Assembly: GCA_039680605.1 (NCBI GenBank)
Contig: JBDKTA010000041.1
Location: 1-64,000 of the forward strand
Source: Planctomycetaceae bacterium
GTDB lineage: Bacteria; Planctomycetota; Phycisphaerae; SM23-33
Reading direction: 5' to 3'
DNA length: 64,000 bases
Position numbers and translations under genes: made by a program
Part shown: in pieces, positions 1 through 64,000 of the stretch
Numbering within the stretch: the stretch's first letter is position 1
Layout of the letters: each line of letters starts with the position of its first letter
The notes under the pieces: generated by a model
Databases searched by the model: none
What the model saw: the letters and a program-made list of their open reading frames with translations, nothing else
Told to the model about the DNA's origin: nothing

Positions 1-122
1 ACCTGCCGTCGAGGATGAAGATCATGCCCCCGCCGCTGACTGCTTCGTAGCGATGTAGTGAAGACTTTCAGGGCGCTGCCCTTGATAATAAAGCACTTAC
101 GTCGCCAACTGCGGAAGTTGGG
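1..122. other. left edge, no supported gene
   Basis: I see no supportable gene here. On the minus strand about 22 codons stay open and run off the left edge, but they have no convincing start codon. A small hairpin with GGGC and GCCC arms lies near positions 71 to 81. Confidence 0.4.
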
Positions 123-242
123 CTAGCTTTCTCGAAGAATCTCCTGAAGGCGGGCAATGAGGGGCGGAAGATCTTGTCTTATGATCGCCCAGAGGATGTC
201 AAAGTTGACTGCATCATAACCGTGAGCAAGACGACTGTCGGA
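123..242 (-). pseudogene. C-terminal remnant of a HepT-type toxin
   Basis: Reading on the minus strand straight after the stop codon of the MNT gene, the frame stays open for about 39 codons to a TAG at 123-125. It encodes RLAHGYDAVNFDILW followed by a helix rich in leucine and ending LQEILRES. This matches the C-terminal third of HepT (HEPN-domain) toxins, whose RNase motif is R-x4-6-H-x-Y and here reads R-L-A-H-G-Y. The remnant has no start codon, and the first two thirds of a HepT of about 110 residues are absent. The family call is from recall of the HepT C-terminus; the truncation is visible directly. It is probably not expressed as a functional toxin. Confidence 0.6.
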
Positions 243-539
243 TCATGCCGCGTCATACACTACTTCCGCCTCTTGCGCCACTTCATCCCGAAAGTATTTG
301 CTGAGGAACCCGGTAGTATTCAGATCGACTTTTCTGCCGAGGATTTCGGAAAGCTCATCCTGCAAATCAAAGAAGGTCAGCCCCACGCGGATACCTGGCT
401 CAAACTCCACCAACACGTCCACATCGCTGTCGGCGCGGAAATCATCGCGCAGCACCGAACCGAACAACGCCAGCCGGCGAATGTGATTTCGGCGGCAGAA
501 CGCTTGAAGTGCCTCACGGGGTATATCTATCTGAACCAT
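243..539 (-). CDS. MNT-type nucleotidyltransferase (HepT antitoxin partner)
   Basis: This 98-residue protein is a minimal nucleotidyltransferase. The motif GSVLRDDFRADSDVD near residues 27-41 fits the GSX10DXD signature of MntA-like antitoxins, which AMPylate and so silence the HEPN toxin HepT. Length is normal for the family. The ATG at 539 has a purine-rich Shine-Dalgarno stretch (AAGAGG) upstream, and the gene follows the mannosidase gene closely on the same strand. Its expected toxin partner downstream survives only as a C-terminal fragment, so this is an orphan antitoxin. The enzymatic activity on other targets is unknown. Confidence 0.8.
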   Translation of the reverse strand: MVQIDIPREALQAFCRRNHIRRLALFGSVLRDDFRADSDVDVLVEFEPGIRVGLTFFDLQDELSEILGRKVDLNTTGFLSKYFRDEVAQEAEVVYDAA

Positions 540-563
540 AGGGCCACCTCTTCATATGTATCG

Positions 564-3107
564 TCAAGCCTGCACTTTTTCCACTAATTCCATCAGGCCT
601 GTCACCGCGAGCGACTTGCTGTTGACGTTCAACCGCAGTGTCTGAATTTCAAACGGCGTCAGCGAAACGTCCTGGGCGACGCCCATGCCCGGCAGGCGCA
701 GCGTCGTGTTGCGCGCCTGACCGGTCGGCTCGAAAAGGCGGATGATGTAGTCGTCGCCGCTGCGGGCCTTCTTGAAAGCCGTCATTAAGACGGACGGGTC
801 GTCGATCGTCGCCAGCGGGGCCGGCTTTTCGCCGCCGCCGGCGGGGAAGAACGACAGCACGAACGGCTGTTCGTTGCGGGCCAGGGCTTCGCTGTCGACC
901 GTCGCCATGCGGGCCGCGACCTCGCCGGCGTTGATCCAGATGCGGAAGAGCCGCTGGCCCTGGTCGATGCGCGGCGTGAACCGGTCGTCCGGCGTCAGGG
1001 GACGGTCGGCAATCGGATGCGCCGAATACGCCGGCGAACGCAGCAGCGACAGGCGGATCTCGCCGTCGCAAAAATCGCTGCCGTAAATGCCTTCGTTGAT
1101 CACGCTGACGGCGCGGCCGCTGGCGGCGCAGACGGCGGCCGTCCATTTCTGAGCGACAACCTCTTTACGTGGCACAGCCTTTCCAGGCTGTGTCAGCACA
1201 GGCTGGAAAGTCTGTGCCACCAGCTCTGCCGTGCCGTACGCTACCTGGCCGGCGTAACGCGACTGGCCCAGCGTCGTCGGCAGGGCGAGTTTGAGCATGG
1301 CCGTCTTTTCATTCCAAAGCACGCGCGTCTCGACCTCGATCTCGGCGCCGACCTTCGGCAGCTTGTAACGCTGGCAGATGAACGAGTGCCCATACGACAG
1401 TACGGCCTCGATCACGGTTCGCACCGGTCCGTCCTCGATGACGCGCACCGACGGCAGGGTCTTTCCTCGCACGCCGGAGAACGCTGTGCCCGCCTCGGGG
1501 CTCATCAGCTCGAACCGCCCGGCGATGTCGGCGAAGCTCTGCTTGCCCGTGACGATCCATGGGTCGTCGGTGTCCTTCATCACCAGCGGGGCCATCGCGC
1601 CGCCGGCGAGATAGTCGACCCCGTCGACACGGTAGCGGTCCATCAAACCGGTGCCGGCGTTGATGACCACTTCCAGTCGCTCGCTGCGGAACGTGAAGGC
1701 GCCGTCCTTCTCAATCAGCTCGGGTTTGGGTTTTCCGCCGGGCAGAACCTCCAGCGTGCAGTCGAAGCGGTTCACCTGGAGCGGCTGGAGTTCGGCATAG
1801 AACGCGACGCGCTTGCGCCAGTCGAGGCTGAGGTTGGAGTCTTCCTTCTCGACCTGGCAAGGCAACGGATGGCCGTCCTGATGGACGGTCGGTTGCGTGA
1901 ACTGGCCGGTCCAGTCCTGGTCGGCCAGTTGGAACTCGCACTCGAAGACGCCCTTTACCGGCCACGGGTGCGGGTTGTATGCGAGAATCGGGATCTGCCC
2001 CTGCGGGGCGGCGTCTTGCCCGCGGCACAGCGCGAAGAACGCCCGGGCCTCGAGGCGCGAGAGAATCTCCAGGCCGTGATCCATCAGCCGCAGTGCCGCC
2101 TGCTCGACCGGCTCGATCGAAGAACCGGGCAGAATGTCATGGAACTCGGCGGTGAGCAAATCCTCCGTTGCCTGGTTCAGGTCTTCGGCGGGATATTCAA
2201 TCAACCCAGCCAGCGAGGCATGCGAGAGCATCTTCTCGGCCGCAAACAGGGCATTTTCCAAGCGGCGGTGCTTCTGTTTGACGAGTACCTGCGAGGTATA
2301 GCAGCCCGGCGCCCAGGCGTTGAGGTCGCCCTCGTGGCGGGGCAGGGCGGCGCCGGCGGATTTCAGCTCTGCGAAGTAAGCTTCCGGCGTCGAGTGGCAG
2401 ATGCCCGCTGGCGCGAGTTCGGCCGCCAGGGCGTTGATCTGCTCGATATCCACGCGCGAAGGCCCGCCGCCGTGATTGCCCACGCCCCAGAGCAGCAGGC
2501 CGATGTCCTTGTCCGGCCTGGCGGCGATGTAGTCGCGCACCTTCTTTGCCGCCTGCCCGCGCGCGGCGAGATAGTGCCCCCATGCGCGGTGGCCGGTCAG
2601 TGTCGAACCGTCGTAGCCGACCCAGGTGAAGTCGTCGCCCGGCAGCGGGCAGTCGTTCTTGTCCGGGCGGCAGAAGATGTACGAGTCGAAACCGCACTTG
2701 GCGAGAATCTGCACCAGACCCCGCGTGTGACCGAAGGGGTCGAAGTTGATCGCCGTCGTCGGCGCGGCGCCGAAGCGGCTGGCGAAGTACTCGCGCCCGG
2801 CGAGGATCTGCCGCACGAACGATTCGCCGCTGGGCATGTTGCAGTCCGGCTGCAAGTGCCATCCGCCCATGATGTGCCAGCGCCCCTGTTTGACCAGCCG
2901 CTGGATGCGGGCAAAGAGCTGCGGTTCGTACTCTTCGACCCATCGATAGAGGATGGCCTCGTTGTGGTTGAACACGAAGCCGTCGAACTGCTCGCAGAAA
3001 TCCGCGGCCGTCCGGAAGGTCGAGATCGCCTCGGCGGCGCCTTCCTGCCACTGCCACAGCCACACGGGGTCCAGGTGCGCATTGCAGATCAGGTGAGTCG
3101 ATTTCAT
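564..3107 (-). CDS. glycoside hydrolase family 38 alpha-mannosidase
   Basis: This 847-residue protein is a GH38-type alpha-mannosidase, a zinc enzyme that removes alpha-linked mannose from glycans. The N-terminus holds CNAHLDPVWLWQWQEG (residues 8-23), where H11 and D13 fit the zinc ligands. NFDPFGHT near 121-128 carries the expected nucleophile Asp, and FHDILPGSS near 322-330 carries the third zinc-binding His. No signal peptide is seen, so it is probably cytoplasmic. At 1169-1220 the gene contains a 52-nt palindromic repeat that adds VAQTFQPVLTQPGKAVPR to the C-terminal beta region, between YGTAEL and KEVVAQKW, and is also found elsewhere in the window. Substrate cannot be set from sequence alone. 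Confidence 0.9.
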   Translation of the reverse strand: MKSTHLICNAHLDPVWLWQWQEGAAEAISTFRTAADFCEQFDGFVFNHNEAILYRWVEEYEPQLFARIQRLVKQGRWHIMGGWHLQPDCNMPSGESFVRQILAGREYFASRFGAAPTTAINFDPFGHTRGLVQILAKCGFDSYIFCRPDKNDCPLPGDDFTWVGYDGSTLTGHRAWGHYLAARGQAAKKVRDYIAARPDKDIGLLLWGVGNHGGGPSRVDIEQINALAAELAPAGICHSTPEAYFAELKSAGAALPRHEGDLNAWAPGCYTSQVLVKQKHRRLENALFAAEKMLSHASLAGLIEYPAEDLNQATEDLLTAEFHDILPGSSIEPVEQAALRLMDHGLEILSRLEARAFFALCRGQDAAPQGQIPILAYNPHPWPVKGVFECEFQLADQDWTGQFTQPTVHQDGHPLPCQVEKEDSNLSLDWRKRVAFYAELQPLQVNRFDCTLEVLPGGKPKPELIEKDGAFTFRSERLEVVINAGTGLMDRYRVDGVDYLAGGAMAPLVMKDTDDPWIVTGKQSFADIAGRFELMSPEAGTAFSGVRGKTLPSVRVIEDGPVRTVIEAVLSYGHSFICQRYKLPKVGAEIEVETRVLWNEKTAMLKLALPTTLGQSRYAGQVAYGTAELVAQTFQPVLTQPGKAVPRKEVVAQKWTAAVCAASGRAVSVINEGIYGSDFCDGEIRLSLLRSPAYSAHPIADRPLTPDDRFTPRIDQGQRLFRIWINAGEVAARMATVDSEALARNEQPFVLSFFPAGGGEKPAPLATIDDPSVLMTAFKKARSGDDYIIRLFEPTGQARNTTLRLPGMGVAQDVSLTPFEIQTLRLNVNSKSLAVTGLMELVEKVQA
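1169..1220. repeat. palindromic repeat family A, copy 1 (inside GH38 gene)
   Basis: A 52-nt inverted repeat with 24-nt arms starting GTGGCACAGCCTTTCC and ending in GTGCCAC. It is closely similar to copies at 17952-18002 and 48543-48593. It lies in frame inside the mannosidase gene and supplies about 18 codons without a stop. Confidence 0.9.
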
Positions 3108-3141
3108 GGCAGGATGTTACCGTGCGTTTGGGGGATTTGGT

Positions 3142-3211
3142 AGCCGCTGAGGTCGCTGAGGACGCTGAGGAACGAGGGGGTCGAAGAAGGGGTGGCATGG
3201 CGACACGCCAT
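3142..3211. repeat. intergenic repeats F and K (partial)
   Basis: Between the mannosidase and MarC genes, 3142-3174 holds an 11-nt-period repeat (CTGAGGTCGCTGAGGACG), which recurs at 23111, 23261 and 30229. At 3193-3211 there is a partial copy of family K (GGCATGGCGACACGCCAT). Confidence 0.7.
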
Positions 3212-3253
3212 CCTCTTAATCCGTTCAATCCCGAAATCCCGCACTCTCTGTCT

Positions 3254-3886
3254 TTACCGCATCAATCCCGGGAAGACGTGCGCTGCGGCCGAGAAGCAGA
3301 ACTTCACGCCGATGGCGACGATGAAGATTTCCATCACGCGCCCGACGGCCAGTGAGACCAGCGGGCCCATCAGACGGTAGAGGACGTTGGCGTAATTGAG
3401 GATGAGGATCACGCCAACGAAGGCCGTCAGGCACGCGGCCAGGCCAAACAGCGGACCGTGCCGCGAGACAATGAGCATCACCGTGACGATCGTGCCCGGA
3501 CCCACCAGCAGCGGCGAGGCGATGGGCGAGATCGCCATGCCGATCTGGTCGGCGGCTTTGACATCCTGCGTGGCCGCCCGCTGGCGCTGCTGCGAACCCT
3601 GGACGATGTAGCGAATGCCGATGACCACGAGCATCAGCCCGCCGCCAAAGGTCAGCTCGTCCATGCCGATCTGAAAAACCTTCGTCAGCAGGAACTGCCC
3701 CGCCAGCGCCATCGACAGGATGATCGCCAAGGCCGCCACGCCTGCCACGCGCAAGAGCTTTCGTCGATCGAGGTCCGAAGTGTCGGCTGTCAGGGAGATC
3801 AGTATCGGCAGGGAGCCAACGGGGTTGACGATGGCAAAAATGCTGACCGCCGCCTCGCCGAACGCACGAAAGGTTTCCATGTCCAC
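3254..3886 (-). CDS. MarC family integral membrane protein
   Basis: This 210-residue protein belongs to the MarC (UPF0056/NAAT) membrane family. The first membrane segment carries IVNPVGSLPIL near residues 19-29, the typical N-terminal signature of the family, and about six hydrophobic segments follow, matching the usual fold and length. Family members have been called multiple antibiotic resistance proteins or neutral amino acid transporters, but the transported substrate is not settled. The ATG at 3886 gives a full-length N-terminus. It runs in the same direction as the mannosidase gene but is separated from it by about 145 nt of repeat sequence, so co-transcription is uncertain. Confidence 0.88.
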   Translation of the reverse strand: MDMETFRAFGEAAVSIFAIVNPVGSLPILISLTADTSDLDRRKLLRVAGVAALAIILSMALAGQFLLTKVFQIGMDELTFGGGLMLVVIGIRYIVQGSQQRQRAATQDVKAADQIGMAISPIASPLLVGPGTIVTVMLIVSRHGPLFGLAACLTAFVGVILILNYANVLYRLMGPLVSLAVGRVMEIFIVAIGVKFCFSAAAHVFPGLMR

Positions 3887-3920
3887 AGGGATTAACTCTT
3901 TGCCCGCATCGCGGGCAATT

Positions 3921-3950
3921 GTAGATAGCCTCGGGCGCCAGCCCGTGGAA
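3921..3950 (+). repeat. REP unit flanking RAYT 1, left
   Basis: A 30-nt unit beginning with GTAG and followed by a hairpin (CGGGC / GCCCG). It is an inverted copy, 29 of 30 bases identical, of 4505-4534 on the other side of the transposase gene. Further palindromes (GCCCGCATCGCGGGC at 3902 and GCCCCCGCAGGGGGC near 3972) make the arm about 90 nt long. Confidence 0.85.
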
Positions 3951-3994
3951 ATCGTCGCCCGATGCGACGGAGCCCCCGCAGGGGGCGACTGAAC

Positions 3995-4450
3995 TCAATC
4001 GAATACGTACCTTGGATCATAATCGACCTTATGTAGCCGCAGCAATTCGAGGAATTCTTCTTCGAACGTGCGCGCATGATGATGTTGCTCCTGGTCGAGG
4101 ATGTACGCCTTCACCTTTTCCTCATTGGAGGAACTGACGCCGAAGGAACCATACCCGGCCTGCCAGCCGAAGATCCGCTCGCCCGGAAACGTCTCGTGGA
4201 CCCATTTGCTGGATAAGCTCTTCCATTTTCGCAGGGCGTCTGCAACGGCCACGTCTGTGCGGATGGAAAGCAGTCCATGAACGTGATTGTCCGTTCCGCC
4301 GACGGCCAGCGCGCAGCCGAACTCCTGTCGCGCGATCCCGCAGAGGTATTCGTACAGGCGCGTGCGCCAGTCTGGCCGGATGAGGGGACGGCGCTGCTTG
4401 GTGCTAAAGACGACGTGGAGAACGTGATGTGAGAATGTGTGGCCGGCCAT
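3995..4450 (-). CDS. IS200-like / REP-associated tyrosine transposase (RAYT 1)
   Basis: This protein of about 151 residues is a Y1 HUH transposase of the IS200/RAYT type. It shows the N-terminal strand HVVFSTKQRRPLI, the HUH metal motif in DNHVHGLL, and a C-terminal helix KAYILDQEQHH whose Tyr fits the catalytic nucleophile. I chose the ATG at 4450, which yields the usual MAGHTFSHHVLHVVFS start; an upstream ATG at 4510 lies in the palindromic flank. The gene is enclosed by inverted REP units carrying a GTAG tetranucleotide, so it is a REPtron rather than an intact IS200/IS605 element; no tnpB is present. Such proteins cut and join single-stranded REP hairpins. A second, diverged copy lies at 51107-51559. 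Confidence 0.9.
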   Translation of the reverse strand: MAGHTFSHHVLHVVFSTKQRRPLIRPDWRTRLYEYLCGIARQEFGCALAVGGTDNHVHGLLSIRTDVAVADALRKWKSLSSKWVHETFPGERIFGWQAGYGSFGVSSSNEEKVKAYILDQEQHHHARTFEEEFLELLRLHKVDYDPRYVFD

Positions 4451-4504
4451 TGCGTTCCCGTTCAATCGCCCCCTGTGGGGGCTCTGTTCCCGTTTTGCAT
4501 CCCG

Positions 4505-4534
4505 TTCCACGGGCTCGCGCCCGAGGCTATCTAC
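4505..4534 (-). repeat. REP unit flanking RAYT 1, right
   Basis: Inverted partner of the unit at 3921-3950, reading GTAGATAGCCTCGGGC on the minus strand. Neighbouring hairpins GCCCCCTGTGGGGGC near 4469 and CGCCCGCTGCGCGGGCG near 4538 also mirror the left flank. Confidence 0.85.
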
Positions 4535-4556
4535 AGTCGCCCGCTGCGCGGGCGGG

Positions 4557-5981
4557 TCAGCAATTTGTTTGAAGCTTTACTGTCTTGGCGATGAATTCGC
4601 GTACGGCGGCCGGATCGTTCGGCAGCTTTGCACATCGCTCAGGTAAGTTAGCCAGGGCGTCGATCGAGGGATGGTGCGTGGGATCGGCGGCGGTGGCTTG
4701 GCGGATGGCGTCGGGGAATTTGGAACCGTGGGCAGTGGACAGGCAAATCGTGGGGCATGACGGCTGGGAAACGGCCGCCATGGCACCCAGGCGCTCGGCC
4801 ACGCTGACGGCCACTGCCGTGTGGGGGTCGAGGACGTAGTGGTGTTGCTTGTAGTATTTGGCGATGGTGGCCAGGCACTGGTCGGTGGTGCCGGCGCTGG
4901 CGAGGATGGATTCGTCCACGCGGCCGCCGGGGGCGGTCGGGATGCTCAGGCTGCCGGTGGCGGCGAACTGCTGCATCAGCTCGCGCAGCTTGGCGCTGTC
5001 GCGGCCTATTTTGTGGAAAAGGTATCGCTCGAAGTTGCTGGCGACCTGGATGTCCATCGCGGGGCTGATGGTGTGTGCGACGCTGCCGCGGCTGTATGTG
5101 CCGCTGTTGAAGAACCGCGCGAGGATGTCGTTCTCGTTGGTGGCCAGGATGAGCGTGTCGATGGGGGCGCCCATCTGCATGGCGTACCATCCGGCCAGCA
5201 CGTCGCCGAAGTTGCCCGTCGGAACGGCGAAGCGGACGTTGGCGGCGCCGGTGAGCCGCTGGGCCTCGAAGGCCGCATGGAAGTAGTACACGATCTGCGC
5301 CAGCACGCGGGCCCAGTTCACCGAGTTGACCGCGCCGATGCCGTAGCGGCGCTTGAAATCCAGATCGGCCGCGAGAGTCTTCATGATCCCTTGGCAGTCG
5401 TCGAACGTGCCGTCGACGGCGATGTTATGCACGTTGTCGTCCAGCACCGTGGTCATCTGTCGCTGCTGGATGGCCGAGACTCGGCCCGCCGGGTGCATCA
5501 TGAAGATGTCGATCCCCTTGCGGCCGCGGACGCCGCAGATGGCGGCACTGCCGGTGTCGCCGCTGGTGGCGCCGAGAATGTTCAGCCGCCCGCCGCGGCG
5601 GCTCAGGATGTACTCGAACAGGTTGCCCAGAAACTGCAGGGCGATGTCCTTGAACGACAGCGTCGGCCCGTGCCAGAGCTCGAGCACGAAGATATCGCCC
5701 ACGCGCGCCAGCGGGGCCGGGGCCGGGTCGAACACCTGCGGGCTCAGATAGGTCCGCTGGATCAGCGCGTTGAGCTCGGTCTTGGGAATGTCGTCCACGT
5801 AGAGACCGATGATTTCCATCGCCAGGTCAGCGTACGCCAACTGGCGCCACGTCTCGAAGCGGGCGCGCACGTCGGGGATCGACTCGGGCACGAGCAGCCC
5901 GCCGTCGTCGGCCAGCCCCATCATCACCGCGTCCTGAAACGCGATGGGCGTCACGCCGCCGCGTGTGGAGATGTAGTTCAT
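4557..5981 (-). CDS. thrC: threonine synthase
   Basis: This 474-residue PLP enzyme converts O-phosphohomoserine to threonine. The N-terminal MNYISTRGG, the PLP lysine in GPTLSFKDIALQ (K111) and the phosphate-binding GATSGDTGSAA identify it. I use the ATG at 5981, since the open frame further upstream reads only repeat sequence. Near the C-terminus, GAMAAVSQPSCPT precedes the conserved ICLSTAH block and is encoded by half of a palindromic repeat (4756-4788) also present at 47086-47170, so part of this loop appears to be of repeat origin. It stands alone rather than in an obvious thr operon; the stop lies at the edge of the REP flank of RAYT 1. Confidence 0.95.
   Translation of the reverse strand: MNYISTRGGVTPIAFQDAVMMGLADDGGLLVPESIPDVRARFETWRQLAYADLAMEIIGLYVDDIPKTELNALIQRTYLSPQVFDPAPAPLARVGDIFVLELWHGPTLSFKDIALQFLGNLFEYILSRRGGRLNILGATSGDTGSAAICGVRGRKGIDIFMMHPAGRVSAIQQRQMTTVLDDNVHNIAVDGTFDDCQGIMKTLAADLDFKRRYGIGAVNSVNWARVLAQIVYYFHAAFEAQRLTGAANVRFAVPTGNFGDVLAGWYAMQMGAPIDTLILATNENDILARFFNSGTYSRGSVAHTISPAMDIQVASNFERYLFHKIGRDSAKLRELMQQFAATGSLSIPTAPGGRVDESILASAGTTDQCLATIAKYYKQHHYVLDPHTAVAVSVAERLGAMAAVSQPSCPTICLSTAHGSKFPDAIRQATAADPTHHPSIDALANLPERCAKLPNDPAAVREFIAKTVKLQTNC
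4756..4788. repeat. palindromic repeat family B, half copy (inside thrC)
   Basis: 33 nt reading CATGACGGCTGGGAAACG and then GCCGCCATGGCACCC. It matches the right arm of the 85-nt element at 47086-47170 at about 30 of 33 positions, and lies in frame within threonine synthase. Confidence 0.75.
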
Positions 5982-6030
5982 ATGGATAATGGTAAGCCGC
6001 CAGGGCGCAGCGGACAAACGCAAAAAGACA

Positions 6031-6110
6031 GATCCTCGATCCTCGGTCCCAGATCCCAGGGTAACAGATGATTCTTCACTCGAGGATCGAGGATCTGCGA
6101 CCGAGGATCT
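6031..6110. repeat. inverted repeat GATCCTCGATCCTCGGTC
   Basis: The left part reads GATCCTCGATCCTCGGTC and the right part carries the mirror blocks GAGGATCGAGGATC and GACCGAGGATC. The pair fills most of the gap between thrC and the DUF1844 gene. A TATAAG box at 6137-6142 follows it and may be the -10 element of the DUF1844 gene. Confidence 0.6.
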
Positions 6111-6173
6111 TCTTCTTCCATTGGCGCCGCCGCGGGTATAAGATTCGACCCCTAACCACATGGAGCTACCGCA

Positions 6174-6581
6174 ATGGCTGAGAACGATAAGGACAAGGGC
6201 GGCGAAGAACCCAAGATCATCGTCGATTCGGACTGGAAGAAGCAGGCCCAGGCCGAAAAGGAAAAGCTCGACAAGGAAGTGGAAGAAAGCGGCGCCGGCG
6301 GCGGGCGCGGACCGCGCCGGATTCCGCCGGCCAGCTTCTCGACCCTGGTCAGCTCGCTGGCGATGCAGGTCATGATGTCGCTGGGCGGCATGCAGGACCC
6401 GCAGACCAAGCGCCCGGTCGTCGACCTGGCGCTGGCCAAGCACCACATCGACACGCTGGCGATGCTCGAAGAAAAGACCAAGGGCAACATTACCGACGAG
6501 GAAAAGAAACTCCTCGACGAGGCCCTCTACCAGGTGCGGATGCAGTACGTGCAGATCGCACAACGAGTGTCGCAACTCTAA
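6174..6581 (+). CDS. DUF1844 domain protein
   Basis: This 135-residue protein has a charged, probably disordered N-terminus (residues 1-45, rich in Lys, Glu and Gly) and a DUF1844 domain from about residue 50 to the end (PPASFSTLVSSLAMQVMMSLG, then a helical pair including EEKTKGNITDEEKKLLD). The family is widespread in planctomycetes and related phyla and has no known function. The ATG at 6174 is the natural start, with a TATAAG -10-like box about 32 nt upstream. It is divergent from thrC. Confidence 0.85.
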   Translation: MAENDKDKGGEEPKIIVDSDWKKQAQAEKEKLDKEVEESGAGGGRGPRRIPPASFSTLVSSLAMQVMMSLGGMQDPQTKRPVVDLALAKHHIDTLAMLEEKTKGNITDEEKKLLDEALYQVRMQYVQIAQRVSQL

Positions 6582-6613
6582 CCTTCGGTTCCCTCGATCT
6601 GATGGATACTCCG

Positions 6614-6692
6614 GAATGGATGGTTGGATGGGTGGATGAATGGATGGTTGGGAATTGCCATCCATCCACGCATCCATTCATCCATCCATCCC
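6614..6692. repeat. inverted ATGGATGG / CCATCCAT repeat
   Basis: A run of GGATGG-type units followed by the complementary CCATCC run, which can fold into a long hairpin. It sits just upstream of the UroD-family gene. A similar repeat lies at about 23165-23258. Confidence 0.8.
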
Positions 6693-6711
6693 TTCTTATG
6701 GAGACGATGAC

Positions 6712-7818
6712 ATGCAGACTCCCCGCCAGGTGATCGACAATCTGCTTCGCGGCAACGGCGCCGACCGCGTCGGGCTTAACGACAGTCCCTGGGGCGACAC
6801 CGTCGCCAAGTGGATCAAGCAGGGCCTGCCCGCCGACGACAAGGGCAACGCCGTTGACGTGGCCGACCACTTCGGCTTCGACATGCGCGGCACGGGCGGA
6901 TGGTTCAACTGGCAGCCGTTTCCGGGCACCGACGTGACGATCGAGGAAACCGACGAGTGGAAGATCGTCAAGAACGGCGCCGGAGCGCACCTGAAGTGGT
7001 GGAAGAACAAGTCCGGAACGCCCGAGCATGTCGACTTCAGCATTACCAGCCGCGAGATCTGGGACCGCGACTACCGCCCGGCCATCGTCAAGGACCCCGG
7101 GGCTCGCATCAATGACGACGGGGTCAAGTGGTCGGCCGACGCGATCGCCAAGGTGCATGCCAACGGCGACTGGTGGGGCTTCGTGGGCAACCAGTTCATC
7201 TGGGAGAACATGCGGGCCAGCCTGGGCGACTACACGATGTACATGTCGCTGTTGACGGACAAGGAGTGGATCCACGACATCTGCCGCTGCTACACCGACA
7301 TGTACAAGGCGTGCTGGGGCAAAATCTTCGACTCCCCCGCCCGCCCCGACGGCGTCTGGATCTATGAAGACCTCGGCTACAAGCACCGCCTCTTCGCCAA
7401 CCCCGAAGTCCTGAAGGAACTGATCTTCCCGTACTTCGCCGAGCTGGTGGAATTCTGCCACAGCTTTGACCTGCCGGTGGTGCTGCATACGTGCGGGTTC
7501 ACCGAGCCGGCGCTGGACATGATCGTCGATGCCGGGTTCGACGGTCTGCACCCGATGGAAGTCAAGGCCGGCAACGATCCGCTACGCATCGCGAAGAACT
7601 ACGGCGACAAGCTGTGCCTGATCGGCGGGCTGGACGCGCGCATCCTCGAGAGCCACGACCGCGACCACATCCGCAAGGAAGTGACCGCCCTGATCGAAGG
7701 CATGAAGGCCTGCAACGCCAAGTACGTTTATGCCTCAGACCATTCGATCTCGACGAACGTCGACTACGACGACTTCCGCTTCTCGCTGGACGTCTACCGC
7801 GAGCACATGCTGTATTGA
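6712..7818 (+). CDS. uroporphyrinogen decarboxylase family protein (methyltransferase-like)
   Basis: This 368-residue protein belongs to the UroD/MtaA-like superfamily (COG0407 type). Visible marks are the N-terminal TPRQVIDNLLRG, a central LPVVLHTCGFTEPALDMIVD and GFDGLHPMEVKAGNDPLRIAKNYG, and the late GGLDARILESHDRDHIRKEV. Family members outside heme synthesis often act in corrinoid-dependent methyl transfer. The sequence lacks features I would need to call true HemE, and no other heme gene is near. The ATG at 6712 follows GGAGACGATGAC, a good ribosome binding site. Specific substrate is unknown. Confidence 0.8.
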   Translation: MQTPRQVIDNLLRGNGADRVGLNDSPWGDTVAKWIKQGLPADDKGNAVDVADHFGFDMRGTGGWFNWQPFPGTDVTIEETDEWKIVKNGAGAHLKWWKNKSGTPEHVDFSITSREIWDRDYRPAIVKDPGARINDDGVKWSADAIAKVHANGDWWGFVGNQFIWENMRASLGDYTMYMSLLTDKEWIHDICRCYTDMYKACWGKIFDSPARPDGVWIYEDLGYKHRLFANPEVLKELIFPYFAELVEFCHSFDLPVVLHTCGFTEPALDMIVDAGFDGLHPMEVKAGNDPLRIAKNYGDKLCLIGGLDARILESHDRDHIRKEVTALIEGMKACNAKYVYASDHSISTNVDYDDFRFSLDVYREHMLY

Positions 7819-7829
7819 GGAGAAAGCAG

Positions 7830-7892
7830 TAATCTGTAAACAGTGATCAGTAATCAGTGATCAGTAATCAGTGTGATCAGTAATCCGGAGCG
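7830..7892. repeat. short tandem repeat of GTGATCAGTAATCA
   Basis: The gap after the UroD-family gene holds four to five imperfect tandem copies of a GATCAGTAATCAGT unit. I see no gene here. Confidence 0.7.
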
Positions 7893-7904
7893 GCGGGGGC
7901 TGGG

Positions 7905-9158
7905 CTACTTGTGCTGCTGGGTGATTTGATCGAGCAGAGTCCGCGCTTCGGTCGCGGCGCTGGAATCGGCATTTCGGTCGATGATGTCGCCGAGGATCTT
8001 GACCGCCGCCTCCGGGCGGTTGTTCCGGATCAGGGCCTTGGCCGCTTCAAGTTTCGATGTCCCGTCGTCCGAGGCCGCCTCGCCCTTGCCGGCGGCGGGG
8101 GCGAACGGCGAATCTTTGTCGACGAAGGCCTGTCCGTCGACCGTCGGCGGGCGCCACTCCATCACCGGTACGGCCGTGGCGACACGATCCATCTCCTTAC
8201 GGAGATTTTCGACAGCGGCCTTGGCGCTCTTGAGCGGGGCCTGCTGCTGGGCGATCTCTGCCTCGGCGGCTTTGGCTCGACGAACGGCGTCGTTCCGCGC
8301 GTTCTGGGCCTTAATATATGCCAGTTGCTGTTTCTGAATGGCGGCAACGGCGCCCTCGATAGTCTTCTTGTCGGCGTTGCGAGGGGTGTTGGTGCGGATC
8401 TTCTGGATAGCCTGCGAGGCGGCGGCCATCTGTTTCTCGGCGGCTTGCTGTTCCTTGGCCGCCTTGGCGCGCAGGGCCTCGACCGGATCGACGACGGGCT
8501 TCGCTTTGCGGCCCTTGCCCTGGAGGGGCTTGGGTTTGTCAAGGGCGTCCAGTTTCTTCTGTGCGGCGTCGATCTTCTCCTGGACCTGCATGGCGCGTTG
8601 GCTCCTCAGGGCCAGAGCCTTGTCGGCGGCGTCGGCGCCCTCGGCGAACCCGGTCCGGCTGCGCCACTGTGCCAGGTTGGACTGCAGGATGCCGGCGACA
8701 ACGGGAGAGATCTGCGCGCGCGTGGGGTCGGCATCTTTCCACTTGGCCAGCACGCCGGCGTTGAACATGATGCCGCTATTGTCGGGGGCGATGATAGCGG
8801 CCCTGATCGTCGCGACCGAGGCTTCCATCGGCGAGTTTCGCATCGCCAGGCAGTATCCCAGCAACCCCTGGGCGAGGGCGTGATCGCTCTGGAGTGCGGC
8901 GAGCTGCTCTGCGGCGGCGAAGGCTTTCTGCGGCTTTCCCAACGCGACGGCGCGGCGGAGGTAGGCGTCGAGAACTTTGGGATTATTGGGATGGCGCTTC
9001 TGCGCCTCGGCCAGTGCGTCGCCGGCCGCGGCGATATCCCTGGCGTCGTTAATGGCCCCGATGGCTGCTTTATCGTCAGGCGAGGCGGGCTCGGCGGCCC
9101 CAAGGGCGGCACAGAGAACGCACAGAAGCCCTGCAAGCACCGATGCGCCGCGCATCAT
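7905..9158 (-). CDS. exported TPR and coiled-coil protein
   Basis: This protein of about 417 residues begins with a signal peptide (MMRGASVLAGLLCVLC, then AALGAAEP), so it is exported. Residues about 30-160 form helical repeats of TPR type (for example NNPKVLDAYLRRAVALGKP), the middle (about 190-330) is a long Ala/Lys/Gln-rich coiled coil, and the C-terminus has another TPR-like pair. I chose the MM start at 9158; an upstream ATG at 9197 adds a positive stretch that does not fit a signal peptide. I do not recognise a named family. A scaffold role in the periplasm is inference only. Confidence 0.75.
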   Translation of the reverse strand: MMRGASVLAGLLCVLCAALGAAEPASPDDKAAIGAINDARDIAAAGDALAEAQKRHPNNPKVLDAYLRRAVALGKPQKAFAAAEQLAALQSDHALAQGLLGYCLAMRNSPMEASVATIRAAIIAPDNSGIMFNAGVLAKWKDADPTRAQISPVVAGILQSNLAQWRSRTGFAEGADAADKALALRSQRAMQVQEKIDAAQKKLDALDKPKPLQGKGRKAKPVVDPVEALRAKAAKEQQAAEKQMAAASQAIQKIRTNTPRNADKKTIEGAVAAIQKQQLAYIKAQNARNDAVRRAKAAEAEIAQQQAPLKSAKAAVENLRKEMDRVATAVPVMEWRPPTVDGQAFVDKDSPFAPAAGKGEAASDDGTSKLEAAKALIRNNRPEAAVKILGDIIDRNADSSAATEARTLLDQITQQHK

Positions 9159-9287
9159 CGATTTACTCCAAAAGGTTGGGCCGCCGCGGCGCCTCATGCC
9201 GTGAGAATGACGCCGCCGCGGGCTGATAGTAAGTGTAACGCAAAGCAGATCGCCGGTGCTAACGGCGGGATCAAAAAAAAGCGGCGT

Positions 9288-10469
9288 CTACGGGAGCACG
9301 GCGCTGCCGGCGGTGACGGCGCCGATGGCCTCGATGAGCCCGCTTACGTCCTGGGCGCTGTGGGCGGTCGAGAGGCTGATGCGCAGGCGGCTGGTCCCGC
9401 GCGGAACGGTGGGGGGGCGGATGGCCACGACAAAGAACCCTCGCTCCATGAGGCCTGCGCTGACCGTCAGCGCCCGCGCCGCCGAACCGATCATCACCGG
9501 GCAGATCTGGCTGGCGGACTGTCCGGTGTCAATGCCCATCGCCGCCAGGCCCGAGCGAAGCTGCCCCCCCAGCGCCAGCAGCGTCGTCCGCCGCTGCGGC
9601 TGCGACTCCACGATGTCCAGCGCCGCGATCGCCGCGGCACAGATCATCGCCGGAAGGGCGGTGGTGTAGATGTACGCGCGGCCGGTGTTGCGGATGGTGT
9701 CGATCAACTCGGCGCGCCCGGCGACGAACCCGCCCATGGCGCCCAGGGCCTTGCTGAGCGTTCCAACGGTGGCGTCCACGTGCTCCTCGACGCCCAGGGC
9801 CTCGGCAACGCCGCGCCCGCGCGGGCCGATCACGCCGGTGGCGTGGGCTTCGTCAACCAGAAGCTGCGCGTCGTAGCGGACCTTGAGCTCGACAAGCTGC
9901 GCCAGCGGGGCCAGGTCGCCGTCCATCGAGAAGAGCGAGTCGGTGGCGATGAGGCACCGCCCGTGCCCGCCGCGATGCTTCTTGAGAAGGCCTTCCAGGC
10001 GGTCGAGGTCCGCATGGAGATAGCATCGCATCGTTGCCCCGCTCGAGCGGGCCGCGTCGAGAATGCTGGCGTGGTTGAGCTTGTCGCACAGCACCAGGTC
10101 GCCCGGTCCGGCTAGCGCATGCACCGCGACGTGATTGGCCATCCATCCGGTGCTGGTCACCAGGGCGCCCGCGACGCCCTTGAATGCCGCCAGCCGCTCC
10201 TCAAGCTGCACGTGCAACGCCGTAGTCCCGCTGACCAGGCGGCTGGCGCCGGTCCCCACGCCCCATCGCTGCAGCGCCTCCTGGGCGGCCGCTCGAACCG
10301 CCGGGTCATTGGCCAGTCCGAGATAGTCGTTGCTGCACAGACACAGCAGCGTCCGCCCCGCCACGCTGATGCGGGGTCCTGCCGCGGAGTCGAGGATCAC
10401 CGCCCGGCGCAACAGATTGTTGGCCGCCAGATCCTCGAGCATCTTGCGCATATCCAGCCAGACGTCCAT
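9288..10469 (-). CDS. bioF: 8-amino-7-oxononanoate synthase (alpha-oxoamine synthase family)
   Basis: This 393-residue PLP enzyme joins an acyl thioester and an amino acid, with loss of CO2. LCLCSNDYLGLANDP near the start, GTGASRLVSGTTALHVQLE, DEAHATGVIGPRGRG and the PLP lysine in TLSKALGAMGG are the family blocks. The LVSGTT and GRG pattern fits BioF better than Kbl, and a separate Kbl lies at 49702-50877. No other biotin gene is next to it, so the BioF call rests on sequence alone. The start at 10469 is the last ATG before the intergenic repeats; MRKM at 10451 is an alternative. Confidence 0.82.
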   Translation of the reverse strand: MDVWLDMRKMLEDLAANNLLRRAVILDSAAGPRISVAGRTLLCLCSNDYLGLANDPAVRAAAQEALQRWGVGTGASRLVSGTTALHVQLEERLAAFKGVAGALVTSTGWMANHVAVHALAGPGDLVLCDKLNHASILDAARSSGATMRCYLHADLDRLEGLLKKHRGGHGRCLIATDSLFSMDGDLAPLAQLVELKVRYDAQLLVDEAHATGVIGPRGRGVAEALGVEEHVDATVGTLSKALGAMGGFVAGRAELIDTIRNTGRAYIYTTALPAMICAAAIAALDIVESQPQRRTTLLALGGQLRSGLAAMGIDTGQSASQICPVMIGSAARALTVSAGLMERGFFVVAIRPPTVPRGTSRLRISLSTAHSAQDVSGLIEAIGAVTAGSAVLP

Positions 10470-10542
10470 TACAGTATTGTACAACGGATGTGGACATTGT
10501 GGACCCTGCGGACCAAGTGGACGCCCACGCCGTCCACACTGT

Positions 10543-10590
10543 CGGGTGGCATGGCGACACGCGCAGCGGGTCGCCATGGTCGCACACCCG
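10543..10590. repeat. palindromic repeat family K (empty site for the 19-bp element)
   Basis: Reads GGGTGGCATGGCGACACGCG, then CAGCGGGTCGCCATGG. Copies or parts occur at 3193, 57732-57777, 60718 and 63412-63469. This copy lacks the 19-bp insert seen in the last one. TTCGAA-rich repeats follow up to the phosphatase gene. Confidence 0.8.
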
Positions 10591-10664
10591 AGCACGACGA
10601 GCCCGTGCTGCTTCGAACTTCGAACTTCGATCTCCGAACTAAATGCAGTATGATTCCGTGCCTT

Positions 10665-11315
10665 ATGAAATACGCCGCTGTTATCTTCGACCTCGATGGA
10701 ACGCTGCTGGACACGCTGGAAGACCTGGCCGATTCGATGAATACGGCCCTGGCCGCCCAGGGGTTGCCTACCCATCCGCTGGAGGCCTTCAAGGTCTTCG
10801 TCGGCGACGGGCTGGAAGTCTTCACCCGCCGCTCCCTGGGCCCGCGCGGGGGCGATGACGAACTGGTGCGCCGGACCATCGAGCTGCAGCGCGACCGCTA
10901 CAGCCGCTGCTGGGCCGATCGCACTCGCCCGTACCCCGGAATTTCCGACTTGCTCGACGCCCTGACCGCGCGCGGCATCCCCATAGCCGTGTTGAGCAAC
11001 AAGCCCCACCCCTTCACGCTCAAGTGCGTACACCAGTTGCTGGGGCAATGGAGTTTTGCAGCCGTCGAGGGCGCCCAGGACGGCGTGCCTCGCAAGCCCG
11101 ACCCCGCCGCCGCGATGGCTATCGCTGCCCGCCTCAACGTTCCCTGCAGCGACGTGCTCTATCTCGGCGACACCAATACCGACATGCAGACCGCTGTCGG
11201 CGCCGGTATGCATGCTGTGGGGGTCCTGTGGGGTTTCCGCCAGGCCGCCGAACTGACCGCCAATGGAGCGCGGACCCTGCTGGCCAACCCGATCGACCTG
11301 CTCAAGCTGCTGTAA
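10665..11315 (+). CDS. gph: HAD family phosphatase, phosphoglycolate phosphatase type
   Basis: This 216-residue HAD hydrolase carries all four motifs: DLDGTLLDT (residues 10-18) with the nucleophile Asp, VLSNKP (motif II), the lysine in RKPDP (motif III) and LGDTNTDM (motif IV). The helical cap after motif I (LEDLADSMNTAL) is typical of phosphoglycolate phosphatases, which clear 2-phosphoglycolate. Start at 10665 places the motif at the usual distance; ATG at 10650 would add five residues. It is divergent from bioF across repeat-filled DNA. Specificity within the Gph/PpaX group cannot be fixed by eye. Confidence 0.8.
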   Translation: MKYAAVIFDLDGTLLDTLEDLADSMNTALAAQGLPTHPLEAFKVFVGDGLEVFTRRSLGPRGGDDELVRRTIELQRDRYSRCWADRTRPYPGISDLLDALTARGIPIAVLSNKPHPFTLKCVHQLLGQWSFAAVEGAQDGVPRKPDPAAAMAIAARLNVPCSDVLYLGDTNTDMQTAVGAGMHAVGVLWGFRQAAELTANGARTLLANPIDLLKLL

Positions 11316-11329
11316 AGCATTTCGAAGAT

Positions 11330-11485
11330 CGGAGTGCGAAGTTCGAAGGGGTTGAAGATTAGCGGCGGAGCTTGCTCCGCGCGTTCGGGGAGAACAACCG
11401 CGTCGAGCAAGCTCGACCGCTAACGAGTACGGGCGTCCCTCTCGTGCCGCTTCGAAGTTCGACCTTCGAACTTCGAACTCCCAGC
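11330..11485. repeat. TTCGAA-rich repeats around palindromic element L1
   Basis: Both sides carry CTTCGAACTTCGAA-type units in opposite orientation. In between, 11359-11424 is a two-armed palindrome, TTAGCGGCGGAGCTTGCTCC to GCTCGACCGCTAA, called family L here. Family L recurs at 54753-54827, with half copies near 24484, 37307 and 63467. Confidence 0.75.
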
Positions 11486-11501
11486 GGTATCATTAGCTCT
11501 G

Positions 11502-12977
11502 ATGTCTGAAGCGACACCTCATTCCGGCCGGACGTGCCCCGAGTGCGGCGAGCCCTTGGCCGACGGGGCGCTGCTGTGCCTCAAGTGCGGTTTCGACGTC
11601 CAGGCCGGCGCGTCGCTGTGGCCGGTGGCCGGCGAAGGACCGTATGAACTGAGCGAGCCCGAGGCGCCGCCAACGCTGCCGGCAGCGGCATTTAGTGTCC
11701 CCCAGCAGCCGGTCGTCATGATGGCGATGGACCAGTTTGTCGACAAGTGCCTCTCGGCCTGGCGGTACGGCACGAGCAATTTCCGCGCCAGCTTCAAGCT
11801 CACGACCTGCTGGACGGTCTGGATCATCGTGACGGCCATCATGTTCGCCGTCTTGAACTCGCCGATGGGGATGATGATGTTCGGCGGCGACATCATGAAT
11901 GTGGTGTTCATGACGATCCCGGGCGTGGCCGCCCTGGTGCTGTCGGGCTTCTCGCTGCGGTTCTATCTCGACACGGTGATCGGGTCTCTGGAGGGACTCG
12001 ACGAAGCGCCCGACTGTCCATCGCTGCAAGTGCGCGAGTTCTTCCGCCTGGGCGTCTGGGGTCTGATCATCGCCTGCGTGTACGTGCTGCCGATCGTCAC
12101 GCTGCCGCTGCTGCCGCTGGGGCTGCTGGCGTTCACCGTTACCGACGACGCTCGCTGCTGCGACGTCTTCTGGGCATTGCGCGCCGCGCGCCGACATACG
12201 AAATGGCTGGGCATGCTCTGGATGATGCTGCTGATGTGGGGAGTCGGCGGCGGCGTGGTGGTCGTGGCCGGCGGGTGGATCGTCGCGGTTTGCGGCCTGG
12301 CGCTATACGCCGGGTGCCTGGGGATTCTGCTGGCGGCGCTGGTATTCGCGGCAGGGGCGTCGATTGTGATGGCCACCCAGGTAACGGTGTACTGCATGCA
12401 GTTTCGCTGCGTCGGCATGCTGGGCCGCTACTGCCCGGACGTGATCGAGTCGCTTCCGGCCGTCCACAAGCCGCTGCGGTCAACGGCCATCATCGCGGTC
12501 CTGGCCGGCCTGTCGCTGACGGGGTGGGCGGCGCTGTGCGGCGACGGGGTGTTGGACATGATGAGGATCTCATGGTTCGATTCCAGTTCCGACGCCGACG
12601 GTGGCGGCGGGGGCATGCCGATTGACATTGCCGGCGCGGAATTGCCGACCGTGATGGCCCAGAATAATCTGCGCGTGATCCACATGACGCTGCTGGGATA
12701 CGCCCGGGACCACGTGGGAAGGTTTCCGCCGGAACTGGCGGACCTGCGCGATCTGCCCGGGCACGCCCTGTTCAGCGTCAGCGACCCCAGCGTGCCGCTG
12801 GTATACATCGCCGGTCAGCGGCAGGGCTGCCCGCGGGGGAATGTCCTGGTGTACGACCCGGTGCCCATCGAGGGGCGCTGCGCCGTGCTGACCGTCGGGG
12901 GCGACCTGCTGATGCTGTCGTGGCCGGCAGAACTCAAGCCGCGCCTGGCGAGTCAGAAGAACGAACCGGCCCCCTGA
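11502..12977 (+). CDS. zinc-ribbon multi-pass membrane protein
   Basis: This 491-residue protein starts with a zinc ribbon (CPECG at residues 12-16 and CLKCG at 26-30). A proline-rich linker and several hydrophobic segments follow (about 105-125, 135-160, 185-210, 238-290 and 325-345), and a soluble C-terminal domain of about 150 residues ends the protein. The zinc ribbon plus membrane layout is common among planctomycete proteins of unknown role. The C-terminal part (residues about 385-470) resembles the prepilin-associated type that reads LRVIHMTLLGYARDHVGRFP and PRGNVLVYDP. The 3' end overlaps the convergent dxs gene by 44 nt. No function is assigned. Confidence 0.8.
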   Translation: MSEATPHSGRTCPECGEPLADGALLCLKCGFDVQAGASLWPVAGEGPYELSEPEAPPTLPAAAFSVPQQPVVMMAMDQFVDKCLSAWRYGTSNFRASFKLTTCWTVWIIVTAIMFAVLNSPMGMMMFGGDIMNVVFMTIPGVAALVLSGFSLRFYLDTVIGSLEGLDEAPDCPSLQVREFFRLGVWGLIIACVYVLPIVTLPLLPLGLLAFTVTDDARCCDVFWALRAARRHTKWLGMLWMMLLMWGVGGGVVVVAGGWIVAVCGLALYAGCLGILLAALVFAAGASIVMATQVTVYCMQFRCVGMLGRYCPDVIESLPAVHKPLRSTAIIAVLAGLSLTGWAALCGDGVLDMMRISWFDSSSDADGGGGGMPIDIAGAELPTVMAQNNLRVIHMTLLGYARDHVGRFPPELADLRDLPGHALFSVSDPSVPLVYIAGQRQGCPRGNVLVYDPVPIEGRCAVLTVGGDLLMLSWPAELKPRLASQKNEPAP

Positions 12978-14892
12978 CGAACCCGCTGGCCGTCGCGCCG
13001 GGGGCGGTCTTGCGGAGCATGTCGCGCAGCGTCGCGGCCAGGTGGGCGCCGTCCAGGCCGACGCGGGCCAGTTGCTCGCCGCGAGAGGCGTGCGAGACGA
13101 ACCGGTCGGGCAGGCCCGCCAGGCGCACGGTCGAGGCGTCGAGCCCTTTCTGCGCAGCCAGTTCCAGCACGGCTGAGCCCAATCCGCCGGCGACGGCGTG
13201 ATCTTCCACCACCAGCAGCGGGCGGCGGCTGGCGATCAGCTCGGTAAGGGTAGCCGCATCGAGTGGCTTGGCGAAGCGGGCGCTGTAGACAGCGGTTTCG
13301 ATCCCGTTCGAGGCCAGTTCGGCGGCGGCTTCGAGCGCCTGCTCCACCATCGCGCCATAGGCGAAGACGGCGGCGTCGCGGCCTTGGCGGACGCACCGGC
13401 TCTTGCCCAGTTCGAACGGCGGGCACGGGCCCTCCAGCGGTTGGGGGATCTCGTCTCGCGGATATCGGATGGCGGCCGGCCCATCCAGCGACAGGGCCAG
13501 CGTCATGGCGGCGCGAAGTTCCTCGGCGTCGCCGGGGGCCATCAGCACCATGCCCGGGATCGAGCGGAACATCGCGATGTCCATGAAGCCCTGGTGGACG
13601 GCGCCGTCCGAGCCGACCAGGCCCGCGCGGTCCATGCACAACACCGCGGGGAGTTTCTGCAGCGCCAACTCCTGGAAGACCTGGTCGACCGCGCGCTGCA
13701 TGAAGGTCGAGTAGATCGCCACGACGGGCCGCAGCCCCGCGCGCGACAGGCCCGCGGCCATCGCCACCGCGTGCGACTCGCTGATGCCCACGTCGACGAA
13801 GCGTTTGGGGTACGCCGAGCGGAACTCCACCAGCCCCGTGCCGTCGGGCATGGCGGCGGTGATGGCCATGATCCGTTCGTCATCGGCGGCCAGGTCCACC
13901 AGCACCTTCGAGAACGCCGCCGTCCACGACGCCTTGGCGGTCTGGGCGAAGACGGCTTTGCCTTGTTCGATGGTGTATGCCGGCGGGCTATGAAAGCGGC
14001 AAGGGTCTTCGACGGCGTACTGGCAGCCGCGCCCTTTCTGCGTGTGGACGTGCAGGATAACCGGCTGGTTGACGCTGGCCAGGCGGCCCATGATGTGGAC
14101 CAGGGCGTGGATATTGTGCCCATCGACGGGTCCGAAGTACGCGATGCCCAGCGACTCGAAGAAACTGCCCCCGTGCAGCGTGGTGCGCAGGCCGGCCTTG
14201 ATCTGGCGGATGGCTTCGGAGATCTCCTCGCCCAGGGGCAGGCGCTGGAGCATGGTCTCGGTGGACTGTTTGATGTCGCTGTAGGTGTGCGACATGCGGA
14301 CGCGGTCGAGCATGCCCGCCAGGGCGCCCTGCGAGGGGTCGATCGACATCGAGTTGTCGTTGAGCACGATCAGGAACTGCCGCTTGAGCAGCGCCGCGTT
14401 GTTGAGCCCCTCCAGCGACAGGCCGTTGACGATGCTGCCATCGCCGACCACCGCCACCACGCGCGTGTCGCGCCCGGCGACGTGGTCCGCCCACGCCATC
14501 CCCGCCGCGGTCGATATCGCCGTGCCGGCGTGGCCGGTGGCAAACAGATCATACGGGCTCTCGCTGGGAGCGGGAAATCCGCTGATCCCGCCGGCCTGGC
14601 GCAGCGTGCTGAACCGCTCGCCGCGACCGGTCAGCAGCTTGTGGGCATAGCACTGGTGGCCGACGTCCCAGAGCAGGCGGTCGTGGGAGAAGTCGAAGAC
14701 GTTGTGCAGCGCGACGGTGAGCTCCGTAATGCCCAGGTTGCTGGCCAGGTGCCCGCCGTTTTTCGAGACGACGGCGATGATCCGCTCGCGAAGCTCCTCG
14801 GCGACCTGCACGAGCTGGTCTTCATTGAGCCGGCGAAGCTGGTGCGGCGTCACGATCCTGTCGAGCAACCGTTGCTGTGGCATCAAGTTCAT
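12934..14892 (-). CDS. dxs: 1-deoxy-D-xylulose-5-phosphate synthase
   Basis: This enzyme of about 652 residues condenses pyruvate and glyceraldehyde 3-phosphate, the first step of the MEP isoprenoid route. LLWDVGHQCYAHKLLTGR, the thiamine diphosphate motif GDGSIVNGLSLEGLNN, and the transketolase-like middle and C-terminal domains (MAAGLSRAGLRPVVAIYSTF and VVEDHAVAGGLGSAV) are all in order and at full length. I use the ATG at 14892 (MNLMPQQRLLDRI); 14883 is equally possible. Further upstream the open frame reads repeat C1. ispA lies upstream on the same strand, so the two are likely co-transcribed. The last codons overlap the convergent zinc-ribbon gene. Confidence 0.95.
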   Translation of the reverse strand: MNLMPQQRLLDRIVTPHQLRRLNEDQLVQVAEELRERIIAVVSKNGGHLASNLGITELTVALHNVFDFSHDRLLWDVGHQCYAHKLLTGRGERFSTLRQAGGISGFPAPSESPYDLFATGHAGTAISTAAGMAWADHVAGRDTRVVAVVGDGSIVNGLSLEGLNNAALLKRQFLIVLNDNSMSIDPSQGALAGMLDRVRMSHTYSDIKQSTETMLQRLPLGEEISEAIRQIKAGLRTTLHGGSFFESLGIAYFGPVDGHNIHALVHIMGRLASVNQPVILHVHTQKGRGCQYAVEDPCRFHSPPAYTIEQGKAVFAQTAKASWTAAFSKVLVDLAADDERIMAITAAMPDGTGLVEFRSAYPKRFVDVGISESHAVAMAAGLSRAGLRPVVAIYSTFMQRAVDQVFQELALQKLPAVLCMDRAGLVGSDGAVHQGFMDIAMFRSIPGMVLMAPGDAEELRAAMTLALSLDGPAAIRYPRDEIPQPLEGPCPPFELGKSRCVRQGRDAAVFAYGAMVEQALEAAAELASNGIETAVYSARFAKPLDAATLTELIASRRPLLVVEDHAVAGGLGSAVLELAAQKGLDASTVRLAGLPDRFVSHASRGEQLARVGLDGAHLAATLRDMLRKTAPGATASGFVRGPVRSSDSPGAA

Positions 14893-14991
14893 CCTCAAAC
14901 ACAGGCGAGGCGCCCGTGCTGCTTTAATTCGTCGTCGCCGGTGCCGTGGCGCGCAGGGCCGCAGGCCCGGAGAGCCCCGATCCCTGAACGC

Positions 14992-15031
14992 CGTCGTGGC
15001 TGTCGGGCTAAAGCCCTCCCGCCACGGCACC
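14992..15031. repeat. palindromic repeat family C, copy 1
   Basis: Lies between dxs and ispA. It reads GTCGTGGCTGTCGGGCTAAA, then GCCCTCCCGCCACGGCACCC. A mirror GGTGCCGTGGCG block lies at about 14940. A near-identical copy forms part of the ABC permease gene at 45111-45150. Confidence 0.85.
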
Positions 15032-15044
15032 CATAACGCCCTCG

Positions 15045-15944
15045 CTAATTCGTCCGCCGCGTCAGCAGGTCCGCCAGGAGCGCCAGGTCGGCGCCGCGCG
15101 CCCCCAGCGGCGCCAGGGCCGCCGCGGCCTGGCGGGCCAGCGAGTCGGCCAGTTCAACCGCCCCCTCCATGCCCAGTTCCGTCACGGCAGTTCGCTTGGC
15201 CTGGCGGCTGTCTTTTCCGGGTGTCTTGCCCAGTTCGCCGGCGCTGCCGGTGACGTCCAGGATGTCGTCGACGACCTGGAACGCCAGGCCCAGCACCTGC
15301 CCGTAGGTGCGCAAGGCCTGCACTATTGTATCGGCTGCGCCGCCGCAGATGGCTCCAAGAACAGTCGACGCCGAAATCAGCGAAGCGGTCTTGCGCCGGT
15401 GGATGTCCTGCAGACCCTCGATGCCCTCCGCGGTGGGGCAGAGGTTCATGTCGGCCACCTGCCCGGCGATCAGAGCGGCGCCGCCGGCCGCTGCGGCCAA
15501 TTCGTCCACCAGGCGCCCCGCGCAAAGTCCGGCGCCGCCGAGCAGGCCGAACGCCCGCGTCAGCAGCGCGTCGCCGGTCAGAATCGCCATCGCCTCGCCG
15601 AACTTGACGTGGGCGGTCGCCCTCCCGCGCCGCAGCGCGTCGTCGTCCATCGCCGGAAGATCGTCATGCACCAGGCTGTAGCAGTGGATCAACTCCACCG
15701 CCACGGCGCAGCGACCGACCATCTCTTCCGGCGCCCGGCCGGCCGCGCACGAAGCTTCGGCCGCAAGGTAAACCAGCGACGGGCGCAGCCGCTTGCCGCC
15801 TTCGGTGCAGTAGCGCATCGCCGCCGCCAGGGCGGCGGGGGTCGACGGCTCGACCAGCCAGCGGGACAGGTCGACTTCGAACCGCCGCCCGCACGGTTTC
15901 AGCAGACCATCGAGGCTGCGCGTTGGTGTGTTCTCTTGGGTCAT
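15045..15944 (-). CDS. ispA: polyprenyl diphosphate synthase (farnesyl/geranylgeranyl type)
   Basis: This protein of about 299 residues extends allylic diphosphates with isopentenyl diphosphate. The first Asp-rich motif is HDDLPAMDDDALRRGRAT and the second is VVDDILDVTG, both with the Asp residues needed to bind magnesium. GGKRLRPSLVYLA near the N-terminus is the IPP-binding block. Chain-length control residues before the first motif (ELIHCYSLVHDD) fit the short-chain bacterial farnesyl or geranylgeranyl class. The ATG at 15944 (MTQENTPTRS) gives the normal length. It precedes dxs on the same strand, a common pairing, though xseB is not present here. Confidence 0.92.
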   Translation of the reverse strand: MTQENTPTRSLDGLLKPCGRRFEVDLSRWLVEPSTPAALAAAMRYCTEGGKRLRPSLVYLAAEASCAAGRAPEEMVGRCAVAVELIHCYSLVHDDLPAMDDDALRRGRATAHVKFGEAMAILTGDALLTRAFGLLGGAGLCAGRLVDELAAAAGGAALIAGQVADMNLCPTAEGIEGLQDIHRRKTASLISASTVLGAICGGAADTIVQALRTYGQVLGLAFQVVDDILDVTGSAGELGKTPGKDSRQAKRTAVTELGMEGAVELADSLARQAAAALAPLGARGADLALLADLLTRRTN

Positions 15945-16020
15945 GGGATAGCAACTTGCGATTATACCCCCGTGCGGCCTCAGCCGGTAGGGCGTGCAGC
16001 GCAATTCGAACAGACCGGCG

Positions 16021-16050
16021 TTGTCGCTTGGGCCGCAGCGGAGCTATAAT
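16021..16050 (+). promoter_or_regulatory. predicted sigma-70-type promoter of dapF
   Basis: A perfect TATAAT at 16045-16050 is preceded, with an 18-nt spacer, by TTGTCG at 16021-16026 (4 of 6 matches to TTGACA). The dapF start codon lies 28 nt downstream of the -10 box. Confidence 0.6.
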
Positions 16051-16077
16051 GCCCGGCGAACACGAAAGGTTCTTTTT

Positions 16078-16914
16078 ATGCGATTTACGAAGATGCATGG
16101 CATCGGCAACGATTACGTTTACGTCGACTGCTTCGACCAGCGCGTGGACGACCCGGCCGCCCTGGCCGTGCGGGTCAGCGACCGCCATTTCGGCATCGGC
16201 GGCGACGGGCTGATTCTCGTGCTGCCTTCAGATACCGCCGACGTGCGGATGCGCATGTTCAACGCCGACGGCAGCGAGTCGCAAATGTGCGGCAACGGCG
16301 TGCGCTGCGTCGCCAAGTACGCCTACGATCACGGCCGCACGCGAGCCAACCCCATGCGCGTGGCGACCAACGCGGGGATCAAGACCATCTCGCTGTCGCT
16401 GGACGCCGCCGGCAAGGTCGCGACCGCCACCGTCGACATGGGCGAGCCGATCCTGCGCGGGCGCGAGATCCCGGTGACCATCGACGCCGAGCCGGTCGTC
16501 GATGCGCCCATCACGGCTGCCGGCGCGACGTACAAGATGACCTGCGTGTCGATGGGCAACCCGCACGCGGTGATTTTCGTGGACGACGTGGCGGCCGTGG
16601 ATCTGGACCGCATCGGCCCGGCGATCGAGAACCACACGCTCTTCCCGCAGCGCGTGAACGTGCATTTCGTGCAGGTGCAGACGCCCAACGAAGTGACGAT
16701 GCGCACTTGGGAACGCGGCAGCGGCGTGACGCTGGCCTGCGGCACCGGCGCCTGCGCCGTGTGCGTGGCCGGAGTGCTGACCAGCCGCACCGGCCGCGAC
16801 ATCACCGCCCATTTGCCCGGCGGCGACCTGAAGCTCGATTGGCACATGGCCGACAGCCGCGTCTACATGACCGGCCCGGCGGTGGAAGTGTTTAGCGGTG
16901 AATGTACGCTGTGA
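16078..16914 (+). CDS. dapF: diaminopimelate epimerase
   Basis: This 278-residue enzyme converts LL- to meso-diaminopimelate for lysine and peptidoglycan. Both catalytic cysteines are present, in SQMCGNGVRC and in LACGTGACA, and the N-terminal FTKMHGIGNDYVYVD is typical. The ATG at 16078 is preceded by AAAGG and by a perfect TATAAT box, whereas the open frame above it runs through the promoter. The length is normal for the family. Presence of meso-DAP synthesis fits a Gram-negative type wall. It is divergent from ispA. Confidence 0.95.
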   Translation: MRFTKMHGIGNDYVYVDCFDQRVDDPAALAVRVSDRHFGIGGDGLILVLPSDTADVRMRMFNADGSESQMCGNGVRCVAKYAYDHGRTRANPMRVATNAGIKTISLSLDAAGKVATATVDMGEPILRGREIPVTIDAEPVVDAPITAAGATYKMTCVSMGNPHAVIFVDDVAAVDLDRIGPAIENHTLFPQRVNVHFVQVQTPNEVTMRTWERGSGVTLACGTGACAVCVAGVLTSRTGRDITAHLPGGDLKLDWHMADSRVYMTGPAVEVFSGECTL

Positions 16915-16930
16915 CGGTTCTGGGAAATTA

Positions 16931-17083
16931 GTCCACGAACCTGTCCGCCGGAGCCTTGGCGAAGGCGGATGTCACGAATGACACGAATGGACGGGGAGAA
17001 GAAATAGATTCTGTAGCTGTGTTAGCGGCGTTCGGTTGTTTCTTCTTCATTAGTGCCATTCGTGACATTCGTGGACGAACCCT
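16931..17083. repeat. inverted repeat N with 30-bp element D in the left arm
   Basis: The left arm reads GTCCACGAA, then a 30-bp insert (16940-16969), then TGTCACGAATGACACGAATG. The right arm at 17052-17083 is the mirror without the insert (CCATTCGTGACATTCGTGGA). Comparing the two arms shows the insert boundaries directly. Confidence 0.85.
16940..16969. mobile_element. 30-bp palindromic element D, copy 1
   Basis: Reads CCTGTCCGCC, then GGAGCCTTGGCGAAGGCGGA. It is a variant of the same 30-bp unit at 24426, 54666 and 63575. Pairing of the CCGCC and GGCGG ends with inner GCC/GGC makes a compact hairpin. Confidence 0.75.
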
Positions 17084-17116
17084 TCCCCGTTCCCATTCCC
17101 GGTCGTACAAACGATA

Positions 17117-18988
17117 ATGAGCCCTTCAATGACTGATCACGGTAAACCTTACAGCGGCGTGCTGCCGATGACGCGCGGCGAGATGGACCGCCTGGGCTGG
17201 CGCGAGCTCGATGTGCTGCTCGTCAGCGGCGACGCGTATGTTGATCATCCGTCGTTTGGCGTGGCGGTGCTGGGGCGGTGGCTGGCGACGCACGGGTACC
17301 GCGTGGGAATCGTCGCGCAACCGCGGTGGGACCGGTCTGACGACATCCTCGCGATGGGCCGCCCGCGGCTTTTTGCCGGCGTGACGGCCGGGGCGCTGGA
17401 TTCGATGCTGGCGCACTACACGGCGTTTCGCAAGAAGCGCAGCGACGACGCCTACACGCCCGGCGGGGCGGCGGGGCGGCGGCCTAACCGCGCAACGCTG
17501 GTCTACGCGGGGCTGGTCAAGGGCTCCATGCCCGGCCTGCCGGTCGTTCTGGGGGGTATTGAGGCCTCGCTGCGGCGAATCACGCATTACGACTTCTGGA
17601 CCGACAAGCTCCGCCGCTCGATCCTGCTCGACGCCAAGGCCGATTTGCTGCTGTACGGGATGGCCGAGCGGTCGATCCTGGCCGCGGCGGCGGCGTTTGA
17701 AACGCTCACCGGCGAGATCGATCGCGCCGCGCGCAGTCGCGCATTTGCAGCTATCGGCGGCGCGGCGTTCTTCGGCAGCGAGAGCGACATCCCGGAAGGG
17801 TCGGCCGTCATCCGCCTGCCCTCGCATGAGGAGATGCTGGCGCGGCCGGCCGCGTTGATGGACGCGGCGCTGGCCCAAGAGCGCCAGGTACACCAGGGCG
17901 CCTGGGCGGTGCAGAGCGTCGAAGGCCGCAGCCTCATCCTCACGCCGCCCGGTGGCACAGGCTTTCCAGCCTGTGACTCACAGCCTGGAAAGGCTGTGCC
18001 ACCCGAGCTCGACGCGATCTATGCCATGCCGTTCACGCGCGAGCCGCACCCGTCGTACCGCCAGAGCGTGCCGGCCGCGGACATGATCCGCTTCAGCATC
18101 ACCAGCCATCGCGGCTGCGCGGGCGGGTGTTCGTTCTGCGGCTTGGCGGCGCACCAGGGGCGGCGCATCGCCTCGCGAAGCGAGGGCTCAATCGAAGCCG
18201 AGGCGCGAGCGATGACGCGCCACGCGCGGTGGAAGGGCTCGATCAGCGACGTCGGTGGGCCGACCGCCAACATGTGGGGCGCCCGCTGCAGCGGCGACCC
18301 ATCGACCTGCACGCGCCCAAGTTGCCTGACGCCGGCGATCTGCCGCCACTTCGTCGACGCCCAGGGCGCCAACGCGGGCTTGCTCGAACGCGTGCGGACC
18401 ACCAGCGGCGTCAAGAACGTCCGCGTGGCCAGCGGCGTGCGGTACGACCTGGCGATGCGATCCAGCGCGTACCTCGAAACGCTGATCGGCCAGTTCGTCG
18501 GCGGCCAGCTCAAGATCGCCCCCGAGCACATCGCCGACCGCGTCCTGCGCCTGATGCGCAAGCCGCCCGCCGAGGCCTTCGAGAAGTTCCTCGAGCTGTT
18601 CGAGCGGCTCTGCCGGCGCGCGGGCAAGGAGCAGTTCGTCGTGCCGTACCTGATCAGCGCCTTTCCCGGATGCACCGACGCCGACATGCGGCAGCTTGCC
18701 GCGTGGCTCAAGCAGCGCGGGTGGAAGCCCCAGCAGGTGCAGTGCTTCATCCCGCTGCCGGGCACGGTCGCCGCGGCGATGTTCTACGCCGGAATCGACC
18801 CGCAGGGCAATGCCATCCCCGTCGCCCGCACCGACGCCGAACGCCTGCGGATGCACTACCTGCTTGCCCCAGCGGGGGAGGATTCACCGCAGAGACCGCA
18901 GAGACCGCAGAGACCGCAGAGGAAGAAGGAAGGATGGAACAATGGAATGATGGAAAAGAGGAAGAATGGAAGAACGCGGCGCGGATGA
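17117..18988 (+). CDS. YgiQ family radical SAM protein
   Basis: This 623-residue protein is of the YgiQ (UPF0313) type. It has an N-terminal domain of about 270 residues ([20 protein letters not shown] and [16 protein letters not shown] are hallmarks), then a radical SAM core whose 4Fe-4S cysteines are in [11 protein letters not shown] (CX3CX2C, near residue 335). The biochemical reaction is not known to me. At 17952-18002 the gene carries palindromic repeat A2 in frame, adding [17 protein letters not shown] between the conserved TPP and [10 protein letters not shown]. The last 30-odd codons run into another dispersed repeat ([17 protein letters not shown]), so the natural C-terminus has probably been lost or extended. 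Confidence 0.9.
17952..18002. repeat. palindromic repeat family A, copy 2 (inside ygiQ-like gene)
   Basis: 51 nt: GTGGCACAGGCTTTCCAGCC, a short loop, then CAGCCTGGAAAGGCTGTGCC and AC. The length is exactly 17 codons and the frame stays open through it. Confidence 0.92.
18886..18922. repeat. tandem ACCGCAGAG repeat, end of ygiQ-like gene
   Basis: Four units of about 9 nt (CCGCAGAGA) of the dispersed family F. They encode the [12 protein letters not shown] tail of the radical SAM protein. Confidence 0.8.
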
Positions 18989-19080
18989 TTCGAAGTGACT
19001 CGCGAGTCCCTGACCGAAGGCGCGTTACCGAAAGATGTTACGCTGCAAGCAGGGAAATCTCACCACTCACCACTCACAAC

Positions 19081-20724
19081 TCAGTTCTTCCCGCGCGGTT
19101 TGAACGTCACCTTGTCGATGACCTCGCCGGTCTCGTACGCCACCGCCTGCATCTGCAAAGCGTCTTTGGTCACTTCGAAGAGGCAGTAGTGGTTCTTGTC
19201 GCCGATGGCGACTTTCGAGGCTTTGTTGGCGGCCACCATGTCGCTGCGCAGCGGCCAGCCCAGCCCGCCGGCGCGGCTGGTCATGATCGTCGTGACGCTC
19301 TCGTCGGCCGCCGGCTCGTTGCGCTGGTAGCTGTAGTGGTAGCTGCCTATGGTGGCCGTGACCTTGTACTTCACCAGCAGCGGGCTGATATTCTTGGCGA
19401 TGTACTCCACCGCCGGCTTTGAAAAATACTTGGCGTTCTGCCCCGAGCAGTTGGGCGTCTGCGAGTTGAAGACGATGACGTAATCTTCCTTGGCGTTCTT
19501 GAGCACATCCTCCAGCCAGGCCTTGCCGGCGCCCTTGTCCTCCATCATCGACATCGCCTCGATCCCGATCAGCCGCACCTTGCCCAGCGCCTGCGTCCAG
19601 TAATTCCATGTCCCGTCGGCAGTGGGGAAGTAGAACTCGCTGCCCCAGGCCTCCATCGAGTACGTGTCGGGGTAGCCCGGCACGGCGTACATCGGCATGC
19701 GGGCCAGCGCCTCGCGGCTGTAGTAGAAGAAGTCGTTCGTCCACATCTGGTCGTGGGTGGCCACGTTCTGCATCACGCCGCCATGCACGAAGATCTGTCC
19801 GCCCGAGGCCGGCAGCTTGGCGAAGAATGCCTTGAGCTCCTCGGGATGATGGCCGTAGATGTACGTGTTGGCCGCGGCGACGAACTTGAACCCCTCGCCG
19901 AAGACCGGCACGACCACTTCGTAAGGCCCGTACGCCTTGGTCGCCCCGGCTGAGGACTTGGCCGTCAGTGTGTAGGCGAACTTCTTCGTCCCCTTGGGGA
20001 TCGCCGCCTTCGCCCGCAGCAATCGCGTCTTGGGCAAGGCCTGCTGTGTTTGCGCCCCGGCAGGTTCGAGCGGTTTGACCGTCACCGTGAAATCGCACGC
20101 CGTCACCGCTCGGGCGGTGAAGGTGAAGTAGTCCTCGCCGATGGGCCCCAGCGTCGGCCCGCGGTCGAGCGAGACCAGGTCGGCCCCGAGCGTCTCCAGG
20201 GCAAGTGCCGCAGGGGCGTCGCTCTTGGAAGACGGCGGCGCCCACAGCACGGCCGCCACCGTCAGCGTGTTGGCGCCTTTGTGCAGCAGGTCAGGGTCGA
20301 TGGTGAGATAGTTGTACAGGCGCGAGGGGAAGTGCCCCGCGTCGGTCTCCTTGCCGTTGACAGCCAGCTTGACGTTGACGAGGGTGGGGCAGGCTCCGAC
20401 GTACCGCCGCTGGACGCTGTCGGCGTCGGTCAGGGCGAAGGCCCCAGTCCCCGACGCTGTCACGATCTTGACAGCCCCGATCCTGGCGGTGTCGTCGATG
20501 GTGAACGTCGCCCGCGCGACACAGGCATTTTTGGCATCCGGATGCCCCGTCACCGTCACCGTCGGCGCCTCGGGCGAGAACGTCTTGCCGCCGTCGCGGC
20601 TGTATTCCCACTTCGCCGCCAGCGGCGCTCCGAGCGGCGGGGGGACCTTGGGCCCATCCGCGAAGCCGCAAGCGGCCAGAAGAACGATCACCGATAATGC
20701 CACCAGACCATTTCGCGTGTTCAT
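19081..20724 (-). CDS. lipoprotein with degenerate metallophosphoesterase-like domain
   Basis: This protein of about 547 residues starts with a lipoprotein signal (LVALSVIVLLAAC, Cys at residue 19). Residues about 30-270 look like beta-sandwich regions. From about 290 the order of blocks follows calcineurin-like (purple acid phosphatase type) phosphoesterases: GQIFVHGGVMQ where GD is expected, MYAVPGYPDTYS where GNHD is expected, GKAWLEDVLKNAKEDYVIVF, SQTP in place of HxP, and TIGSYHYSYQRNEP in place of GHxHxYER. All the metal ligands appear replaced, so it is probably a catalytically dead, surface-held binding protein. The fold call is inference from block order. Start at 20724 (MNTRNG) gives the signal peptide. 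Confidence 0.65.
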   Translation of the reverse strand: MNTRNGLVALSVIVLLAACGFADGPKVPPPLGAPLAAKWEYSRDGGKTFSPEAPTVTVTGHPDAKNACVARATFTIDDTARIGAVKIVTASGTGAFALTDADSVQRRYVGACPTLVNVKLAVNGKETDAGHFPSRLYNYLTIDPDLLHKGANTLTVAAVLWAPPSSKSDAPAALALETLGADLVSLDRGPTLGPIGEDYFTFTARAVTACDFTVTVKPLEPAGAQTQQALPKTRLLRAKAAIPKGTKKFAYTLTAKSSAGATKAYGPYEVVVPVFGEGFKFVAAANTYIYGHHPEELKAFFAKLPASGGQIFVHGGVMQNVATHDQMWTNDFFYYSREALARMPMYAVPGYPDTYSMEAWGSEFYFPTADGTWNYWTQALGKVRLIGIEAMSMMEDKGAGKAWLEDVLKNAKEDYVIVFNSQTPNCSGQNAKYFSKPAVEYIAKNISPLLVKYKVTATIGSYHYSYQRNEPAADESVTTIMTSRAGGLGWPLRSDMVAANKASKVAIGDKNHYCLFEVTKDALQMQAVAYETGEVIDKVTFKPRGKN

Positions 20725-20888
20725 CGTATGCACTCGTAAGAAGAAAGAAGAAGCTTCGCCACAAAGGTCACCAAAAATACAGAAAGAGACAGGGATCAAG
20801 ACTCCTTCGTCCTTATCTTCTTCGTGTTCTTTGTGCTCTTTGTGGCAAAGTCTTTGTTTCTACCTCATCCGCCTCTGTGCCTCTGTGG

Positions 20889-22973
20889 TCAGTTCTTATC
20901 CCTGACCGCGCGGGCGATGATGTGGTCCTGCATTTCTTCAGACAGGCCCGTGAACCGCGCGGAGTAGCCCCAGACTCGCACGATCAAGTCGGCGTACTTC
21001 TCGGGGTGGGCCTTGGCGGCTTTGAGCGTTTCGATGTCGTAGATCGCCGTGTTCATCGTCGTGGCGCCCATCTTCAGGCCCGCTTGCAGAAGACTCTTGA
21101 CCAGGGCGGCTCCGGCGGAGTTTCTGGGGGCCATGTCGCGAGAGAGGCCCACGTGGAAAATCGCCACGCCGACGGCTTCGTGAAGCGGGCTCTTGGTGGC
21201 CGAGCGGATGACGGCAGTGGGGCCGCTGATCGCCCGGCCGGGCGTGGGCGAAAAGTGCTCGCCCACCGGTTCCATCCACTTTCGCCCGTCGGCGGTGGCG
21301 CCGCAGTTCTGGGCCGTGGGCAGGAAGCTGTGGTTGAACAGGCATGGCCAGTTCCCTCGCCCCGTAGCGGAAGGATAGTGGCGCACGCAGTCGATGGCGC
21401 GCCGTGCGGCCTCGGCGATAATGCGATCGACGTAATCATCGTCGTTGCCGTACTTGGGGGCGGCCAGGCACTGGCGGCGGAGGGGCTCGAAGCCTTTCCA
21501 GTCGGCGGCAAGGGCCTGGCGAAGCTGGTCGGCCGTGGCGGCTTTGTCTTCGAAAATCACCTTCCGAATGGCGGCCAGGCAGTCGCCTGCCGTGCCCAGC
21601 GTTCCCAGGAAGATACCCAGAATCGGCGTCTCGACGCCGCCGCGGAAAGGATCCAGACCCGTCTCGAGCACCGTCTTGAACGTGCCGGCCATCACCGGCG
21701 AGGAGATGCCATGGTCCATGGCCGCTCGCCAGCCTGTGTTCTGCTGCTCGAGGCGCGTCTCGATCTGGTGCTTGAACTGCGTCCAGAAGGCATCGAAGAA
21801 CTGGTCGAAGCTGGTCATCTCGGCGAAGTCGCCCGTGCACAGTCCCGCCTCGGCCATGCCGGAGAAGTCATGCGCCTGCTCATCCTTGCGCAGGCTCTGC
21901 TTGGGGGCCTGGCGGCAGGAGGGGCAGTCTTTGCCGTTGAAGATCGCCAGCTCCAGGCTCTTGAGCGCGTCGACGATGGTGAAGGTGATCGTCGATTGGC
22001 CGTCGATCGTGACTTCGTTGCAGCCGTCGTTGGCGAAGTTGCGGGCCAGCTCGATCGGCACGCCGTAGTTCACCAGCGAGGGGATGATCAACTCATCATT
22101 ATAAATGGTGCCCTGCCCGTGGCCGACGAGCTGCAGCTCGACGACTTTGTCGATAAACGCCGCCGGCGTTCGCGCGTGGATACGGGCGCTGAGGAACGGG
22201 TTGGTGTCATTGACGGCGATGGCCGTGTCGATCAGCAGATACGACACATCGTTGGTGGCGTCGTTGCCGGCGGCGTCCTGCCCGCCGACCATCAGGTTCA
22301 TCAGCCCCATCGCCGGGTGGTCGACGACGATATTCAGTAGCCGCCACAGCTCGCACGTCAGCTCCAGCGCCTCGTCGCGCGTCAGCCGCCCGGCCGCCAC
22401 GTCGGCAACGTAGAAGGGGTTGAGGTGCTGGTCGAGCCGGCCGATCGTGCTGGAGACGTTGTACATCCCGCGCATGGAGTGGATGAACCAGAAAAGCTGC
22501 ACTGCCTGGGCGAAGGTCGCCGGCGGCCCGGCGGCCAGGGCGGCGCAGTTTTCGGCGATGGCCTTGAGCCGGTGCCGCTCGGCCGTGGTGGCGCCGGTCA
22601 TCTGATCCTGGGCCAGCCTGGCGTGTGCGGCGATGAACGAGGCGATGGCCTCGTACACGCATGCGATGTTGCGGAGGTAGTCGGCCTGCTCGGGCGCCAG
22701 CCGCGTGGCATTTTCCCGTGCCGTTGCGGCGATGCCGCTGACGCCCAGGCGCAGCAGGGTGCGGACGTCCATGGGGTAATGCAGGTTGTCGGCGCCCCAG
22801 TTCATACCTTGGGAGCAGGTGCGCCGCATGGGTCCGGCGATGAGCCCCTGCGGGCGGATCTCGGGGGGCGTCTGGGCGAGGGATTGCACGGTGTGCTCGG
22901 CAATCTGCCGGGCCAGTTCGATACGCTTCTGGACCAGATCCTGGGACTGCTGGGCGGTCTGCGTGGCGGTCAA
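20889..22973 (-). CDS. glycyl radical enzyme (pyruvate formate-lyase-like)
   Basis: This protein of about 694 residues is a glycyl radical enzyme. The C-terminal radical motif is VWGYSARF (Gly radical site) and the active-site loop is NDGCNEVT, a Cys-x-Glu pair. That pair is typical of the eliminase/dehydratase-type members, whereas true pyruvate formate-lyase has two adjacent Cys. The enzyme therefore acts without oxygen on an unknown, probably diol or amino-alcohol-like, substrate. I favour the TTG at 22973, because AAAGGAGAGG lies just ahead of it; an ATG at 23000 would add nine residues but has no ribosome site. No radical SAM activase lies next to it, which is unusual. Confidence 0.85.
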   Translation of the reverse strand: MTATQTAQQSQDLVQKRIELARQIAEHTVQSLAQTPPEIRPQGLIAGPMRRTCSQGMNWGADNLHYPMDVRTLLRLGVSGIAATARENATRLAPEQADYLRNIACVYEAIASFIAAHARLAQDQMTGATTAERHRLKAIAENCAALAAGPPATFAQAVQLFWFIHSMRGMYNVSSTIGRLDQHLNPFYVADVAAGRLTRDEALELTCELWRLLNIVVDHPAMGLMNLMVGGQDAAGNDATNDVSYLLIDTAIAVNDTNPFLSARIHARTPAAFIDKVVELQLVGHGQGTIYNDELIIPSLVNYGVPIELARNFANDGCNEVTIDGQSTITFTIVDALKSLELAIFNGKDCPSCRQAPKQSLRKDEQAHDFSGMAEAGLCTGDFAEMTSFDQFFDAFWTQFKHQIETRLEQQNTGWRAAMDHGISSPVMAGTFKTVLETGLDPFRGGVETPILGIFLGTLGTAGDCLAAIRKVIFEDKAATADQLRQALAADWKGFEPLRRQCLAAPKYGNDDDYVDRIIAEAARRAIDCVRHYPSATGRGNWPCLFNHSFLPTAQNCGATADGRKWMEPVGEHFSPTPGRAISGPTAVIRSATKSPLHEAVGVAIFHVGLSRDMAPRNSAGAALVKSLLQAGLKMGATTMNTAIYDIETLKAAKAHPEKYADLIVRVWGYSARFTGLSEEMQDHIIARAVRDKN

Positions 22974-23358
22974 CGTCCTCTCCTTTGGCCAAAAGAGCAT
23001 TCTATGCCCTTTTTTTGTCCTACGGTCAAAGAAAAACCGACGACGAGGACGAGGACGACGAGGACGAAAAGGGATGCACTCATGGTCCGCCTCGGTGCAA
23101 GGGGACAAATGGGCCGCTGAGGTCGCAGAGGACGCTGAGGAAGGAAGAAGACGAAGAAACCAGAAGGATGGATGCATGGAAGGATGAATGGATGTGTGGG
23201 ACGCCGGATCGTCCAGCCAATCATTCATCCAATTATCCAATCATCCAACCATCCATTCTTCCTCAGCGTCCTCAGCGACCTCAGCGGCTATTACTTGCTG
23301 CCGCCTTGACTTTGCCGCCCGCCATTCATACCGTCTGTGCTTCTACAGGAGTCAATCG
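22974..23358. other. intergenic repeat block between divergent genes
   Basis: This 385-nt gap between the divergent glycyl radical enzyme and Gfo/Idh genes holds no gene I support. It has inverted copies of repeat F (23111-23143 and 23261-23290) enclosing a GGATG-rich run and its CATCC-rich complement (about 23165-23258), so the block can fold into a long imperfect hairpin. A GACGAGGAC simple repeat lies near 23041-23066. Confidence 0.7.
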
Positions 23359-24381
23359 ATGATAAAACTGGCGATGATCGGTCTGGGCGGGATGGGACAT
23401 CATCACGCGGGCATTCTTTCCAAGATGCCCAACGTCAAGATCACCGGCGTGTGCGACCTGATCGAGGACAAGGCCAAGAGCGTCTCAAAGATCACCGGCG
23501 CGCCGTACACCCTCAAGTTCCGCGAGCTGCTCGCCGGCTGCGACGCCGTCTGGGTCTGCACCGAACCGTTCAACCGCGTCGAGATCGTCACCGCGGCCGC
23601 CGCTGCGGGCAAGCACATCTTTACCGAAAAGCCCATCTGCATCAGCCCCGACGACGCCGACACGATGATCGCCGCGGCAGAGAAGGCCGGCGTCACCTAC
23701 ATGCTCGGGTACGTGCTGCGATACACGCAGCCGTACCGCATCATGCGCGACACGCTGGCCAGCGGCGAACTGGGCGACCTGGTGACCGCCTGGACGCGGC
23801 GGTTCATGCCCTTTGACATGTCCGTGGCGCGGTGGTATGGGCACCAGGAAACGTCCGGCGGGGTGGTGCTGGACTTCGGCAGCCACGATATCAACTGGCT
23901 GCAATGGCTGGGCGGGCCGGTCAAGAACGTGATGTGCTTCGCGCGGCAGATTCAGCCGAAGATGGACGCACAGGAGCACGGGCTGCTGATGATGAACTTC
24001 GCCAACGGCGGGGCCGCCAGCACGGAGATGAGCTGGTGGTCGCACCTGAGCGAGAGTTCGGTGGGCGTGGTAGGCACCAAAGGCGCGATCATCGTCGGGC
24101 GCGACGGCGCGGTGCGCAAGAAACTCGACGGCTCCGACGAGCAAGTGCTCGACGTGCAGGCCGCCACGGCGATCGATCCTTCGGGCAACCTCGGACAGCG
24201 CGACCAGGCTGGCAAGATCGCCCGCGTCGACAACCCCAACGAGACGATCCAGCAGCATTTCTTCCGCTGCGTCGAGCAGGGACTGACGCCGATCACCAGC
24301 GCCCGCGACGGTCGCGACACCCTGAGACTGTATCGCGCGGCGATGGAGTCCGCCCGGACGGGCAAGAGCGTGGAACTGTAG
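23359..24381 (+). CDS. Gfo/Idh/MocA family oxidoreductase
   Basis: This 340-residue protein has an N-terminal Rossmann fold (LAMIGLGGMGHHHAGIL, residues 4-20) that binds NAD(P), the family block GKHIFTEKPICIS with the catalytic Lys of the EKP motif near residue 93, and a C-terminal alpha/beta domain including SGGVVLDFGSHDINWLQWLG. Members oxidise or epimerise sugars and cyclitols. The ATG at 23359 follows ACAGGAGTC, a good ribosome site. No partner gene is in the same operon, so the sugar is unknown. Confidence 0.9.
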   Translation: MIKLAMIGLGGMGHHHAGILSKMPNVKITGVCDLIEDKAKSVSKITGAPYTLKFRELLAGCDAVWVCTEPFNRVEIVTAAAAAGKHIFTEKPICISPDDADTMIAAAEKAGVTYMLGYVLRYTQPYRIMRDTLASGELGDLVTAWTRRFMPFDMSVARWYGHQETSGGVVLDFGSHDINWLQWLGGPVKNVMCFARQIQPKMDAQEHGLLMMNFANGGAASTEMSWWSHLSESSVGVVGTKGAIIVGRDGAVRKKLDGSDEQVLDVQAATAIDPSGNLGQRDQAGKIARVDNPNETIQQHFFRCVEQGLTPITSARDGRDTLRLYRAAMESARTGKSVEL

Positions 24382-24425
24382 TGTCTGCCCGCGGGTTCCG
24401 GGATCAGGGAGATTACGTCCACGAA

Positions 24426-24455
24426 CCTGCCCGCCGAAGCCTCGGCGAAGGCGGG
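24426..24455. mobile_element. 30-bp palindromic element D, copy 2
   Basis: Reads CCTGCCCGCC, then GAAGCCTCGGCGAAGGCGGG. It is flanked by GTCCACGAA and TGTCACGAGTGTCACGAATG, the same host repeat (N) that is found empty at 17057-17077. The target is therefore another repeat. Confidence 0.8.
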
Positions 24456-24548
24456 TGTCACGAGTGTCACGAATGGGGAAGAAACAAGGAACCCCTCGAG
24501 CAAGCTCGATCGCTGACGTTCCGATCCTGACAATCGCACTGCCGGATC

Positions 24549-25592
24549 TTAATCAAACGCCCGCATGATGGCCTCGGCGTCCCAGTTGAGCATTTCCGCC
24601 AGCGTCTTCTGCTGAGGTTTGGCGATGCGGCCTGGCGGGGTGGCGGGCCACTGCAGTTTGTCTTTGCCGGCGCTGTTTTCGAAAGGCAGCAGCGTGGCGT
24701 CCGCGGCCAATGAGGCGGCAGGTTTGCCGACGCCGATGCGGCTTTCAAACGTGTTGCTGACCAGGTACAGCACCGCAGCGTCCGTCAGGTCCGCCGCGGT
24801 GAGACGCGAGGCGTCGGCGTCGCCGGTGAAGACGCAACTGCGCACGATCAGCGGGCAGGGCAGGTTCGGCGGCGTGGCGGCGACTTGTCCCACCGGCGCC
24901 GCTGCGCCGGCGGGCTGCGTGGCGGGGGCGGCGCTGCGGCAGGCACGGAGCATGTAGCCGCCTTCTTTGGGCGCATCGAGGGCTCGCAACGTGGTCAGGG
25001 TGATGACGCCGCCGCAGGCGGCGCGGGCCAGGTCGTGGCGGCCTTCGATCGTGCTCAGCGTGATGAAGAACCGACCGGGCCCCTCCGCCACCAGGGCCTC
25101 GCGGTCGCCTTTGATCTCGACGTTCTGCACGATGATGCGATCGCCGGCGAGCTTCAGGGCCGTCTCGTGCTGCGTGCCCTCGGGGCGGGCGGCGTTCCAG
25201 AGGCGGATGTTGCGGACAAGGATATCGCGCCCGCGGACGGTCAGGGGAATTTCTCCATGCGGCGGGCCATCCTCCTTCGATAGCTTGCCCCGCATGAGCA
25301 CCGTGCCGGCGCGGTTGTGCCCGGTCAGGATGATCCGGGCCTTGTCGGGCCCGATGACGACGTTCTCGTCGTAGATACCCGGCAGGACGAGGATCTGCGT
25401 CCAGCCTTCGATCTTGGAGTCGGCGGCGTCGACGGCGGACTGGATCGTGCGGAACTCGGTGCGGTTGGCGCCGTTGGAGACGTACAGTATGCGCCCGACC
25501 TGCAGCGGGTTAGCCAGCGGCTGACGCTCGGGTCCGCACCCAGCGGCCGCCATTGCGAACATGATGAGCGAGAGAATTCGTTTGTCCGGCAT
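24549..25592 (-). CDS. pectinesterase-like beta-helix lipoprotein, catalytic residues altered
   Basis: This 347-residue protein has a lipoprotein signal (ILSLIMFAMAAAGC, Cys19). Residues about 45-110 show the start of a right-handed beta-helix of the pectin methylesterase type: FRTIQSAVDAA, then ILVLPGIYDENVVIGPDKAR. The block PLTVRGRDILVRNIRLWNAA also fits. Where pectinesterases have QDTL, this protein reads DREAL, and the later DFIFG region reads EGRHDLARA. Enzyme activity is therefore doubtful and glycan binding is more likely. It is convergent with the Gfo/Idh gene. Confidence 0.65.
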   Translation of the reverse strand: MPDKRILSLIMFAMAAAGCGPERQPLANPLQVGRILYVSNGANRTEFRTIQSAVDAADSKIEGWTQILVLPGIYDENVVIGPDKARIILTGHNRAGTVLMRGKLSKEDGPPHGEIPLTVRGRDILVRNIRLWNAARPEGTQHETALKLAGDRIIVQNVEIKGDREALVAEGPGRFFITLSTIEGRHDLARAACGGVITLTTLRALDAPKEGGYMLRACRSAAPATQPAGAAAPVGQVAATPPNLPCPLIVRSCVFTGDADASRLTAADLTDAAVLYLVSNTFESRIGVGKPAASLAADATLLPFENSAGKDKLQWPATPPGRIAKPQQKTLAEMLNWDAEAIMRAFD

Positions 25593-25726
25593 GGACGAAC
25601 TCCAAAAAGCCAGGTGCCATGGCGGCCGGTCAATTAAGCCGATCCACCAATTAACCAGTTAACCAATCCACCAGTTAACCAGTATCATATCCGCCGCTCA
25701 AGAGTTCCTTTGCTGGAGAAACGATC

Positions 25727-28078
25727 ATGACGACGATGCGCCATCGCCTCTCGCTCGACCAGGGTTGGAAGTTCGCGTTGGGACACGCCGCCGACGTGGA
25801 GAAAGATTTCGGCTATGGCAAGGACGGGCTGTTTCGCAAGACCGGTTGCTCGCAGGGGCCCGGCGTGCCGGACTTTGACGACGCGGCGTGGCGCAACATC
25901 GACCTGCCGCACGACTGGGCGGTCGAGCTGCCCTTCGATCCGCGTGGCGATGTCGCCCACGGGTTCAAGGCCGCCGGGTGGCAGTGCCCGGAGAACTCGG
26001 TGGGATGGTACCGCCGCGCGTTTGATCTGCCGGCCGGCGACGAGGGCTCGTGCCTGGCGATCGAGTTCGACGGGGTGTTCCGCAACTGCGTGGTCTGGTT
26101 CAACGGCCACTACATGGGCGGCAATTTCGGCGGGTACAACAGCTTCCGCATCGACGTGAGCGCCCAAACCAACTACGGCGGTCGCAATGTGCTGGCCGTC
26201 CGCGTGGACGTGTCGAAGGACGAAGGCTGGTTCTACGAAGGGGCGGGCATCTATCGCCACGTGTGGCTGAGCAAGACGGCGCCGCTGCACGTGGCGCCGC
26301 ATGGCGCGTTCGTGCGGGCCAAGGTCGGCAAGGGCGGGGCGGCGCTGACGATCCAGACCAGCGTGTGCAATTGCAGTGAGCGCGCGGCTGCGTGTCGAGT
26401 GACTTCGATCATTCTCGACCCGGCGGGCAAGACCGTCGCGAAGGTCCAGGGCTCGCTGCGCGTGGCGGCGGATGCGACGCGCGAGCTGGTGCAGAAGGCC
26501 CGCGTGGCGCGGCCGGCGCTTTGGTCGCTCGATACGCCGCAGCGTTACACGCTGGTGACGCAGGTGCGCGAGAGTTCCAAGCTGATCGACGAAACACGCA
26601 CGCCGTTTGGCATTCGCACGGTGGCGTTCTCGGCGAAAACCGGCTTTGCCCTCAACGGCAAGCGAATGAAGCTCAAGGGCGTCTGCTGCCACCAGGACCA
26701 CGCCGGCGTCGGGGCGGCGCTGCCTGACAGCCTGCAGGAGTATCGCATCCGCCGGCTCAAGGACATGGGTTGCAACGCCCTGCGCACCAGCCACAACCTG
26801 CCCACGGCCGAGCTGCTCGACGCCTGCGACCGCCTGGGCATGCTGGTGATGGACGAGACCCGCCGCATGGGGACCGACGACGACACGCTGGCCGAGCTGC
26901 GCACGATGGTGCTGCGCGACCGCAACCGCCCGTGCGTGGTGCTGTGGTCCATCGGCAACGAGGAGATGGCGATCCAGGGCACGGATGTTGGGCGGCGGAT
27001 CGCGCGGCGGATGTACCGGATCGTCAAGAGCCTCGACCCCAGCCGCGCCGTGACGCAGGCGATGAACGGCCGCTGGGGCGAGGGGTTCACGCACACCCTG
27101 GACGTGCAGGGCTGCAACTACATCAAGTGCGGCAATATCGACGCCTTCCACGAGAAGTTCCCGGCCATGCCGGTGCTGTACAGCGAGTCGGCCAGCACGC
27201 TCTGCACGCGCGGGCAGTACGCCATCGACGAAGAAAAGTGTTACGTGACGGCCTACGGGCGCGAGGTGCCAAGCTGGGGATCGAGCCCAGAGGAGATGTG
27301 GAAGCACGACGTGGCGCGCCCCTGGTGCGGCGGCGCGTTCGTCTGGACGGGCTTCGACTATCGCGGCGAGCCCACGCCGTACAATCGCTGGCCGTGCATC
27401 AACAGCCACTTCGGCATCATGGACACCTGCGGGTTCCCCAAGGACACGTTCTATTACTACAAGGCGTGGTGGGGCAGCGAGCCGCTGGTGCATATTCTGC
27501 CGCACTGGACCTGGCCCGGCCGCCAAGGGCAGGAGATCGAAGTCTGGGTACACACGAACTGCCCGGAGGTTGACCTGCTGCTCGATGGGCAATCGCTTGG
27601 CCGCCGCGGCGTCGAGCCGCAAGGGCACGCCGAGTGGAAGGTGCCGTACCGCCCGGGCAAACTCGAGGCCCGCGGCTATCGCGACGGCAAGGTGATCGCT
27701 CGCGACGCAGTCGAGACCGCCGGCGAGCCGGCCGCGATCGTTCTGATGCCCGACCGCAAAACCATGGCCGCGGATAACCGCGACGCCGTGGTGATCAACG
27801 CGGCCGTGGTCGATGGCAGGGGCCGCGTCGTCCCCGGCGCCGAGAACGAGGTCCACTTTGCAGCCACCGCCGGCGGGCGCATCATCGGCGTGGGCAACGG
27901 GAACCCATCCAGCCACGAGAGCGACAAGGCCGACAGACGCAACGCTTTCGCCGGACTGTGCCAGGTCATCGTGCAATCGACAGGGCGGGCGGGGCCTGTG
28001 ACGCTGACGGCGCAGTCGTCATCGCTCAAAGCGGCCAAAGCGGTCATCCAGGCGCGGCGCCCCGGGCTGTGCGAGTAG
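25727..28078 (+). CDS. glycoside hydrolase family 2 (beta-galactosidase-like)
   Basis: This 783-residue protein has the GH2 order: a sugar-binding jelly roll (DLPHDWAVELPF near residue 63, ENSVGWYRRAFDLP near 89), an immunoglobulin-like domain, the TIM barrel with the acid/base Glu in WSIGNEEM (near 411) and the nucleophile Glu in VLYSESAS (near 487), then C-terminal beta domains. KGVCCHQDHAGVG matches the GH2 signature. There is no signal peptide, so it is probably cytoplasmic. The ATG at 25727 follows TGGAGAAACGATC. The exact substrate (galactoside or another beta-glycoside) is not set by sequence alone. Confidence 0.9.
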   Translation: MTTMRHRLSLDQGWKFALGHAADVEKDFGYGKDGLFRKTGCSQGPGVPDFDDAAWRNIDLPHDWAVELPFDPRGDVAHGFKAAGWQCPENSVGWYRRAFDLPAGDEGSCLAIEFDGVFRNCVVWFNGHYMGGNFGGYNSFRIDVSAQTNYGGRNVLAVRVDVSKDEGWFYEGAGIYRHVWLSKTAPLHVAPHGAFVRAKVGKGGAALTIQTSVCNCSERAAACRVTSIILDPAGKTVAKVQGSLRVAADATRELVQKARVARPALWSLDTPQRYTLVTQVRESSKLIDETRTPFGIRTVAFSAKTGFALNGKRMKLKGVCCHQDHAGVGAALPDSLQEYRIRRLKDMGCNALRTSHNLPTAELLDACDRLGMLVMDETRRMGTDDDTLAELRTMVLRDRNRPCVVLWSIGNEEMAIQGTDVGRRIARRMYRIVKSLDPSRAVTQAMNGRWGEGFTHTLDVQGCNYIKCGNIDAFHEKFPAMPVLYSESASTLCTRGQYAIDEEKCYVTAYGREVPSWGSSPEEMWKHDVARPWCGGAFVWTGFDYRGEPTPYNRWPCINSHFGIMDTCGFPKDTFYYYKAWWGSEPLVHILPHWTWPGRQGQEIEVWVHTNCPEVDLLLDGQSLGRRGVEPQGHAEWKVPYRPGKLEARGYRDGKVIARDAVETAGEPAAIVLMPDRKTMAADNRDAVVINAAVVDGRGRVVPGAENEVHFAATAGGRIIGVGNGNPSSHESDKADRRNAFAGLCQVIVQSTGRAGPVTLTAQSSSLKAAKAVIQARRPGLCE

Positions 28079-28124
28079 TCATCCCCCTTCTGCAAGGGCT
28101 ATGATGTTGTAGGAGGGGACAGTC

Positions 28125-29657
28125 ATGAAGCTCGCACCAGTTGCCGCGTTCGTCGCCGGTCTCGTTGCCTTGGCAGGTTTCGCTATCGCGCAGCCGCCTC
28201 CTCCGCCGGTCGAGCAGCCGGTCGTGCTGACCCGGGGACCGGTGCATGAGGCGTTTGCAGAACCCGTTTCGCTGCGCCCTCAGGCGGGCCTGATCGTTCC
28301 CAATCAGCCGCCACCGAGCATCGAGGAAATTCCGCCGCTGGACCGTCCTCAAGGTCCGGGGTTCGTCTGGATTCCGGGCTACTGGAACTGGGACACTGAC
28401 CGCAACGACTTTATCTGGGTCAGTGCCTGCTGGCGACAGAGCCCGCCCAACCGTTATTGGGTGCCGGGCTACTGGGCGCCGGTGTACGATCCCAAGGAAG
28501 CCGCCCGCGGGGGCGTGAACATCGGCGTGGGCGGTATCGGCGTCCGCGTCGGCGGGGGAAGGGTGGACGTGCAGATCGGGCGCGGCCTGGGCGTCCATGT
28601 CGGCGACCGCGAAGCCCCCGCCCCGGCCGGTTGGGAGTGGATCAGCGGATTCTGGGCGTCGCTGAGCGATCAGGTGATCGAGTATCTTCCTGCCCCGCCG
28701 CCTCCGTTCGACCTGCAAGCGCCCGGGCGGGCGCCGGCTGCCGACGCGGTGTGGGTGCCGGGGATCTGGCGCTGGGAGCAGGGCCGTTACGTGCGTCGGG
28801 GAGGCTATTGGCTTCGGCAGCAGCGTGACTGGGTCTGGGTTCCCTCGCACTACAACTGGACGCCGCGCGGGTACGTCTTTACCGAGGGATATTGGGACTA
28901 TCCGCTGCAGCGCCGCGGCGTGCTGTTCGCGCCGGTATATTTCCCCCAGGCCCTCTACCGGCAACGGCAGTACAGCTACTCGCCGAGCATCGCGATCGAT
29001 CTGGGGGCGATGTCGGCGAACCTGTTCGCCTCTCCTCGATACCGGCACTACTACTTCGGCGACTACTACGCCGACGCCTACACGCGCCAGGGCATCTACC
29101 CGCTGTTCCAGAGCGACCGCTACCCCACGTGGTACGACCCGATCTACGTCTATGACCGATGGCGCTACGAAAGTGCCGACCGTCGCTGGCGCGAGCACCG
29201 GCGGGAGCTTTACGAGCGCCGCCGCGGCGAAAAGGACCTGCGCCCCCCGCGGACGTATCGCGATCTGGAAAACAGCGTCGGGCGCATGCCGCCCGACCAG
29301 CGAAGGGAGATGGAACTGGCCAAGCCCCTGGGGACCGTTATCGCCGAGCGGGACACGGCCTTGAAGTACGGGCAGATGAAGCCTGAAGATCGCCGCAGGA
29401 TTCTCAGCGGCGCCGACGAGGCGCGGAAGCTCCGTGAAGAACGCGGAAGATGGGAGGCTCCTCGCGAGGGCGCCACAGGCACATCGAGCACGCCTCCGGA
29501 TGCCCGAGAGGCGAAGGATACGCCCGAGTACGTGCATCCGCGCAGCGTGGGGGCAACGCAGCCCGAGCGAGTCAAGATCGTGCCGCCGCGGGCGACCGCA
29601 GGGTCGTCGGCTGAGCCCCCGCCTCCGCCCAATCCTGCCGGAGAACATGGGCGCTGA
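28125..29657 (+). CDS. exported YXWGXW-repeat protein
   Basis: This 510-residue protein has a signal peptide (VAAFVAGLVALAGFAIAQ) and then several Trp/Tyr/Gly repeats of the YXWGXW kind: FVWIPGYWNWD, RYWVPGYWAPV, WEWISGFWA, AVWVPGIWRWE and WVWVPSHYNW. A Gly/Val-rich stretch lies near 125-165. The second half is Tyr- and Arg-rich and ends in a charged, proline-rich tail. The family is common in planctomycetes and its role is unknown; a cell-envelope structural role is inference. The start follows GTAGGAGGGG, a very strong ribosome site. The gene ends just before the hairpin at 29665-29695. Confidence 0.85.
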   Translation: MKLAPVAAFVAGLVALAGFAIAQPPPPPVEQPVVLTRGPVHEAFAEPVSLRPQAGLIVPNQPPPSIEEIPPLDRPQGPGFVWIPGYWNWDTDRNDFIWVSACWRQSPPNRYWVPGYWAPVYDPKEAARGGVNIGVGGIGVRVGGGRVDVQIGRGLGVHVGDREAPAPAGWEWISGFWASLSDQVIEYLPAPPPPFDLQAPGRAPAADAVWVPGIWRWEQGRYVRRGGYWLRQQRDWVWVPSHYNWTPRGYVFTEGYWDYPLQRRGVLFAPVYFPQALYRQRQYSYSPSIAIDLGAMSANLFASPRYRHYYFGDYYADAYTRQGIYPLFQSDRYPTWYDPIYVYDRWRYESADRRWREHRRELYERRRGEKDLRPPRTYRDLENSVGRMPPDQRREMELAKPLGTVIAERDTALKYGQMKPEDRRRILSGADEARKLREERGRWEAPREGATGTSSTPPDAREAKDTPEYVHPRSVGATQPERVKIVPPRATAGSSAEPPPPPNPAGEHGR

Positions 29658-29695
29658 ATAAAAAGCCAGCGCCGCGGGGTGTCCGCGGCGCTGGC
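29658..29695 (-). terminator. Rho-independent terminator of the cold-shock gene
   Basis: A perfect 13-bp stem (GCCAGCGCCGCGG) with a 5-nt loop at 29665-29695. On the minus strand it is followed by TTTTTAT, giving a classic terminator about 30 nt after the cold-shock gene stop. On the plus strand it may also slow readthrough from the YXWGXW gene. Confidence 0.85.
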
Positions 29696-29726
29696 TGGAA
29701 ATTCAACTTGTCGGCGTCAGCGAGGG

Positions 29727-29927
29727 TTAGCTCAGCTTGACGTTGACGGCCTTGGGGCCCTTGGAGCCTTCTTCGACCTCGAACTCGACGCCCTGTCCTT
29801 CGTCCAGGGTCTTGAACCCTTCGCCGACGATGTCGTTGTAGTGAACGAAGACATCCTTGCCATCTTCAGTGGTGATGAATCCATAGCCCTTGGTGTTGTT
29901 GAACCACTTTACTGTGCCGCTTGCCAT
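29727..29927 (-). CDS. cold-shock domain protein
   Basis: This 66-residue protein is a single cold-shock domain that binds single-stranded RNA and DNA. It has RNP1 KGYGFITTE (residues 13-21) and RNP2 VFVHY (26-30), both intact, and the usual start GTVKWFN. An AAGGAG ribosome site precedes the ATG. A likely promoter lies about 210 nt upstream, leaving a long leader as in classic cspA genes. A DEAD-box helicase gene is next upstream on the same strand, a pairing that suits RNA unwinding in the cold. Confidence 0.95.
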
Positions 29928-30295
29928 CGAAAAACTCCTTCAGAAAACTAGACACGCCGTCCCTGCATTCCCGTGTCATGGGGTGCAAGGCGCTGGGGTT
30001 CCGGCCACCGAGGCCGGTGATTCTTGTAATGACGTGCCAACACGTGAATCGATCTACTCGCTACCCGGACCCCACCCGGGTCTCTTCCGGCGGCGGCGGG
30101 AAACGCTTCCAGCCCCGGACCGGAACTTCTGTCGGCGACATTGTCGACACTGCCGCGCGGGCTGTCAACACCCTATTGCCCGAATTTTTAGCGGAGGTTC
30201 GCTTGGTTTCACGGCTAGCCCGGATATTTCACCGCGGAGGTCGCAGAGACCGCAGAGGCATTTTGAATGAAAAGACTTACAGAGAATTACGGAAG
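29928..30295 (-). other. long leader and repeat region upstream of the cold-shock gene
   Basis: This 368-nt gap has no coding region I support. The half nearer the cold-shock gene would be transcribed as a leader of about 205 nt. The far part carries a copy of repeat F (30229-30262, CCGCGGAGGTCGCAGAGACC). Confidence 0.6.
30140..30168 (-). promoter_or_regulatory. predicted promoter of the cold-shock gene
   Basis: On the minus strand TTGACA (30163-30168, perfect) is followed by a 17-nt spacer and GACAAT (30140-30145, 4 of 6). The start codon would then lie about 205 nt downstream of the transcription start. Confidence 0.5.
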
Positions 30296-31519
30296 CTAAC
30301 GGCGACGTCGAACGGGACGGCGGTTGGGGCGGCGCAGGGCGACGGCGCGCATGGCGGCCGGGCCTGAGGCAGCGCCGGCGGGGGGCTGCGAGGGCGTGAA
30401 GCCTTCGATGATGCGGCCGGGCAGTTCGCGGTTGATGAGGATCTCGATCTGAGTCAGTTCGCGGCCCTTGTCGGGGGTGACGAACGTGAAGGCTTTTCCC
30501 GCGGCGCCCATGCGGGCGGTTCGGCCGACGCGGTGAACGTAGACTTCCGGATCGTCGGGCAACTCGTAGTTGATCACGTGTGAGATGTCGTCGACGTCGA
30601 TGCCGCGGCTGGCCAGGTCCGTGGCGACCAGCACGTGCAGCTCGCCCTCGCGGAATCGTTTCATGACCTTGTCGCGGTCGCGCTGCTCGAGATCGCCGTG
30701 GATCTCGCGGGCATTGACGCCTTCCTCTCGCAGCAGGTGGGCCACCTTGGCCGCGTCGCGCTTGGTGCGGGTGAACACCAGCGCCAGGCTGGGCTTTTCG
30801 ACTTTCAGCAGGTGTACCAGCAGGCGTTTCTTGTCCTCGGGCGCCACACTGACGTAGCATTGATCGATCTGGTCGACCGTCAGCTTGTCCGGCGCGCAGA
30901 ACACCTCCACCGGGTGACGCATGTACTGCCGCGCCAGGCGGTTGATCTCCTCGTGGATGGTGGCCGAGACGAAAATCGTCTGGCGCTGCGTGGCGGCGTG
31001 CGAGAGAATGTGCCGCACATCCTCGCGAAAGCCGATGTCCAGCATGCGGTCCACTTCGTCCAGCACCACAAACGACACGTGCTCCAGGCTCAGCAGCCGC
31101 CGCTGCATCATGTCCATCACGCGCCCGGGCGTTCCGACGACGATGCTCGCGCCGGCTTTGAGGTCCTGCACCTGAGTCTTCATCCGAGCGCCGCCGTAGA
31201 CGGTGGCGATCTTGTGCTCGCCGAAGCGCCCCAGCAGGCGCATTTCTCCCGCCACCTGCGCCGCCAGCTCGCGCGTCGGCGCCAGGATCAGACAGCGTAC
31301 GCCGTGACCGCCCTGGAGATTCTGCAGAATGGGCAGCCCGAAGGCCGCCGTCTTGCCCGTGCCGGTCTGCGCCTGGCCGAGGATGTCCTGCCCGGCCAGC
31401 GCCGGCGGGATGAGCTTGATCTGGATCTCCGTCGGTGTGGTCCAGCCCATGTGTTCCAAGGCCTGAAGCCTGGGCCCGTTGAGCCCCAGGGCGGCAAATG
31501 CGCCGGTGTCTGTCGTCAT
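30296..31519 (-). CDS. DEAD-box ATP-dependent RNA helicase
   Basis: This 407-residue helicase has all the usual motifs: the Q motif (GWTTPTEIQ), motif I AQTGTGKT, Ia PTRELA, motif II as LDEVD (the DEAD variant DEVD), motif III SAT, motif V DLASRGIDVDD and motif VI HRVGRTARMG. A short basic tail (RRPNRRPVRRRR) probably helps bind RNA. It sits upstream of the cold-shock gene on the same strand with 368 nt between them. Family members such as RhlE and CsdA act in ribosome assembly and RNA turnover, and the length fits the RhlE group. Which one it is cannot be fixed by eye. Confidence 0.93.
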   Translation of the reverse strand: MTTDTGAFAALGLNGPRLQALEHMGWTTPTEIQIKLIPPALAGQDILGQAQTGTGKTAAFGLPILQNLQGGHGVRCLILAPTRELAAQVAGEMRLLGRFGEHKIATVYGGARMKTQVQDLKAGASIVVGTPGRVMDMMQRRLLSLEHVSFVVLDEVDRMLDIGFREDVRHILSHAATQRQTIFVSATIHEEINRLARQYMRHPVEVFCAPDKLTVDQIDQCYVSVAPEDKKRLLVHLLKVEKPSLALVFTRTKRDAAKVAHLLREEGVNAREIHGDLEQRDRDKVMKRFREGELHVLVATDLASRGIDVDDISHVINYELPDDPEVYVHRVGRTARMGAAGKAFTFVTPDKGRELTQIEILINRELPGRIIEGFTPSQPPAGAASGPAAMRAVALRRPNRRPVRRRR

Positions 31520-31630
31520 GTCATCGCCTCGATTTTGTATGATACTATCAAGGCACGCGGCGATTTGCCAGCAGCTATCAAATCAAGCTTTCAGCTATCA
31601 GCCTTCAGTCATCATCCAAAGCGTGCTCTC

Positions 31631-32344
31631 TCACTTGCTCAAGGGGTCGGTCCAACTGATCCCGTCGGAACCGTACAGGCACAAGTGGGCTCCCCAGTCG
31701 CCTTCGAGACCCGGGGCGCCGCAATCGGCCGAGACGGGCTCGCTCGTGACCGACCGGGCCGACAGGTCGAACATCAGGAAGTTCAGCGTGCTGGCATGGC
31801 GGTCGCGGGGGAAGGTCGCCGTCTGGGCGACTTCGCCGAGGTCTTCGCCGTTGCGATAGCAGCCCCACTCGCTTTCGCCGAAGAGAATCGTGTTGGCTTC
31901 GTCGGGGTGACCGTAGTTGCGGCTGAAGGCTTTGGGCGTGTTGTGGTCCACCCAGTAGTTCATGGCATAGCTGGAGCGAAAGACTGTCGCGTCGGCGTCG
32001 ATCGATCCGCCGGCGCCGGCGCCGCACATGACGTTGGCTGTCGCGTCGCCGGGACAGACCAGAGCGTTGGAGGTGTACAGCGACGCCAGCGGCGAGACCT
32101 CGTACCACTTGGTGGTGCTATCCTTGTACGAACCGGGCAGGTACATCTTGTCGCTGCGGTAATTCGTGATCCCGTCGCTGATCACCCGGATGCGGTTGAG
32201 GCATCCGGCCACCATCGACTGCTGGCGGACATACATGAATGAAGGCACCAGGATGCCCACCAGGACGGCAATGATGGCGATGACGACAAGCAGTTCGACC
32301 ATCGTAAAGCCTCGGTCAGCGGATTGGGCAGGAGATTGTCGCAC
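31631..32344 (-). CDS. prepilin-type N-terminal cleavage protein
   Basis: This 237-residue protein has the type IV prepilin/pseudopilin leader GFTMVELLVVIAIIAVLVG (residues 12-30), cut after Gly12 by a prepilin peptidase. A soluble domain with several Cys follows. The late block RHASTLNFLMFDLSARSVT matches the H-x9-D region seen in many planctomycete pseudopilin-like proteins. Planctomycete genomes carry many such proteins whose partners and export role are unclear. No pilus assembly gene is in this window. The next gene upstream is the radical SAM protein, with a 156-nt structured element between them. Confidence 0.85.
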   Translation of the reverse strand: MRQSPAQSADRGFTMVELLVVIAIIAVLVGILVPSFMYVRQQSMVAGCLNRIRVISDGITNYRSDKMYLPGSYKDSTTKWYEVSPLASLYTSNALVCPGDATANVMCGAGAGGSIDADATVFRSSYAMNYWVDHNTPKAFSRNYGHPDEANTILFGESEWGCYRNGEDLGEVAQTATFPRDRHASTLNFLMFDLSARSVTSEPVSADCGAPGLEGDWGAHLCLYGSDGISWTDPLSK

Positions 32345-32448
32345 GGCGGGCTCCCTTCGGGGTGTGGTTGTGCGGAGTCTTCCACAGGTATTCTAGAGCC
32401 CGGCCCTGCCGCGGTCAACTGCGCGCCGCAGTAATGCTTTTGCCATGC

Positions 32449-32604
32449 GGGAAAAGTCGCGGCGGAGGCACCAAGTATTCATCAAAGCCGTTGTGTGGCT
32501 TTGATGAGTACTTGCGCTGGATAGGGCACACGGCACCAAATGAAGAAGTAATTTCACACCACGAAATTACTTCTTCATTCAGTGCCTCGGCCGCGACTTT
32601 TCCC
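32449..32604. repeat. 156-nt three-stem palindromic element
   Basis: Outer arms of 23 nt (32449-32471 and 32582-32604; 22 of 23 pair; left arm starts GGGAAAAGTCGCGGC) enclose two hairpins. Hairpin 1 (32472-32514) has an 18-bp stem with loop GTTGTGT. Hairpin 2 (32539-32579) has a perfect 17-bp stem with loop ACACCAC. The two loops are complementary at 6 of 7 positions. The right arm supplies the last nine codons and the stop of the radical SAM gene. No second copy is seen in this window. Confidence 0.85.
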
Positions 32605-34032
32605 CCATAACTGAGGGCATGCGCGCCGGATGCGGTTGGCGATCCGGGCCGGCAAGGACAGCGCCGGCATGGCGCGGCAGATCCGCCGCCGGCGGCGAAA
32701 GACCTCGGCCGCGTCGAAATCCGCCGTCTCGATGGGCACCGTGGCGTTGGTGCTCAAGAGCCGCGGGCTGGCGGCGAAATCGGCGAACTCGCTCGAGACG
32801 ATGATCCCCTCCGACAGGCACCGCTCCAGCAACCGCGTGCCCGGATACGGCTGGGCGATGTTCACGCAGGGGATGATCCGCCGGCTGAGCTTGCGGATCC
32901 GCCGCAGGTATGCCAGCGACCGCTCGAACCGCTGGGCCGTTTCGCCGGGATAGCCCACGATGACGAAGACCACGATCTGCCGCACCCCCGCGGTGGTCAG
33001 CAGTCGCAGGGCCTCGTACGCGCGGCCGGGGTCGAGCCGCTTGTTCATGATCTCCAGCATCTCGCCGTCGCCGTGTTCCAGCGCGACGCTCAGGGACGTG
33101 CAGTTGGAGCGTGCGATAAGCCCGGCCAGCGGCGCGTCGATCGTATCGATGCGGATTCCGTTAGGCGCCCGCCAGGCCAGCGGTCCGTGGCGCTGTCCCA
33201 GACGGATGAACCCTTCGAGGACTTCGCAGGCGCGCGAGGCGTCGAGGGTGAAGTTGTCGTCCTCGATCTCCAACTCGCGGACCCGGTGCCTGGACATGAG
33301 GTAGTCTACGTCGTCCACGACCCGCTCGGCGCTCATCGCCCGCCATCGCCGCCCGCACACCGGATGTACGCTGCAGAACTCGCAGTCAAACGGACAGCCG
33401 CGAGAAGTGATGATCGATGCGACCCTCCGCCCGCGGGCCGCCCGCGGAGAGAACTCGAAATACGCCTCCAGGTGCGGGATGTCGTCGTCGACGCGCGGAA
33501 GCAGGTCCAGGTCTTCTGCCGCTACGGCCGAGACGTACCGCTGAGGCGGCGCAAGGGGGCGGGTGTAGACGCCGGCGATTTGCTCCAGGGCGGCCCCGCC
33601 GGCGATGGCGGACATCACGCCCTCACCCTCGCCGACGACGATAGCGTGGGCTCCCGCCCGCAGGGCCAGGTCCGGCTGGGTCGAGGGATAGACCCCGCCC
33701 AGGATGACGCGGGCTCGCGGCAGGCGCTCGATGGCGGCAGCGACGAGGCGGTGACCCACGTGGGCCAACTGGCTGAAGGGCACCGAGACGCCCACCAGGT
33801 CCGTATCGCTGCGGAGTTGGGCGACGATCTGCCCGATCGGCTGACCGACCAGCACGCCGCCGGCGAAGGGCTCGCTGTGATCGATCCCGCCGGCGAGGGC
33901 GTCGATGAACTGCACGCGATGTGAGCGGGCCTTGAGCGAGGCGCTGATGCTGCGCAGCCCCAGGCAGTGCGACAGGGCGATCTCCTGGCGGCAGGGGAAC
34001 AGGAACGGCGGATTGATCAGGGCGATATTCAT
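32575..34032 (-). CDS. B12-binding-domain radical SAM protein
   Basis: This 485-residue protein begins with a cobalamin-binding-like Rossmann domain (MNIALINPPFLFP, then VILGGVYPSTQPDLALRAGA and IVVGEGEG), followed by a radical SAM core with CPFDCEFCS near residues 211-219. Relatives methylate or rearrange lipids, antibiotics and other carbon centres, and the target here is unknown. The gene is divergent from feoB with 158 nt between start codons, so it may share the palindromic operator there. The last nine residues (GKSRGRGTE) and the stop come from the right arm of the 156-nt palindromic element. Confidence 0.88.
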   Translation of the reverse strand: MNIALINPPFLFPCRQEIALSHCLGLRSISASLKARSHRVQFIDALAGGIDHSEPFAGGVLVGQPIGQIVAQLRSDTDLVGVSVPFSQLAHVGHRLVAAAIERLPRARVILGGVYPSTQPDLALRAGAHAIVVGEGEGVMSAIAGGAALEQIAGVYTRPLAPPQRYVSAVAAEDLDLLPRVDDDIPHLEAYFEFSPRAARGRRVASIITSRGCPFDCEFCSVHPVCGRRWRAMSAERVVDDVDYLMSRHRVRELEIEDDNFTLDASRACEVLEGFIRLGQRHGPLAWRAPNGIRIDTIDAPLAGLIARSNCTSLSVALEHGDGEMLEIMNKRLDPGRAYEALRLLTTAGVRQIVVFVIVGYPGETAQRFERSLAYLRRIRKLSRRIIPCVNIAQPYPGTRLLERCLSEGIIVSSEFADFAASPRLLSTNATVPIETADFDAAEVFRRRRRICRAMPALSLPARIANRIRRACPQLWGKSRGRGTE

Positions 34033-34157
34033 TCCGGCACGATAGACAGATGCAGTCCGTCTTCGGCAAGGGCATCCATGCCTGCGGCGAAAGGGGCTGC
34101 TGAAGTTTTATCGGAATTTTCGAGAAATGGGGCATATTGTTTGTTAAAAGATATATT

Positions 34158-34173
34158 GTTCACATAGGTGAAC
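34158..34173. promoter_or_regulatory. predicted metal-regulator operator upstream of feoB
   Basis: A perfect inverted repeat GTTCAC-ATAG-GTGAAC directly follows an AT-rich TATATT box (34152-34157) that can serve as -10. It lies 17 nt before the feoB start and in the divergent gap shared with the radical SAM gene. The nearby DtxR-type regulator (36583-37248) is the natural candidate to bind it. Confidence 0.6.
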
Positions 34174-34190
34174 TTTGACTGGAGCATACT

Positions 34191-36218
34191 TTGGCCACGC
34201 GAGGAATGCTTGGGTTATTCGGGCGCAGCCGCAAGAGGGCGCCCGCGCCTGCGGCTGCAACCGCTCTGGGCAAGATCCTGATCGTCGGTAGCCCTAACGT
34301 GGGCAAGAGCGCCCTGTTCAACCGCCTCACGGGTCAGTACGTGACGGTCTCGAATTATCCCGGAACGACGGTGGAGATCTGCCGCGGTCGTTCGAGCATT
34401 CTTCAGCGGCACTTCGAGGTCATCGACACGCCGGGCATCTATTCGCTCTGCCCGATCACCGACGAGGAGCGCGTCGCCTGCCGGCTGGTGCTGACGGAGC
34501 AGGCCCATGCCGTCGTCCACGTCGTTGACGCCAAGAACATCCGCCGCATGCTCGGCCTGACGCTGCAGTTGATCGAGGCCAACCTGCCGGTCGTGCTGGT
34601 GCTGAACATGGCCGACGAGGCGCGGCAGTTGCGGATCGCCATCGACGCCGACCGCCTCTCGCACATCCTGGGCATCCCGGTTGTTGAGACTATCGCCATC
34701 AGCGGCGACGGCATGGGTGAGCTGGCGCAGGCCATCGAGTCGCTGGCCCAGACCCGCCGCGACGCCCCCTCGGCCGTGCCGGTCGATTACGGCCCGGCGC
34801 TGGAACGGGCCGTCGGCACGGTGGCCCCGACGCTGGGCGACGACCACGGCGTGTCGCGCCGCACGCGGGCGCTGCTGTTGTTGCAGGAAGACCCCGCCGA
34901 GGCGTCACGCGTTCTGGGGCGACGCCTGCCCGAGCATACCGACGCCGTCCTGCACGCCCTGCACAGCGCCAGGGCCTTGTTGAAGCATTCGCCGCACTAC
35001 TATGCCACGCTGGCCCTTCGCGGCCGCACCGACAGCATCCTCGACGAGGCGGTCTGTTTTCCGCCCAAGGGTCACCGTCCGCTGCGCGAGACGATCAGCC
35101 GCCTGTGCATGCATCCGCTGACGGGCTTGCCGCTGCTGGCGGCGGTGCTGTATTTCGGTCTGTACGTGTTTGTGGGCAAGTTCGGCGCCGGCACGATGGT
35201 GGACTTCATTCAGAGCACGATCTTCGACCAGTACATCACGCCCCACGTTGAGAATGCCATCAACGCGATGCTTCCCTGGCAGGTCTGGCGCGACTTGTTC
35301 GTGGGCGACTACGGCATCGTCACGCTGGGCATCCGCTACGCGGTGGCCATCGTGCTGCCGATCGTCGCGACGTTCTTCATCGCCTTCTCGATCCTCGAAG
35401 ACAGCGGCTATCTGCCGCGCCTGGCGATGCTGATCGACCGCGTGTTCAAGAAGATCGGCCTCAACGGCCGGGCCGTCATCCCGATCGTCCTGGGCTTCGG
35501 ATGCGACACGATGGCCACCATGGTCACGCGCACGCTCGAGACCCGGCGCGAGAAGCTCATCGCCTCGCTGCTGCTGGCGTTGGCGATTCCGTGCTCGGCC
35601 CAACTGGGCGTGATCCTCATGCTCCTGAAAGACACGCCGGCGGGCCTGGCCATGTGGGCGGCGTTCATCGCCGGAACGTTCCTGCTGGCCGGGCTGCTCG
35701 GGGCGCGCCTGCTGCCCGGGCCTCGCCCGAGCTTCTACATGGAACTGCCCCCCCTGCGCCTTCCGCGCGTCGGCAACGTGCTGGTCAAAACCTACTCGCG
35801 CATGGTCTGGTACTTCAAGGAAGTGCTGCCCCTGTTCGTGCTGGCCAGCGTGCTGATCTGGCTGGGGCAGCTCACCGGGATCTTCGAGGTGGCTGTCGAT
35901 ATCCTCAAGCCCCTCGTCCGCGCCATCGGGCTGCCTGACGGGTCGGCCACCGCGTTCCTGTTCGGATTCTTCCGCCGCGATTACGGCGCCGCCGGGTTGA
36001 CCGACGTCAACATCGTCGGCACGCTCACGAACAACCAGCGCGTCGTCGCCGCCATCACCATGACGCTCTTCCTGCCCTGCATCGCCCAATTGCTGATCCT
36101 CAAGAAGGAGCAGGGCTTCAAGATGATGCTCGCCACCGCGGCGGCGGTCTGCGTGATCGCCTTGGCCGCTGGATGGTCGGCCAACGCTTTGTTGAATATC
36201 TTCCAGGTGACACTGTGA
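34191..36218 (+). CDS. feoB: ferrous iron transport protein FeoB
   Basis: This 675-residue protein has an N-terminal G domain with G1 GSPNVGKSALFN (residues 33-44), G3 DTPG and G4 NMAD, followed by a helical domain and the membrane part with two Gate segments (for example VLGFGCDTMATMVTRTLE and LALAIPCSAQLGV). It imports Fe(II) across the inner membrane. The start is a TTG at 34191 with TGGAG about 7 nt upstream; no ATG in frame gives a full G domain with a better site. The stop overlaps the GTG of the next small gene, so the two are translationally coupled. The operator just upstream suggests iron or manganese control. Confidence 0.95.
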   Translation: MATRGMLGLFGRSRKRAPAPAAATALGKILIVGSPNVGKSALFNRLTGQYVTVSNYPGTTVEICRGRSSILQRHFEVIDTPGIYSLCPITDEERVACRLVLTEQAHAVVHVVDAKNIRRMLGLTLQLIEANLPVVLVLNMADEARQLRIAIDADRLSHILGIPVVETIAISGDGMGELAQAIESLAQTRRDAPSAVPVDYGPALERAVGTVAPTLGDDHGVSRRTRALLLLQEDPAEASRVLGRRLPEHTDAVLHALHSARALLKHSPHYYATLALRGRTDSILDEAVCFPPKGHRPLRETISRLCMHPLTGLPLLAAVLYFGLYVFVGKFGAGTMVDFIQSTIFDQYITPHVENAINAMLPWQVWRDLFVGDYGIVTLGIRYAVAIVLPIVATFFIAFSILEDSGYLPRLAMLIDRVFKKIGLNGRAVIPIVLGFGCDTMATMVTRTLETRREKLIASLLLALAIPCSAQLGVILMLLKDTPAGLAMWAAFIAGTFLLAGLLGARLLPGPRPSFYMELPPLRLPRVGNVLVKTYSRMVWYFKEVLPLFVLASVLIWLGQLTGIFEVAVDILKPLVRAIGLPDGSATAFLFGFFRRDYGAAGLTDVNIVGTLTNNQRVVAAITMTLFLPCIAQLLILKKEQGFKMMLATAAAVCVIALAAGWSANALLNIFQVTL

Positions 36219-36388
36219 TCTGCTCGTTCTGCGGCAAGGAGTTTGACGAGGCCGCCGCCCGCAAGTCCTGCGGCGGCTGCAGCCTGATGGGCGGCTGCCG
36301 GAAGCTCAAGTGCCCGCACTGCGATTACGAGATGCCCGAGGAACCGCGCCTGGTAAAATGGCTGCGGAAACTATGGAAGAAGCGGTAG
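36215..36388 (+). CDS. small Cys-rich Feo-associated protein
   Basis: This 57-residue protein starts at a GTG that overlaps the feoB stop (GTGA). It has CSFCG, then CGGCSLMGGC and CPHCDYEMPEEP, giving seven cysteines that can hold zinc or an iron-sulfur centre, and a basic tail (WLRKLWKKR). Small proteins of this look are often found next to feoB in anaerobes and are thought to be helpers or sensors of Feo, replacing FeoC. That role is inference. The coding overlap strongly supports that it is real despite its size. Confidence 0.8.
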   Translation: MICSFCGKEFDEAAARKSCGGCSLMGGCRKLKCPHCDYEMPEEPRLVKWLRKLWKKR

Positions 36389-36412
36389 CTTTGTGGCATG
36401 GCCGTCTCGGCC

Positions 36413-36575
36413 ATGCGCTGGCGGGCGTCTCGCCCGCCAGCGGCAAAAGCATGGGCCACACCGGTGCCACGCACAACTTTCGTTGTGCGTGTCCCTGACC
36501 TCAGGGTCGGGGAGCATGGGCGAGACGCCCATGCCACACAGCAAGAGCATGGGCGAGACGCCCATGCCACACGAG
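36413..36575. repeat. palindromic repeats between the Feo and DtxR genes
   Basis: Contains GGCGGGCGTCTCGCCCGCC near 36420, ACAACTTTCGTTGT near 36472 and two tandem 33-nt units (36513 and 36546) built on GCATGGGCGAGACGCCCATG. The block lies between the small Feo gene and the regulator gene. It is not a CRISPR array. Confidence 0.85.
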
Positions 36576-36582
36576 AAACGCC

Positions 36583-37248
36583 ATGACCACGCCGTCCGTT
36601 GAAGAATTGATGGAAAGCCTCTACGAGTGGCAGTTCGAGAAGGATGAATATCCTTCGCAGGCCCTCATCGCCCCCGCGCTGGCCGATGCGACCGCCGCGG
36701 GATACGTCGTCTGCGCCGACGGGCAGTGCCGCCTGACCGAAACCGGCGAGGCCGCCGGACGCGACGTCGTCCGCCGCCACCGCTTGGCCGAGTGCCTGCT
36801 GCGCAACGTGCTGGCCAGCCCCGACGTCGACGCCGACGCCTGCCGGTTCGAGCACCTGCTGCTCAACGGTCTCGACGACCGCATCTGTGCCCTGCTCGGC
36901 CATCCGCGAACCTGCCCGCACGGAAAGCCCATTCCCCAGGGCGCCTGCTGCCGGGCGGCCGCCGAGGAAACCTTCGCCGAAGTCCGCGCCCTCTGCGACG
37001 GACGCCCCGGCGAGAGCGGAACCGTCGCCTACCTCACCACGCGAGACGACCGCCAGGTGCAGAAACTCATGGCCATGGGCGTCCTGCCCGGCGCCGACGT
37101 GCACCTCATCCGTCGCTTCCCCTCCTACGTCTTCCAGGTCGGATACAGCCAGTTCACCGTCGACCACGAACTGGCCCAGATCATCTACGTGCATTGGACG
37201 CCCCCCGCGCCCCAGCGCCGCAGACGCCGGCGCTGGTGGGGGTGGTGA
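36583..37248 (+). CDS. DtxR-type metal-dependent regulator with FeoA domain
   Basis: This 221-residue protein has an N-terminal winged helix (SVEELMESLYEWQFEKDEYP, then LTETGEAAGRDVVRRHRLAE), a dimer and metal-binding domain of DtxR/MntR type (ECLLRNVL, RFEHLL, CPHGKPIP with Cys and His ligands), and a C-terminal FeoA/SH3-like domain (QKLMAMGVLPGADVHLIRRF). It likely represses feoB and perhaps mntH when iron or manganese is plentiful. The FeoA domain in the regulator may also replace the separate FeoA protein, which is missing from the locus. The basic tail RRRRRRWWGW is odd. Start at ATG 36583. Confidence 0.88.
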   Translation: MTTPSVEELMESLYEWQFEKDEYPSQALIAPALADATAAGYVVCADGQCRLTETGEAAGRDVVRRHRLAECLLRNVLASPDVDADACRFEHLLLNGLDDRICALLGHPRTCPHGKPIPQGACCRAAAEETFAEVRALCDGRPGESGTVAYLTTRDDRQVQKLMAMGVLPGADVHLIRRFPSYVFQVGYSQFTVDHELAQIIYVHWTPPAPQRRRRRRWWGW

Positions 37249-37338
37249 AGAGCATTTCCAATTTGCGATTGGCAATTTCCAATTGAACAACAAAACGCTC
37301 CCGCGTTCGTTAGCGGCGGGGCTTGAAATGCTTGCGGG

Positions 37339-39255
37339 TCAGCGAACCGCAAATATCGGCACATCCACCCCATGCCGCACGGCGGAGATGGTCGATCCAT
37401 GCATCACGTCGCCCAGGCCCTTGTGGCCGTGCGTGCCCATGATCAGCAGATCGACGCCTTCGCGCCGCGCGAGCATGATGAGCTGCTTGGGCACGTCGCC
37501 GTAGCCCAGCACTGAGCGTACGACCACGCCCGAGGCGGTGAGTTCCTGGCCCAGCTTTGCCGCCAGCGTGGCCAGATAGGTTTCATCCTGGCGGCTCTCC
37601 ATATCGCCGGTCTGTGGCCCGTACCACTGCCCGCCGACGCCCTCGACGACGTGCATGAGGACCAACTCGGACTGCTGGGCCTTGGCCAGCCCCACCGCCT
37701 GGGCGATCACCGCGGCGTCGTGTGCCTTGGCCTCCAGCGCCACGCCGATGCGGCGGAAGCGCCGATCGAGCACCGACGCCGCGTCGAGCACCTCCTGCGC
37801 CGACACGGGCTTGGCGGCCCGGGGCTCTGGCGTCTCGGGGCGGAAGATCATCCACGCCAGCAATCCCGCCAGCGACAGTGCTACCGCGCCTCCGACCGCG
37901 ACGAAGATCCCTCCGGCCAAACCTGCCGACAGGATCTGCCCGTAGAGCTGCTGTCCGATCAGTTGCACGTTGAGAACGAGGATGATGGTCGTGACCAGCC
38001 AAGCCGCGCTCTTGAGCCACAGACCGCTGGCGAAGGGGCCCATCTTGCGGCGGCTGGACGTGAAGCGCACCAGCGGCACGACGGCGAAGGGCAACTGCAG
38101 GCTCAGTACCACCTGGCTGAAGATCAGCAGCGAGTAGATGCCGCGCTCGCCCGAGATCATCACGACAATGACGGCAGGTACGATCGCCAGGGCGCGGGTG
38201 ACCAGTCGCCGCAGCCAGGGGCGGATGCGGATGCTCAGGAAGCCCTCCATCGTGATCTGCCCGGCCAGAGTTCCGGTCATGGTCGAGCTCTGCCCTGCCG
38301 CCAGCAGCGCCAGGGCGAATGCCACCGGCGCCACGCGGCTGCCCAGCAGCTTCTCCAGCAGTCTGTGTGCCTGGTCCAGTTCCTCGACGCTCTGGCCGCG
38401 CGTGTGAAAGACGGCCGCCGCGACGATCAGGATCGCCGCGTTGATCAGGAAAGCCCCGTTCATGGCGAACAGCGAGTCGATGAGGTTGTACCGGCAGGCC
38501 TGAACGACACTGGCGACGCTGTGACGCACATCACGGCTCTGCACCAGTGCAGAATGCAGGTACAGGTTGTGCGGCATGACGGTGGCGCCGAGGATTCCGA
38601 TGGCGATATAAAGCCCCGGACCCGATAAGGACTGCCGTGTCGGGAGCAAACCGCCAACCACGCCGCCGGTCCCAAGCCACTGCGGATGGCTGAGGAAGAC
38701 CTCGACGATGAAGCAGATGCCGATGATCGAGATCAGGGCGACGATGAGGGCTTCCATCTTGCGGATGCCGCCGCGCTGGATCGCCAGCAGCACCAGCACG
38801 TCCAGCCCCGTAACCAGCACCGCCAGTTGTATCGGAATGGACCCGCCCGACAGCAGCGTGATGCCCACCGCCGACCCCAGCAGTTCGGCCAGGTCGCAGG
38901 CGATGATGGCGATCTCGCACAGGAAGAACAGCAGGTAACGCACTGCCGGGCGGTACTCGTCGCGGCAGGCCTGCGCCAGGTCCCGACCCGTCACCAGGCC
39001 CAGGCGCGCCGAGAGCGTCTGGAGCAGCACCGCCATCGCGTTGCTCATCAGCAACACCCACAGCAGCGTGTAACCCAAATTCGACCCGCCCGCCAGATCG
39101 GTCGCCCAGTTGCCCGGGTCCATGTACCCCACCGCCACCATGTACGCCGGTCCGGCAAAGGCCAGCAGCCGCCGCAGCCAGCCCTTCTGCGGGATGACCA
39201 CCGTTCGGTTGGTGTCCTGCATCGATGCCTGTGGGATTCTCGGCTGGTCGTTCAA
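37339..39255 (-). CDS. mntH: NRAMP metal transporter fused to a universal stress (USP) domain
   Basis: This 638-residue protein joins an NRAMP H+/Mn2+/Fe2+ symporter (residues about 25-450) to a C-terminal USP domain (about 485-638). The transporter has VGYMDPGNWATD (DPGN metal site) and GATVMPHNLYLH (MPH metal site), plus 10-11 hydrophobic segments. The USP part ends with the ATP-binding signature GTHGHKGLGDVMHGST. The USP may sense energy state or help regulate transport; that is inference. It is convergent with the DtxR-FeoA gene. The first ATG at 39255 is used; M12 at 39222 is an alternative. Confidence 0.92.
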   Translation of the reverse strand: MNDQPRIPQASMQDTNRTVVIPQKGWLRRLLAFAGPAYMVAVGYMDPGNWATDLAGGSNLGYTLLWVLLMSNAMAVLLQTLSARLGLVTGRDLAQACRDEYRPAVRYLLFFLCEIAIIACDLAELLGSAVGITLLSGGSIPIQLAVLVTGLDVLVLLAIQRGGIRKMEALIVALISIIGICFIVEVFLSHPQWLGTGGVVGGLLPTRQSLSGPGLYIAIGILGATVMPHNLYLHSALVQSRDVRHSVASVVQACRYNLIDSLFAMNGAFLINAAILIVAAAVFHTRGQSVEELDQAHRLLEKLLGSRVAPVAFALALLAAGQSSTMTGTLAGQITMEGFLSIRIRPWLRRLVTRALAIVPAVIVVMISGERGIYSLLIFSQVVLSLQLPFAVVPLVRFTSSRRKMGPFASGLWLKSAAWLVTTIILVLNVQLIGQQLYGQILSAGLAGGIFVAVGGAVALSLAGLLAWMIFRPETPEPRAAKPVSAQEVLDAASVLDRRFRRIGVALEAKAHDAAVIAQAVGLAKAQQSELVLMHVVEGVGGQWYGPQTGDMESRQDETYLATLAAKLGQELTASGVVVRSVLGYGDVPKQLIMLARREGVDLLIMGTHGHKGLGDVMHGSTISAVRHGVDVPIFAVR

Positions 39256-39374
39256 GGCGATTGTTCTCTTATATCGATGCGAAACACTAGCCAGGGATAA
39301 TCGACGTTTCCAATTTTCACGGGCGCATTTGCGATCACGGCGTCAGAACATCTTCCCCCGCGGCCGGCGGAGCG

Positions 39375-39380
39375 TATAAT
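39375..39380 (+). promoter_or_regulatory. -10 box of the GH172 gene
   Basis: A perfect TATAAT 29 nt upstream of the GH172 start. I see no good -35 box at the right distance. Confidence 0.4.
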
Positions 39381-39409
39381 GTCGCCCGTCTTCTATGAAA
39401 GGAAAGACC

Positions 39410-40582
39410 ATGTTCGATGACTTGACGCGCATCCGCCGCGGGCACCGCTCGCTCCGCTGTTCAAGCTGGGACCGCGAAGGACGCAACAGCGACTGGTTCG
39501 TCGCCAAACCCGGCGAGACGGTCGTGATGGCCGACATCGCCGGACCGGGCAAGATCACCCACATCTGGACCGCCCAGCACGCGCGCCTGCGCGAGGTGCT
39601 CATCAAGATCACCTGGGACGACGCGGCCGCCCCGAGCGTCATCGCTCCCATCGGCGACTTCTTCTGCATGGGCCACGGCCTCGTGAACGACTTCGACTCG
39701 GCGTTCTTCTCCTCCTCGACGAACATGCCGTACCAGTTCAACGGCAGCACGGCGTTCAACTGCTACATCCCCATGCCCTTTGCCAAGCGGGCGAAGATCG
39801 AGCTGGTCAACGAGAGCCAGCAGGACCACTGGTTCTGGTTCTACGTCGACTACGAGACCGTGCCCGAGATGCCCGAGGACACAGGCTACTTCCACGCCGA
39901 GTTCCGCCGGGCGTATCCCTTCGGCGGATGGGGGCCGGAGGTCGGCGTCAACACCGCCGAGGCCAACATCGTCAACGTCGAGCGCGAGGCCTGGGACAAC
40001 AACTACGTCATCCTCGAGACCAAGGGCTGCGGGCAGTACATCGGCTGCAACCTCAGCGTCACCAACTTCAGCGGCACGTGGTGGGGCGAGGGCGACGACA
40101 TGATCTGGGTCGACGGCTACAAGTGGCCGCCGGACCTGCACGGCACCGGCAGCGAAGACTACCTCTCGCACGCCTGGGGCATGCAGGACACGCGGTACTG
40201 GCGCTGCGGCTCGACGATCTGGGAGCACGACCGGCGCACCGGCACCAACACCGACTGGCGGGCCCAGGGCGGCTACCAGACCAGCTACGTGTTCCACGTG
40301 GAAAACCCGATCCGCTTCGAGAAGGAGATCAAGGCCACCATCGAGGTCGGCCACGGCAACCACCTCGCCAGCGACGTCTGCTCGGTGGCGTACTGGTACG
40401 CCGCCAAGCCCACCCGCGCCAAGACTCCGCCGCCGGTAGCCAAGCGCATGCCCGTCAAGCGAGACACGGCCGGCAACTGGATCATCGACAAGAAAGCCCA
40501 ATGCCCCGGCAAGGGTGTCAAACTCAACGCCGAGATGAAGGCGATGAAGAAGAAGTGGGCAGACCGGTTCAAGAAGAAGTAA
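39410..40582 (+). CDS. GH172 / DUF2961 glycoside hydrolase
   Basis: This 390-residue protein is of the DUF2961 (GH172) family, whose characterised members act on fructose or arabinofuranose linkages. The family blocks MFDDLTRIRRGHRS at the start, GPGKITHIWTA near residue 45 and HGTGSEDYLSHAWG near 245 are present. I chose the ATG at 39410, because AAAGGAAAG just ahead of it is a proper ribosome site; an ATG at 39395 would overlap that site. A Lys-rich tail ends the protein. It lies beside the GH95-like and Lpl-type ABC genes, so it may belong to the same sugar uptake unit. No signal peptide is seen. Confidence 0.85.
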   Translation: MFDDLTRIRRGHRSLRCSSWDREGRNSDWFVAKPGETVVMADIAGPGKITHIWTAQHARLREVLIKITWDDAAAPSVIAPIGDFFCMGHGLVNDFDSAFFSSSTNMPYQFNGSTAFNCYIPMPFAKRAKIELVNESQQDHWFWFYVDYETVPEMPEDTGYFHAEFRRAYPFGGWGPEVGVNTAEANIVNVEREAWDNNYVILETKGCGQYIGCNLSVTNFSGTWWGEGDDMIWVDGYKWPPDLHGTGSEDYLSHAWGMQDTRYWRCGSTIWEHDRRTGTNTDWRAQGGYQTSYVFHVENPIRFEKEIKATIEVGHGNHLASDVCSVAYWYAAKPTRAKTPPPVAKRMPVKRDTAGNWIIDKKAQCPGKGVKLNAEMKAMKKKWADRFKKK

Positions 40583-40915
40583 GGGAGTATGCCACACAGA
40601 GCCGCAGAGAAAAACGAGAAAAGCAACTGGACTTAGGAAGCTTTTGCTGCCCCCGTTTTCTCTGCGTCTCTGTGTCGCAAGATCTTCGCCTGCCGAAAGC
40701 GGTACGGCCCATACCACAATTCCACTTCCTTGCACTTTGTTGTACTTTTCACAGCGATCTGCAGGGAAGCCCATCCATCCGCCCGCTCTTCAAGGCACTA
40801 AAGTTAGTGATCTCAGTCATAAATGATTATTTGGTAATGACTTATGTCTTAATTCAACACGGGCTCAGGTATAACATTCTGCGAATAAATCAGTTACATC
40901 GCAAAGCCTTATCGC
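40583..40915. other. intergenic region with repeats
   Basis: This 333-nt gap carries an inverted CACAGAG / CTCTGTG pair (40591-40675), then repeat I copy 1 (40694-40770), then about 120 nt of AT-rich DNA up to the stop of the GH95-like gene. I see no gene here. Confidence 0.6.
40694..40770. repeat. 77-nt dispersed repeat I, copy 1 (no insert)
   Basis: Reads GAAAGCGGTACGGCCCATAC, then TTCCACTTCCTTGCACTTTG and TTGTACTTTTCACAGC. Copies at 63526-63632 and 63677-63752. This copy is the empty form of the site that holds element D at 63575-63604. Confidence 0.85.
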
Positions 40916-43216
40916 TCAGCACTTCAGACCGTAATAGTTGCATTCCTGCGGCGGCAGGGGGAGTGGGTGGATCGTGAGGGGGCCGGCGTAGTCGGCGGCT
41001 GTCAGCACCGCCTCGGCGCCTTTTGGCAGATCAAGCGTGATGACGCCGTCGGCGGCTGGGGCGATGGGCGTGGGGCCGGCGGGGGTTTGCAGCGTGGGCT
41101 TGACGAGGTCGGTTTTCACGCGGCAGGGTTCGCCGGCGAGGCTCTTGATGCGGACGAACCGCGTCTGCCCGCCGCTGCGTACGGCGCTGACGAGGAACGC
41201 GCCTTCGGCCAGCAGGTCGTGGAAGGCGGCGTCGGCCCACTGCGGCGGCACGGCCGGGAAGATGCGGATCACATCGTGGCTTTGCAGCAGCATGTCCTGC
41301 ACGCAGCGGGCGGCGGAGGGGGGCGTCTCCATGACCGGACCCCACTCGACGTACATGGTGTTGGGGTTGTCGAATCGCGCGAGGAACTCGCGCAGGCACC
41401 GCAGGGCCGCGGCGCCGTCGCCCAGTGCGGCGAACATCGACGATCCTCCGGTGTAGCTGTAGCCTGCCAGGGCCTCTGACAGCGAGAGCCAGTGGTTGAT
41501 CGACCGCAGTGCCAGCTCGCGGGCGGCCCGGCCGTTAAAGTCCCACGTGCGGAACGGCACCAGCTCCATCAGGTGCGCGTAGTGGCGGTGGGAGACGGCC
41601 AGTGCCACATCCGAGCCGATGCGCAGGCCGGTCTCATCGCACGGCGGGGGCGCCAGTCGCGCGAGGATGTCGCGCCAGCGAGGGATGTCTGCGTCGTCGA
41701 TGCCCAGGCGATCGCACATCCACAGCAGCGCGCGGCAGCCCCATCGGATCATCGCCAGGGCCTCGTTGGCGTCGTCGGCGCCGCCGTATTCGGAGCTGTA
41801 GATTTCCTTCACGTGCAGGCGGCCGTCGTCGCCTTCGATCAGGAAGTGAAAGATGAAGCTGTACGCCCGGCGCGTCAGCTCGAACAGGCCGCCGCGCAAG
41901 ACGCGGTCGTCCATCTCGCGGCGGTAATGCTCCCACCACGTGTGGCAGATCCAGGGCAATTGGTTGAGCCGGGCGCCGCGGCGGCTGGGCCCGCCGTCGA
42001 CGTTGACGCCCTCCCAGTACACGTCGCGGTTGATCATCTCGCTGGTCGTCGTCGGGTTGCCGAAGTACGCCGAGTCGTGCCGCATCTCCGGCGGGGCGTT
42101 GTCGATCAGGTGGCCGTTGGCCAGCTCCTGCCTGAGCAGATCGAACAGCGGTTCGCTCAGCGACGATTGGTTGGCCACCGGGATCGGATAGTGCAGCAAC
42201 TGGACGTTGAGGTTCCACCACGTCGCCGGCCACGGGGTGTCGCATGTGAGCCAGGGCCCGCACGTGTCGACGATCACGCCGCCCCTGCGGGTGGCCGAGG
42301 CCAGCTTGTAGAGCTGGATCCAATAATGGCTCTCGATGCGGCCGTCGGGCACGCTCAGGAAACTGCGCGGGTAGAACTCGTGCCACCAGGTTCGGTGCGT
42401 GCGCTGCAGGGCGTCGGGCCCGGCGGCGGCTGCGCGGTCGACCGCCGCGCATGCCTCGGCCGCTGCACCGCCGGCGAACAGGGCGTAGCCAACGGCGACA
42501 TAGAGGATACGCTTCGCCGGTCCCAGCGACACTTCGCGCCAGGCGGTGGCATAGTCGCCGCCGACGAGCAGGGGCTGAATCCAGACGTGCGTCTCGCCGC
42601 GGGTTTCCAGCCGGCCGTCGGGGTTGGGCACGTAGCCCGGCTCGGGCGCCTTGTGCATGCGAGGGCAGATCGCCCGCGACGGCCGCCACTGCAGGGTTGC
42701 GTCGCGCTGGCCCGGGTCGGCGTCGAGCTCGATCGCCACGATCTGGGCGGCATCGCCGCTTTGCACCCACGAGCGCCAGCGGATCTCGCCACGGTCGCTG
42801 CCGATGACGCCGCAGGCATGGGCGTTCCAGAGGTCCAGCCGCATCGTGCCGCCGGCGCTCTGGCCGACGGGACACAGCTCGAATCGCCCGATCGGCAGGC
42901 GGTAGTGATCGAAGATCGACCACTCGCTGGCCTGATAGTCACGGTCGCGGTTGTCGTAGACGTCGCTGCGGCCGATCGTCCAGCCCAGCACGTCGGCGGG
43001 CGGGTCGGCTTCGCCACAGCCGCGGTAGATCATGGCCCCCAGACGCCCGTTGCCGACAAAGGCCCCTTGCGTCCAGAGGTCCGGCAGGCGCTGCCAGACC
43101 AGATCGTGGCGCCCCAGAAACGCCGCCCAGTCCACCGAACATGAGCATGAGAGATTGGCAAACCGCTCGGCGCATTCCCCCCCGACGCCTTTTGAGGAAT
43201 CGTATTCTGTTGGCAT
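40916..43216 (-). CDS. GH95-like glycoside hydrolase
   Basis: This 766-residue protein looks like a member of the GH95 alpha-fucosidase-type clan. It has DLWTQGAFVGNGRLGAMIY at the N-terminus (typical PxGNGRLGAMV block), TWWNLNVQLLHYPIPVANQ in the (alpha/alpha)6 barrel, and AVSHRHYAHLMELVPF near the C-terminal side, matching the HRH-x-SHL motif. There is no signal peptide at the chosen ATG (43216), which has AAGAGGTG as ribosome site. The substrate could be fucoside or galactoside. Its start faces the divergent ABC gene set with about 150 nt between, suggesting shared control. Confidence 0.75.
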   Translation of the reverse strand: MPTEYDSSKGVGGECAERFANLSCSCSVDWAAFLGRHDLVWQRLPDLWTQGAFVGNGRLGAMIYRGCGEADPPADVLGWTIGRSDVYDNRDRDYQASEWSIFDHYRLPIGRFELCPVGQSAGGTMRLDLWNAHACGVIGSDRGEIRWRSWVQSGDAAQIVAIELDADPGQRDATLQWRPSRAICPRMHKAPEPGYVPNPDGRLETRGETHVWIQPLLVGGDYATAWREVSLGPAKRILYVAVGYALFAGGAAAEACAAVDRAAAAGPDALQRTHRTWWHEFYPRSFLSVPDGRIESHYWIQLYKLASATRRGGVIVDTCGPWLTCDTPWPATWWNLNVQLLHYPIPVANQSSLSEPLFDLLRQELANGHLIDNAPPEMRHDSAYFGNPTTTSEMINRDVYWEGVNVDGGPSRRGARLNQLPWICHTWWEHYRREMDDRVLRGGLFELTRRAYSFIFHFLIEGDDGRLHVKEIYSSEYGGADDANEALAMIRWGCRALLWMCDRLGIDDADIPRWRDILARLAPPPCDETGLRIGSDVALAVSHRHYAHLMELVPFRTWDFNGRAARELALRSINHWLSLSEALAGYSYTGGSSMFAALGDGAAALRCLREFLARFDNPNTMYVEWGPVMETPPSAARCVQDMLLQSHDVIRIFPAVPPQWADAAFHDLLAEGAFLVSAVRSGGQTRFVRIKSLAGEPCRVKTDLVKPTLQTPAGPTPIAPAADGVITLDLPKGAEAVLTAADYAGPLTIHPLPLPPQECNYYGLKC

Positions 43217-43368
43217 GCCACTGCACCTCTTGACGATAGGCGGTCTGCAGGTCCTTTGCGCTGTCCCGTTCACAGGCGGTCACAGTCTGGAGACATTAAC
43301 AGACTTTCTCCGTCAGCAATAGCAATTCACCCTTGCGGCTTCGGCGGCCGCGAAGCGACAATGGTCGC

Positions 43369-45081
43369 GTGACGCGAAATGAGATCATCTTCTTGCTCTG
43401 CGTGGTGGCCGCGGTGGCGGGTGGCATTGCTTTGGTGCCCACGCGGCCGCCGGCGCCGGCGGCGGGGTTGTCGCTGGAGCAGTGGGATGCGGCCACCGAC
43501 GATCGCTCCAAGTGCGTCACGCTCTCGTGGCTGGGGCCGCCGATCATGCCTGGGGCGAAGAAGGGCACTTGGATCGAGCGGCGGCTGGAGAAGGCGTTCA
43601 ACGTCGATCTGCGCGGGATCTTTCTGGACGGGGCGGCGTTCGGGCAGAACCGCCCGCTGATGTTCATGTCCGGCGACGTTCCGGACGTGGTCTGGGACGG
43701 CGACCCGCTGCCGTTCCGCCGCAACGTCGACCAGGGCTTCGTGATGGAACTGCCCTACGAAGTGCTCCTCAAGCACGCCCCGCAGTACGTCAAGATGATC
43801 AACACGTACTGCCCCAAGGCGTGGCTGTACACGTACTATCGCGGTCGCAACTACGGCGTGCCGACGCTGGCGGCGTCGGACATCTACCCCCCGGCCATGG
43901 CGTGGCGCAAGGACTGGCTGGACAACGTCGCCATCGCGAAGGTGCCCGACACGCTCGATGAGATGCACGAGGCGTTCTACCGCTTCCGCCACAACGACCC
44001 CGACCGCAACGGCAAGAAAGACACCTACGCGTTCTGCCCCGGCGCGCACTGGTCGATCGCCTTCATCGACGTCTTCGCCGCGTTCAACGTCCTGCCGCAG
44101 GATTTCGTCGAGCGGGACGGCCGCGTCGTCTGGGGCGGCGTCACGCCCGAGGCCAGGCAGGCCCTGGCGGTGCTGCGGCAGTGGTACGCCGAGGAACTGA
44201 TCGATCCGGACTACATCGCGGCCAATTCGTTCACGGACTTGAGCATAGACCGGTTCAAGAACGGCCGCACGGGATACATCACCTACGTAGATGACCGCCA
44301 GTGCGACAGCGCGTATCCGCACTCGCTCTTTGCCGATCTGCTGGAGCTCAACGCGATCCGCCGAAAGAACGGCCAGGAGAACACGGTTGCCCAACTGGTG
44401 CCGGCCGCGCCGCCGCGCGGGATCGACGGCAAGCGTCGCTACCGGTTCTGGGGCGGGCCGGCGCACTCGATCTGGTTCGGCCAGCACATGGCCAAGACGC
44501 CCGAGAAGGTGCTGCGGACGCTTCACATGTTCGAGGAATTGTGCAAGCCCGCCAATGGGCGGTTGTTTGTCGAGTCGCGCATCGGGGAGGAAGGGACGCA
44601 CTGGAAGTGGGACGCCCGCCAGGGCGTGGTGCCGCTGTATCCCTACAGCGAGACCGGCCAGGACGCGCGGAACCTGCTGGCGTTCTGGGGGCTGGAGAAC
44701 GCTTACGGGTTCTACTCGTTCTCGTCGGCCCCGCTGGAAGTGACGAATCCGTACCTGCCGGCGAGCATCAAGGAGTTCCGCGCGAAGTACCGCCGCACGG
44801 AGTACGGGCTGATGAACGCCATCGGCAAGAGCGACGTGGTGGACTCTGCCGGTCGGAACCTCGACGACCTGCGGCAACTGCAGACGGAAGTGTATACCGA
44901 CATCATTCGCGGCAAGAGGCCACTGGACGACTTCGACACGTTCGTCGAGCAGTGGAAGCAGCGGGGGGGCGACCTGCTCACGCGCGAGGCCAACGAACTC
45001 TACGCCATCATGGGCGACATCTATCGCCAGGTCGGTGCGACCGCTGCGACGCAGCCTGCAACGCGGGAGGCGCGGCCATGA
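43369..45081 (+). CDS. ABC transporter sugar-binding protein (Lpl type)
   Basis: This protein of about 570 residues begins with a hydrophobic export or anchor segment (IIFLLCVVAAVAGGIALVP) and then shows the large solute-binding fold used by Lpl/LipO-type systems (VPTLAASDIYPPAMAWRKDWL, AYAFCPG-like loop, FKNGRTGYITYVDD). It captures an oligosaccharide outside the cell for the two permeases that follow. I use the GTG at 43369; a TTG at 43333 is less likely. The stop overlaps the ATG of the first permease (ATGA), so the genes are translationally coupled. No lipobox Cys is seen, so it may stay membrane-anchored. Confidence 0.8.
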   Translation: MTRNEIIFLLCVVAAVAGGIALVPTRPPAPAAGLSLEQWDAATDDRSKCVTLSWLGPPIMPGAKKGTWIERRLEKAFNVDLRGIFLDGAAFGQNRPLMFMSGDVPDVVWDGDPLPFRRNVDQGFVMELPYEVLLKHAPQYVKMINTYCPKAWLYTYYRGRNYGVPTLAASDIYPPAMAWRKDWLDNVAIAKVPDTLDEMHEAFYRFRHNDPDRNGKKDTYAFCPGAHWSIAFIDVFAAFNVLPQDFVERDGRVVWGGVTPEARQALAVLRQWYAEELIDPDYIAANSFTDLSIDRFKNGRTGYITYVDDRQCDSAYPHSLFADLLELNAIRRKNGQENTVAQLVPAAPPRGIDGKRRYRFWGGPAHSIWFGQHMAKTPEKVLRTLHMFEELCKPANGRLFVESRIGEEGTHWKWDARQGVVPLYPYSETGQDARNLLAFWGLENAYGFYSFSSAPLEVTNPYLPASIKEFRAKYRRTEYGLMNAIGKSDVVDSAGRNLDDLRQLQTEVYTDIIRGKRPLDDFDTFVEQWKQRGGDLLTREANELYAIMGDIYRQVGATAATQPATREARP

Positions 45082-46064
45082 GTGACAGCGCCACCAAGGG
45101 CGGCGGCGAAGTCGTGGCTGTCGGGCTGAAGCCCTCCCGCCACGGCACCCTTGCTGCCCGGCGCAGCGGCTGGGCGCCGTATCGCCGCCACGCGGGGCTG
45201 ATCCGGATGATCGCCTTGCCGCTGGCGGTCCTCGTGCTGTTCAACTACGTGCCGATGGTCGGGCTGATCATCGCCTTCAAGAACTTCGCGATGAAGGACG
45301 GCATGCTGGCCAGCCAGTGGGTGGGTCTGGAGAACTTCTACCGCCTCTTCAGCGGTCCGGAGTTTCTCCGCGCCTTGCGGAACACGGTGATCATCAGCGT
45401 GCTGCGGCTGGGCTTCGGGTTCTTCGTGCCGGTGATTCTGGCGCTGATGCTCAACGAACTGCGTCTGACGCTGCTGAAGAAGTCGGTTCAGACGCTGACG
45501 TATGTCCCGTACTTTTTCTCGTGGGTGATCCTGGGCGGCATCTTCATCATGATGCTGACCGGCGGGGGGCCGATCGACTCGGCCGTGCGCAGCGCGGGGG
45601 CCGGGCGCGTCGAGTTCCTCTCGGACCCGGTATGGTTCGTCGTGGTGCTGGTGGCCACGGGCATCTGGCAGGGCGCCGGGCATGCTGCCGTGATCTACCT
45701 GGCGGCGCTGGCAACGATCGATCCGAACCTGTACGAGGCCGCGGCGGTCGACGGGGCGTCGCGCTGGCGGCAGACGCTGCACGTGACGCTGCCGTGCCTG
45801 GTGCCGACGATGATCGTGCTGTTCATCCTCTCGCTGGGCGGGATTCTCAACGCCGGGTTCGACCAGGTCTTCAACATGTACAATCCCAGCGTGTACGTCT
45901 CGGCGGACATCATCGACACGTACGTGCTGCGGCGGCTGATTGCGATGGACTTCTCGCTGGCGACCGCGGCGGGCATGTTTAAGTCGGTGGTGGGCATGGC
46001 GCTGATCGTCGCGGCCAACTGGGGCGCCCGGCGAATGTCGCGCGGAGAACAGGGAATATGGTGA
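45078..46064 (+). CDS. ABC sugar permease, LplB type
   Basis: This 328-residue inner-membrane permease has six hydrophobic segments and the EAA loop EAAAVDGASRWRQTLHVTLP, which contacts the ATPase. VPMVGLIIAFKNF is typical of the LplB/YtcP class of oligosaccharide permeases. The first 28 residues are unusual: VVAVGLKPSRHGT is encoded by palindromic repeat C2 (45111-45150), so the N-terminus seems to have been extended by a repeat. The ATG at 45078 overlaps the binding-protein stop. The second permease follows after a repeat-filled gap. Confidence 0.9.
   Translation: MSDSATKGGGEVVAVGLKPSRHGTLAARRSGWAPYRRHAGLIRMIALPLAVLVLFNYVPMVGLIIAFKNFAMKDGMLASQWVGLENFYRLFSGPEFLRALRNTVIISVLRLGFGFFVPVILALMLNELRLTLLKKSVQTLTYVPYFFSWVILGGIFIMMLTGGGPIDSAVRSAGAGRVEFLSDPVWFVVVLVATGIWQGAGHAAVIYLAALATIDPNLYEAAAVDGASRWRQTLHVTLPCLVPTMIVLFILSLGGILNAGFDQVFNMYNPSVYVSADIIDTYVLRRLIAMDFSLATAAGMFKSVVGMALIVAANWGARRMSRGEQGIW
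45111..45150. repeat. palindromic repeat family C, copy 2 (inside permease gene)
   Basis: 40 nt, reading GTCGTGGCTGTCGGGCTGAA then GCCCTCCCGCCACGGCACCC. It differs from the intergenic copy at 14992-15031 at a single base, and is read in frame as VVAVGLKPSRHGT. Confidence 0.88.
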
Positions 46065-46067
46065 AAC

Positions 46068-46160
46068 CAGTGGTGAGTTGTGAGTGGTGTGTGGTGAGAA
46101 ACAGCGGAAAGACTCCGCGGCCGGGATCTCACAACTCACAACACACAACTCACAACTTCT
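46068..46160. repeat. inverted GTGGTGAGTTGTGAG repeat (family G)
   Basis: The left side is GTGGTGAGTTGTGAGTGGTG-like and the right side is CTCACAACTCACAAC-like, so the spacer between the two permeases can form a hairpin. Similar units lie at 19060-19080, 47051-47080, 47190-47217 and 54657-54706. Confidence 0.8.
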
Positions 46161-46178
46161 TCTGGCGGTGGAGTTGAA

Positions 46179-47051
46179 ATGGTCGGCCGCACAACAGGCG
46201 AAAAGATTTTCAACGTGTTCAACATCATCGTCATGATCATCGTGGCGTTGATTGCGATCTATCCGTTTATCTACACGTTGTCGATCTCGCTGAGCAGCAA
46301 TGTCGAGGCCGCCCGCGAAGGCTGGCACCTGTGGCCGCGCGAGGTGTCGCTGGCGGCGTACAAGGTGGTCCTGGGCAATACCCAGATACGCACGGGTTTT
46401 GTCAACTCGCTGGTGCGTACTGCCCTGGGGACGGTGTTGACGCTGTTCATGACGTGCCTGGCGGCGTATCCGCTGGCTCGCAAGAATCTGCCCCACCGCG
46501 GGATGGTGATGTTCCTGGTGCTCTTTACGATGATCTTCAGCGGCGGGATGGTGCCGATGTACCTGCTCATCAAGGGCCTGGGCCTGATGAACTCGATCTG
46601 GGCGCTGGTGGTGCCGACCATGCTCTCGGCGTTCAACATCATCATTATGAAGAACTTCTTCCAGGCGATCCCCGAGAGCTACGGCGAGGCTGCCCGCGTC
46701 GAGGGCGCCTCCGAGTGGACCATCCTCTGGCGGATCTACGTCCCGCTGGCCAAACCCGTGTTGGCCACCGTGGCGCTGTGGACGGCCGTGGCGCATTGGA
46801 ACCAGTGGCTCGACGCCATGATCTATATCAACGACGACTCGCGCCAGATGCTCCAGGCGTTCCTGCAGCGCATCGTCATCCAGGGCAGCACGGCCATGCT
46901 CGACATGGGCCTGACCAAGATGGTCGACTACTCGACCGCGACGATCAAGGCCGCCACCGTCGTCATCACCGTCATGCCGATCCTGATCGTCTATCCTTTC
47001 GTGCAGCGCTACTTCGTCAAAGGCATCATGCTCGGCGGGATCAAAGAATAG
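46179..47051 (+). CDS. ABC sugar permease, LplC type
   Basis: This 290-residue permease is the partner of the LplB-type protein. It has six hydrophobic segments, the EAA loop YGEAARVEGASEWTILWRIY, and the C-terminal YPFVQRYFVKGIMLGGIKE end seen in LplC/YtcP-like proteins (COG0395). Together with the binding protein it forms the membrane part of an oligosaccharide importer. No ATPase gene is near, so a shared MsmX-like ATPase encoded elsewhere is expected. Start at ATG 46179 gives the usual cytoplasmic N-terminus. Confidence 0.92.
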   Translation: MVGRTTGEKIFNVFNIIVMIIVALIAIYPFIYTLSISLSSNVEAAREGWHLWPREVSLAAYKVVLGNTQIRTGFVNSLVRTALGTVLTLFMTCLAAYPLARKNLPHRGMVMFLVLFTMIFSGGMVPMYLLIKGLGLMNSIWALVVPTMLSAFNIIIMKNFFQAIPESYGEAARVEGASEWTILWRIYVPLAKPVLATVALWTAVAHWNQWLDAMIYINDDSRQMLQAFLQRIVIQGSTAMLDMGLTKMVDYSTATIKAATVVITVMPILIVYPFVQRYFVKGIMLGGIKE

Positions 47052-47085
47052 TGGTGAGTTGTGAGTGGTGAGTGGTGAGAGCGCC

Positions 47086-47170
47086 GGGTGCCATGGCGGT
47101 CGTTTCTCAGCCGCCATGCTCGCTGAACGGTCGGGGACATGGCGGCTTGAAAACGGCCGCCATGGCACCC
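47086..47170. repeat. palindromic repeat family B, full copy
   Basis: An 85-nt element with 33-nt arms: left GGGTGCCATGGCGGTCG onward, right ending CGGCCGCCATGGCACCC, and a 19-nt centre. Half of this element is found inside thrC. Confidence 0.85.
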
Positions 47171-47289
47171 AGTCTGGCACGTTTCTTCTCACCACTCACC
47201 ACTCACCACTCACAACTTTCGCAGGGTCTTGCGTGCCGCCGCAGGCGCGGTAGACTGCCGGACTGAACTCTGACAGAGGAGAACGTGCA

Positions 47290-48540
47290 ATGGACTTTCT
47301 GGAACGGGTCGACCCGGAAGTGGCGCGGATCATTCATGCCGAGCGAAAACGCCAGGCGACGACGCTCGAACTGATCGCCTCCGAGAACCACGTCTCGGCG
47401 GCCGTGCTCGAAGCCATGGGCACCGTCCTGACCGACAAGTACGCCGAGGGCTACCCCGGGCGGCGATGGTACTGCGGTTGCGAGAACATGGACTCCATCG
47501 AGCAGCTCTGCATTGACCGCGCGAAGAAGCTTTTCCACGCCGAGCACGCCAACGTGCAGCCACACAGCGGCACCAGCGCCAACCTGGCGGTCTACATGGC
47601 CGCTCTCCAGCCCGGCGCGAAAATCATGGGCATGAACCTCGCCCACGGCGGGCACCTCTCGCACGGCCGCAAGCAGAACATCTCGGGCATGTTCTACAAG
47701 GCGGTGCATTACGGCGTCAGCGAGGGCACCGAGACGCTCGACATGAACCTCGTGCGCGAGCAGGCCTTGAAGGAAAAGCCCGACATGCTCGTCTGCGGCG
47801 CGTCGAGCTATCCTCGCACGATCGACTTCGCGGCCTTCGGGCAGATCGCCCGCGAGGTCGGCTGTCCGCTGCTGTGCGACATCGCCCACATTGCGGGCCT
47901 GGTCGTCGGCGGCGTACACCCGGACCCGGTGCCGGTGAGCGATTTCGTCACCACGACCAACCACAAGACCCTGCGAGGCCCGCGCGGCGGCATCATCCTT
48001 TCCAAGGCCATCTGGGCCGACAAGCTCGACGCGGCGGTCTTCCCCGGCATCCAGGGCGGACCGCTGGAGCACGTGATCGCCGCCAAGGCCGTCGCGCTGG
48101 AAGAAGCGTCGCACCCGACGTTCATGAACTATGCCTCGGCCATCATCGCCAACGCCAAGGCCCTGTCCGAGGCGCTGATGAGCCTGGGGTGGCGCCTGGT
48201 CACCGGCGGCACCGACAACCACATGGTGCTGATCGACCTGCGCAGCCGTTTTGAAGACATCGACGGACACATGGCCGCGATCTGGCTGTCGCAGGCGTCG
48301 ATCGTGTGCAACAAGAACGCCATCCCCTTCGACACGCGCTCGCCGCTGCGACCGTCGGGCATCCGCCTGGGAACGCCGGCCGTGACCACCCGCGGCCTGA
48401 CCCCGCGCGACATGAAACAAATCGCTGCGTGGATCGACCAGATCCTGACCAGCGGCGGCAACGAAGATATCATTACCAAGGTGAGCGAAGGCGTCGAAGA
48501 AATCTGCCGCGCCCATCCCGTGCCCAACAGCAGCTATTAG
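47290..48540 (+). CDS. glyA: serine hydroxymethyltransferase
   Basis: This 416-residue PLP enzyme interconverts serine and glycine while loading or unloading C1 on tetrahydrofolate. ELIASENHVSAAVLEAMG, YAEGYPGRRWYCGCENMD, the PLP lysine in TTTNHKTLRGPRGG and the ending RLGTPAVTTRGL are all normal. The ATG at 47290 follows AGAGGAGAAC. A weak promoter-like TTGCGT and TAGACT pair lies at 47231-47258. It stands upstream of the thiamin gene, with repeat A3 in the gap, and near kbl, tdh and fhs, which share glycine and C1 units. Confidence 0.97.
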   Translation: MDFLERVDPEVARIIHAERKRQATTLELIASENHVSAAVLEAMGTVLTDKYAEGYPGRRWYCGCENMDSIEQLCIDRAKKLFHAEHANVQPHSGTSANLAVYMAALQPGAKIMGMNLAHGGHLSHGRKQNISGMFYKAVHYGVSEGTETLDMNLVREQALKEKPDMLVCGASSYPRTIDFAAFGQIAREVGCPLLCDIAHIAGLVVGGVHPDPVPVSDFVTTTNHKTLRGPRGGIILSKAIWADKLDAAVFPGIQGGPLEHVIAAKAVALEEASHPTFMNYASAIIANAKALSEALMSLGWRLVTGGTDNHMVLIDLRSRFEDIDGHMAAIWLSQASIVCNKNAIPFDTRSPLRPSGIRLGTPAVTTRGLTPRDMKQIAAWIDQILTSGGNEDIITKVSEGVEEICRAHPVPNSSY

Positions 48541-48542
48541 TC

Positions 48543-48593
48543 GTGGCACAGGCTTTCCAGCCTGTGGCCCACAGCCTGGAAAGGCTGTGCCAC
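48543..48593. repeat. palindromic repeat family A, copy 3 (intergenic)
   Basis: 51 nt, the cleanest copy: 24-nt perfect arms with a 3-nt centre. It begins 3 nt after the glyA stop. It contains no stop codon in any of the six frames. Confidence 0.92.
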
Positions 48594-48614
48594 CTGCTAC
48601 GTGACGAGGCCGAC

Positions 48615-49649
48615 ATGCGTGAGATCTACCGAATCCTGGACGCCAATTTCAACCGGGCCCGCGAAGCCCTTCGCGTGGCCGAAGATTGCGGGCGATTCGC
48701 CCTCAACGACGTGGCGATCACCGTCATGGCCAAGCACATGCGCAGCGACCTGCAGGGGCTGCTGAGCGATATCCCGCTGATGGAGATGGTGGCAAGCCGC
48801 GACACCCCCGGCGACATCGGCACGGATCTTACCAGCCCGACCGAACTCAAGCGGGCCGACATGAGCGACGTGGCCATCGCCGCGATGAAGCGCCTGGGCG
48901 AATCGCTGCGGTCGATCGAGGAATACAGCAAGGTCGTCGCCCCGGCCAAGACGCTCGACGTCGAGCGCATGCGGTACAACGCCTACACGCTCGAGCAGCG
49001 CCTGTTGGGGCGGCTGTTCGTGCGGCGGTTCTTCGCCGACATTCACCTGTACGTGCTGGTCGACAGCTCGATGTGCCGCGGGTCGGTGCGCGAGATCGCC
49101 CGCGCCGCCATCGCCGGGCAGACCGACGTCATCCAGGTGCGCGAGAAAAACATCCCCGACGCGCAGTTCCTGGCCCTGGCGGCAGAGATGCGCGACCTGA
49201 CCGACGAGACGGGCAAGATGCTTATCATCAACGACCGGGCGGACATCGCTGCCATGGTCGGCGCCGACGGCTTGCACGTCGGGCAGCACGACCTGCCTGT
49301 CGCCGAGGCCCGGCGCCTGCTGCGACCGGGCGCCCTGGTCGGCAAGAGCACGCACACCATCGAACAGGCCCGCGCCGCGGTGACCGAAGGCGCCGACTAC
49401 ATCGCCGTAGGCCCCATCTTCGCCACGGCGACCAAAGACGCCGGACCGCCGGTGGGCGTCGAGTTGCTCAAGCAGGTTCTGGCCGAAGTGCAGGTGCCGG
49501 TGGTGCCCGTCGGCGGAATCACGGCCGCCAACGTCGCGCAAGTCCGAGCCGCCGGCGCCACCCGGGCGGCCGTCTGCTCCAGCGTCATCAAGGCCGACAA
49601 CCCCCGCGCCGCCGCCCAGCAGATCCGCGACACGCTGACGCAGGCGTAG
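48615..49649 (+). CDS. thiE: thiamine phosphate synthase with N-terminal ThiD2-like domain
   Basis: This 344-residue protein joins an N-terminal helical domain of the ThiD2 type (YRILDANFNRAREALRVAED, residues 4-23) to a ThiE TIM barrel. ThiE marks are VIQVREKNIPD, LIINDRADIAAMVGADGLHV, GQHDLPVAEAR, YIAVGPIFATATK and VPVGGITAANV. ThiE couples the pyrimidine and thiazole halves to thiamine phosphate. The domain pair is known from other bacteria, so the fusion is not new. The ATG at 48615 starts the ThiD2 domain at its usual place. No TPP riboswitch is visible in the 75-nt gap, which is filled by repeat A3. Confidence 0.9.
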   Translation: MREIYRILDANFNRAREALRVAEDCGRFALNDVAITVMAKHMRSDLQGLLSDIPLMEMVASRDTPGDIGTDLTSPTELKRADMSDVAIAAMKRLGESLRSIEEYSKVVAPAKTLDVERMRYNAYTLEQRLLGRLFVRRFFADIHLYVLVDSSMCRGSVREIARAAIAGQTDVIQVREKNIPDAQFLALAAEMRDLTDETGKMLIINDRADIAAMVGADGLHVGQHDLPVAEARRLLRPGALVGKSTHTIEQARAAVTEGADYIAVGPIFATATKDAGPPVGVELLKQVLAEVQVPVVPVGGITAANVAQVRAAGATRAAVCSSVIKADNPRAAAQQIRDTLTQA

Positions 49650-49701
49650 CAATTTCCAATTTCCAATTTGGAATTTCCAATTGGGTCGCCATGGGCGTGC
49701 G

Positions 49702-50877
49702 TCACTTCGCGCAGGCCTGGCGCACTTTGGCGAAGGCGTCCATGCAGGCGTCGAGTTGCTCGGTGGTGTGGGCGGCTGAAATCTGCACGCGGATGCGGGC
49801 CTGGCCTTGCGGCACCACCGGATACGAGAAGCCGATCACGTAGATGCCTTCGGCGAGCATCAACGAGGCCATCTTTGTCGCCAGGGCGGCTTCGCCGAGC
49901 ATGATGGGCACGATGGGGTGGTCGCCGGCGGCGATGTTGAACCCGCGTGCGGCCATGCCGTCGCGGAAGTGTTTCGTGTTGGCGGCCAGCGTGTCGCGCA
50001 GGGCGGTAGAGGCGCTGAGAATCTCCAGCACCGCCAGGCTCGTCGCGGCGATCACCGGGGCCAGCGTGTTGGAGAACAGGTACGGGCGGCTGCGCTGGCG
50101 AAGCAGTTCGACGATCTCGCGCCGGGCGGCCGTGAACCCGCCGCTGGCGCCGCCGAGGGCTTTGCCCAGCGTGCTGGTCACGATGTCGACGCGCCCGATG
50201 ACGCCGCGATATTCGATGGACCCGCGCCCCGTCGGCCCGAAGAAGCCCGTGGCGTGCGAGTCGTCGACCATGACGGCCGCATCGTACTTGTCCGCCAGGT
50301 CGCAGATCTCATCCAGCGGCGCGACGGTTCCGTCCATGGAGAACACGCCGTCGGTGGCGATCAGGCGCAGGCGTGCGCCGGCGGCCTCGCGCAGGCGGGC
50401 CTCGAGGTCGGCCATGTCGCAGTGGGCGTATCGCAGGCGCTGGGCTTTGCACAGGCGGATGCCGTCGATGATGCTGGCGTGGTTGAGCTGGTCGCTGATG
50501 ACGGCGTCTTCTTCGCCCAGCAGCGTCTCGAAGAGCCCGCCGTTGGCGTCGAAGCAGGAGCTATAGAGGATGGTATCCTCGCAGCCGAGGAATCGCGACA
50601 GGGCGGCCTCGAGCTGCTTGTGCAACTCCTGCGTGCCGCAGATGAACCGCACGCTGGACAGGCCGTAGCCCCATTTCTCCAGGGCCCGCCGGGCGGCCTC
50701 GATCACCCGCGGATCATCCGCCAGGCCCAGGTAGTTGTTCGCGCAGAAATTGAGCACCTGCCGCCCGTCCGGCGCCACGGCGATCACCGCCCCCTGCGGC
50801 GAGACGATCACCCGCTCGTCCTTGTACAGCCCCTGCGAGCGAATGTCCTGTAACACCTGCGCAATGTGCGATTTCAT
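49702..50877 (-). CDS. kbl: glycine C-acetyltransferase (2-amino-3-ketobutyrate CoA ligase)
   Basis: This 391-residue PLP enzyme splits 2-amino-3-ketobutyrate with CoA to glycine and acetyl-CoA, the second step of threonine breakdown. [45 protein letters not shown] and the PLP lysine in [14 protein letters not shown] are typical of Kbl. The start could be ATG 50877 (MKSHIAQVL) or the in-frame GTG at 50889, which has GGAG about 8 nt ahead. tdh lies upstream on the same strand, separated by RAYT 2 and its palindromes, so a tdh-kbl operon appears to have been split by the REPtron. Confidence 0.93.
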
Positions 50878-50933
50878 GGAATCAAACACAACGGTTTCTC
50901 CACACGTATCGTTTGGCAACTCTCACGATATTT

Positions 50934-51106
50934 CCCCAGCCCAACGGCCGGCATGCGCCAGCCCGGGGCAACCGCGCAAAGGGCCATCGCCCCTCGGCGT
51001 GAGCCTGGTTCTTCCCCGGCCCAAAGGGCCGGTATTCGTCAGCCCAGGGCGCAGCCCTGGGTGGCAATCCCCCACATGACCCAAGCCCTGAAAGGGCGGC
51101 AGATAT
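50934..51106. repeat. REP-like palindromes, left flank of RAYT 2
   Basis: Several hairpin units in a row: CGGCCCAAAGGGCCG at 50999, GCCCAGGGCGCAGCCCTGGG at 51040 and AGCCCTGAAAGGGCGGCAGA near 51083. The second unit is an inverted copy of the GTACCCAGGGC...GCCCTGGGCTGAC block on the right flank. Confidence 0.85.
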
Positions 51107-51559
51107 TCAGTCCCAGACATAGCGCTCATCATATTCGATGTTATGCCGTTTGAGAAACGCTCGGTATTCGTCTTGGAAGGAAATCTTCTCGTGGTGTTCA
51201 GGCTGGTTGAGGATGTAGTCTCTCACCTGCCGAATTGAGGATTCGCTCACGGAAAATGCCCCGTATCCGTTCTGCCAATGAAACCCTGCGTACTGGCGGC
51301 CCTTGGTCTTGATCCATTTAGATGACGCCGTCTTGAGATGTTCCACGATTTCGCTCTGGCTGGTCTTGCGGGACAACAGGAACAGGATGTGGACGTGGTC
51401 CTCGACAGCCTCCAGTTGGAGCGATGGCGAATCGAGATTTCGAAGGATGCCGATCAGGTACGCCTTCAGCTCCTCGCGAACGGAATCAGCCAGGAGCGCC
51501 TGGCGGTTTTTGGTGCTGAAGATCAGGTGAACGAGTACCTTCGAGAGTGATTGCCCCAT
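51107..51559 (-). CDS. IS200-like / REP-associated tyrosine transposase (RAYT 2)
   Basis: This 150-residue Y1 HUH transposase has VLVHLIFSTKNRQALL at the N-terminus, the HUH motif in EDHVHILFLL, KTASSKWIKTKG, WQNGYGAFSVS and the catalytic-type Tyr in VRDYILNQPEHH. It is clearly related to RAYT 1 but diverged across its whole length. Palindromic arrays in inverted orientation lie on both sides, so it is a second REPtron. It sits between tdh and kbl. The gene is full length with intact motifs, so it may be active. No TnpB is present. Confidence 0.92.
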   Translation of the reverse strand: MGQSLSKVLVHLIFSTKNRQALLADSVREELKAYLIGILRNLDSPSLQLEAVEDHVHILFLLSRKTSQSEIVEHLKTASSKWIKTKGRQYAGFHWQNGYGAFSVSESSIRQVRDYILNQPEHHEKISFQDEYRAFLKRHNIEYDERYVWD

Positions 51560-51574
51560 TGTTTGTTCTCCTCG

Positions 51575-51716
51575 TGTCGCCGCGCAAGTCCCGGCCCTTC
51601 AGGCCGCGGGAACAGCGCGTCGCGTACCCAGGGCTTCGCCCTGGGCTGACGACCGGCGGCCCTTCAGGCCGCAGAACGGCGCGGGCCTTTCAGGACGGCC
51701 AAATCGCCGCAAGGCA
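51575..51716. repeat. REP-like palindromes, right flank of RAYT 2
   Basis: Units GGCCCTTCAGGCC at 51594 and 51659, and CCCAGGGCTTCGCCCTGGGC at 51630, mirror the left flank. The flank reaches the stop codon of tdh. Confidence 0.85.
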
Positions 51717-52757
51717 TTACTCCGACCAGGTCAGGACGACTTTGCCGCTCTTGCCGCTTCGCATGACGGTGAAGCCTTCTTCGAAGTCCGTGTACGCGCA
51801 GCGGTGCGTGATAACCGGCGTGATGTCCAGGCCCGTCTGGATCATCGAGGTCATCTTGTACCAGGTCTCGTACATCTCGCGGCCGTAGATTCCCTTGATC
51901 GTCAGGCTGTTGAAGACGATCAGGTCCCAGTCGATCTCGGTGGTGGGCAGGATGCCCAGCAGGGCGATCTTTCCGCCGTGGCACATGTTGGCCAGCATGT
52001 CGCGGAAGGCGTTGGGGTTTCCGGACATCTCCATGCCGACGTCGAATCCCTCTCGCATGCCCAGGTCGGCCTGGGCCTGCTTGAGCGTCTTGCCCTCGCG
52101 GATGTTCAGTGCCACGCTGGCGCCCATGCGCTTGGCCAGGTCCAGGCGGTACTCGTTGACGTCGGTGATGACCACGTGCCGCGCCCCGCAGTGGCGGGCG
52201 ATGGCCACGGCCATGATCCCGATGGGACCGGCGCCGGTGATCAACACGTCCTCGCCCAGCAGGTCGAAGGACAGCGCCGTGTGCGTGGCATTGCCCAGCG
52301 GGTCGAAGCAACTGGTGACCTCGAGGGGGATGGACGCCTCGGCCGGCCAGACGTTGGTCACCGGCAGGGAGAGATATTCGGCAAAGGCGCCGTCGCGGTT
52401 GACGCCGACGCCGCTGGTGTTGGGGCAGAGGTGGCGCCGCCCGGCCAGGCAGTTGCGGCAGCGCCCGCAGACGACGTGCCCTTCGCCGCTGACGAGATCG
52501 CCCTTGTGGTAGTCCTTGACGTTGGCGCCGATCGACTCGATCCTGCCGACGAACTCGTGCCCGACGGTCATCGGGACGGGGATGGTCTTCTGCGCCCAGG
52601 CGTCCCAGTTCCAGATGTGAACGTCGGTGCCGCAGATGCTCGTCTTGAGAATCCGGATCAGCACGTCGTTGACGCCGACGCTGGGGACCGGAACGTCCTG
52701 CAGCCACAGGCCTGTCTCCGGTTTGGCCTTAACTAATGCCTTCATCATCTTGCTCAT
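51717..52757 (-). CDS. tdh: L-threonine 3-dehydrogenase
   Basis: This 346-residue zinc-dependent medium-chain dehydrogenase oxidises threonine to 2-amino-3-ketobutyrate with NAD. The catalytic zinc site is in [15 protein letters not shown] and VGHEFVGRI, the structural zinc site is the four-Cys block [15 protein letters not shown], and [13 protein letters not shown] binds NAD. The ATG at 52757 has GGAAGGA ahead of it; the longer frame reads non-conserved sequence. Its product is the substrate of Kbl, encoded next on this strand after RAYT 2. It is divergent from fhs. Confidence 0.95.
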
Positions 52758-52905
52758 GAAAATCCTTCCCGTAAAAGCACTAAGCAGTTTACCCGCCCGC
52801 GGGGTAACAGGGAACAGCCGGGTGCGGGCATTTTGCTCTTGCCCCACAGGGCCGGGCGGTTGTAGTCTACCGCTCTTATCGCTGACCTAACAGGAGATGG
52901 ATTCC

Positions 52906-54651
52906 ATGGCGAAAGTTCCGTCCGACATTGATATTTCACGCGCTGCCAAACCGATGAAGATCACCGAGGTGGCCAAGCGGGCCGGCATCCCCGCCAAGTA
53001 CCTCGAACCGTATGGCGACGTCAAAGCCAAGGTCAAGCTCGAGATCCTCGAGTTCCTCAAACGCCGCAAGCAGGGCAAGTACATCGACGTGACGGCCATC
53101 ACGCCCACCCCGCTGGGCGAAGGCAAGACCACCACCTCGGTCGGTCTGACGCAGGCCCTGGGGGTCATCGGCAAGGATGTGTTCCTGTGCATCCGCCAGC
53201 CGTCGATGGGCCCGACGTTCGGGATCAAGGGCGGCGCCGCCGGCGGCGGATACAGCCAGGTCATCCCGATGGAAGAGTTCAACCTGCACCTCACCGGCGA
53301 CATCCACGCCGTGTCCATCGCCAACAACCTGCTGGCCGCGGCGATCGACGCCCGCCTGCGCCACGAGGCCCACACCAGCGACGCCGAACTGGCTAAGGCT
53401 GGGCTCAAGCGCCTCAACATCGACGCCGAGACCATCACCTGGCGCCGCGTGGTCGACGTCAACGATGCGGCCCTGCGCTTCATCGAGACCGGACAGAGCG
53501 AGAATTGGATGGACGGCCCGCAGCGCAAGACCGGCTTTGACATCTCCGTGGCCAGCGAGATCATGGCGATCCTCGCCCTGGCGACGGATGTCAAAGACAT
53601 GCGCGCCCGCCTCGGACGCATCATCGTCGCGATGAACAAGGACGGCAAGCCCGTCACGGCAGAGGACCTCGGCGTCGCCGGGGCGATGATGGTCCTGATG
53701 AAGGACGCCATCAAGCCCAACCTGATGCAGACGCTGGAAGGCCAGCCGGCATTCGTCCACGCCGGACCCTTCGCCAATATCGCCCAGGGCAACAACTCGA
53801 TCATCGCCGACCGCATTGCGCTGAAGCTGGCGGACTACGTGGTGACCGAGAGCGGCTTCGGGGCCGACATCGGCATGGAGAAGTTCTTCGACATCAAGTG
53901 CCGCGCCTCGGGCCTGGTGCCCAATTGCGTGGTGCTGGTGGCCACCATCCGCGCCCTGAAGATGCACGGCGGCGGGCCCAAGGTGACCCCCGGCAAGCCC
54001 CTGCCCGAAGCGTACGTCACCGAGAACCTGGCCCTGCTGGAAAAGGGCACGTGCAACCTCGCCCGCAACATCGCCATCGCCAAGAAGTTCGGCGTGCCGG
54101 TCGTCGTGGCGATCAACTGCTTCCCCGCCGACACCAAGGCCGAGGTCGAGCAGGCGCGCAAGGCCGCCATCGCCGCCGGGGCCGAAGACGCCGTTGTGGC
54201 CGAGCACTGGGCCAAGGGCGGAAAGGGCGCCAAGAAACTCGCCGAAGCGGTTGTGGCCGCCTGCGAAAAGCCCTCCAACTTCAAGCTGCTCTACCCCGAC
54301 AACATCTCGATCAAGGCCAAGATCGAGACCGTCGTCAAGGAAATCTATCAGGGCGCCGGCGTGACCTACTCGCCCAAGGCCGAGGCGCAGATCGCCTCCT
54401 ACGAGCGGGCCGGACTGAGCCACCTGCCCATGTGCATGGCCAAGACGCACCTGTCGCTCTCGCACGACCCGACGCTCAAGGGCGTCCCGACCGGTTTCAC
54501 CGTGCCGGTCATGGAAGTCCGGGCCGCCGCCGGCGCCGGGTTCCTCTACCCGCTGCTGGGCACGATGCGCACCATGCCCGGACTGCCCAGCCGCCCGGCG
54601 TTCATGGACGTCGACCTCGACGACAACGGCCAGGTCGTGGGGATGTTTTAA
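52906..54651 (+). CDS. fhs: formate-tetrahydrofolate ligase
   Basis: This 581-residue enzyme makes 10-formyl-tetrahydrofolate from formate, ATP and tetrahydrofolate. The P-loop is [11 protein letters not shown] (near residues 68-78). [29 protein letters not shown] and [16 protein letters not shown] are strongly conserved blocks. The ATG at 52906 has AGGAG 9-13 nt ahead; an ATG at 52897 lies too close to that site. It supports purine synthesis and acetogenic-type C1 use together with GlyA. A Rho-independent terminator lies about 60 nt after the stop. Confidence 0.97.
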
Positions 54652-54665
54652 GCGTCAGTGGTGAG

Positions 54666-54695
54666 CCTGCCCGCCGTAGCCTCGGCGAAGGCGGG
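54666..54695. mobile_element. 30-bp palindromic element D, copy 3
   Basis: Reads CCTGCCCGCC, then GTAGCCTCGGCGAAGGCGGG. It is flanked by GTGGTGAG and TGGTGAGTGAG, that is, it splits a family G GTGGTGAG repeat. Confidence 0.75.
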
Positions 54696-54713
54696 TGGTG
54701 AGTGAGAAAACAG

Positions 54714-54746
54714 AAGCGCCCGGTCGAAAGATCGGGCGCTTTTATT
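54714..54746 (+). terminator. Rho-independent terminator of fhs
   Basis: Stem AAGCGCCCG with mate CGGGCGCTT, inner GTC/GAT pairing and a GAAA tetraloop, followed by TTATT. It lies about 60 nt after the fhs stop, beyond element D. Confidence 0.85.
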
Positions 54747-54752
54747 GGGAAC

Positions 54753-54827
54753 GTTAGCGGTCGAGCTTGCTCGACGCGGTTGTTTCCCTGAACCCAACAA
54801 CCGCGCGGGGCAAGCCCCGCCGCTAAC
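54753..54827. repeat. palindromic repeat family L, copy 2
   Basis: A 75-nt two-armed palindrome, GTTAGCGGTCGAGCTTGCTC to GCAAGCCCCGCCGCTAAC. Its right end supplies the TAG stop codon (54823-54825) of the GYF-domain gene. Confidence 0.85.
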
Positions 54828-55872
54828 CCCCAAACGGCGGCGTGTTCAGGATCGGCGCCCAGTCGGCCATTCCGTCCGTCCAGACCAGGTCGGTCGGCGC
54901 CAGACGCTTCTCGGCGATCCACTGGAAGATCTGATCTTCGCCGACGGGGCCGAACTGCTGGCCGCGGCACTGGCAGTACCACAGCGGACCGGCGGGCTGG
55001 CTCGCCTGGGCGTCGTCGGCGATAGGCAGCACCTCGTCGGCGGCCTCTTCGGCCGTTTCTTCCTGCGGCGAATCGAGTCGCTGGAAGAACAGGCCGAACT
55101 TCTCGGGCATGATGCGGGTCTTGAGGATCATCTCCCCCAAGGCGACCTGGGCATCTTTGAGCGTCTGGGTGTCGCGGGCGATGAGGTCCTGCAGTTGGCG
55201 CAACCGCTGGCGGGTCTGGGCCAGTCGCCCGCGCTCGAGGTCGGGATCGATCCGCCCCATCAGGTCCTGCAGATGGGGCAGTTCGTCGTGATTTCGGCGG
55301 ATCTGGCCCAGCAGGTCGCAGCCCTGCCGGCAGAGCTTGTCCATGCGGATGTCTTCGAAATGCAGCGCTTCGGAGACGGCGAGGCTGCCGCAGTCGAGGG
55401 CGGCTTCGCGGCGGAGCATCTGCAGGTGCTCGCGATGGCGCTGGAGCCGCTGCTGGGCGATCTGGGCTTGCCGCTGGGCCTCCTGGGCCTGGCGCTGGGC
55501 TTGTTCTTCCTGTTGTCGCCGCAACTCGGCGGCCTCCTGCTCCTGCAGCAGGCGTTCCTGTTCGGCGCGGCGGCGGGCGATGTCTTCGCTGGTCATGGGC
55601 ACGCGGAAGGGCGTGGCGCAGACGGGGCATTTATCGACCGTGCCGCCCTCGGCCAGCGACTGAAGGATGGAGCCGCACTTGGCGCACTCGTGCCAGAAGG
55701 GCTTGCGCTGCTCGCCGGAGAGTTCTTCTTCCGAGGCCATCGGGGGGATGACGATGACCGCCTGGCAGCTCGGGCAGGCGGTCTTGCGCCCGGCCATGTG
55801 GCGTTGCGTCTTGAAGACGGTCCCACAACTGGTGCATCGGCAGTCAAAAAGTCCGTGAGGCTTGCTGCTCAT
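54823..55872 (-). CDS. zinc-ribbon, coiled-coil and GYF-like domain protein
   Basis: This protein of about 349 residues starts with two zinc ribbons (CTSCG with CPSCQ, then CAKCG with CPVC; residues about 13-85), followed by a long Gln/Arg/Glu-rich coiled coil (about 95-160) and a second helical part. It ends with a GYF_2 (DUF4339) domain, LWYCQCRGQQFGPVGEDQIF then GMADWAPI. Such GYF-like domains are common in planctomycete proteins and are thought to bind peptides. I take the second ATG of the MM pair (55872), because GGGAG fits it better. The stop codon is supplied by repeat L2. The role is unknown. Confidence 0.8.
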   Translation of the reverse strand: MSSKPHGLFDCRCTSCGTVFKTQRHMAGRKTACPSCQAVIVIPPMASEEELSGEQRKPFWHECAKCGSILQSLAEGGTVDKCPVCATPFRVPMTSEDIARRRAEQERLLQEQEAAELRRQQEEQAQRQAQEAQRQAQIAQQRLQRHREHLQMLRREAALDCGSLAVSEALHFEDIRMDKLCRQGCDLLGQIRRNHDELPHLQDLMGRIDPDLERGRLAQTRQRLRQLQDLIARDTQTLKDAQVALGEMILKTRIMPEKFGLFFQRLDSPQEETAEEAADEVLPIADDAQASQPAGPLWYCQCRGQQFGPVGEDQIFQWIAEKRLAPTDLVWTDGMADWAPILNTPPFGG

Positions 55873-56000
55873 CATTTCTCCCGTAGGGGCTTTGCTCGTC
55901 TGGATTATCGACAATTTGCCTCTGCAGCACAAGGTCGATGAACTCGCGTGAGATGAAGGTCAAGGAAGCGAGATGGGTGCGATGATTGGAAGGAGCACAA

Positions 56001-56624
56001 CTAGAGACGGCGCAACATGGCTGCCATTGTCCCGAAACCAAAAGGGAACCGCTGTTCAATACGGCCAAGGTTCTGGCAGGCGATCCTTGCGGCGGTGAGG
56101 CCCTTTTCTGTCTCCAATTGCAGAGAAGGCCTATCAGTGCCATATACAACATCCTTGAGCTTGTTCTTGTTATAGGGCCACTCATTTTTCTCAAATCCCG
56201 CAGCCCATGTATGCTCGCTCACGTCGGGGATCATGTCCCCGATGCACCAAGCCTCTATTGCAGGAACAGCGACTCCAACAATGACTTGGAGTTGAGTTCG
56301 GCCACGCACCACGCCAAGATATTGAGAAGTATGCTCGGCAAGCTGTCTCAAGGCGCACAGTCGGCATAGCCCCTTCTCGATGCAGTCATCACCTCGGTGA
56401 GGGGGCGAGTGATTTGAATCGGCTACCACGATCAGGCAATCTGCGTCTGTCTGATAATGAAGGTGCTTGATCACTGCCGGCAGCGATGCCTTCACAGAAG
56501 GCCATCCGCGGGATCGCAATCTGGGCATTTCGGGAGATTGGGTTTATCTGCCGAGAATGTTTTCGGCAAAGGCGCGAATGATCGCCTCGTCGGCGCTCGA
56601 TTCACTTAGCACGGCCAGTTTCAT
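56001..56624 (-). pseudogene. TOPRIM-like partner of the AAA ATPase, broken by an in-frame stop
   Basis: The frame starts at ATG 56624, overlapping the ATPase stop (ATGA), and reads MKLAVLSESSADEAIIRAF, then NILGR, then a TAA at 56544-56546. It continues in the same frame as TQSPEMPRLRSRGWPS and on for about 180 residues to 56001. The pieces look like one protein with a TOPRIM-like layout: ESSADE as the first acidic block, VVADSNH as the second, and VAVPAIEAWCIGD later (DUF4276-like). A shorter product could start at ATG 56528. The stop is a single codon inside otherwise open sequence, so it is a recent mutation, a sequencing error or recoding. The pair resembles ATPase/TOPRIM-like defence modules; that role is inference. 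Confidence 0.65.
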
Positions 56625-57634
56625 CGATTATCCGGCACTCCGCCAAGGACGCCGCTGTACCATGCATCGCCCAGATGAGCGTCCTGAAGGATCTGGTCCA
56701 AGTCTGAACGGTCAGACAGGCGCGTGAAACGGATGTTGTGTTCCCGTTCCCGCTCTTCAATAAGCTTCTCGCAAATGACAACTTCTTCTGGATGGTCTCG
56801 AAACAGATCCAGAAGATATGGTGAGTGTGTCGTGGCTACTACCTGCACTGGATCCCGTTTCTCTCCACAACTCTCAGGGTAAGCCAGCCTGTATAAAGCG
56901 TCTTTGATATCTCTCAACAAACGAGGATGGATTCCCCGATCTGGCTCCTCAAGGCAAAGAATCGCGGGGGGGGCAGCAATGTAGGCAAGAGTCAGCACAG
57001 CAAGGGCAAATACGGTTCCTTGAGAGAGGTCAGCCGCATCGATGGTGTGGTGTCCAACCCGTGCTCGCAATTGAAAGGAACGCATCCCTGGGTGAGGTGT
57101 CTCAAACAAGATGCGGTCGAATTCCGGCATCCAGGCACGCAGCTCCATGTTGAGGGCTTCAAATCGCTCAGGGTTACGATCTCGAAGACGGTCCATCACC
57201 ACGACAAGATTGGCGCCATCAGACTCCATTTCTGCTGACGGACTTAGCTGCACCGTGCTGGCCACGCGTGACGCCTCGAAGGCAAAAAATCTAAGGCTGC
57301 TGAGTTTCTTTGAATCCAGAGGCGTCAACCCTCTCTCCATTCGACTCCCACGCGGCGCGCCTGCCTTCCATTCAGCAATAGAGACCTTCTGTCGTTCGGA
57401 AGATGACTGCCACATGGCTGAAATACGGACGGCAGGAGGATCGGCCGAGTTGCGCAAGGCCGCAGAAATAACTTGCTGGTGCGACCATTTCTCTGGAGTA
57501 GATGCTCCACGCAGTCCTTGAATGGCGGTGCTCTTGCCAGACCCATTGGGTCCCACCAGCAGCGTCAAGCGACTTAGCGGAAGAACCGCATCGCGGAGGA
57601 CTTTGAAGTTCTCGAATTTAACCGATTCGATCAT
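56621..57634 (-). CDS. AAA ATPase, OLD/ABC-like (possible defence protein)
   Basis: This 337-residue ATPase has the start IESVKFENFKVLRDAVLPLS, Walker A GPNGSGKST (residues 28-36), a signature-like DLSQGTVFALAVL near 205, Walker B ILCLEEPDRGIHP near 233, and the His switch VVATTHSPYLLDLF near 275. This is the AAA_21/AAA_15 pattern of OLD-family and SMC-like enzymes. It lacks a fused TOPRIM domain; instead the next gene, in ATGA overlap, encodes a TOPRIM-like protein. Two-gene systems of this shape often act against phages, but no activity can be claimed from sequence. The partner gene is interrupted, so the system may be dead. Confidence 0.85.
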   Translation of the reverse strand: MIESVKFENFKVLRDAVLPLSRLTLLVGPNGSGKSTAIQGLRGASTPEKWSHQQVISAALRNSADPPAVRISAMWQSSSERQKVSIAEWKAGAPRGSRMERGLTPLDSKKLSSLRFFAFEASRVASTVQLSPSAEMESDGANLVVVMDRLRDRNPERFEALNMELRAWMPEFDRILFETPHPGMRSFQLRARVGHHTIDAADLSQGTVFALAVLTLAYIAAPPAILCLEEPDRGIHPRLLRDIKDALYRLAYPESCGEKRDPVQVVATTHSPYLLDLFRDHPEEVVICEKLIEEREREHNIRFTRLSDRSDLDQILQDAHLGDAWYSGVLGGVPDNR

Positions 57635-57731
57635 GGTTCAGGTTATCCAGCGTCTCGCTCAACTGTACCATAATGTTATCGGCTTTTAACCCCGGGAGAA
57701 ACTGAGATTTGGACGGACACGCTGGCTTGCC

Positions 57732-57777
57732 CATGGCGACCCGCATGAAACAACGACGCGTGTCGCCATGCCACCCG
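57732..57777. repeat. palindromic repeat family K, copy
   Basis: Reads CCATGGCGACCCGCATG, a short centre, then ACGCGTGTCGCCATGCCACC. It is the mirror form of the copy at 10543-10590 and lies just after the GH3-type gene. Confidence 0.8.
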
Positions 57778-57794
57778 TCGATCCGCAATTGCCG

Positions 57795-59441
57795 TCACGC
57801 CGTTTCGTCCAGCACGTCGGTCAGCAGGTACTGGTGTTTGTACTGTTCGCTTCGGCCGTGGCGGCGCTGGATCTCGTCGTGCTCTCGCTGGTCGAAGTAC
57901 CCGCTGCCGGCCAGGGACAGGCGGATGGGGCCCAGGCGTCCGCTGTGGCGTTTGGACTGGTATTCGATGTTGAGCTCGGCCAGCGCCTGGTCCATCGCCG
58001 GCGCCAAAGCCGACTCGGCGCCGTTGCCGTCGATGGGCTCGATCACGAGCTGATAGCACGGCGTGCCTCGGAAGACCGGCTGGAAGGTGAAGCGGTTGAC
58101 GTCGGTCCCGATGCGGGCCGTCGCCTGGCGCATCGCCTCGACGACCTGATGCTCGGTGAGCTTCTCGCCGGTGAGGTTGGCGGTGCGCAGCCCTCGCGAG
58201 AGAAACTCGAACACGGGAGACTGCCCGAAGCGGCCGACCACGCGCACGCGGTCGTCGATGCTGTAGCGCCACAGCCCGGCCCAGTTGGTGATGACCAGGA
58301 AGTATTCCTCGCCGACGCGCGCCTGGTGGGCGGGCAGGGTGTGCGGGTTGTCGCGCCCGTACTCCTCGATGGGGATGAACTCCAGGACGTTGGAGACGAT
58401 CTCGGCGATTCCGGCGGGGGTGTTGTCCTCCAGCGGAATGGAGAACCGCCCCTCGCTGGCCAGCAGGCCCAGGTCGCGGATGGGGACCTCGCCGAACAGC
58501 TCGCGCAGGCGGCGCAGGTACAGCTTGAGCGTGCCGCCCGTCCAGTGCGTCAGGAACGCCGGCTTCCAGAACCGCCGCGGCAGCAGCGTGCCGTCCTCGT
58601 CCAGCGCCTGCTGCAGGCGCCGCGCCGCCCGGCGGTTGGGGCGGAATCGCAGCAGCCCCGCGACGGCGGCGGGGATCGGACCCGGCGGCGTGAACGTGCC
58701 GTCGGCCACGTCGCGGATGATCCGTTCGGCATGGGCCTGGGCAGCCTCGGCCATCTTGATGATGCTGGAGGGATTGGCGGTGGAGATGATCGCCACGTCG
58801 TGGGTGATGGCGCAGCGCATCAGGGTGTAGTACTTGACGGCCGCGTTGGAGATCGACGCCACCTGGTACGGCGCGGGGTACATGCGGCGCACGATTTTCT
58901 GTTGGTTCATGGCCAGCATGCCGCTGATGGCCCCGCAGGGCAGGCCCGTCGGGCTGAGTTGATCGTCCATGGGGGAGGAGATCTGGACGATCGGTCGCAG
59001 CCAGCCAGCCTTGTGCATGTTCAGGGCGGACAGTCCCAGGATGTTGAACCCGCGGCGCTGATTTTCCAGAAACGGCGCCGTGACGGGGATGTACTTGGGC
59101 AGACCGGTGGTGCCGCTGGTCATGGAGAACATGACGACCTTTTCGTCGGCCGGCAGCAGGGCGGTGGTCTGCCCCTGGAAGACGCGGTCGAAATAGGGTC
59201 GCATCTGCTCGTACGTTCGGACGGGGACGGCGCGGACGAAGTCGCCGTAGGACTTCACGCCGGCCAGTCCGTGGTCGCGCCCGAAATCGGTAGCCGCATG
59301 CCGGGCGATGAGGCGCAGGAGCAGTTGTTCCTGGGCGCCGGCGGTGTCGGCGTGTGCCTTGACGAAGGCGCGGGTGTCCAACCAGGCGCGTGTGGCGGCC
59401 AGGCGGGCCATCGGCTTCAGGATGAATTGTTTGGGTGTCAT
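57795..59441 (-). CDS. GH3-type acyl-adenylating enzyme
   Basis: This protein of about 548 residues belongs to the GH3 auxin-responsive family of adenylate-forming enzymes, best known from plants but also present in bacteria. The ATP-binding motif MFSMTSGTTGLPKYIP lies near residues 105-120, LASEGRFSIPLE and NWAGLWRYSIDDRVRVVGRF are the later nucleotide-binding blocks, and the C-terminal domain ends with LNIEYQSKRHSGRLGP. It likely activates an organic acid and links it to an amine or thiol. ATG 59441 has GAGGGG just ahead. The alpha/beta hydrolase gene lies 85 nt upstream on the same strand, so the two may be one unit. Confidence 0.88.
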   Translation of the reverse strand: MTPKQFILKPMARLAATRAWLDTRAFVKAHADTAGAQEQLLLRLIARHAATDFGRDHGLAGVKSYGDFVRAVPVRTYEQMRPYFDRVFQGQTTALLPADEKVVMFSMTSGTTGLPKYIPVTAPFLENQRRGFNILGLSALNMHKAGWLRPIVQISSPMDDQLSPTGLPCGAISGMLAMNQQKIVRRMYPAPYQVASISNAAVKYYTLMRCAITHDVAIISTANPSSIIKMAEAAQAHAERIIRDVADGTFTPPGPIPAAVAGLLRFRPNRRAARRLQQALDEDGTLLPRRFWKPAFLTHWTGGTLKLYLRRLRELFGEVPIRDLGLLASEGRFSIPLEDNTPAGIAEIVSNVLEFIPIEEYGRDNPHTLPAHQARVGEEYFLVITNWAGLWRYSIDDRVRVVGRFGQSPVFEFLSRGLRTANLTGEKLTEHQVVEAMRQATARIGTDVNRFTFQPVFRGTPCYQLVIEPIDGNGAESALAPAMDQALAELNIEYQSKRHSGRLGPIRLSLAGSGYFDQREHDEIQRRHGRSEQYKHQYLLTDVLDETA

Positions 59442-59526
59442 CAACCCCTCGGCGTCCGTCAAGCAAACAGGCAAGTATAGCCGGTTGGCCTTGTCTATCA
59501 AGAACTCGCTGTCGGCGGCGGTTCGT

Positions 59527-60597
59527 CTACGCCACCTCGGTCTCGGCCGGGGTGGTGATCTCGGCGGTGGCGATGTCGTCACCGGCCAGGTGCTTGCGAA
59601 AGAACGCGATGGTCCGCGCTGCATATTGCCTGGGCTGAACCATGACCGACTGGTTGTGTTTGGCCTGTTCCACCAGCCAGAGGTACTTCGGGTCCGGAGC
59701 GTCATTGTACAGCAGCGCCGTCTGGTCGGAGCGGATATAGCTGTCGCGCCGCCCGTGGATGAACAGGATCGGGCGCGGCTGCATCTCCTTCAGAGCCCGT
59801 CGGACGGAGGGGAACCGCCGCCCGAGCTTGGGCTGGGCGAACTTCATCAGCAACCATACCAGCAGGTTCCAGAAGATCTCGGGGTGGTTCTCGTAGACCA
59901 GCTTGACGCGGGCAAAGATGTGGGCCCAGCGCTTCATGTAGCTGACCAGCGTGGTGTCGGTGCTGAAAGCCCCGTCGCAGACGATCGCGGCGATATTCGG
60001 GTCGCTCGCGGCCGCCAGCAGCCCCGCCCCGGCGCCGCGGCTGATCCCGAACAGCCCGATGCGGGTGTCCTTGCCCTCGGCCTGCAGCAGGGACTCGACG
60101 TGCAGGCACGCGCCCAGGACGTCTTCGAGTTCCTTGTCGCTGGGCCACTGCAGGGGGCGATAGTTGCCCGAACCGGCGCTGCTTTGGCCATGGGCGCGGA
60201 AGTCGAACGTGAAGACGTCGAAGCCCACCTCCAGCAGCGGGCGGATGTAACGGGCGCAACTGAACATGTCCGAGCCGTACTCGTGGCAGAAGACGATCGT
60301 GCCCTTGTAGGTCTGCGCGTTGGGCGCCTGCAGCCGCATGCCCCGCAGGCTCGTACCGTCGAAGCTGCGGAACCGCTGCTGCTCGCCCGCCAGACGCTGA
60401 AAATCGAGCGGGCCCATCGACAGCGGCGGGGGGGTGTCGACGAAGATGTTCAGGCAGATCTTCGTGTACCGCGCCATCACCAGCACCACAAACAACAGCA
60501 GCGACGCGACGGTGATCGAAATAGCCACCGCCGCCCAGTGCTGGCTGAGCCACGTCCATAATGACGTCACTTGATCGATTGCTAATGGCATGGTCAA
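59527..60597 (-). CDS. membrane-anchored alpha/beta hydrolase
   Basis: This 356-residue protein has one N-terminal membrane segment (VAISITVASLLLFVVLVMA, about 24-42), then an alpha/beta-hydrolase fold. The nucleophile elbow is GISRG (Ser near 170), an early block is FCHEYGSDMFSC, a conserved FDFRAHGQSS lies near 130, the acid is probably in HGRRDSYI, and the final His lies in QAKHNQS. The soluble part may face the periplasm or the cytoplasm; this cannot be told from sequence. The gene precedes the GH3-type gene on the same strand, so an acyl-ester role is possible. Start at 60597 (MTMPLAI) or 60591. Confidence 0.82.
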   Translation of the reverse strand: MTMPLAIDQVTSLWTWLSQHWAAVAISITVASLLLFVVLVMARYTKICLNIFVDTPPPLSMGPLDFQRLAGEQQRFRSFDGTSLRGMRLQAPNAQTYKGTIVFCHEYGSDMFSCARYIRPLLEVGFDVFTFDFRAHGQSSAGSGNYRPLQWPSDKELEDVLGACLHVESLLQAEGKDTRIGLFGISRGAGAGLLAAASDPNIAAIVCDGAFSTDTTLVSYMKRWAHIFARVKLVYENHPEIFWNLLVWLLMKFAQPKLGRRFPSVRRALKEMQPRPILFIHGRRDSYIRSDQTALLYNDAPDPKYLWLVEQAKHNQSVMVQPRQYAARTIAFFRKHLAGDDIATAEITTPAETEVA

Positions 60598-61016
60598 AGC
60601 GCGCGGCAGGGCCTATCCGTCCTGCGCGAGTGGGGCAAGGATACCCCAATTACTCGCGTCAAACAAGAGGCAGTCGCGGCCGGTGAAGCTTCCTCAGGGC
60701 TAACCAGACGATGGGCGCCCATGGCGACCCGCCGCACAACTCGTGTCGCCACGTCGCCCGGCCGACCAGCAGCGTCACGCTCCGCGCTGAAATATCCCGC
60801 TGAAAAATTCGCAATCCGGGGAACCTTCGACCCCATCGGGCGTATGGATAAGTGAGGGAATCAGTGGGAACTAATTCCCTCCCAGACCGGTCGGGTTTCT
60901 CCTCCTTTCCCCGGCCGGTCTGTGATTTTATCTGGAAAAAACGCGTCTCGCGGTGCGAGGCGCGTTTTTTCATGCGCGGGATCAGGCGGCTTCTTGCGGC
61001 CGCTTAAGAGTATGTT
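60598..61016. other. intergenic region with repeat K part and three hairpins
   Basis: This 419-nt gap has a partial K repeat at 60718-60757 and then three hairpins in a row: GAGGGAAT/ATTCCCTC (60851-60881), CAGACCGG/CCGGTCTG (60883-60922) and a terminator-like stem (60935-60970). I see no protein gene. The hairpins could belong to a small plus-strand RNA or to the 3' end of the PEP-CTERM transcript. Confidence 0.6.
60935..60970. terminator. bidirectional Rho-independent terminator
   Basis: Stem AAAAAACGCGTCTCGC paired to GCGAGGCGCGTTTTTT with a short loop. A run of six T follows on either strand. It lies about 45 nt after the PEP-CTERM gene stop. Confidence 0.85.
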
Positions 61017-61760
61017 CTATTTTCGCCTGCGGCGGATGATGACGCCCACAGCCCCAGCGGCCAGCAACATCAGGCTGGCCGGTTCGGGGATGTCGTTGGT
61101 GACGATGAAGTGGTTCAGCGTCGTCATGTCGGCGCCCCAGGTAATGTTATTGTCCAGGGCAAAGATGAGGTACTGCCCGGCTGCCAGGGTTACGCTTGAG
61201 GCCAACCGCAGATCGCGGCTGGCGGTGGTCGCGACGCCGGCCGCCAGGGAATCGCCCGGGTCGCCGACGCTGAAGAAACCGTTGGCGTTCTGGTTGATGC
61301 CCCTGACATAGCCGGCCGTGTCGTCTTCGCCAAGAAACACGTTGGCGCCCACGCCGTTGCCGCCTCCGGCGTAGTAGATGCTGACGTCAAAGGTATACGT
61401 TCCGGCCGTCTGGGCACGGTACATGATGGCCGTGGAGCCCAGCCAGGCGCCGCTGTTCCACGGATGCATGAGCATGGCGCCGGTGCCGGTGTTTCCGTAG
61501 ACGCCCTCTCCCTCGTTGTTGGGATACCGCCACCCGGACCAACCGCCGCCCCACCAGGAAGCCGGGTCATTGTCGTAATCCGTGTCCCGGCGGAACCGCG
61601 CGGTTTCGGCATACGCCTGGGCGGCGAATTGCCAGGTCTCATCGGCGCCATTGACGCCGTCGGCAATATCCGCCGCCGTGAGCGTGTCGGCATAGACGCC
61701 CGACGCCATCACAAGAAGGGATGCCATGCAAATGCCCAAACGAAAAAGAGTGGTATTCAT
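61017..61760 (-). CDS. PEP-CTERM sorting-domain protein
   Basis: This 247-residue protein has a signal peptide (LGICMASLLVMASGVYA), a Trp/Gly-rich beta domain with a carbohydrate-binding look (WWGGGWSGWRYPNN, AGTYTFDVSIYYAGGGNG) and a C-terminal PEP-CTERM tail (PEPASLMLLAAGAVGVII followed by RRRRK). PEP-CTERM proteins are processed by exosortase and placed at the cell surface or in the matrix. No exosortase gene lies in this window. A terminator follows the gene, and a promoter-like pair lies about 130-155 nt upstream. Confidence 0.92.
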   Translation of the reverse strand: MNTTLFRLGICMASLLVMASGVYADTLTAADIADGVNGADETWQFAAQAYAETARFRRDTDYDNDPASWWGGGWSGWRYPNNEGEGVYGNTGTGAMLMHPWNSGAWLGSTAIMYRAQTAGTYTFDVSIYYAGGGNGVGANVFLGEDDTAGYVRGINQNANGFFSVGDPGDSLAAGVATTASRDLRLASSVTLAAGQYLIFALDNNITWGADMTTLNHFIVTNDIPEPASLMLLAAGAVGVIIRRRRK

Positions 61761-61887
61761 ATGCGCTCTCCTATTCTGTCGACCAGTCTCTGCTCGAAAC
61801 GACTACGCCATGTTTACCGCTGCAAAATGACAGGCCGCGCTGAGCTGGTCTCCATTGCAAACATCCAACCAGACGGGCCTGTAAGAT

Positions 61888-61915
61888 ATGCTATCAAAGT
61901 TGCATAATTAGTCAA
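61888..61915 (-). promoter_or_regulatory. predicted promoter of the PEP-CTERM gene
   Basis: On the minus strand TTGACT (61910-61915, 5 of 6) is followed by a 16-nt spacer and TAGCAT (61888-61893, 4 of 6). The surrounding DNA is AT-rich compared with the rest of the window. Confidence 0.45.
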
Positions 61916-61969
61916 GCTTTAACGGGAAATTAATATGCCGGTCAGGCGATTTTCGCTGCCGGTTGGGCG

Positions 61970-63103
61970 TCATTGCAGCGGCGGCGCGGGCAAGTCGGGC
62001 GCCGGCGCCGGCAGGGCCGGTTGCGTCGCCGGCAAGTCGGGCGCCGGTTCCGCTGGGGCCGGTTGCGTCGACGGCGGACGCGGGGCCGACACCTCCGCTT
62101 GCAGCGCCGCGATGCGCTTGTTGGCGAAGTCTACGTTGCCGCCGTCATACGGGTCCCGACGCAGCGCTTCCTGGTACAGCTCCAGCGCTTTCTCCGCGCT
62201 GTGCAGGCGGATGTCCCACAGGACGGCCGCCTGGTAGCTGGCGGTTTCCTGGATGGCCGGGTCCCACTGGACCGCCCGCTCGTACCAGGTGGCGGCACGG
62301 TAGTTTTCCTGGAAGTACTCCTTGTAGATCTCGGCGATATAGAACGCGGCCATCGGCAGGCGAACCGAGTTGGGGTACTTGGCGATGAGTTCCTTGAACA
62401 ACTCCAGCGACTGCCTCTGCCGGCGGTAGTCCGCCCCGATCGTAAAGACGATCAGCCCCTTGTGCTGCTGGTGCATCGCCAGGGCGCGGAAGAACAGCTC
62501 GTCGGCCTCGCTGCTGAACTGGTCGCACTTGCGCTGGGAGGGGGGCACCTCTGCGGTGATGAAATACATGTACGTGCGGATCGGGTCCAGCCGCTGCTGC
62601 ATGTTGGCGATGACGTCGGCCTTGTACGTCATGGCGTTCTGGCGGTAGAAGGTCACCAGGTCGCCGACGGCCTTGATGTATTCCGCCCGTGCGGCCAGGG
62701 CGTCCTCGACCAGCACGGTTTCGGTCGGTGCGGTATTGGGCAGGTCGCGCGGCGGAAGGATCGACGGCAGCCCCACCCACTCCCACGGACGCACCTGCGC
62801 CAGGTTGGCCAGCTCGCGGTTGGCCCACTCGAGCTTGACGAGGTTTCCGAACTGCTGATAGAAGTCGCGCAGCTTCGTCAGGCGGAAGGTGTAGTTGAGC
62901 CGCGCCGCCTCGACTGCCGTCGCGGCGCTGCGCTCGCGAAGATTGTCCGGCGCCACCGTCAGCGTCTTGAGGGGCATCGAGACGATGTTCTGCCGCGGCG
63001 GCGCCGGCGGGCGATCGCCACAACCGCAGAGAAAGATCGCCGCGCCGACGAGGCTGCAGCCGGCGGCCGCCAGACCGACACGCACATTCGCTACGTTGAT
63101 CAT
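61970..63103 (-). CDS. TPR-containing lipoprotein
   Basis: This protein of about 377 residues starts with a lipoprotein signal (VGLAAAGCSLVGAAIFLCGC; acylated Cys probably the last of the run). The middle is helical, and TPR-like repeats occupy about residues 215-330 (QSLELFKELIAKYPNSVRLP, ATWYERAVQWDP, EKALELYQEALRRDPYDGG). The tail is proline-rich with repeats of APDLPATQPA and PAPAPDLPAP, which probably spans or contacts the wall. BamD-like outer-membrane assembly factors share the lipoprotein-plus-TPR plan, but similarity is too weak to name it so. I use ATG 63103 (MINVANVRVG); an ATG at 63190 would bury the signal. Confidence 0.8.
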   Translation of the reverse strand: MINVANVRVGLAAAGCSLVGAAIFLCGCGDRPPAPPRQNIVSMPLKTLTVAPDNLRERSAATAVEAARLNYTFRLTKLRDFYQQFGNLVKLEWANRELANLAQVRPWEWVGLPSILPPRDLPNTAPTETVLVEDALAARAEYIKAVGDLVTFYRQNAMTYKADVIANMQQRLDPIRTYMYFITAEVPPSQRKCDQFSSEADELFFRALAMHQQHKGLIVFTIGADYRRQRQSLELFKELIAKYPNSVRLPMAAFYIAEIYKEYFQENYRAATWYERAVQWDPAIQETASYQAAVLWDIRLHSAEKALELYQEALRRDPYDGGNVDFANKRIAALQAEVSAPRPPSTQPAPAEPAPDLPATQPALPAPAPDLPAPPLQ

Positions 63104-63411
63104 ATGGAGGCTCCTCAAGTGTAACACGCGCAGCGTCGCCGGAGCCCGCTCCCATGACGCCCGCGCAGAATCCTCTATCTTCATCGGCAAGGCCGTGCGT
63201 TGGGGTTGTGGGAAAAAAGCTTACCACAGAGGCTCGTGAGCGACCAGATTTCCTGGAAGGAAAATCCGGTCGCTCACAGAGCGGGAGAAAGTAGTCAGTA
63301 GAAAGGAGAAGAAGCGGCCAACGCCTCATCAGCCCTGCCATCGCGGCCTACCGCCTGGACTTATCCCGCGGTCTACTCTCAACTTTCTACTCTCCTCTGG
63401 AGGTTTCATGA

Positions 63412-63469
63412 CGGGTGGCATGGCGACACGCGTAGCGGGCCTGCCTGCCGCAGGCAGGTCGCCATCGTT
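63412..63469. repeat. repeat K with 19-bp insert J
   Basis: This copy reads GGTGGCATGGCGACACGCG, then TAGCGGG, then CCTGCCTGCCGCAGGCAGG (63440-63458), then TCGCCATCG. The copy at 10543-10590 reads straight from AGCGGG to TCGCCATGG, so the 19-bp palindrome is an insertion. Confidence 0.85.
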
Positions 63470-63525
63470 AGCGGCGGAGCTTGCTCCGCGCGTTCGCCCC
63501 AGATCGCCCGGTCGCGAAGTCTACG

Positions 63526-63632
63526 AGAAAGCGGTACGGACTATGCCACGCTTCCACTTCCTTGCACTTTGTTGCCTGCCCGCCGTAGCCTTGGCGAAGG
63601 CGGGTACTTTTCACAGCACTTTGCGGGGAAGC
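63526..63632. repeat. repeat I, copy 2, carrying element D
   Basis: Same 77-nt repeat as at 40694 and 63677, but split after CACTTTGTTG by 30 bp (63575-63604) and resuming with TACTTTTCACAGC. Confidence 0.9.
63575..63604. mobile_element. 30-bp palindromic element D, copy 4 (clean insertion)
   Basis: Reads CCTGCCCGCC, then GTAGCCTTGGCGAAGGCGGG. Both empty host copies (40694-40770 and 63677-63752) read TTGTTGTACTTTTC across this point, so the insert boundaries can be read to within a base or two. No target duplication is evident. Confidence 0.85.
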
Positions 63633-63676
63633 ACCCAGCCTACGACCTGTGACCGCGCCCCTAACGACCTCCACCG

Positions 63677-63752
63677 CAAAAGCGGTTCAGCCTATACCAC
63701 AATTCCACTTCCTTGCACTTTGTTGTACTTTTCACAGCGATTTGCGGGGAAG
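63677..63752. repeat. repeat I, copy 3 (no insert)
   Basis: Empty form of the repeat, nearly identical to 40694-40770 from AGCGGT to GGGGAAGG. Confidence 0.88.
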
Positions 63753-63798
63753 GTAAGCAATTACTATTGCCTTATGGTCGTGCGGTAAGTACTTCCCA

Positions 63799-64000
63799 TT
63801 AGGGCAGCAGCGTCCTGAACTCCCGGCCGCCATGACGCACCTCGACCGTCCGGGGGTGCATTTTCAAGCAGCCTCCGTTGTCCCTCGAACGCTTTACCCT
63901 TTCGTTTTGCGAGTTGATTTTGCGCGGGCCCCTGTTGGCTTGGGTTGTTCCCGTTGTGACCGGATGCGGCCCAGAAGCGCGGAAGCGGGTTCGTAGGAGC
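63799..64000 (-). CDS. possible C-terminal part of a gene running off the right edge
   Basis: On the minus strand a frame stays open from the window edge to a TAA at 63799-63801. It ends LKMHPRTVEVRHGGREFRTLLP, which looks like coding sequence, but another frame is also open here, so support is weak. No family is recognised. Confidence 0.25.
   Translation of the reverse strand, partial: LLRTRFRASGPHPVTTGTTQANRGPRKINSQNERVKRSRDNGGCLKMHPRTVEVRHGGREFRTLLP

Follow-up and report, generated by a model that had tools for sequence, protein, structure and literature searches.

The 64-kb stretch of DNA analyzed here (hereafter, the window) carries a 192-bp element that is very probably a non-autonomous IS66-type MITE with a three-stem core, one of a family of elements of about 190 bp; this estimate covers the explanation as a whole, including the proposed upkeep of the stems after insertion. 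Judged from sequence features, the elements form a new family of IS66-type MITEs whose core is branched, since their outer arms differ yet remain complementary in two more genera, and IS66-like ends and duplications recur in one of them. The first-pass annotation had offered three readings of the structure: a non-autonomous mobile element, a structured RNA, or a single-stranded DNA recombination site. The first is now strongly supported by many copies with differing neighbors, by 8-bp duplications and by IS66-type ends. The recombination site found no support, and the target duplications point to a DDE-type cut.

Structure and boundaries of the window element

A 23-bp stem enclosing two hairpins had been proposed for positions 32449-32604, and both the fold and the exact coordinates were borne out (Table 1). 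The outer arms pair with one mismatch. The MFE is -100.9 kcal/mol, compared with -46.6 +/- 4.0 for shuffles (z = -13.5); this fold is far more stable than the shuffles, thus a chance palindrome is ruled out for the window element.

When the copies were aligned with their flanks, conservation extended beyond this stem, to GTAATGCCTCAGTCAY-GGGGG at its left side and to CCCCC-N-GTAACTGAGGGGATAC at its right, and the two ends of the element proved to be imperfect inverted repeats, GTAATGCCTCAGTYAY/GTATCCCCTCAGTTAC. In the window the ends are anchored on GTAATGC... and on the reverse complement GCATGCCCTCAGTTAT, in agreement with the family ends. Since the 8-bp repeats lie outside these anchored ends, we define the window element as 32431-32622. 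Exact 8-bp duplications were found in four other copies, at anchored ends GTAATGCCTCAGT... / ...ACTGAGGGGATAC: GCAGACGC (L004), CCCCTGAC (L016), GCCAAACG (L024) and CCCGTGGC (L032). Thus, among the 12 copies with both ends readable, four have an exact duplication and one, the window copy, has a duplication at 7/8, while none of 992 control pairings, in which the left flank of one copy was set against the right flank of another, reaches 7/8. The element therefore has several features of a MITE: a length of 192 bp with no transposase gene, terminal inverted repeats, a duplication of fixed length and dispersed copies. In L021, L025 and L032 the core has the opposite orientation with respect to the two distinguishable end types, as recombination between the arms would cause.

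The element supplies residues 471-485 and the stop codon of the adjacent radical SAM gene. A contribution to this 3' end had been recognized earlier, but as nine codons; because the element reaches 32622, the last 15 codons lie inside it.

Table 1. Features of the element and its neighboring genes (window coordinates)
Feature	Position	Strand	Basis or remark
Whole element, 192 bp, probable IS66-type MITE with three-stem core	32431..32622	+	Anchored ends and flanking 8-bp duplication
Left target-site duplication GCGCCGCA	32423..32430	.	Agrees with the right one at 7 of 8 positions
Left terminal repeat, decayed; family consensus GTAATGCCTCAGTCAYGG	32431..32448	+	Alignment of copies
Outer stem, 5' arm GGGAAAAGTCGCGGCGGAGGCAC	32449..32471	+	Fold; paired changes between copies and genera
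Hairpin 1, 18 bp (32472-32489/32497-32514), loop GTTGTGT (32490-32496)	32472..32514	+	Fold, copy comparison
Conserved core of hairpin 1, AAGTATTYATCA...TGATRARTACTT			Also in the genus of G023; not recognizable in G005
Spacer between hairpins	32515..32538	+	Fast-diverging, 17% within one subfamily
Hairpin 2, 17 bp (32539-32555/32563-32579), loop ACACCAC (32556-32562)	32539..32579	+	Kept in all three genera
Outer stem, 3' arm GTGCCTCGGCCGCGACTTTTCCC	32582..32604	+	Fold
Right terminal repeat, decayed; inward consensus GTATCCCCTCAGTTAC, here GCATGCCCTCAGTTAT	32605..32622	-	Alignment of copies
Right target-site duplication GCGCCGGA	32623..32630	.	7/8 identical to the left one
Radical SAM gene, B12-binding-like N-terminus (name from the first-pass annotation)	32575..34032	-	ORF list
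Type IV pilin-like (prepilin) gene with its start at 32344 or 32302, located downstream of the element	31631..32344	-	ORF list; N-terminal FTMVELLVVIAIIAVLVGIL in translation

Copies and genomic context

The search for copies covered the assembly of the window (5.23 Mb, 72 contigs) and yielded about 33 near-complete copies, 6 partial copies and solo arms, about 40 in all. The earlier statement that no second copy occurs holds for the 64-kb window, but its contig has two more, at 76664 and 77555. The near-complete copies are 78-93% identical to the window copy, which is among the more diverged ones. All copies are intergenic, and their overlap with gene bodies is limited to gene ends. An arm pattern with up to three mismatches detected 81 arms, nearly all of them paired about 133 bp apart; the unpaired arms are due to deletions. 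The left arm joins the apparent right flank directly at a shared GAGGCA in two loci (L070, L072), and the middle of the core is missing in another (L036). The exact arm pattern had no match in GTDB r220 and IMG/VR.

Gene neighbors differ at every copy. Between divergent genes we found 20 of 38 copies, although such regions make up 25-29% of intergenic bases (binomial p ~0.001; gene calls came from a simple codon-based finder, and two copies extending over a gene end were adjusted by hand in the tally). This excess reflects either a target preference or a role, which the sequence does not separate. In other contexts, the core usually lies within ~40 nt of a stop codon. The orientation is balanced, with 6 co-directional copies each way before the two overlapping ones are added. 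A search for an empty site by gene order, using the radical SAM protein, gave no ortholog, the best relatives being ~24-35% identical.

Being hairpin-rich, intergenic and present in about 40 copies, the elements resemble REP/REPIN sequences, which a RAYT transposase (Y1, HUH) mobilizes by acting on single-stranded hairpins. The genome has 15 Y1 (PF01797) loci, two of them in the window at 4091-4432 (-) and 51203-51544 (-), and two of the 15, L089 (C4:19439) and L090 (C39:119388), are ringed by palindromic repeats of other families, GTGTGGCATGGGCGTCTCGCCCATGC and CACGCACAACGGAGTTGTGCGTG, likely the own REP families of these Y1 genes. However, none of the 15 Y1 genes has a three-stem copy in its surrounding locus, and the 8-bp target duplications are at odds with Y1 transposition, which produces none. 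Three-stem copies do sit between divergent genes, whereas the REP-like family D of this genome has the opposite pattern, usual for such repeats (0 of 48 sites). We therefore regard mobilization by a RAYT as very improbable.

A repeat survey tiled 1.2 Mb of the genome. Further high-copy palindromic families are present in this genome, with seeds such as TATGGAGTGCGGCAGCC, AGCCCCGCCGCTAAC and GGTGGCACAGGCTTTCCAGCCTGTG; the first of these has 0 of 48 sites between divergent genes. In the window, repeats of the CATGGGCGAGACGCCCATG type, readable in frame (GETPMPH-like), occur around gene ends at ~36390-36600.

Relatives in other genera and covariation of the stems

A BLAST search with the window copy had no match in 39 relatives. 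With a consensus query, one locus was matched in the genome G023 (Planctomycetales bacterium CSMAG_1105, also matched by a hairpin-1 pattern), where the three-stem design recurs but the outer arm is a different one. Further matches to the hairpin-1 pattern came from a single-hairpin repeat of Planctomyces MAG-38 and, as chance palindromes, from Firmicutes and Acinetobacter; they were not taken as relatives, because any 12-bp palindrome meets half the pattern. The repeat in Planctomyces MAG-38 (L185-L200) is a many-copy simple hairpin, AAGTACTCATCACG...CGTGATGAGTACTT, with 12 bp in common with hairpin 1, by chance or through distant kinship.

We built a covariance model from eight copies of the window's genome and the G023 locus, and searched 397 genomes of the class. 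G023 has at least 8 copies and G005 at least 5, both lower bounds because eight candidates per genome were scored; among the eight candidates scored in each remaining genome there was no element. The outer arms are GGGGGAAAAGTCGCGGCGGAGGCAC in the window's genome, GAAGAAAAGAGCAAGTCAGGCACAC in G023 and GCCGGGGAAAACCTCCGGCGGGGACAC in G005; in each genome the partner arm is complementary. Hairpin 2 is recognizable in all three genomes, hairpin 1 in two of them. Pairing holds for 96.6% of the cells in the alignment of nine sequences, both sides have changed in nine pairs, and the pair counts exceed those of all 500 shuffles and all slid controls. Both the copies and the stem covariation that the first-pass annotation had suggested looking for in this genome and its relatives were thus found, as many copies with compensatory changes, and the three-stem core is common to three genera of one bacterial family of planctomycetes.

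In G023, copies end for example in GTAACCGTTCAGCCCTATGC and GTAACCGTTTAGGCCTTTGCAACCG, and exact 8-bp duplications flank three loci: TAATATTC (L266), AAAGTTTC (L267) and ATTTAGGA (L215). At L224, a second, partial outer arm GAAAAGAGCAAGTCAGGTACATAAAATGA directly follows the right end, perhaps by nested or tandem insertion.

The stable fold, the conserved stems and their compensatory changes between copies and genera would also suit a functional structured RNA, a riboswitch-like leader or sRNA, that has become dispersed as a gene family, and so would a T-G pair of hairpin 1 that is seen in two genera. Several observations make this quite improbable. The best Rfam matches are no better than chance and far below the gathering score, which agrees with the earlier remark that no known riboswitch fits. 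Departures of the G-T and A-C kinds are about balanced (27 versus 20 cells, 17 versus 15 types, one pair in which T-G is widespread being excluded), and this balance is unchanged after splitting by the direction of neighboring transcription. The differing neighbor genes and the lack of orientation bias count against an RNA of this kind and, together with the similar numbers of G-U and A-C changes and the lack of an Rfam match, against the more specific proposal of a cis-acting RNA of the prepilin gene.

A kissing complex of the two hairpin loops had also been suggested. Six of the seven loop positions can indeed pair in the window copy, and seven copies have fully complementary loops (GTTGTGT/ACACAAC, 7/7). 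However, the loops do not covary between copies: the mean longest complementary run is 4.29 in real pairs and 4.44 in swapped ones. The relatives have runs of 3-4 and no such complementarity, and hairpin 1 is not recognizable in G005. It is thus extremely improbable that the kissing complex is the working structure.

IS66-type ends and the missing transposase

The ends of the element begin with GTAA (GTAATGCC / GTATCCCC) and are flanked by an 8-bp duplication, both traits of IS66-mobilized elements (PMC12898284, PMC12888890). ISDge4, of the ISBst12 group, has the ends GTAACTGCTCAGCA / GTGACTACTCAGCA and an 8-bp repeat (PMC12898284), and the family end GTAATGCCTCAG agrees with the ISDge4 end at 9 of 12 positions. 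In genomes of the same bacterial family, we found complete single-ORF IS66 elements with ends GTAACTCTTCAGCCGTCTGCAACG (L261, L262) and GTAACACTTCAGCCGTATGCAACT (L260) and no clear 8-bp duplication; the ends of the G023 elements are close to those of such complete elements in relatives. The exact terminal repeat GTAATGCCTCAGTTACGGGG was not present on any IS66 element in the relatives checked. The assignment to IS66-type MITEs rests on the agreement, in two genera, of both the end motif and the length of the duplication.

These features suggest that the elements were moved by an IS66-family DDE transposase of the ISBst12 (single-ORF) type, which would have recognized the terminal repeats and cut with an 8-bp stagger. 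Because no IS66 transposase gene was detected in the window's assembly or in G023, we can only infer the autonomous partner; its gene would be no longer, or not, in this assembly, or an incomplete assembly could hide it.

The same ends also occur around other cores. At C25:94229 of the same genome (L077/L162), they are accompanied by a 7/8 duplication, TTGTCAGG/TCGTCAGG, and the core is unrelated, yet again consists of an outer stem with two hairpins. The exact end pattern detected GTAATGCCTCAGTTACGGGGGG-type ends around still other palindromic cores in G001, G006 and G007, and one of these cores (L298) has again two hairpins inside a stem. Ends of the GTAATGCCTCAGTTACGGGGG type around different hairpin cores were noted at L290, L291, L298 and L300 in these three genera. 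Such shared ends around differing cores point to exchangeable hairpin cores within this bacterial family, suggesting a wider MITE set with swapped cores.

The different three-stem core in the same ends at C25:94229 and the other cores in three more genera would also be expected if the core, from the G-run inward, were itself mobile and only sometimes lay within IS66-type ends. About a third of the ends are not recognizable, and the outer arm differs between genera, as such a core would allow. On inspection by eye, however, copies that lack ends have neither a duplication nor a fixed junction at the core boundary; the ends decay gradually, and the duplications lie outside the GTA ends. An independently mobile core is therefore improbable.

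Unequal decay and a possible role of the core

Within one subfamily of 20 copies, the deviation from the consensus is 2.4% in the stems, 7.9% in the loops and 16.9% in the spacer (stems versus spacer, Fisher p 7e-30), a roughly seven-fold better conservation of the stems than of the spacer that separates the hairpins. The terminal repeats deviate by ~30%, compared with a background of ~41%. Several copies (L005, L017, L018) have decayed ends or spacer and one stem change per ~112 positions. End identities form a gradient among copies and not two peaks, which favors gradual decay.

Simple transposition followed by neutral decay would strike all parts alike, contrary to the rates in stems and spacer. 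Self-templated repair of the palindromes would produce many paired double changes, whereas few are present (15 cells versus 65 one-sided). Gene conversion explains the upkeep of the stems poorly, because the spacer lies inside the element and would travel along. Part of the rate difference might come from deletions that repeatedly removed ends in some copies, and the spacer groups may represent separate source copies. Selection on the stems after insertion appears to be the simplest reading of these substitution patterns.

Together with the placement of 20 of 38 copies between divergent genes, the upkeep of the stems suggests that the structure is kept after insertion. Less surely than the mobilization itself, it appears that selection maintains the three stems at each site while ends and spacer decay. 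The core would then have a role of its own, at the DNA level or in read-through transcripts of either strand, for example as a bidirectional boundary, a terminator or a supercoil-absorbing cruciform between genes. A narrower version is possible but unlikely: that the core, once brought in by IS66-type transposition, is a DNA structure with a role for the host. Selection would then retain it at dozens of sites, the majority of them between divergent genes, where a branched cruciform or protein-binding boundary would separate or buffer the neighboring promoters. If strains confirm this upkeep, the family would be a clear example of mobile DNA whose structure persists once its mobility is gone, and would make it possible to test the function that bacterial palindromes have between divergent promoters.

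Comparison with known systems

The elements share imperfect hairpins with integron attC sites and the structured RNAs of Rfam, but have no match in Rfam, and the first-pass annotation had seen no attC pattern in them. Intergenic palindromic repeats are what they have in common with the REP, BIME and REPIN sequences associated with RAYT, and other such families are present in this genome; the elements differ from REP/REPIN by their target duplications, the lack of association with a RAYT and their tolerance of divergent promoters.

The likeness to the single-ORF ISBst12 group of IS66 (for example, ISDge4) consists of imperfect GTAA-type ends, a TCAG block and the 8-bp duplication, whereas the elements described here are 190 bp long and have no transposase gene. 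Conversely, the IS66 elements examined have no structured core, as model R1 matches nothing in them. Bacterial MITEs, such as MITEPsy1 (100 nt, 18-nt ends, 4-nt duplication; PMC3189936), are likewise short, non-coding and multi-copy, with inverted ends and a target duplication. Relative to them, the present elements are distinguished by an 8-bp duplication, IS66-type ends, and a branched three-stem core whose stems outlast the ends and whose outer stem is replaced in sequence across three genera with its complementarity kept.
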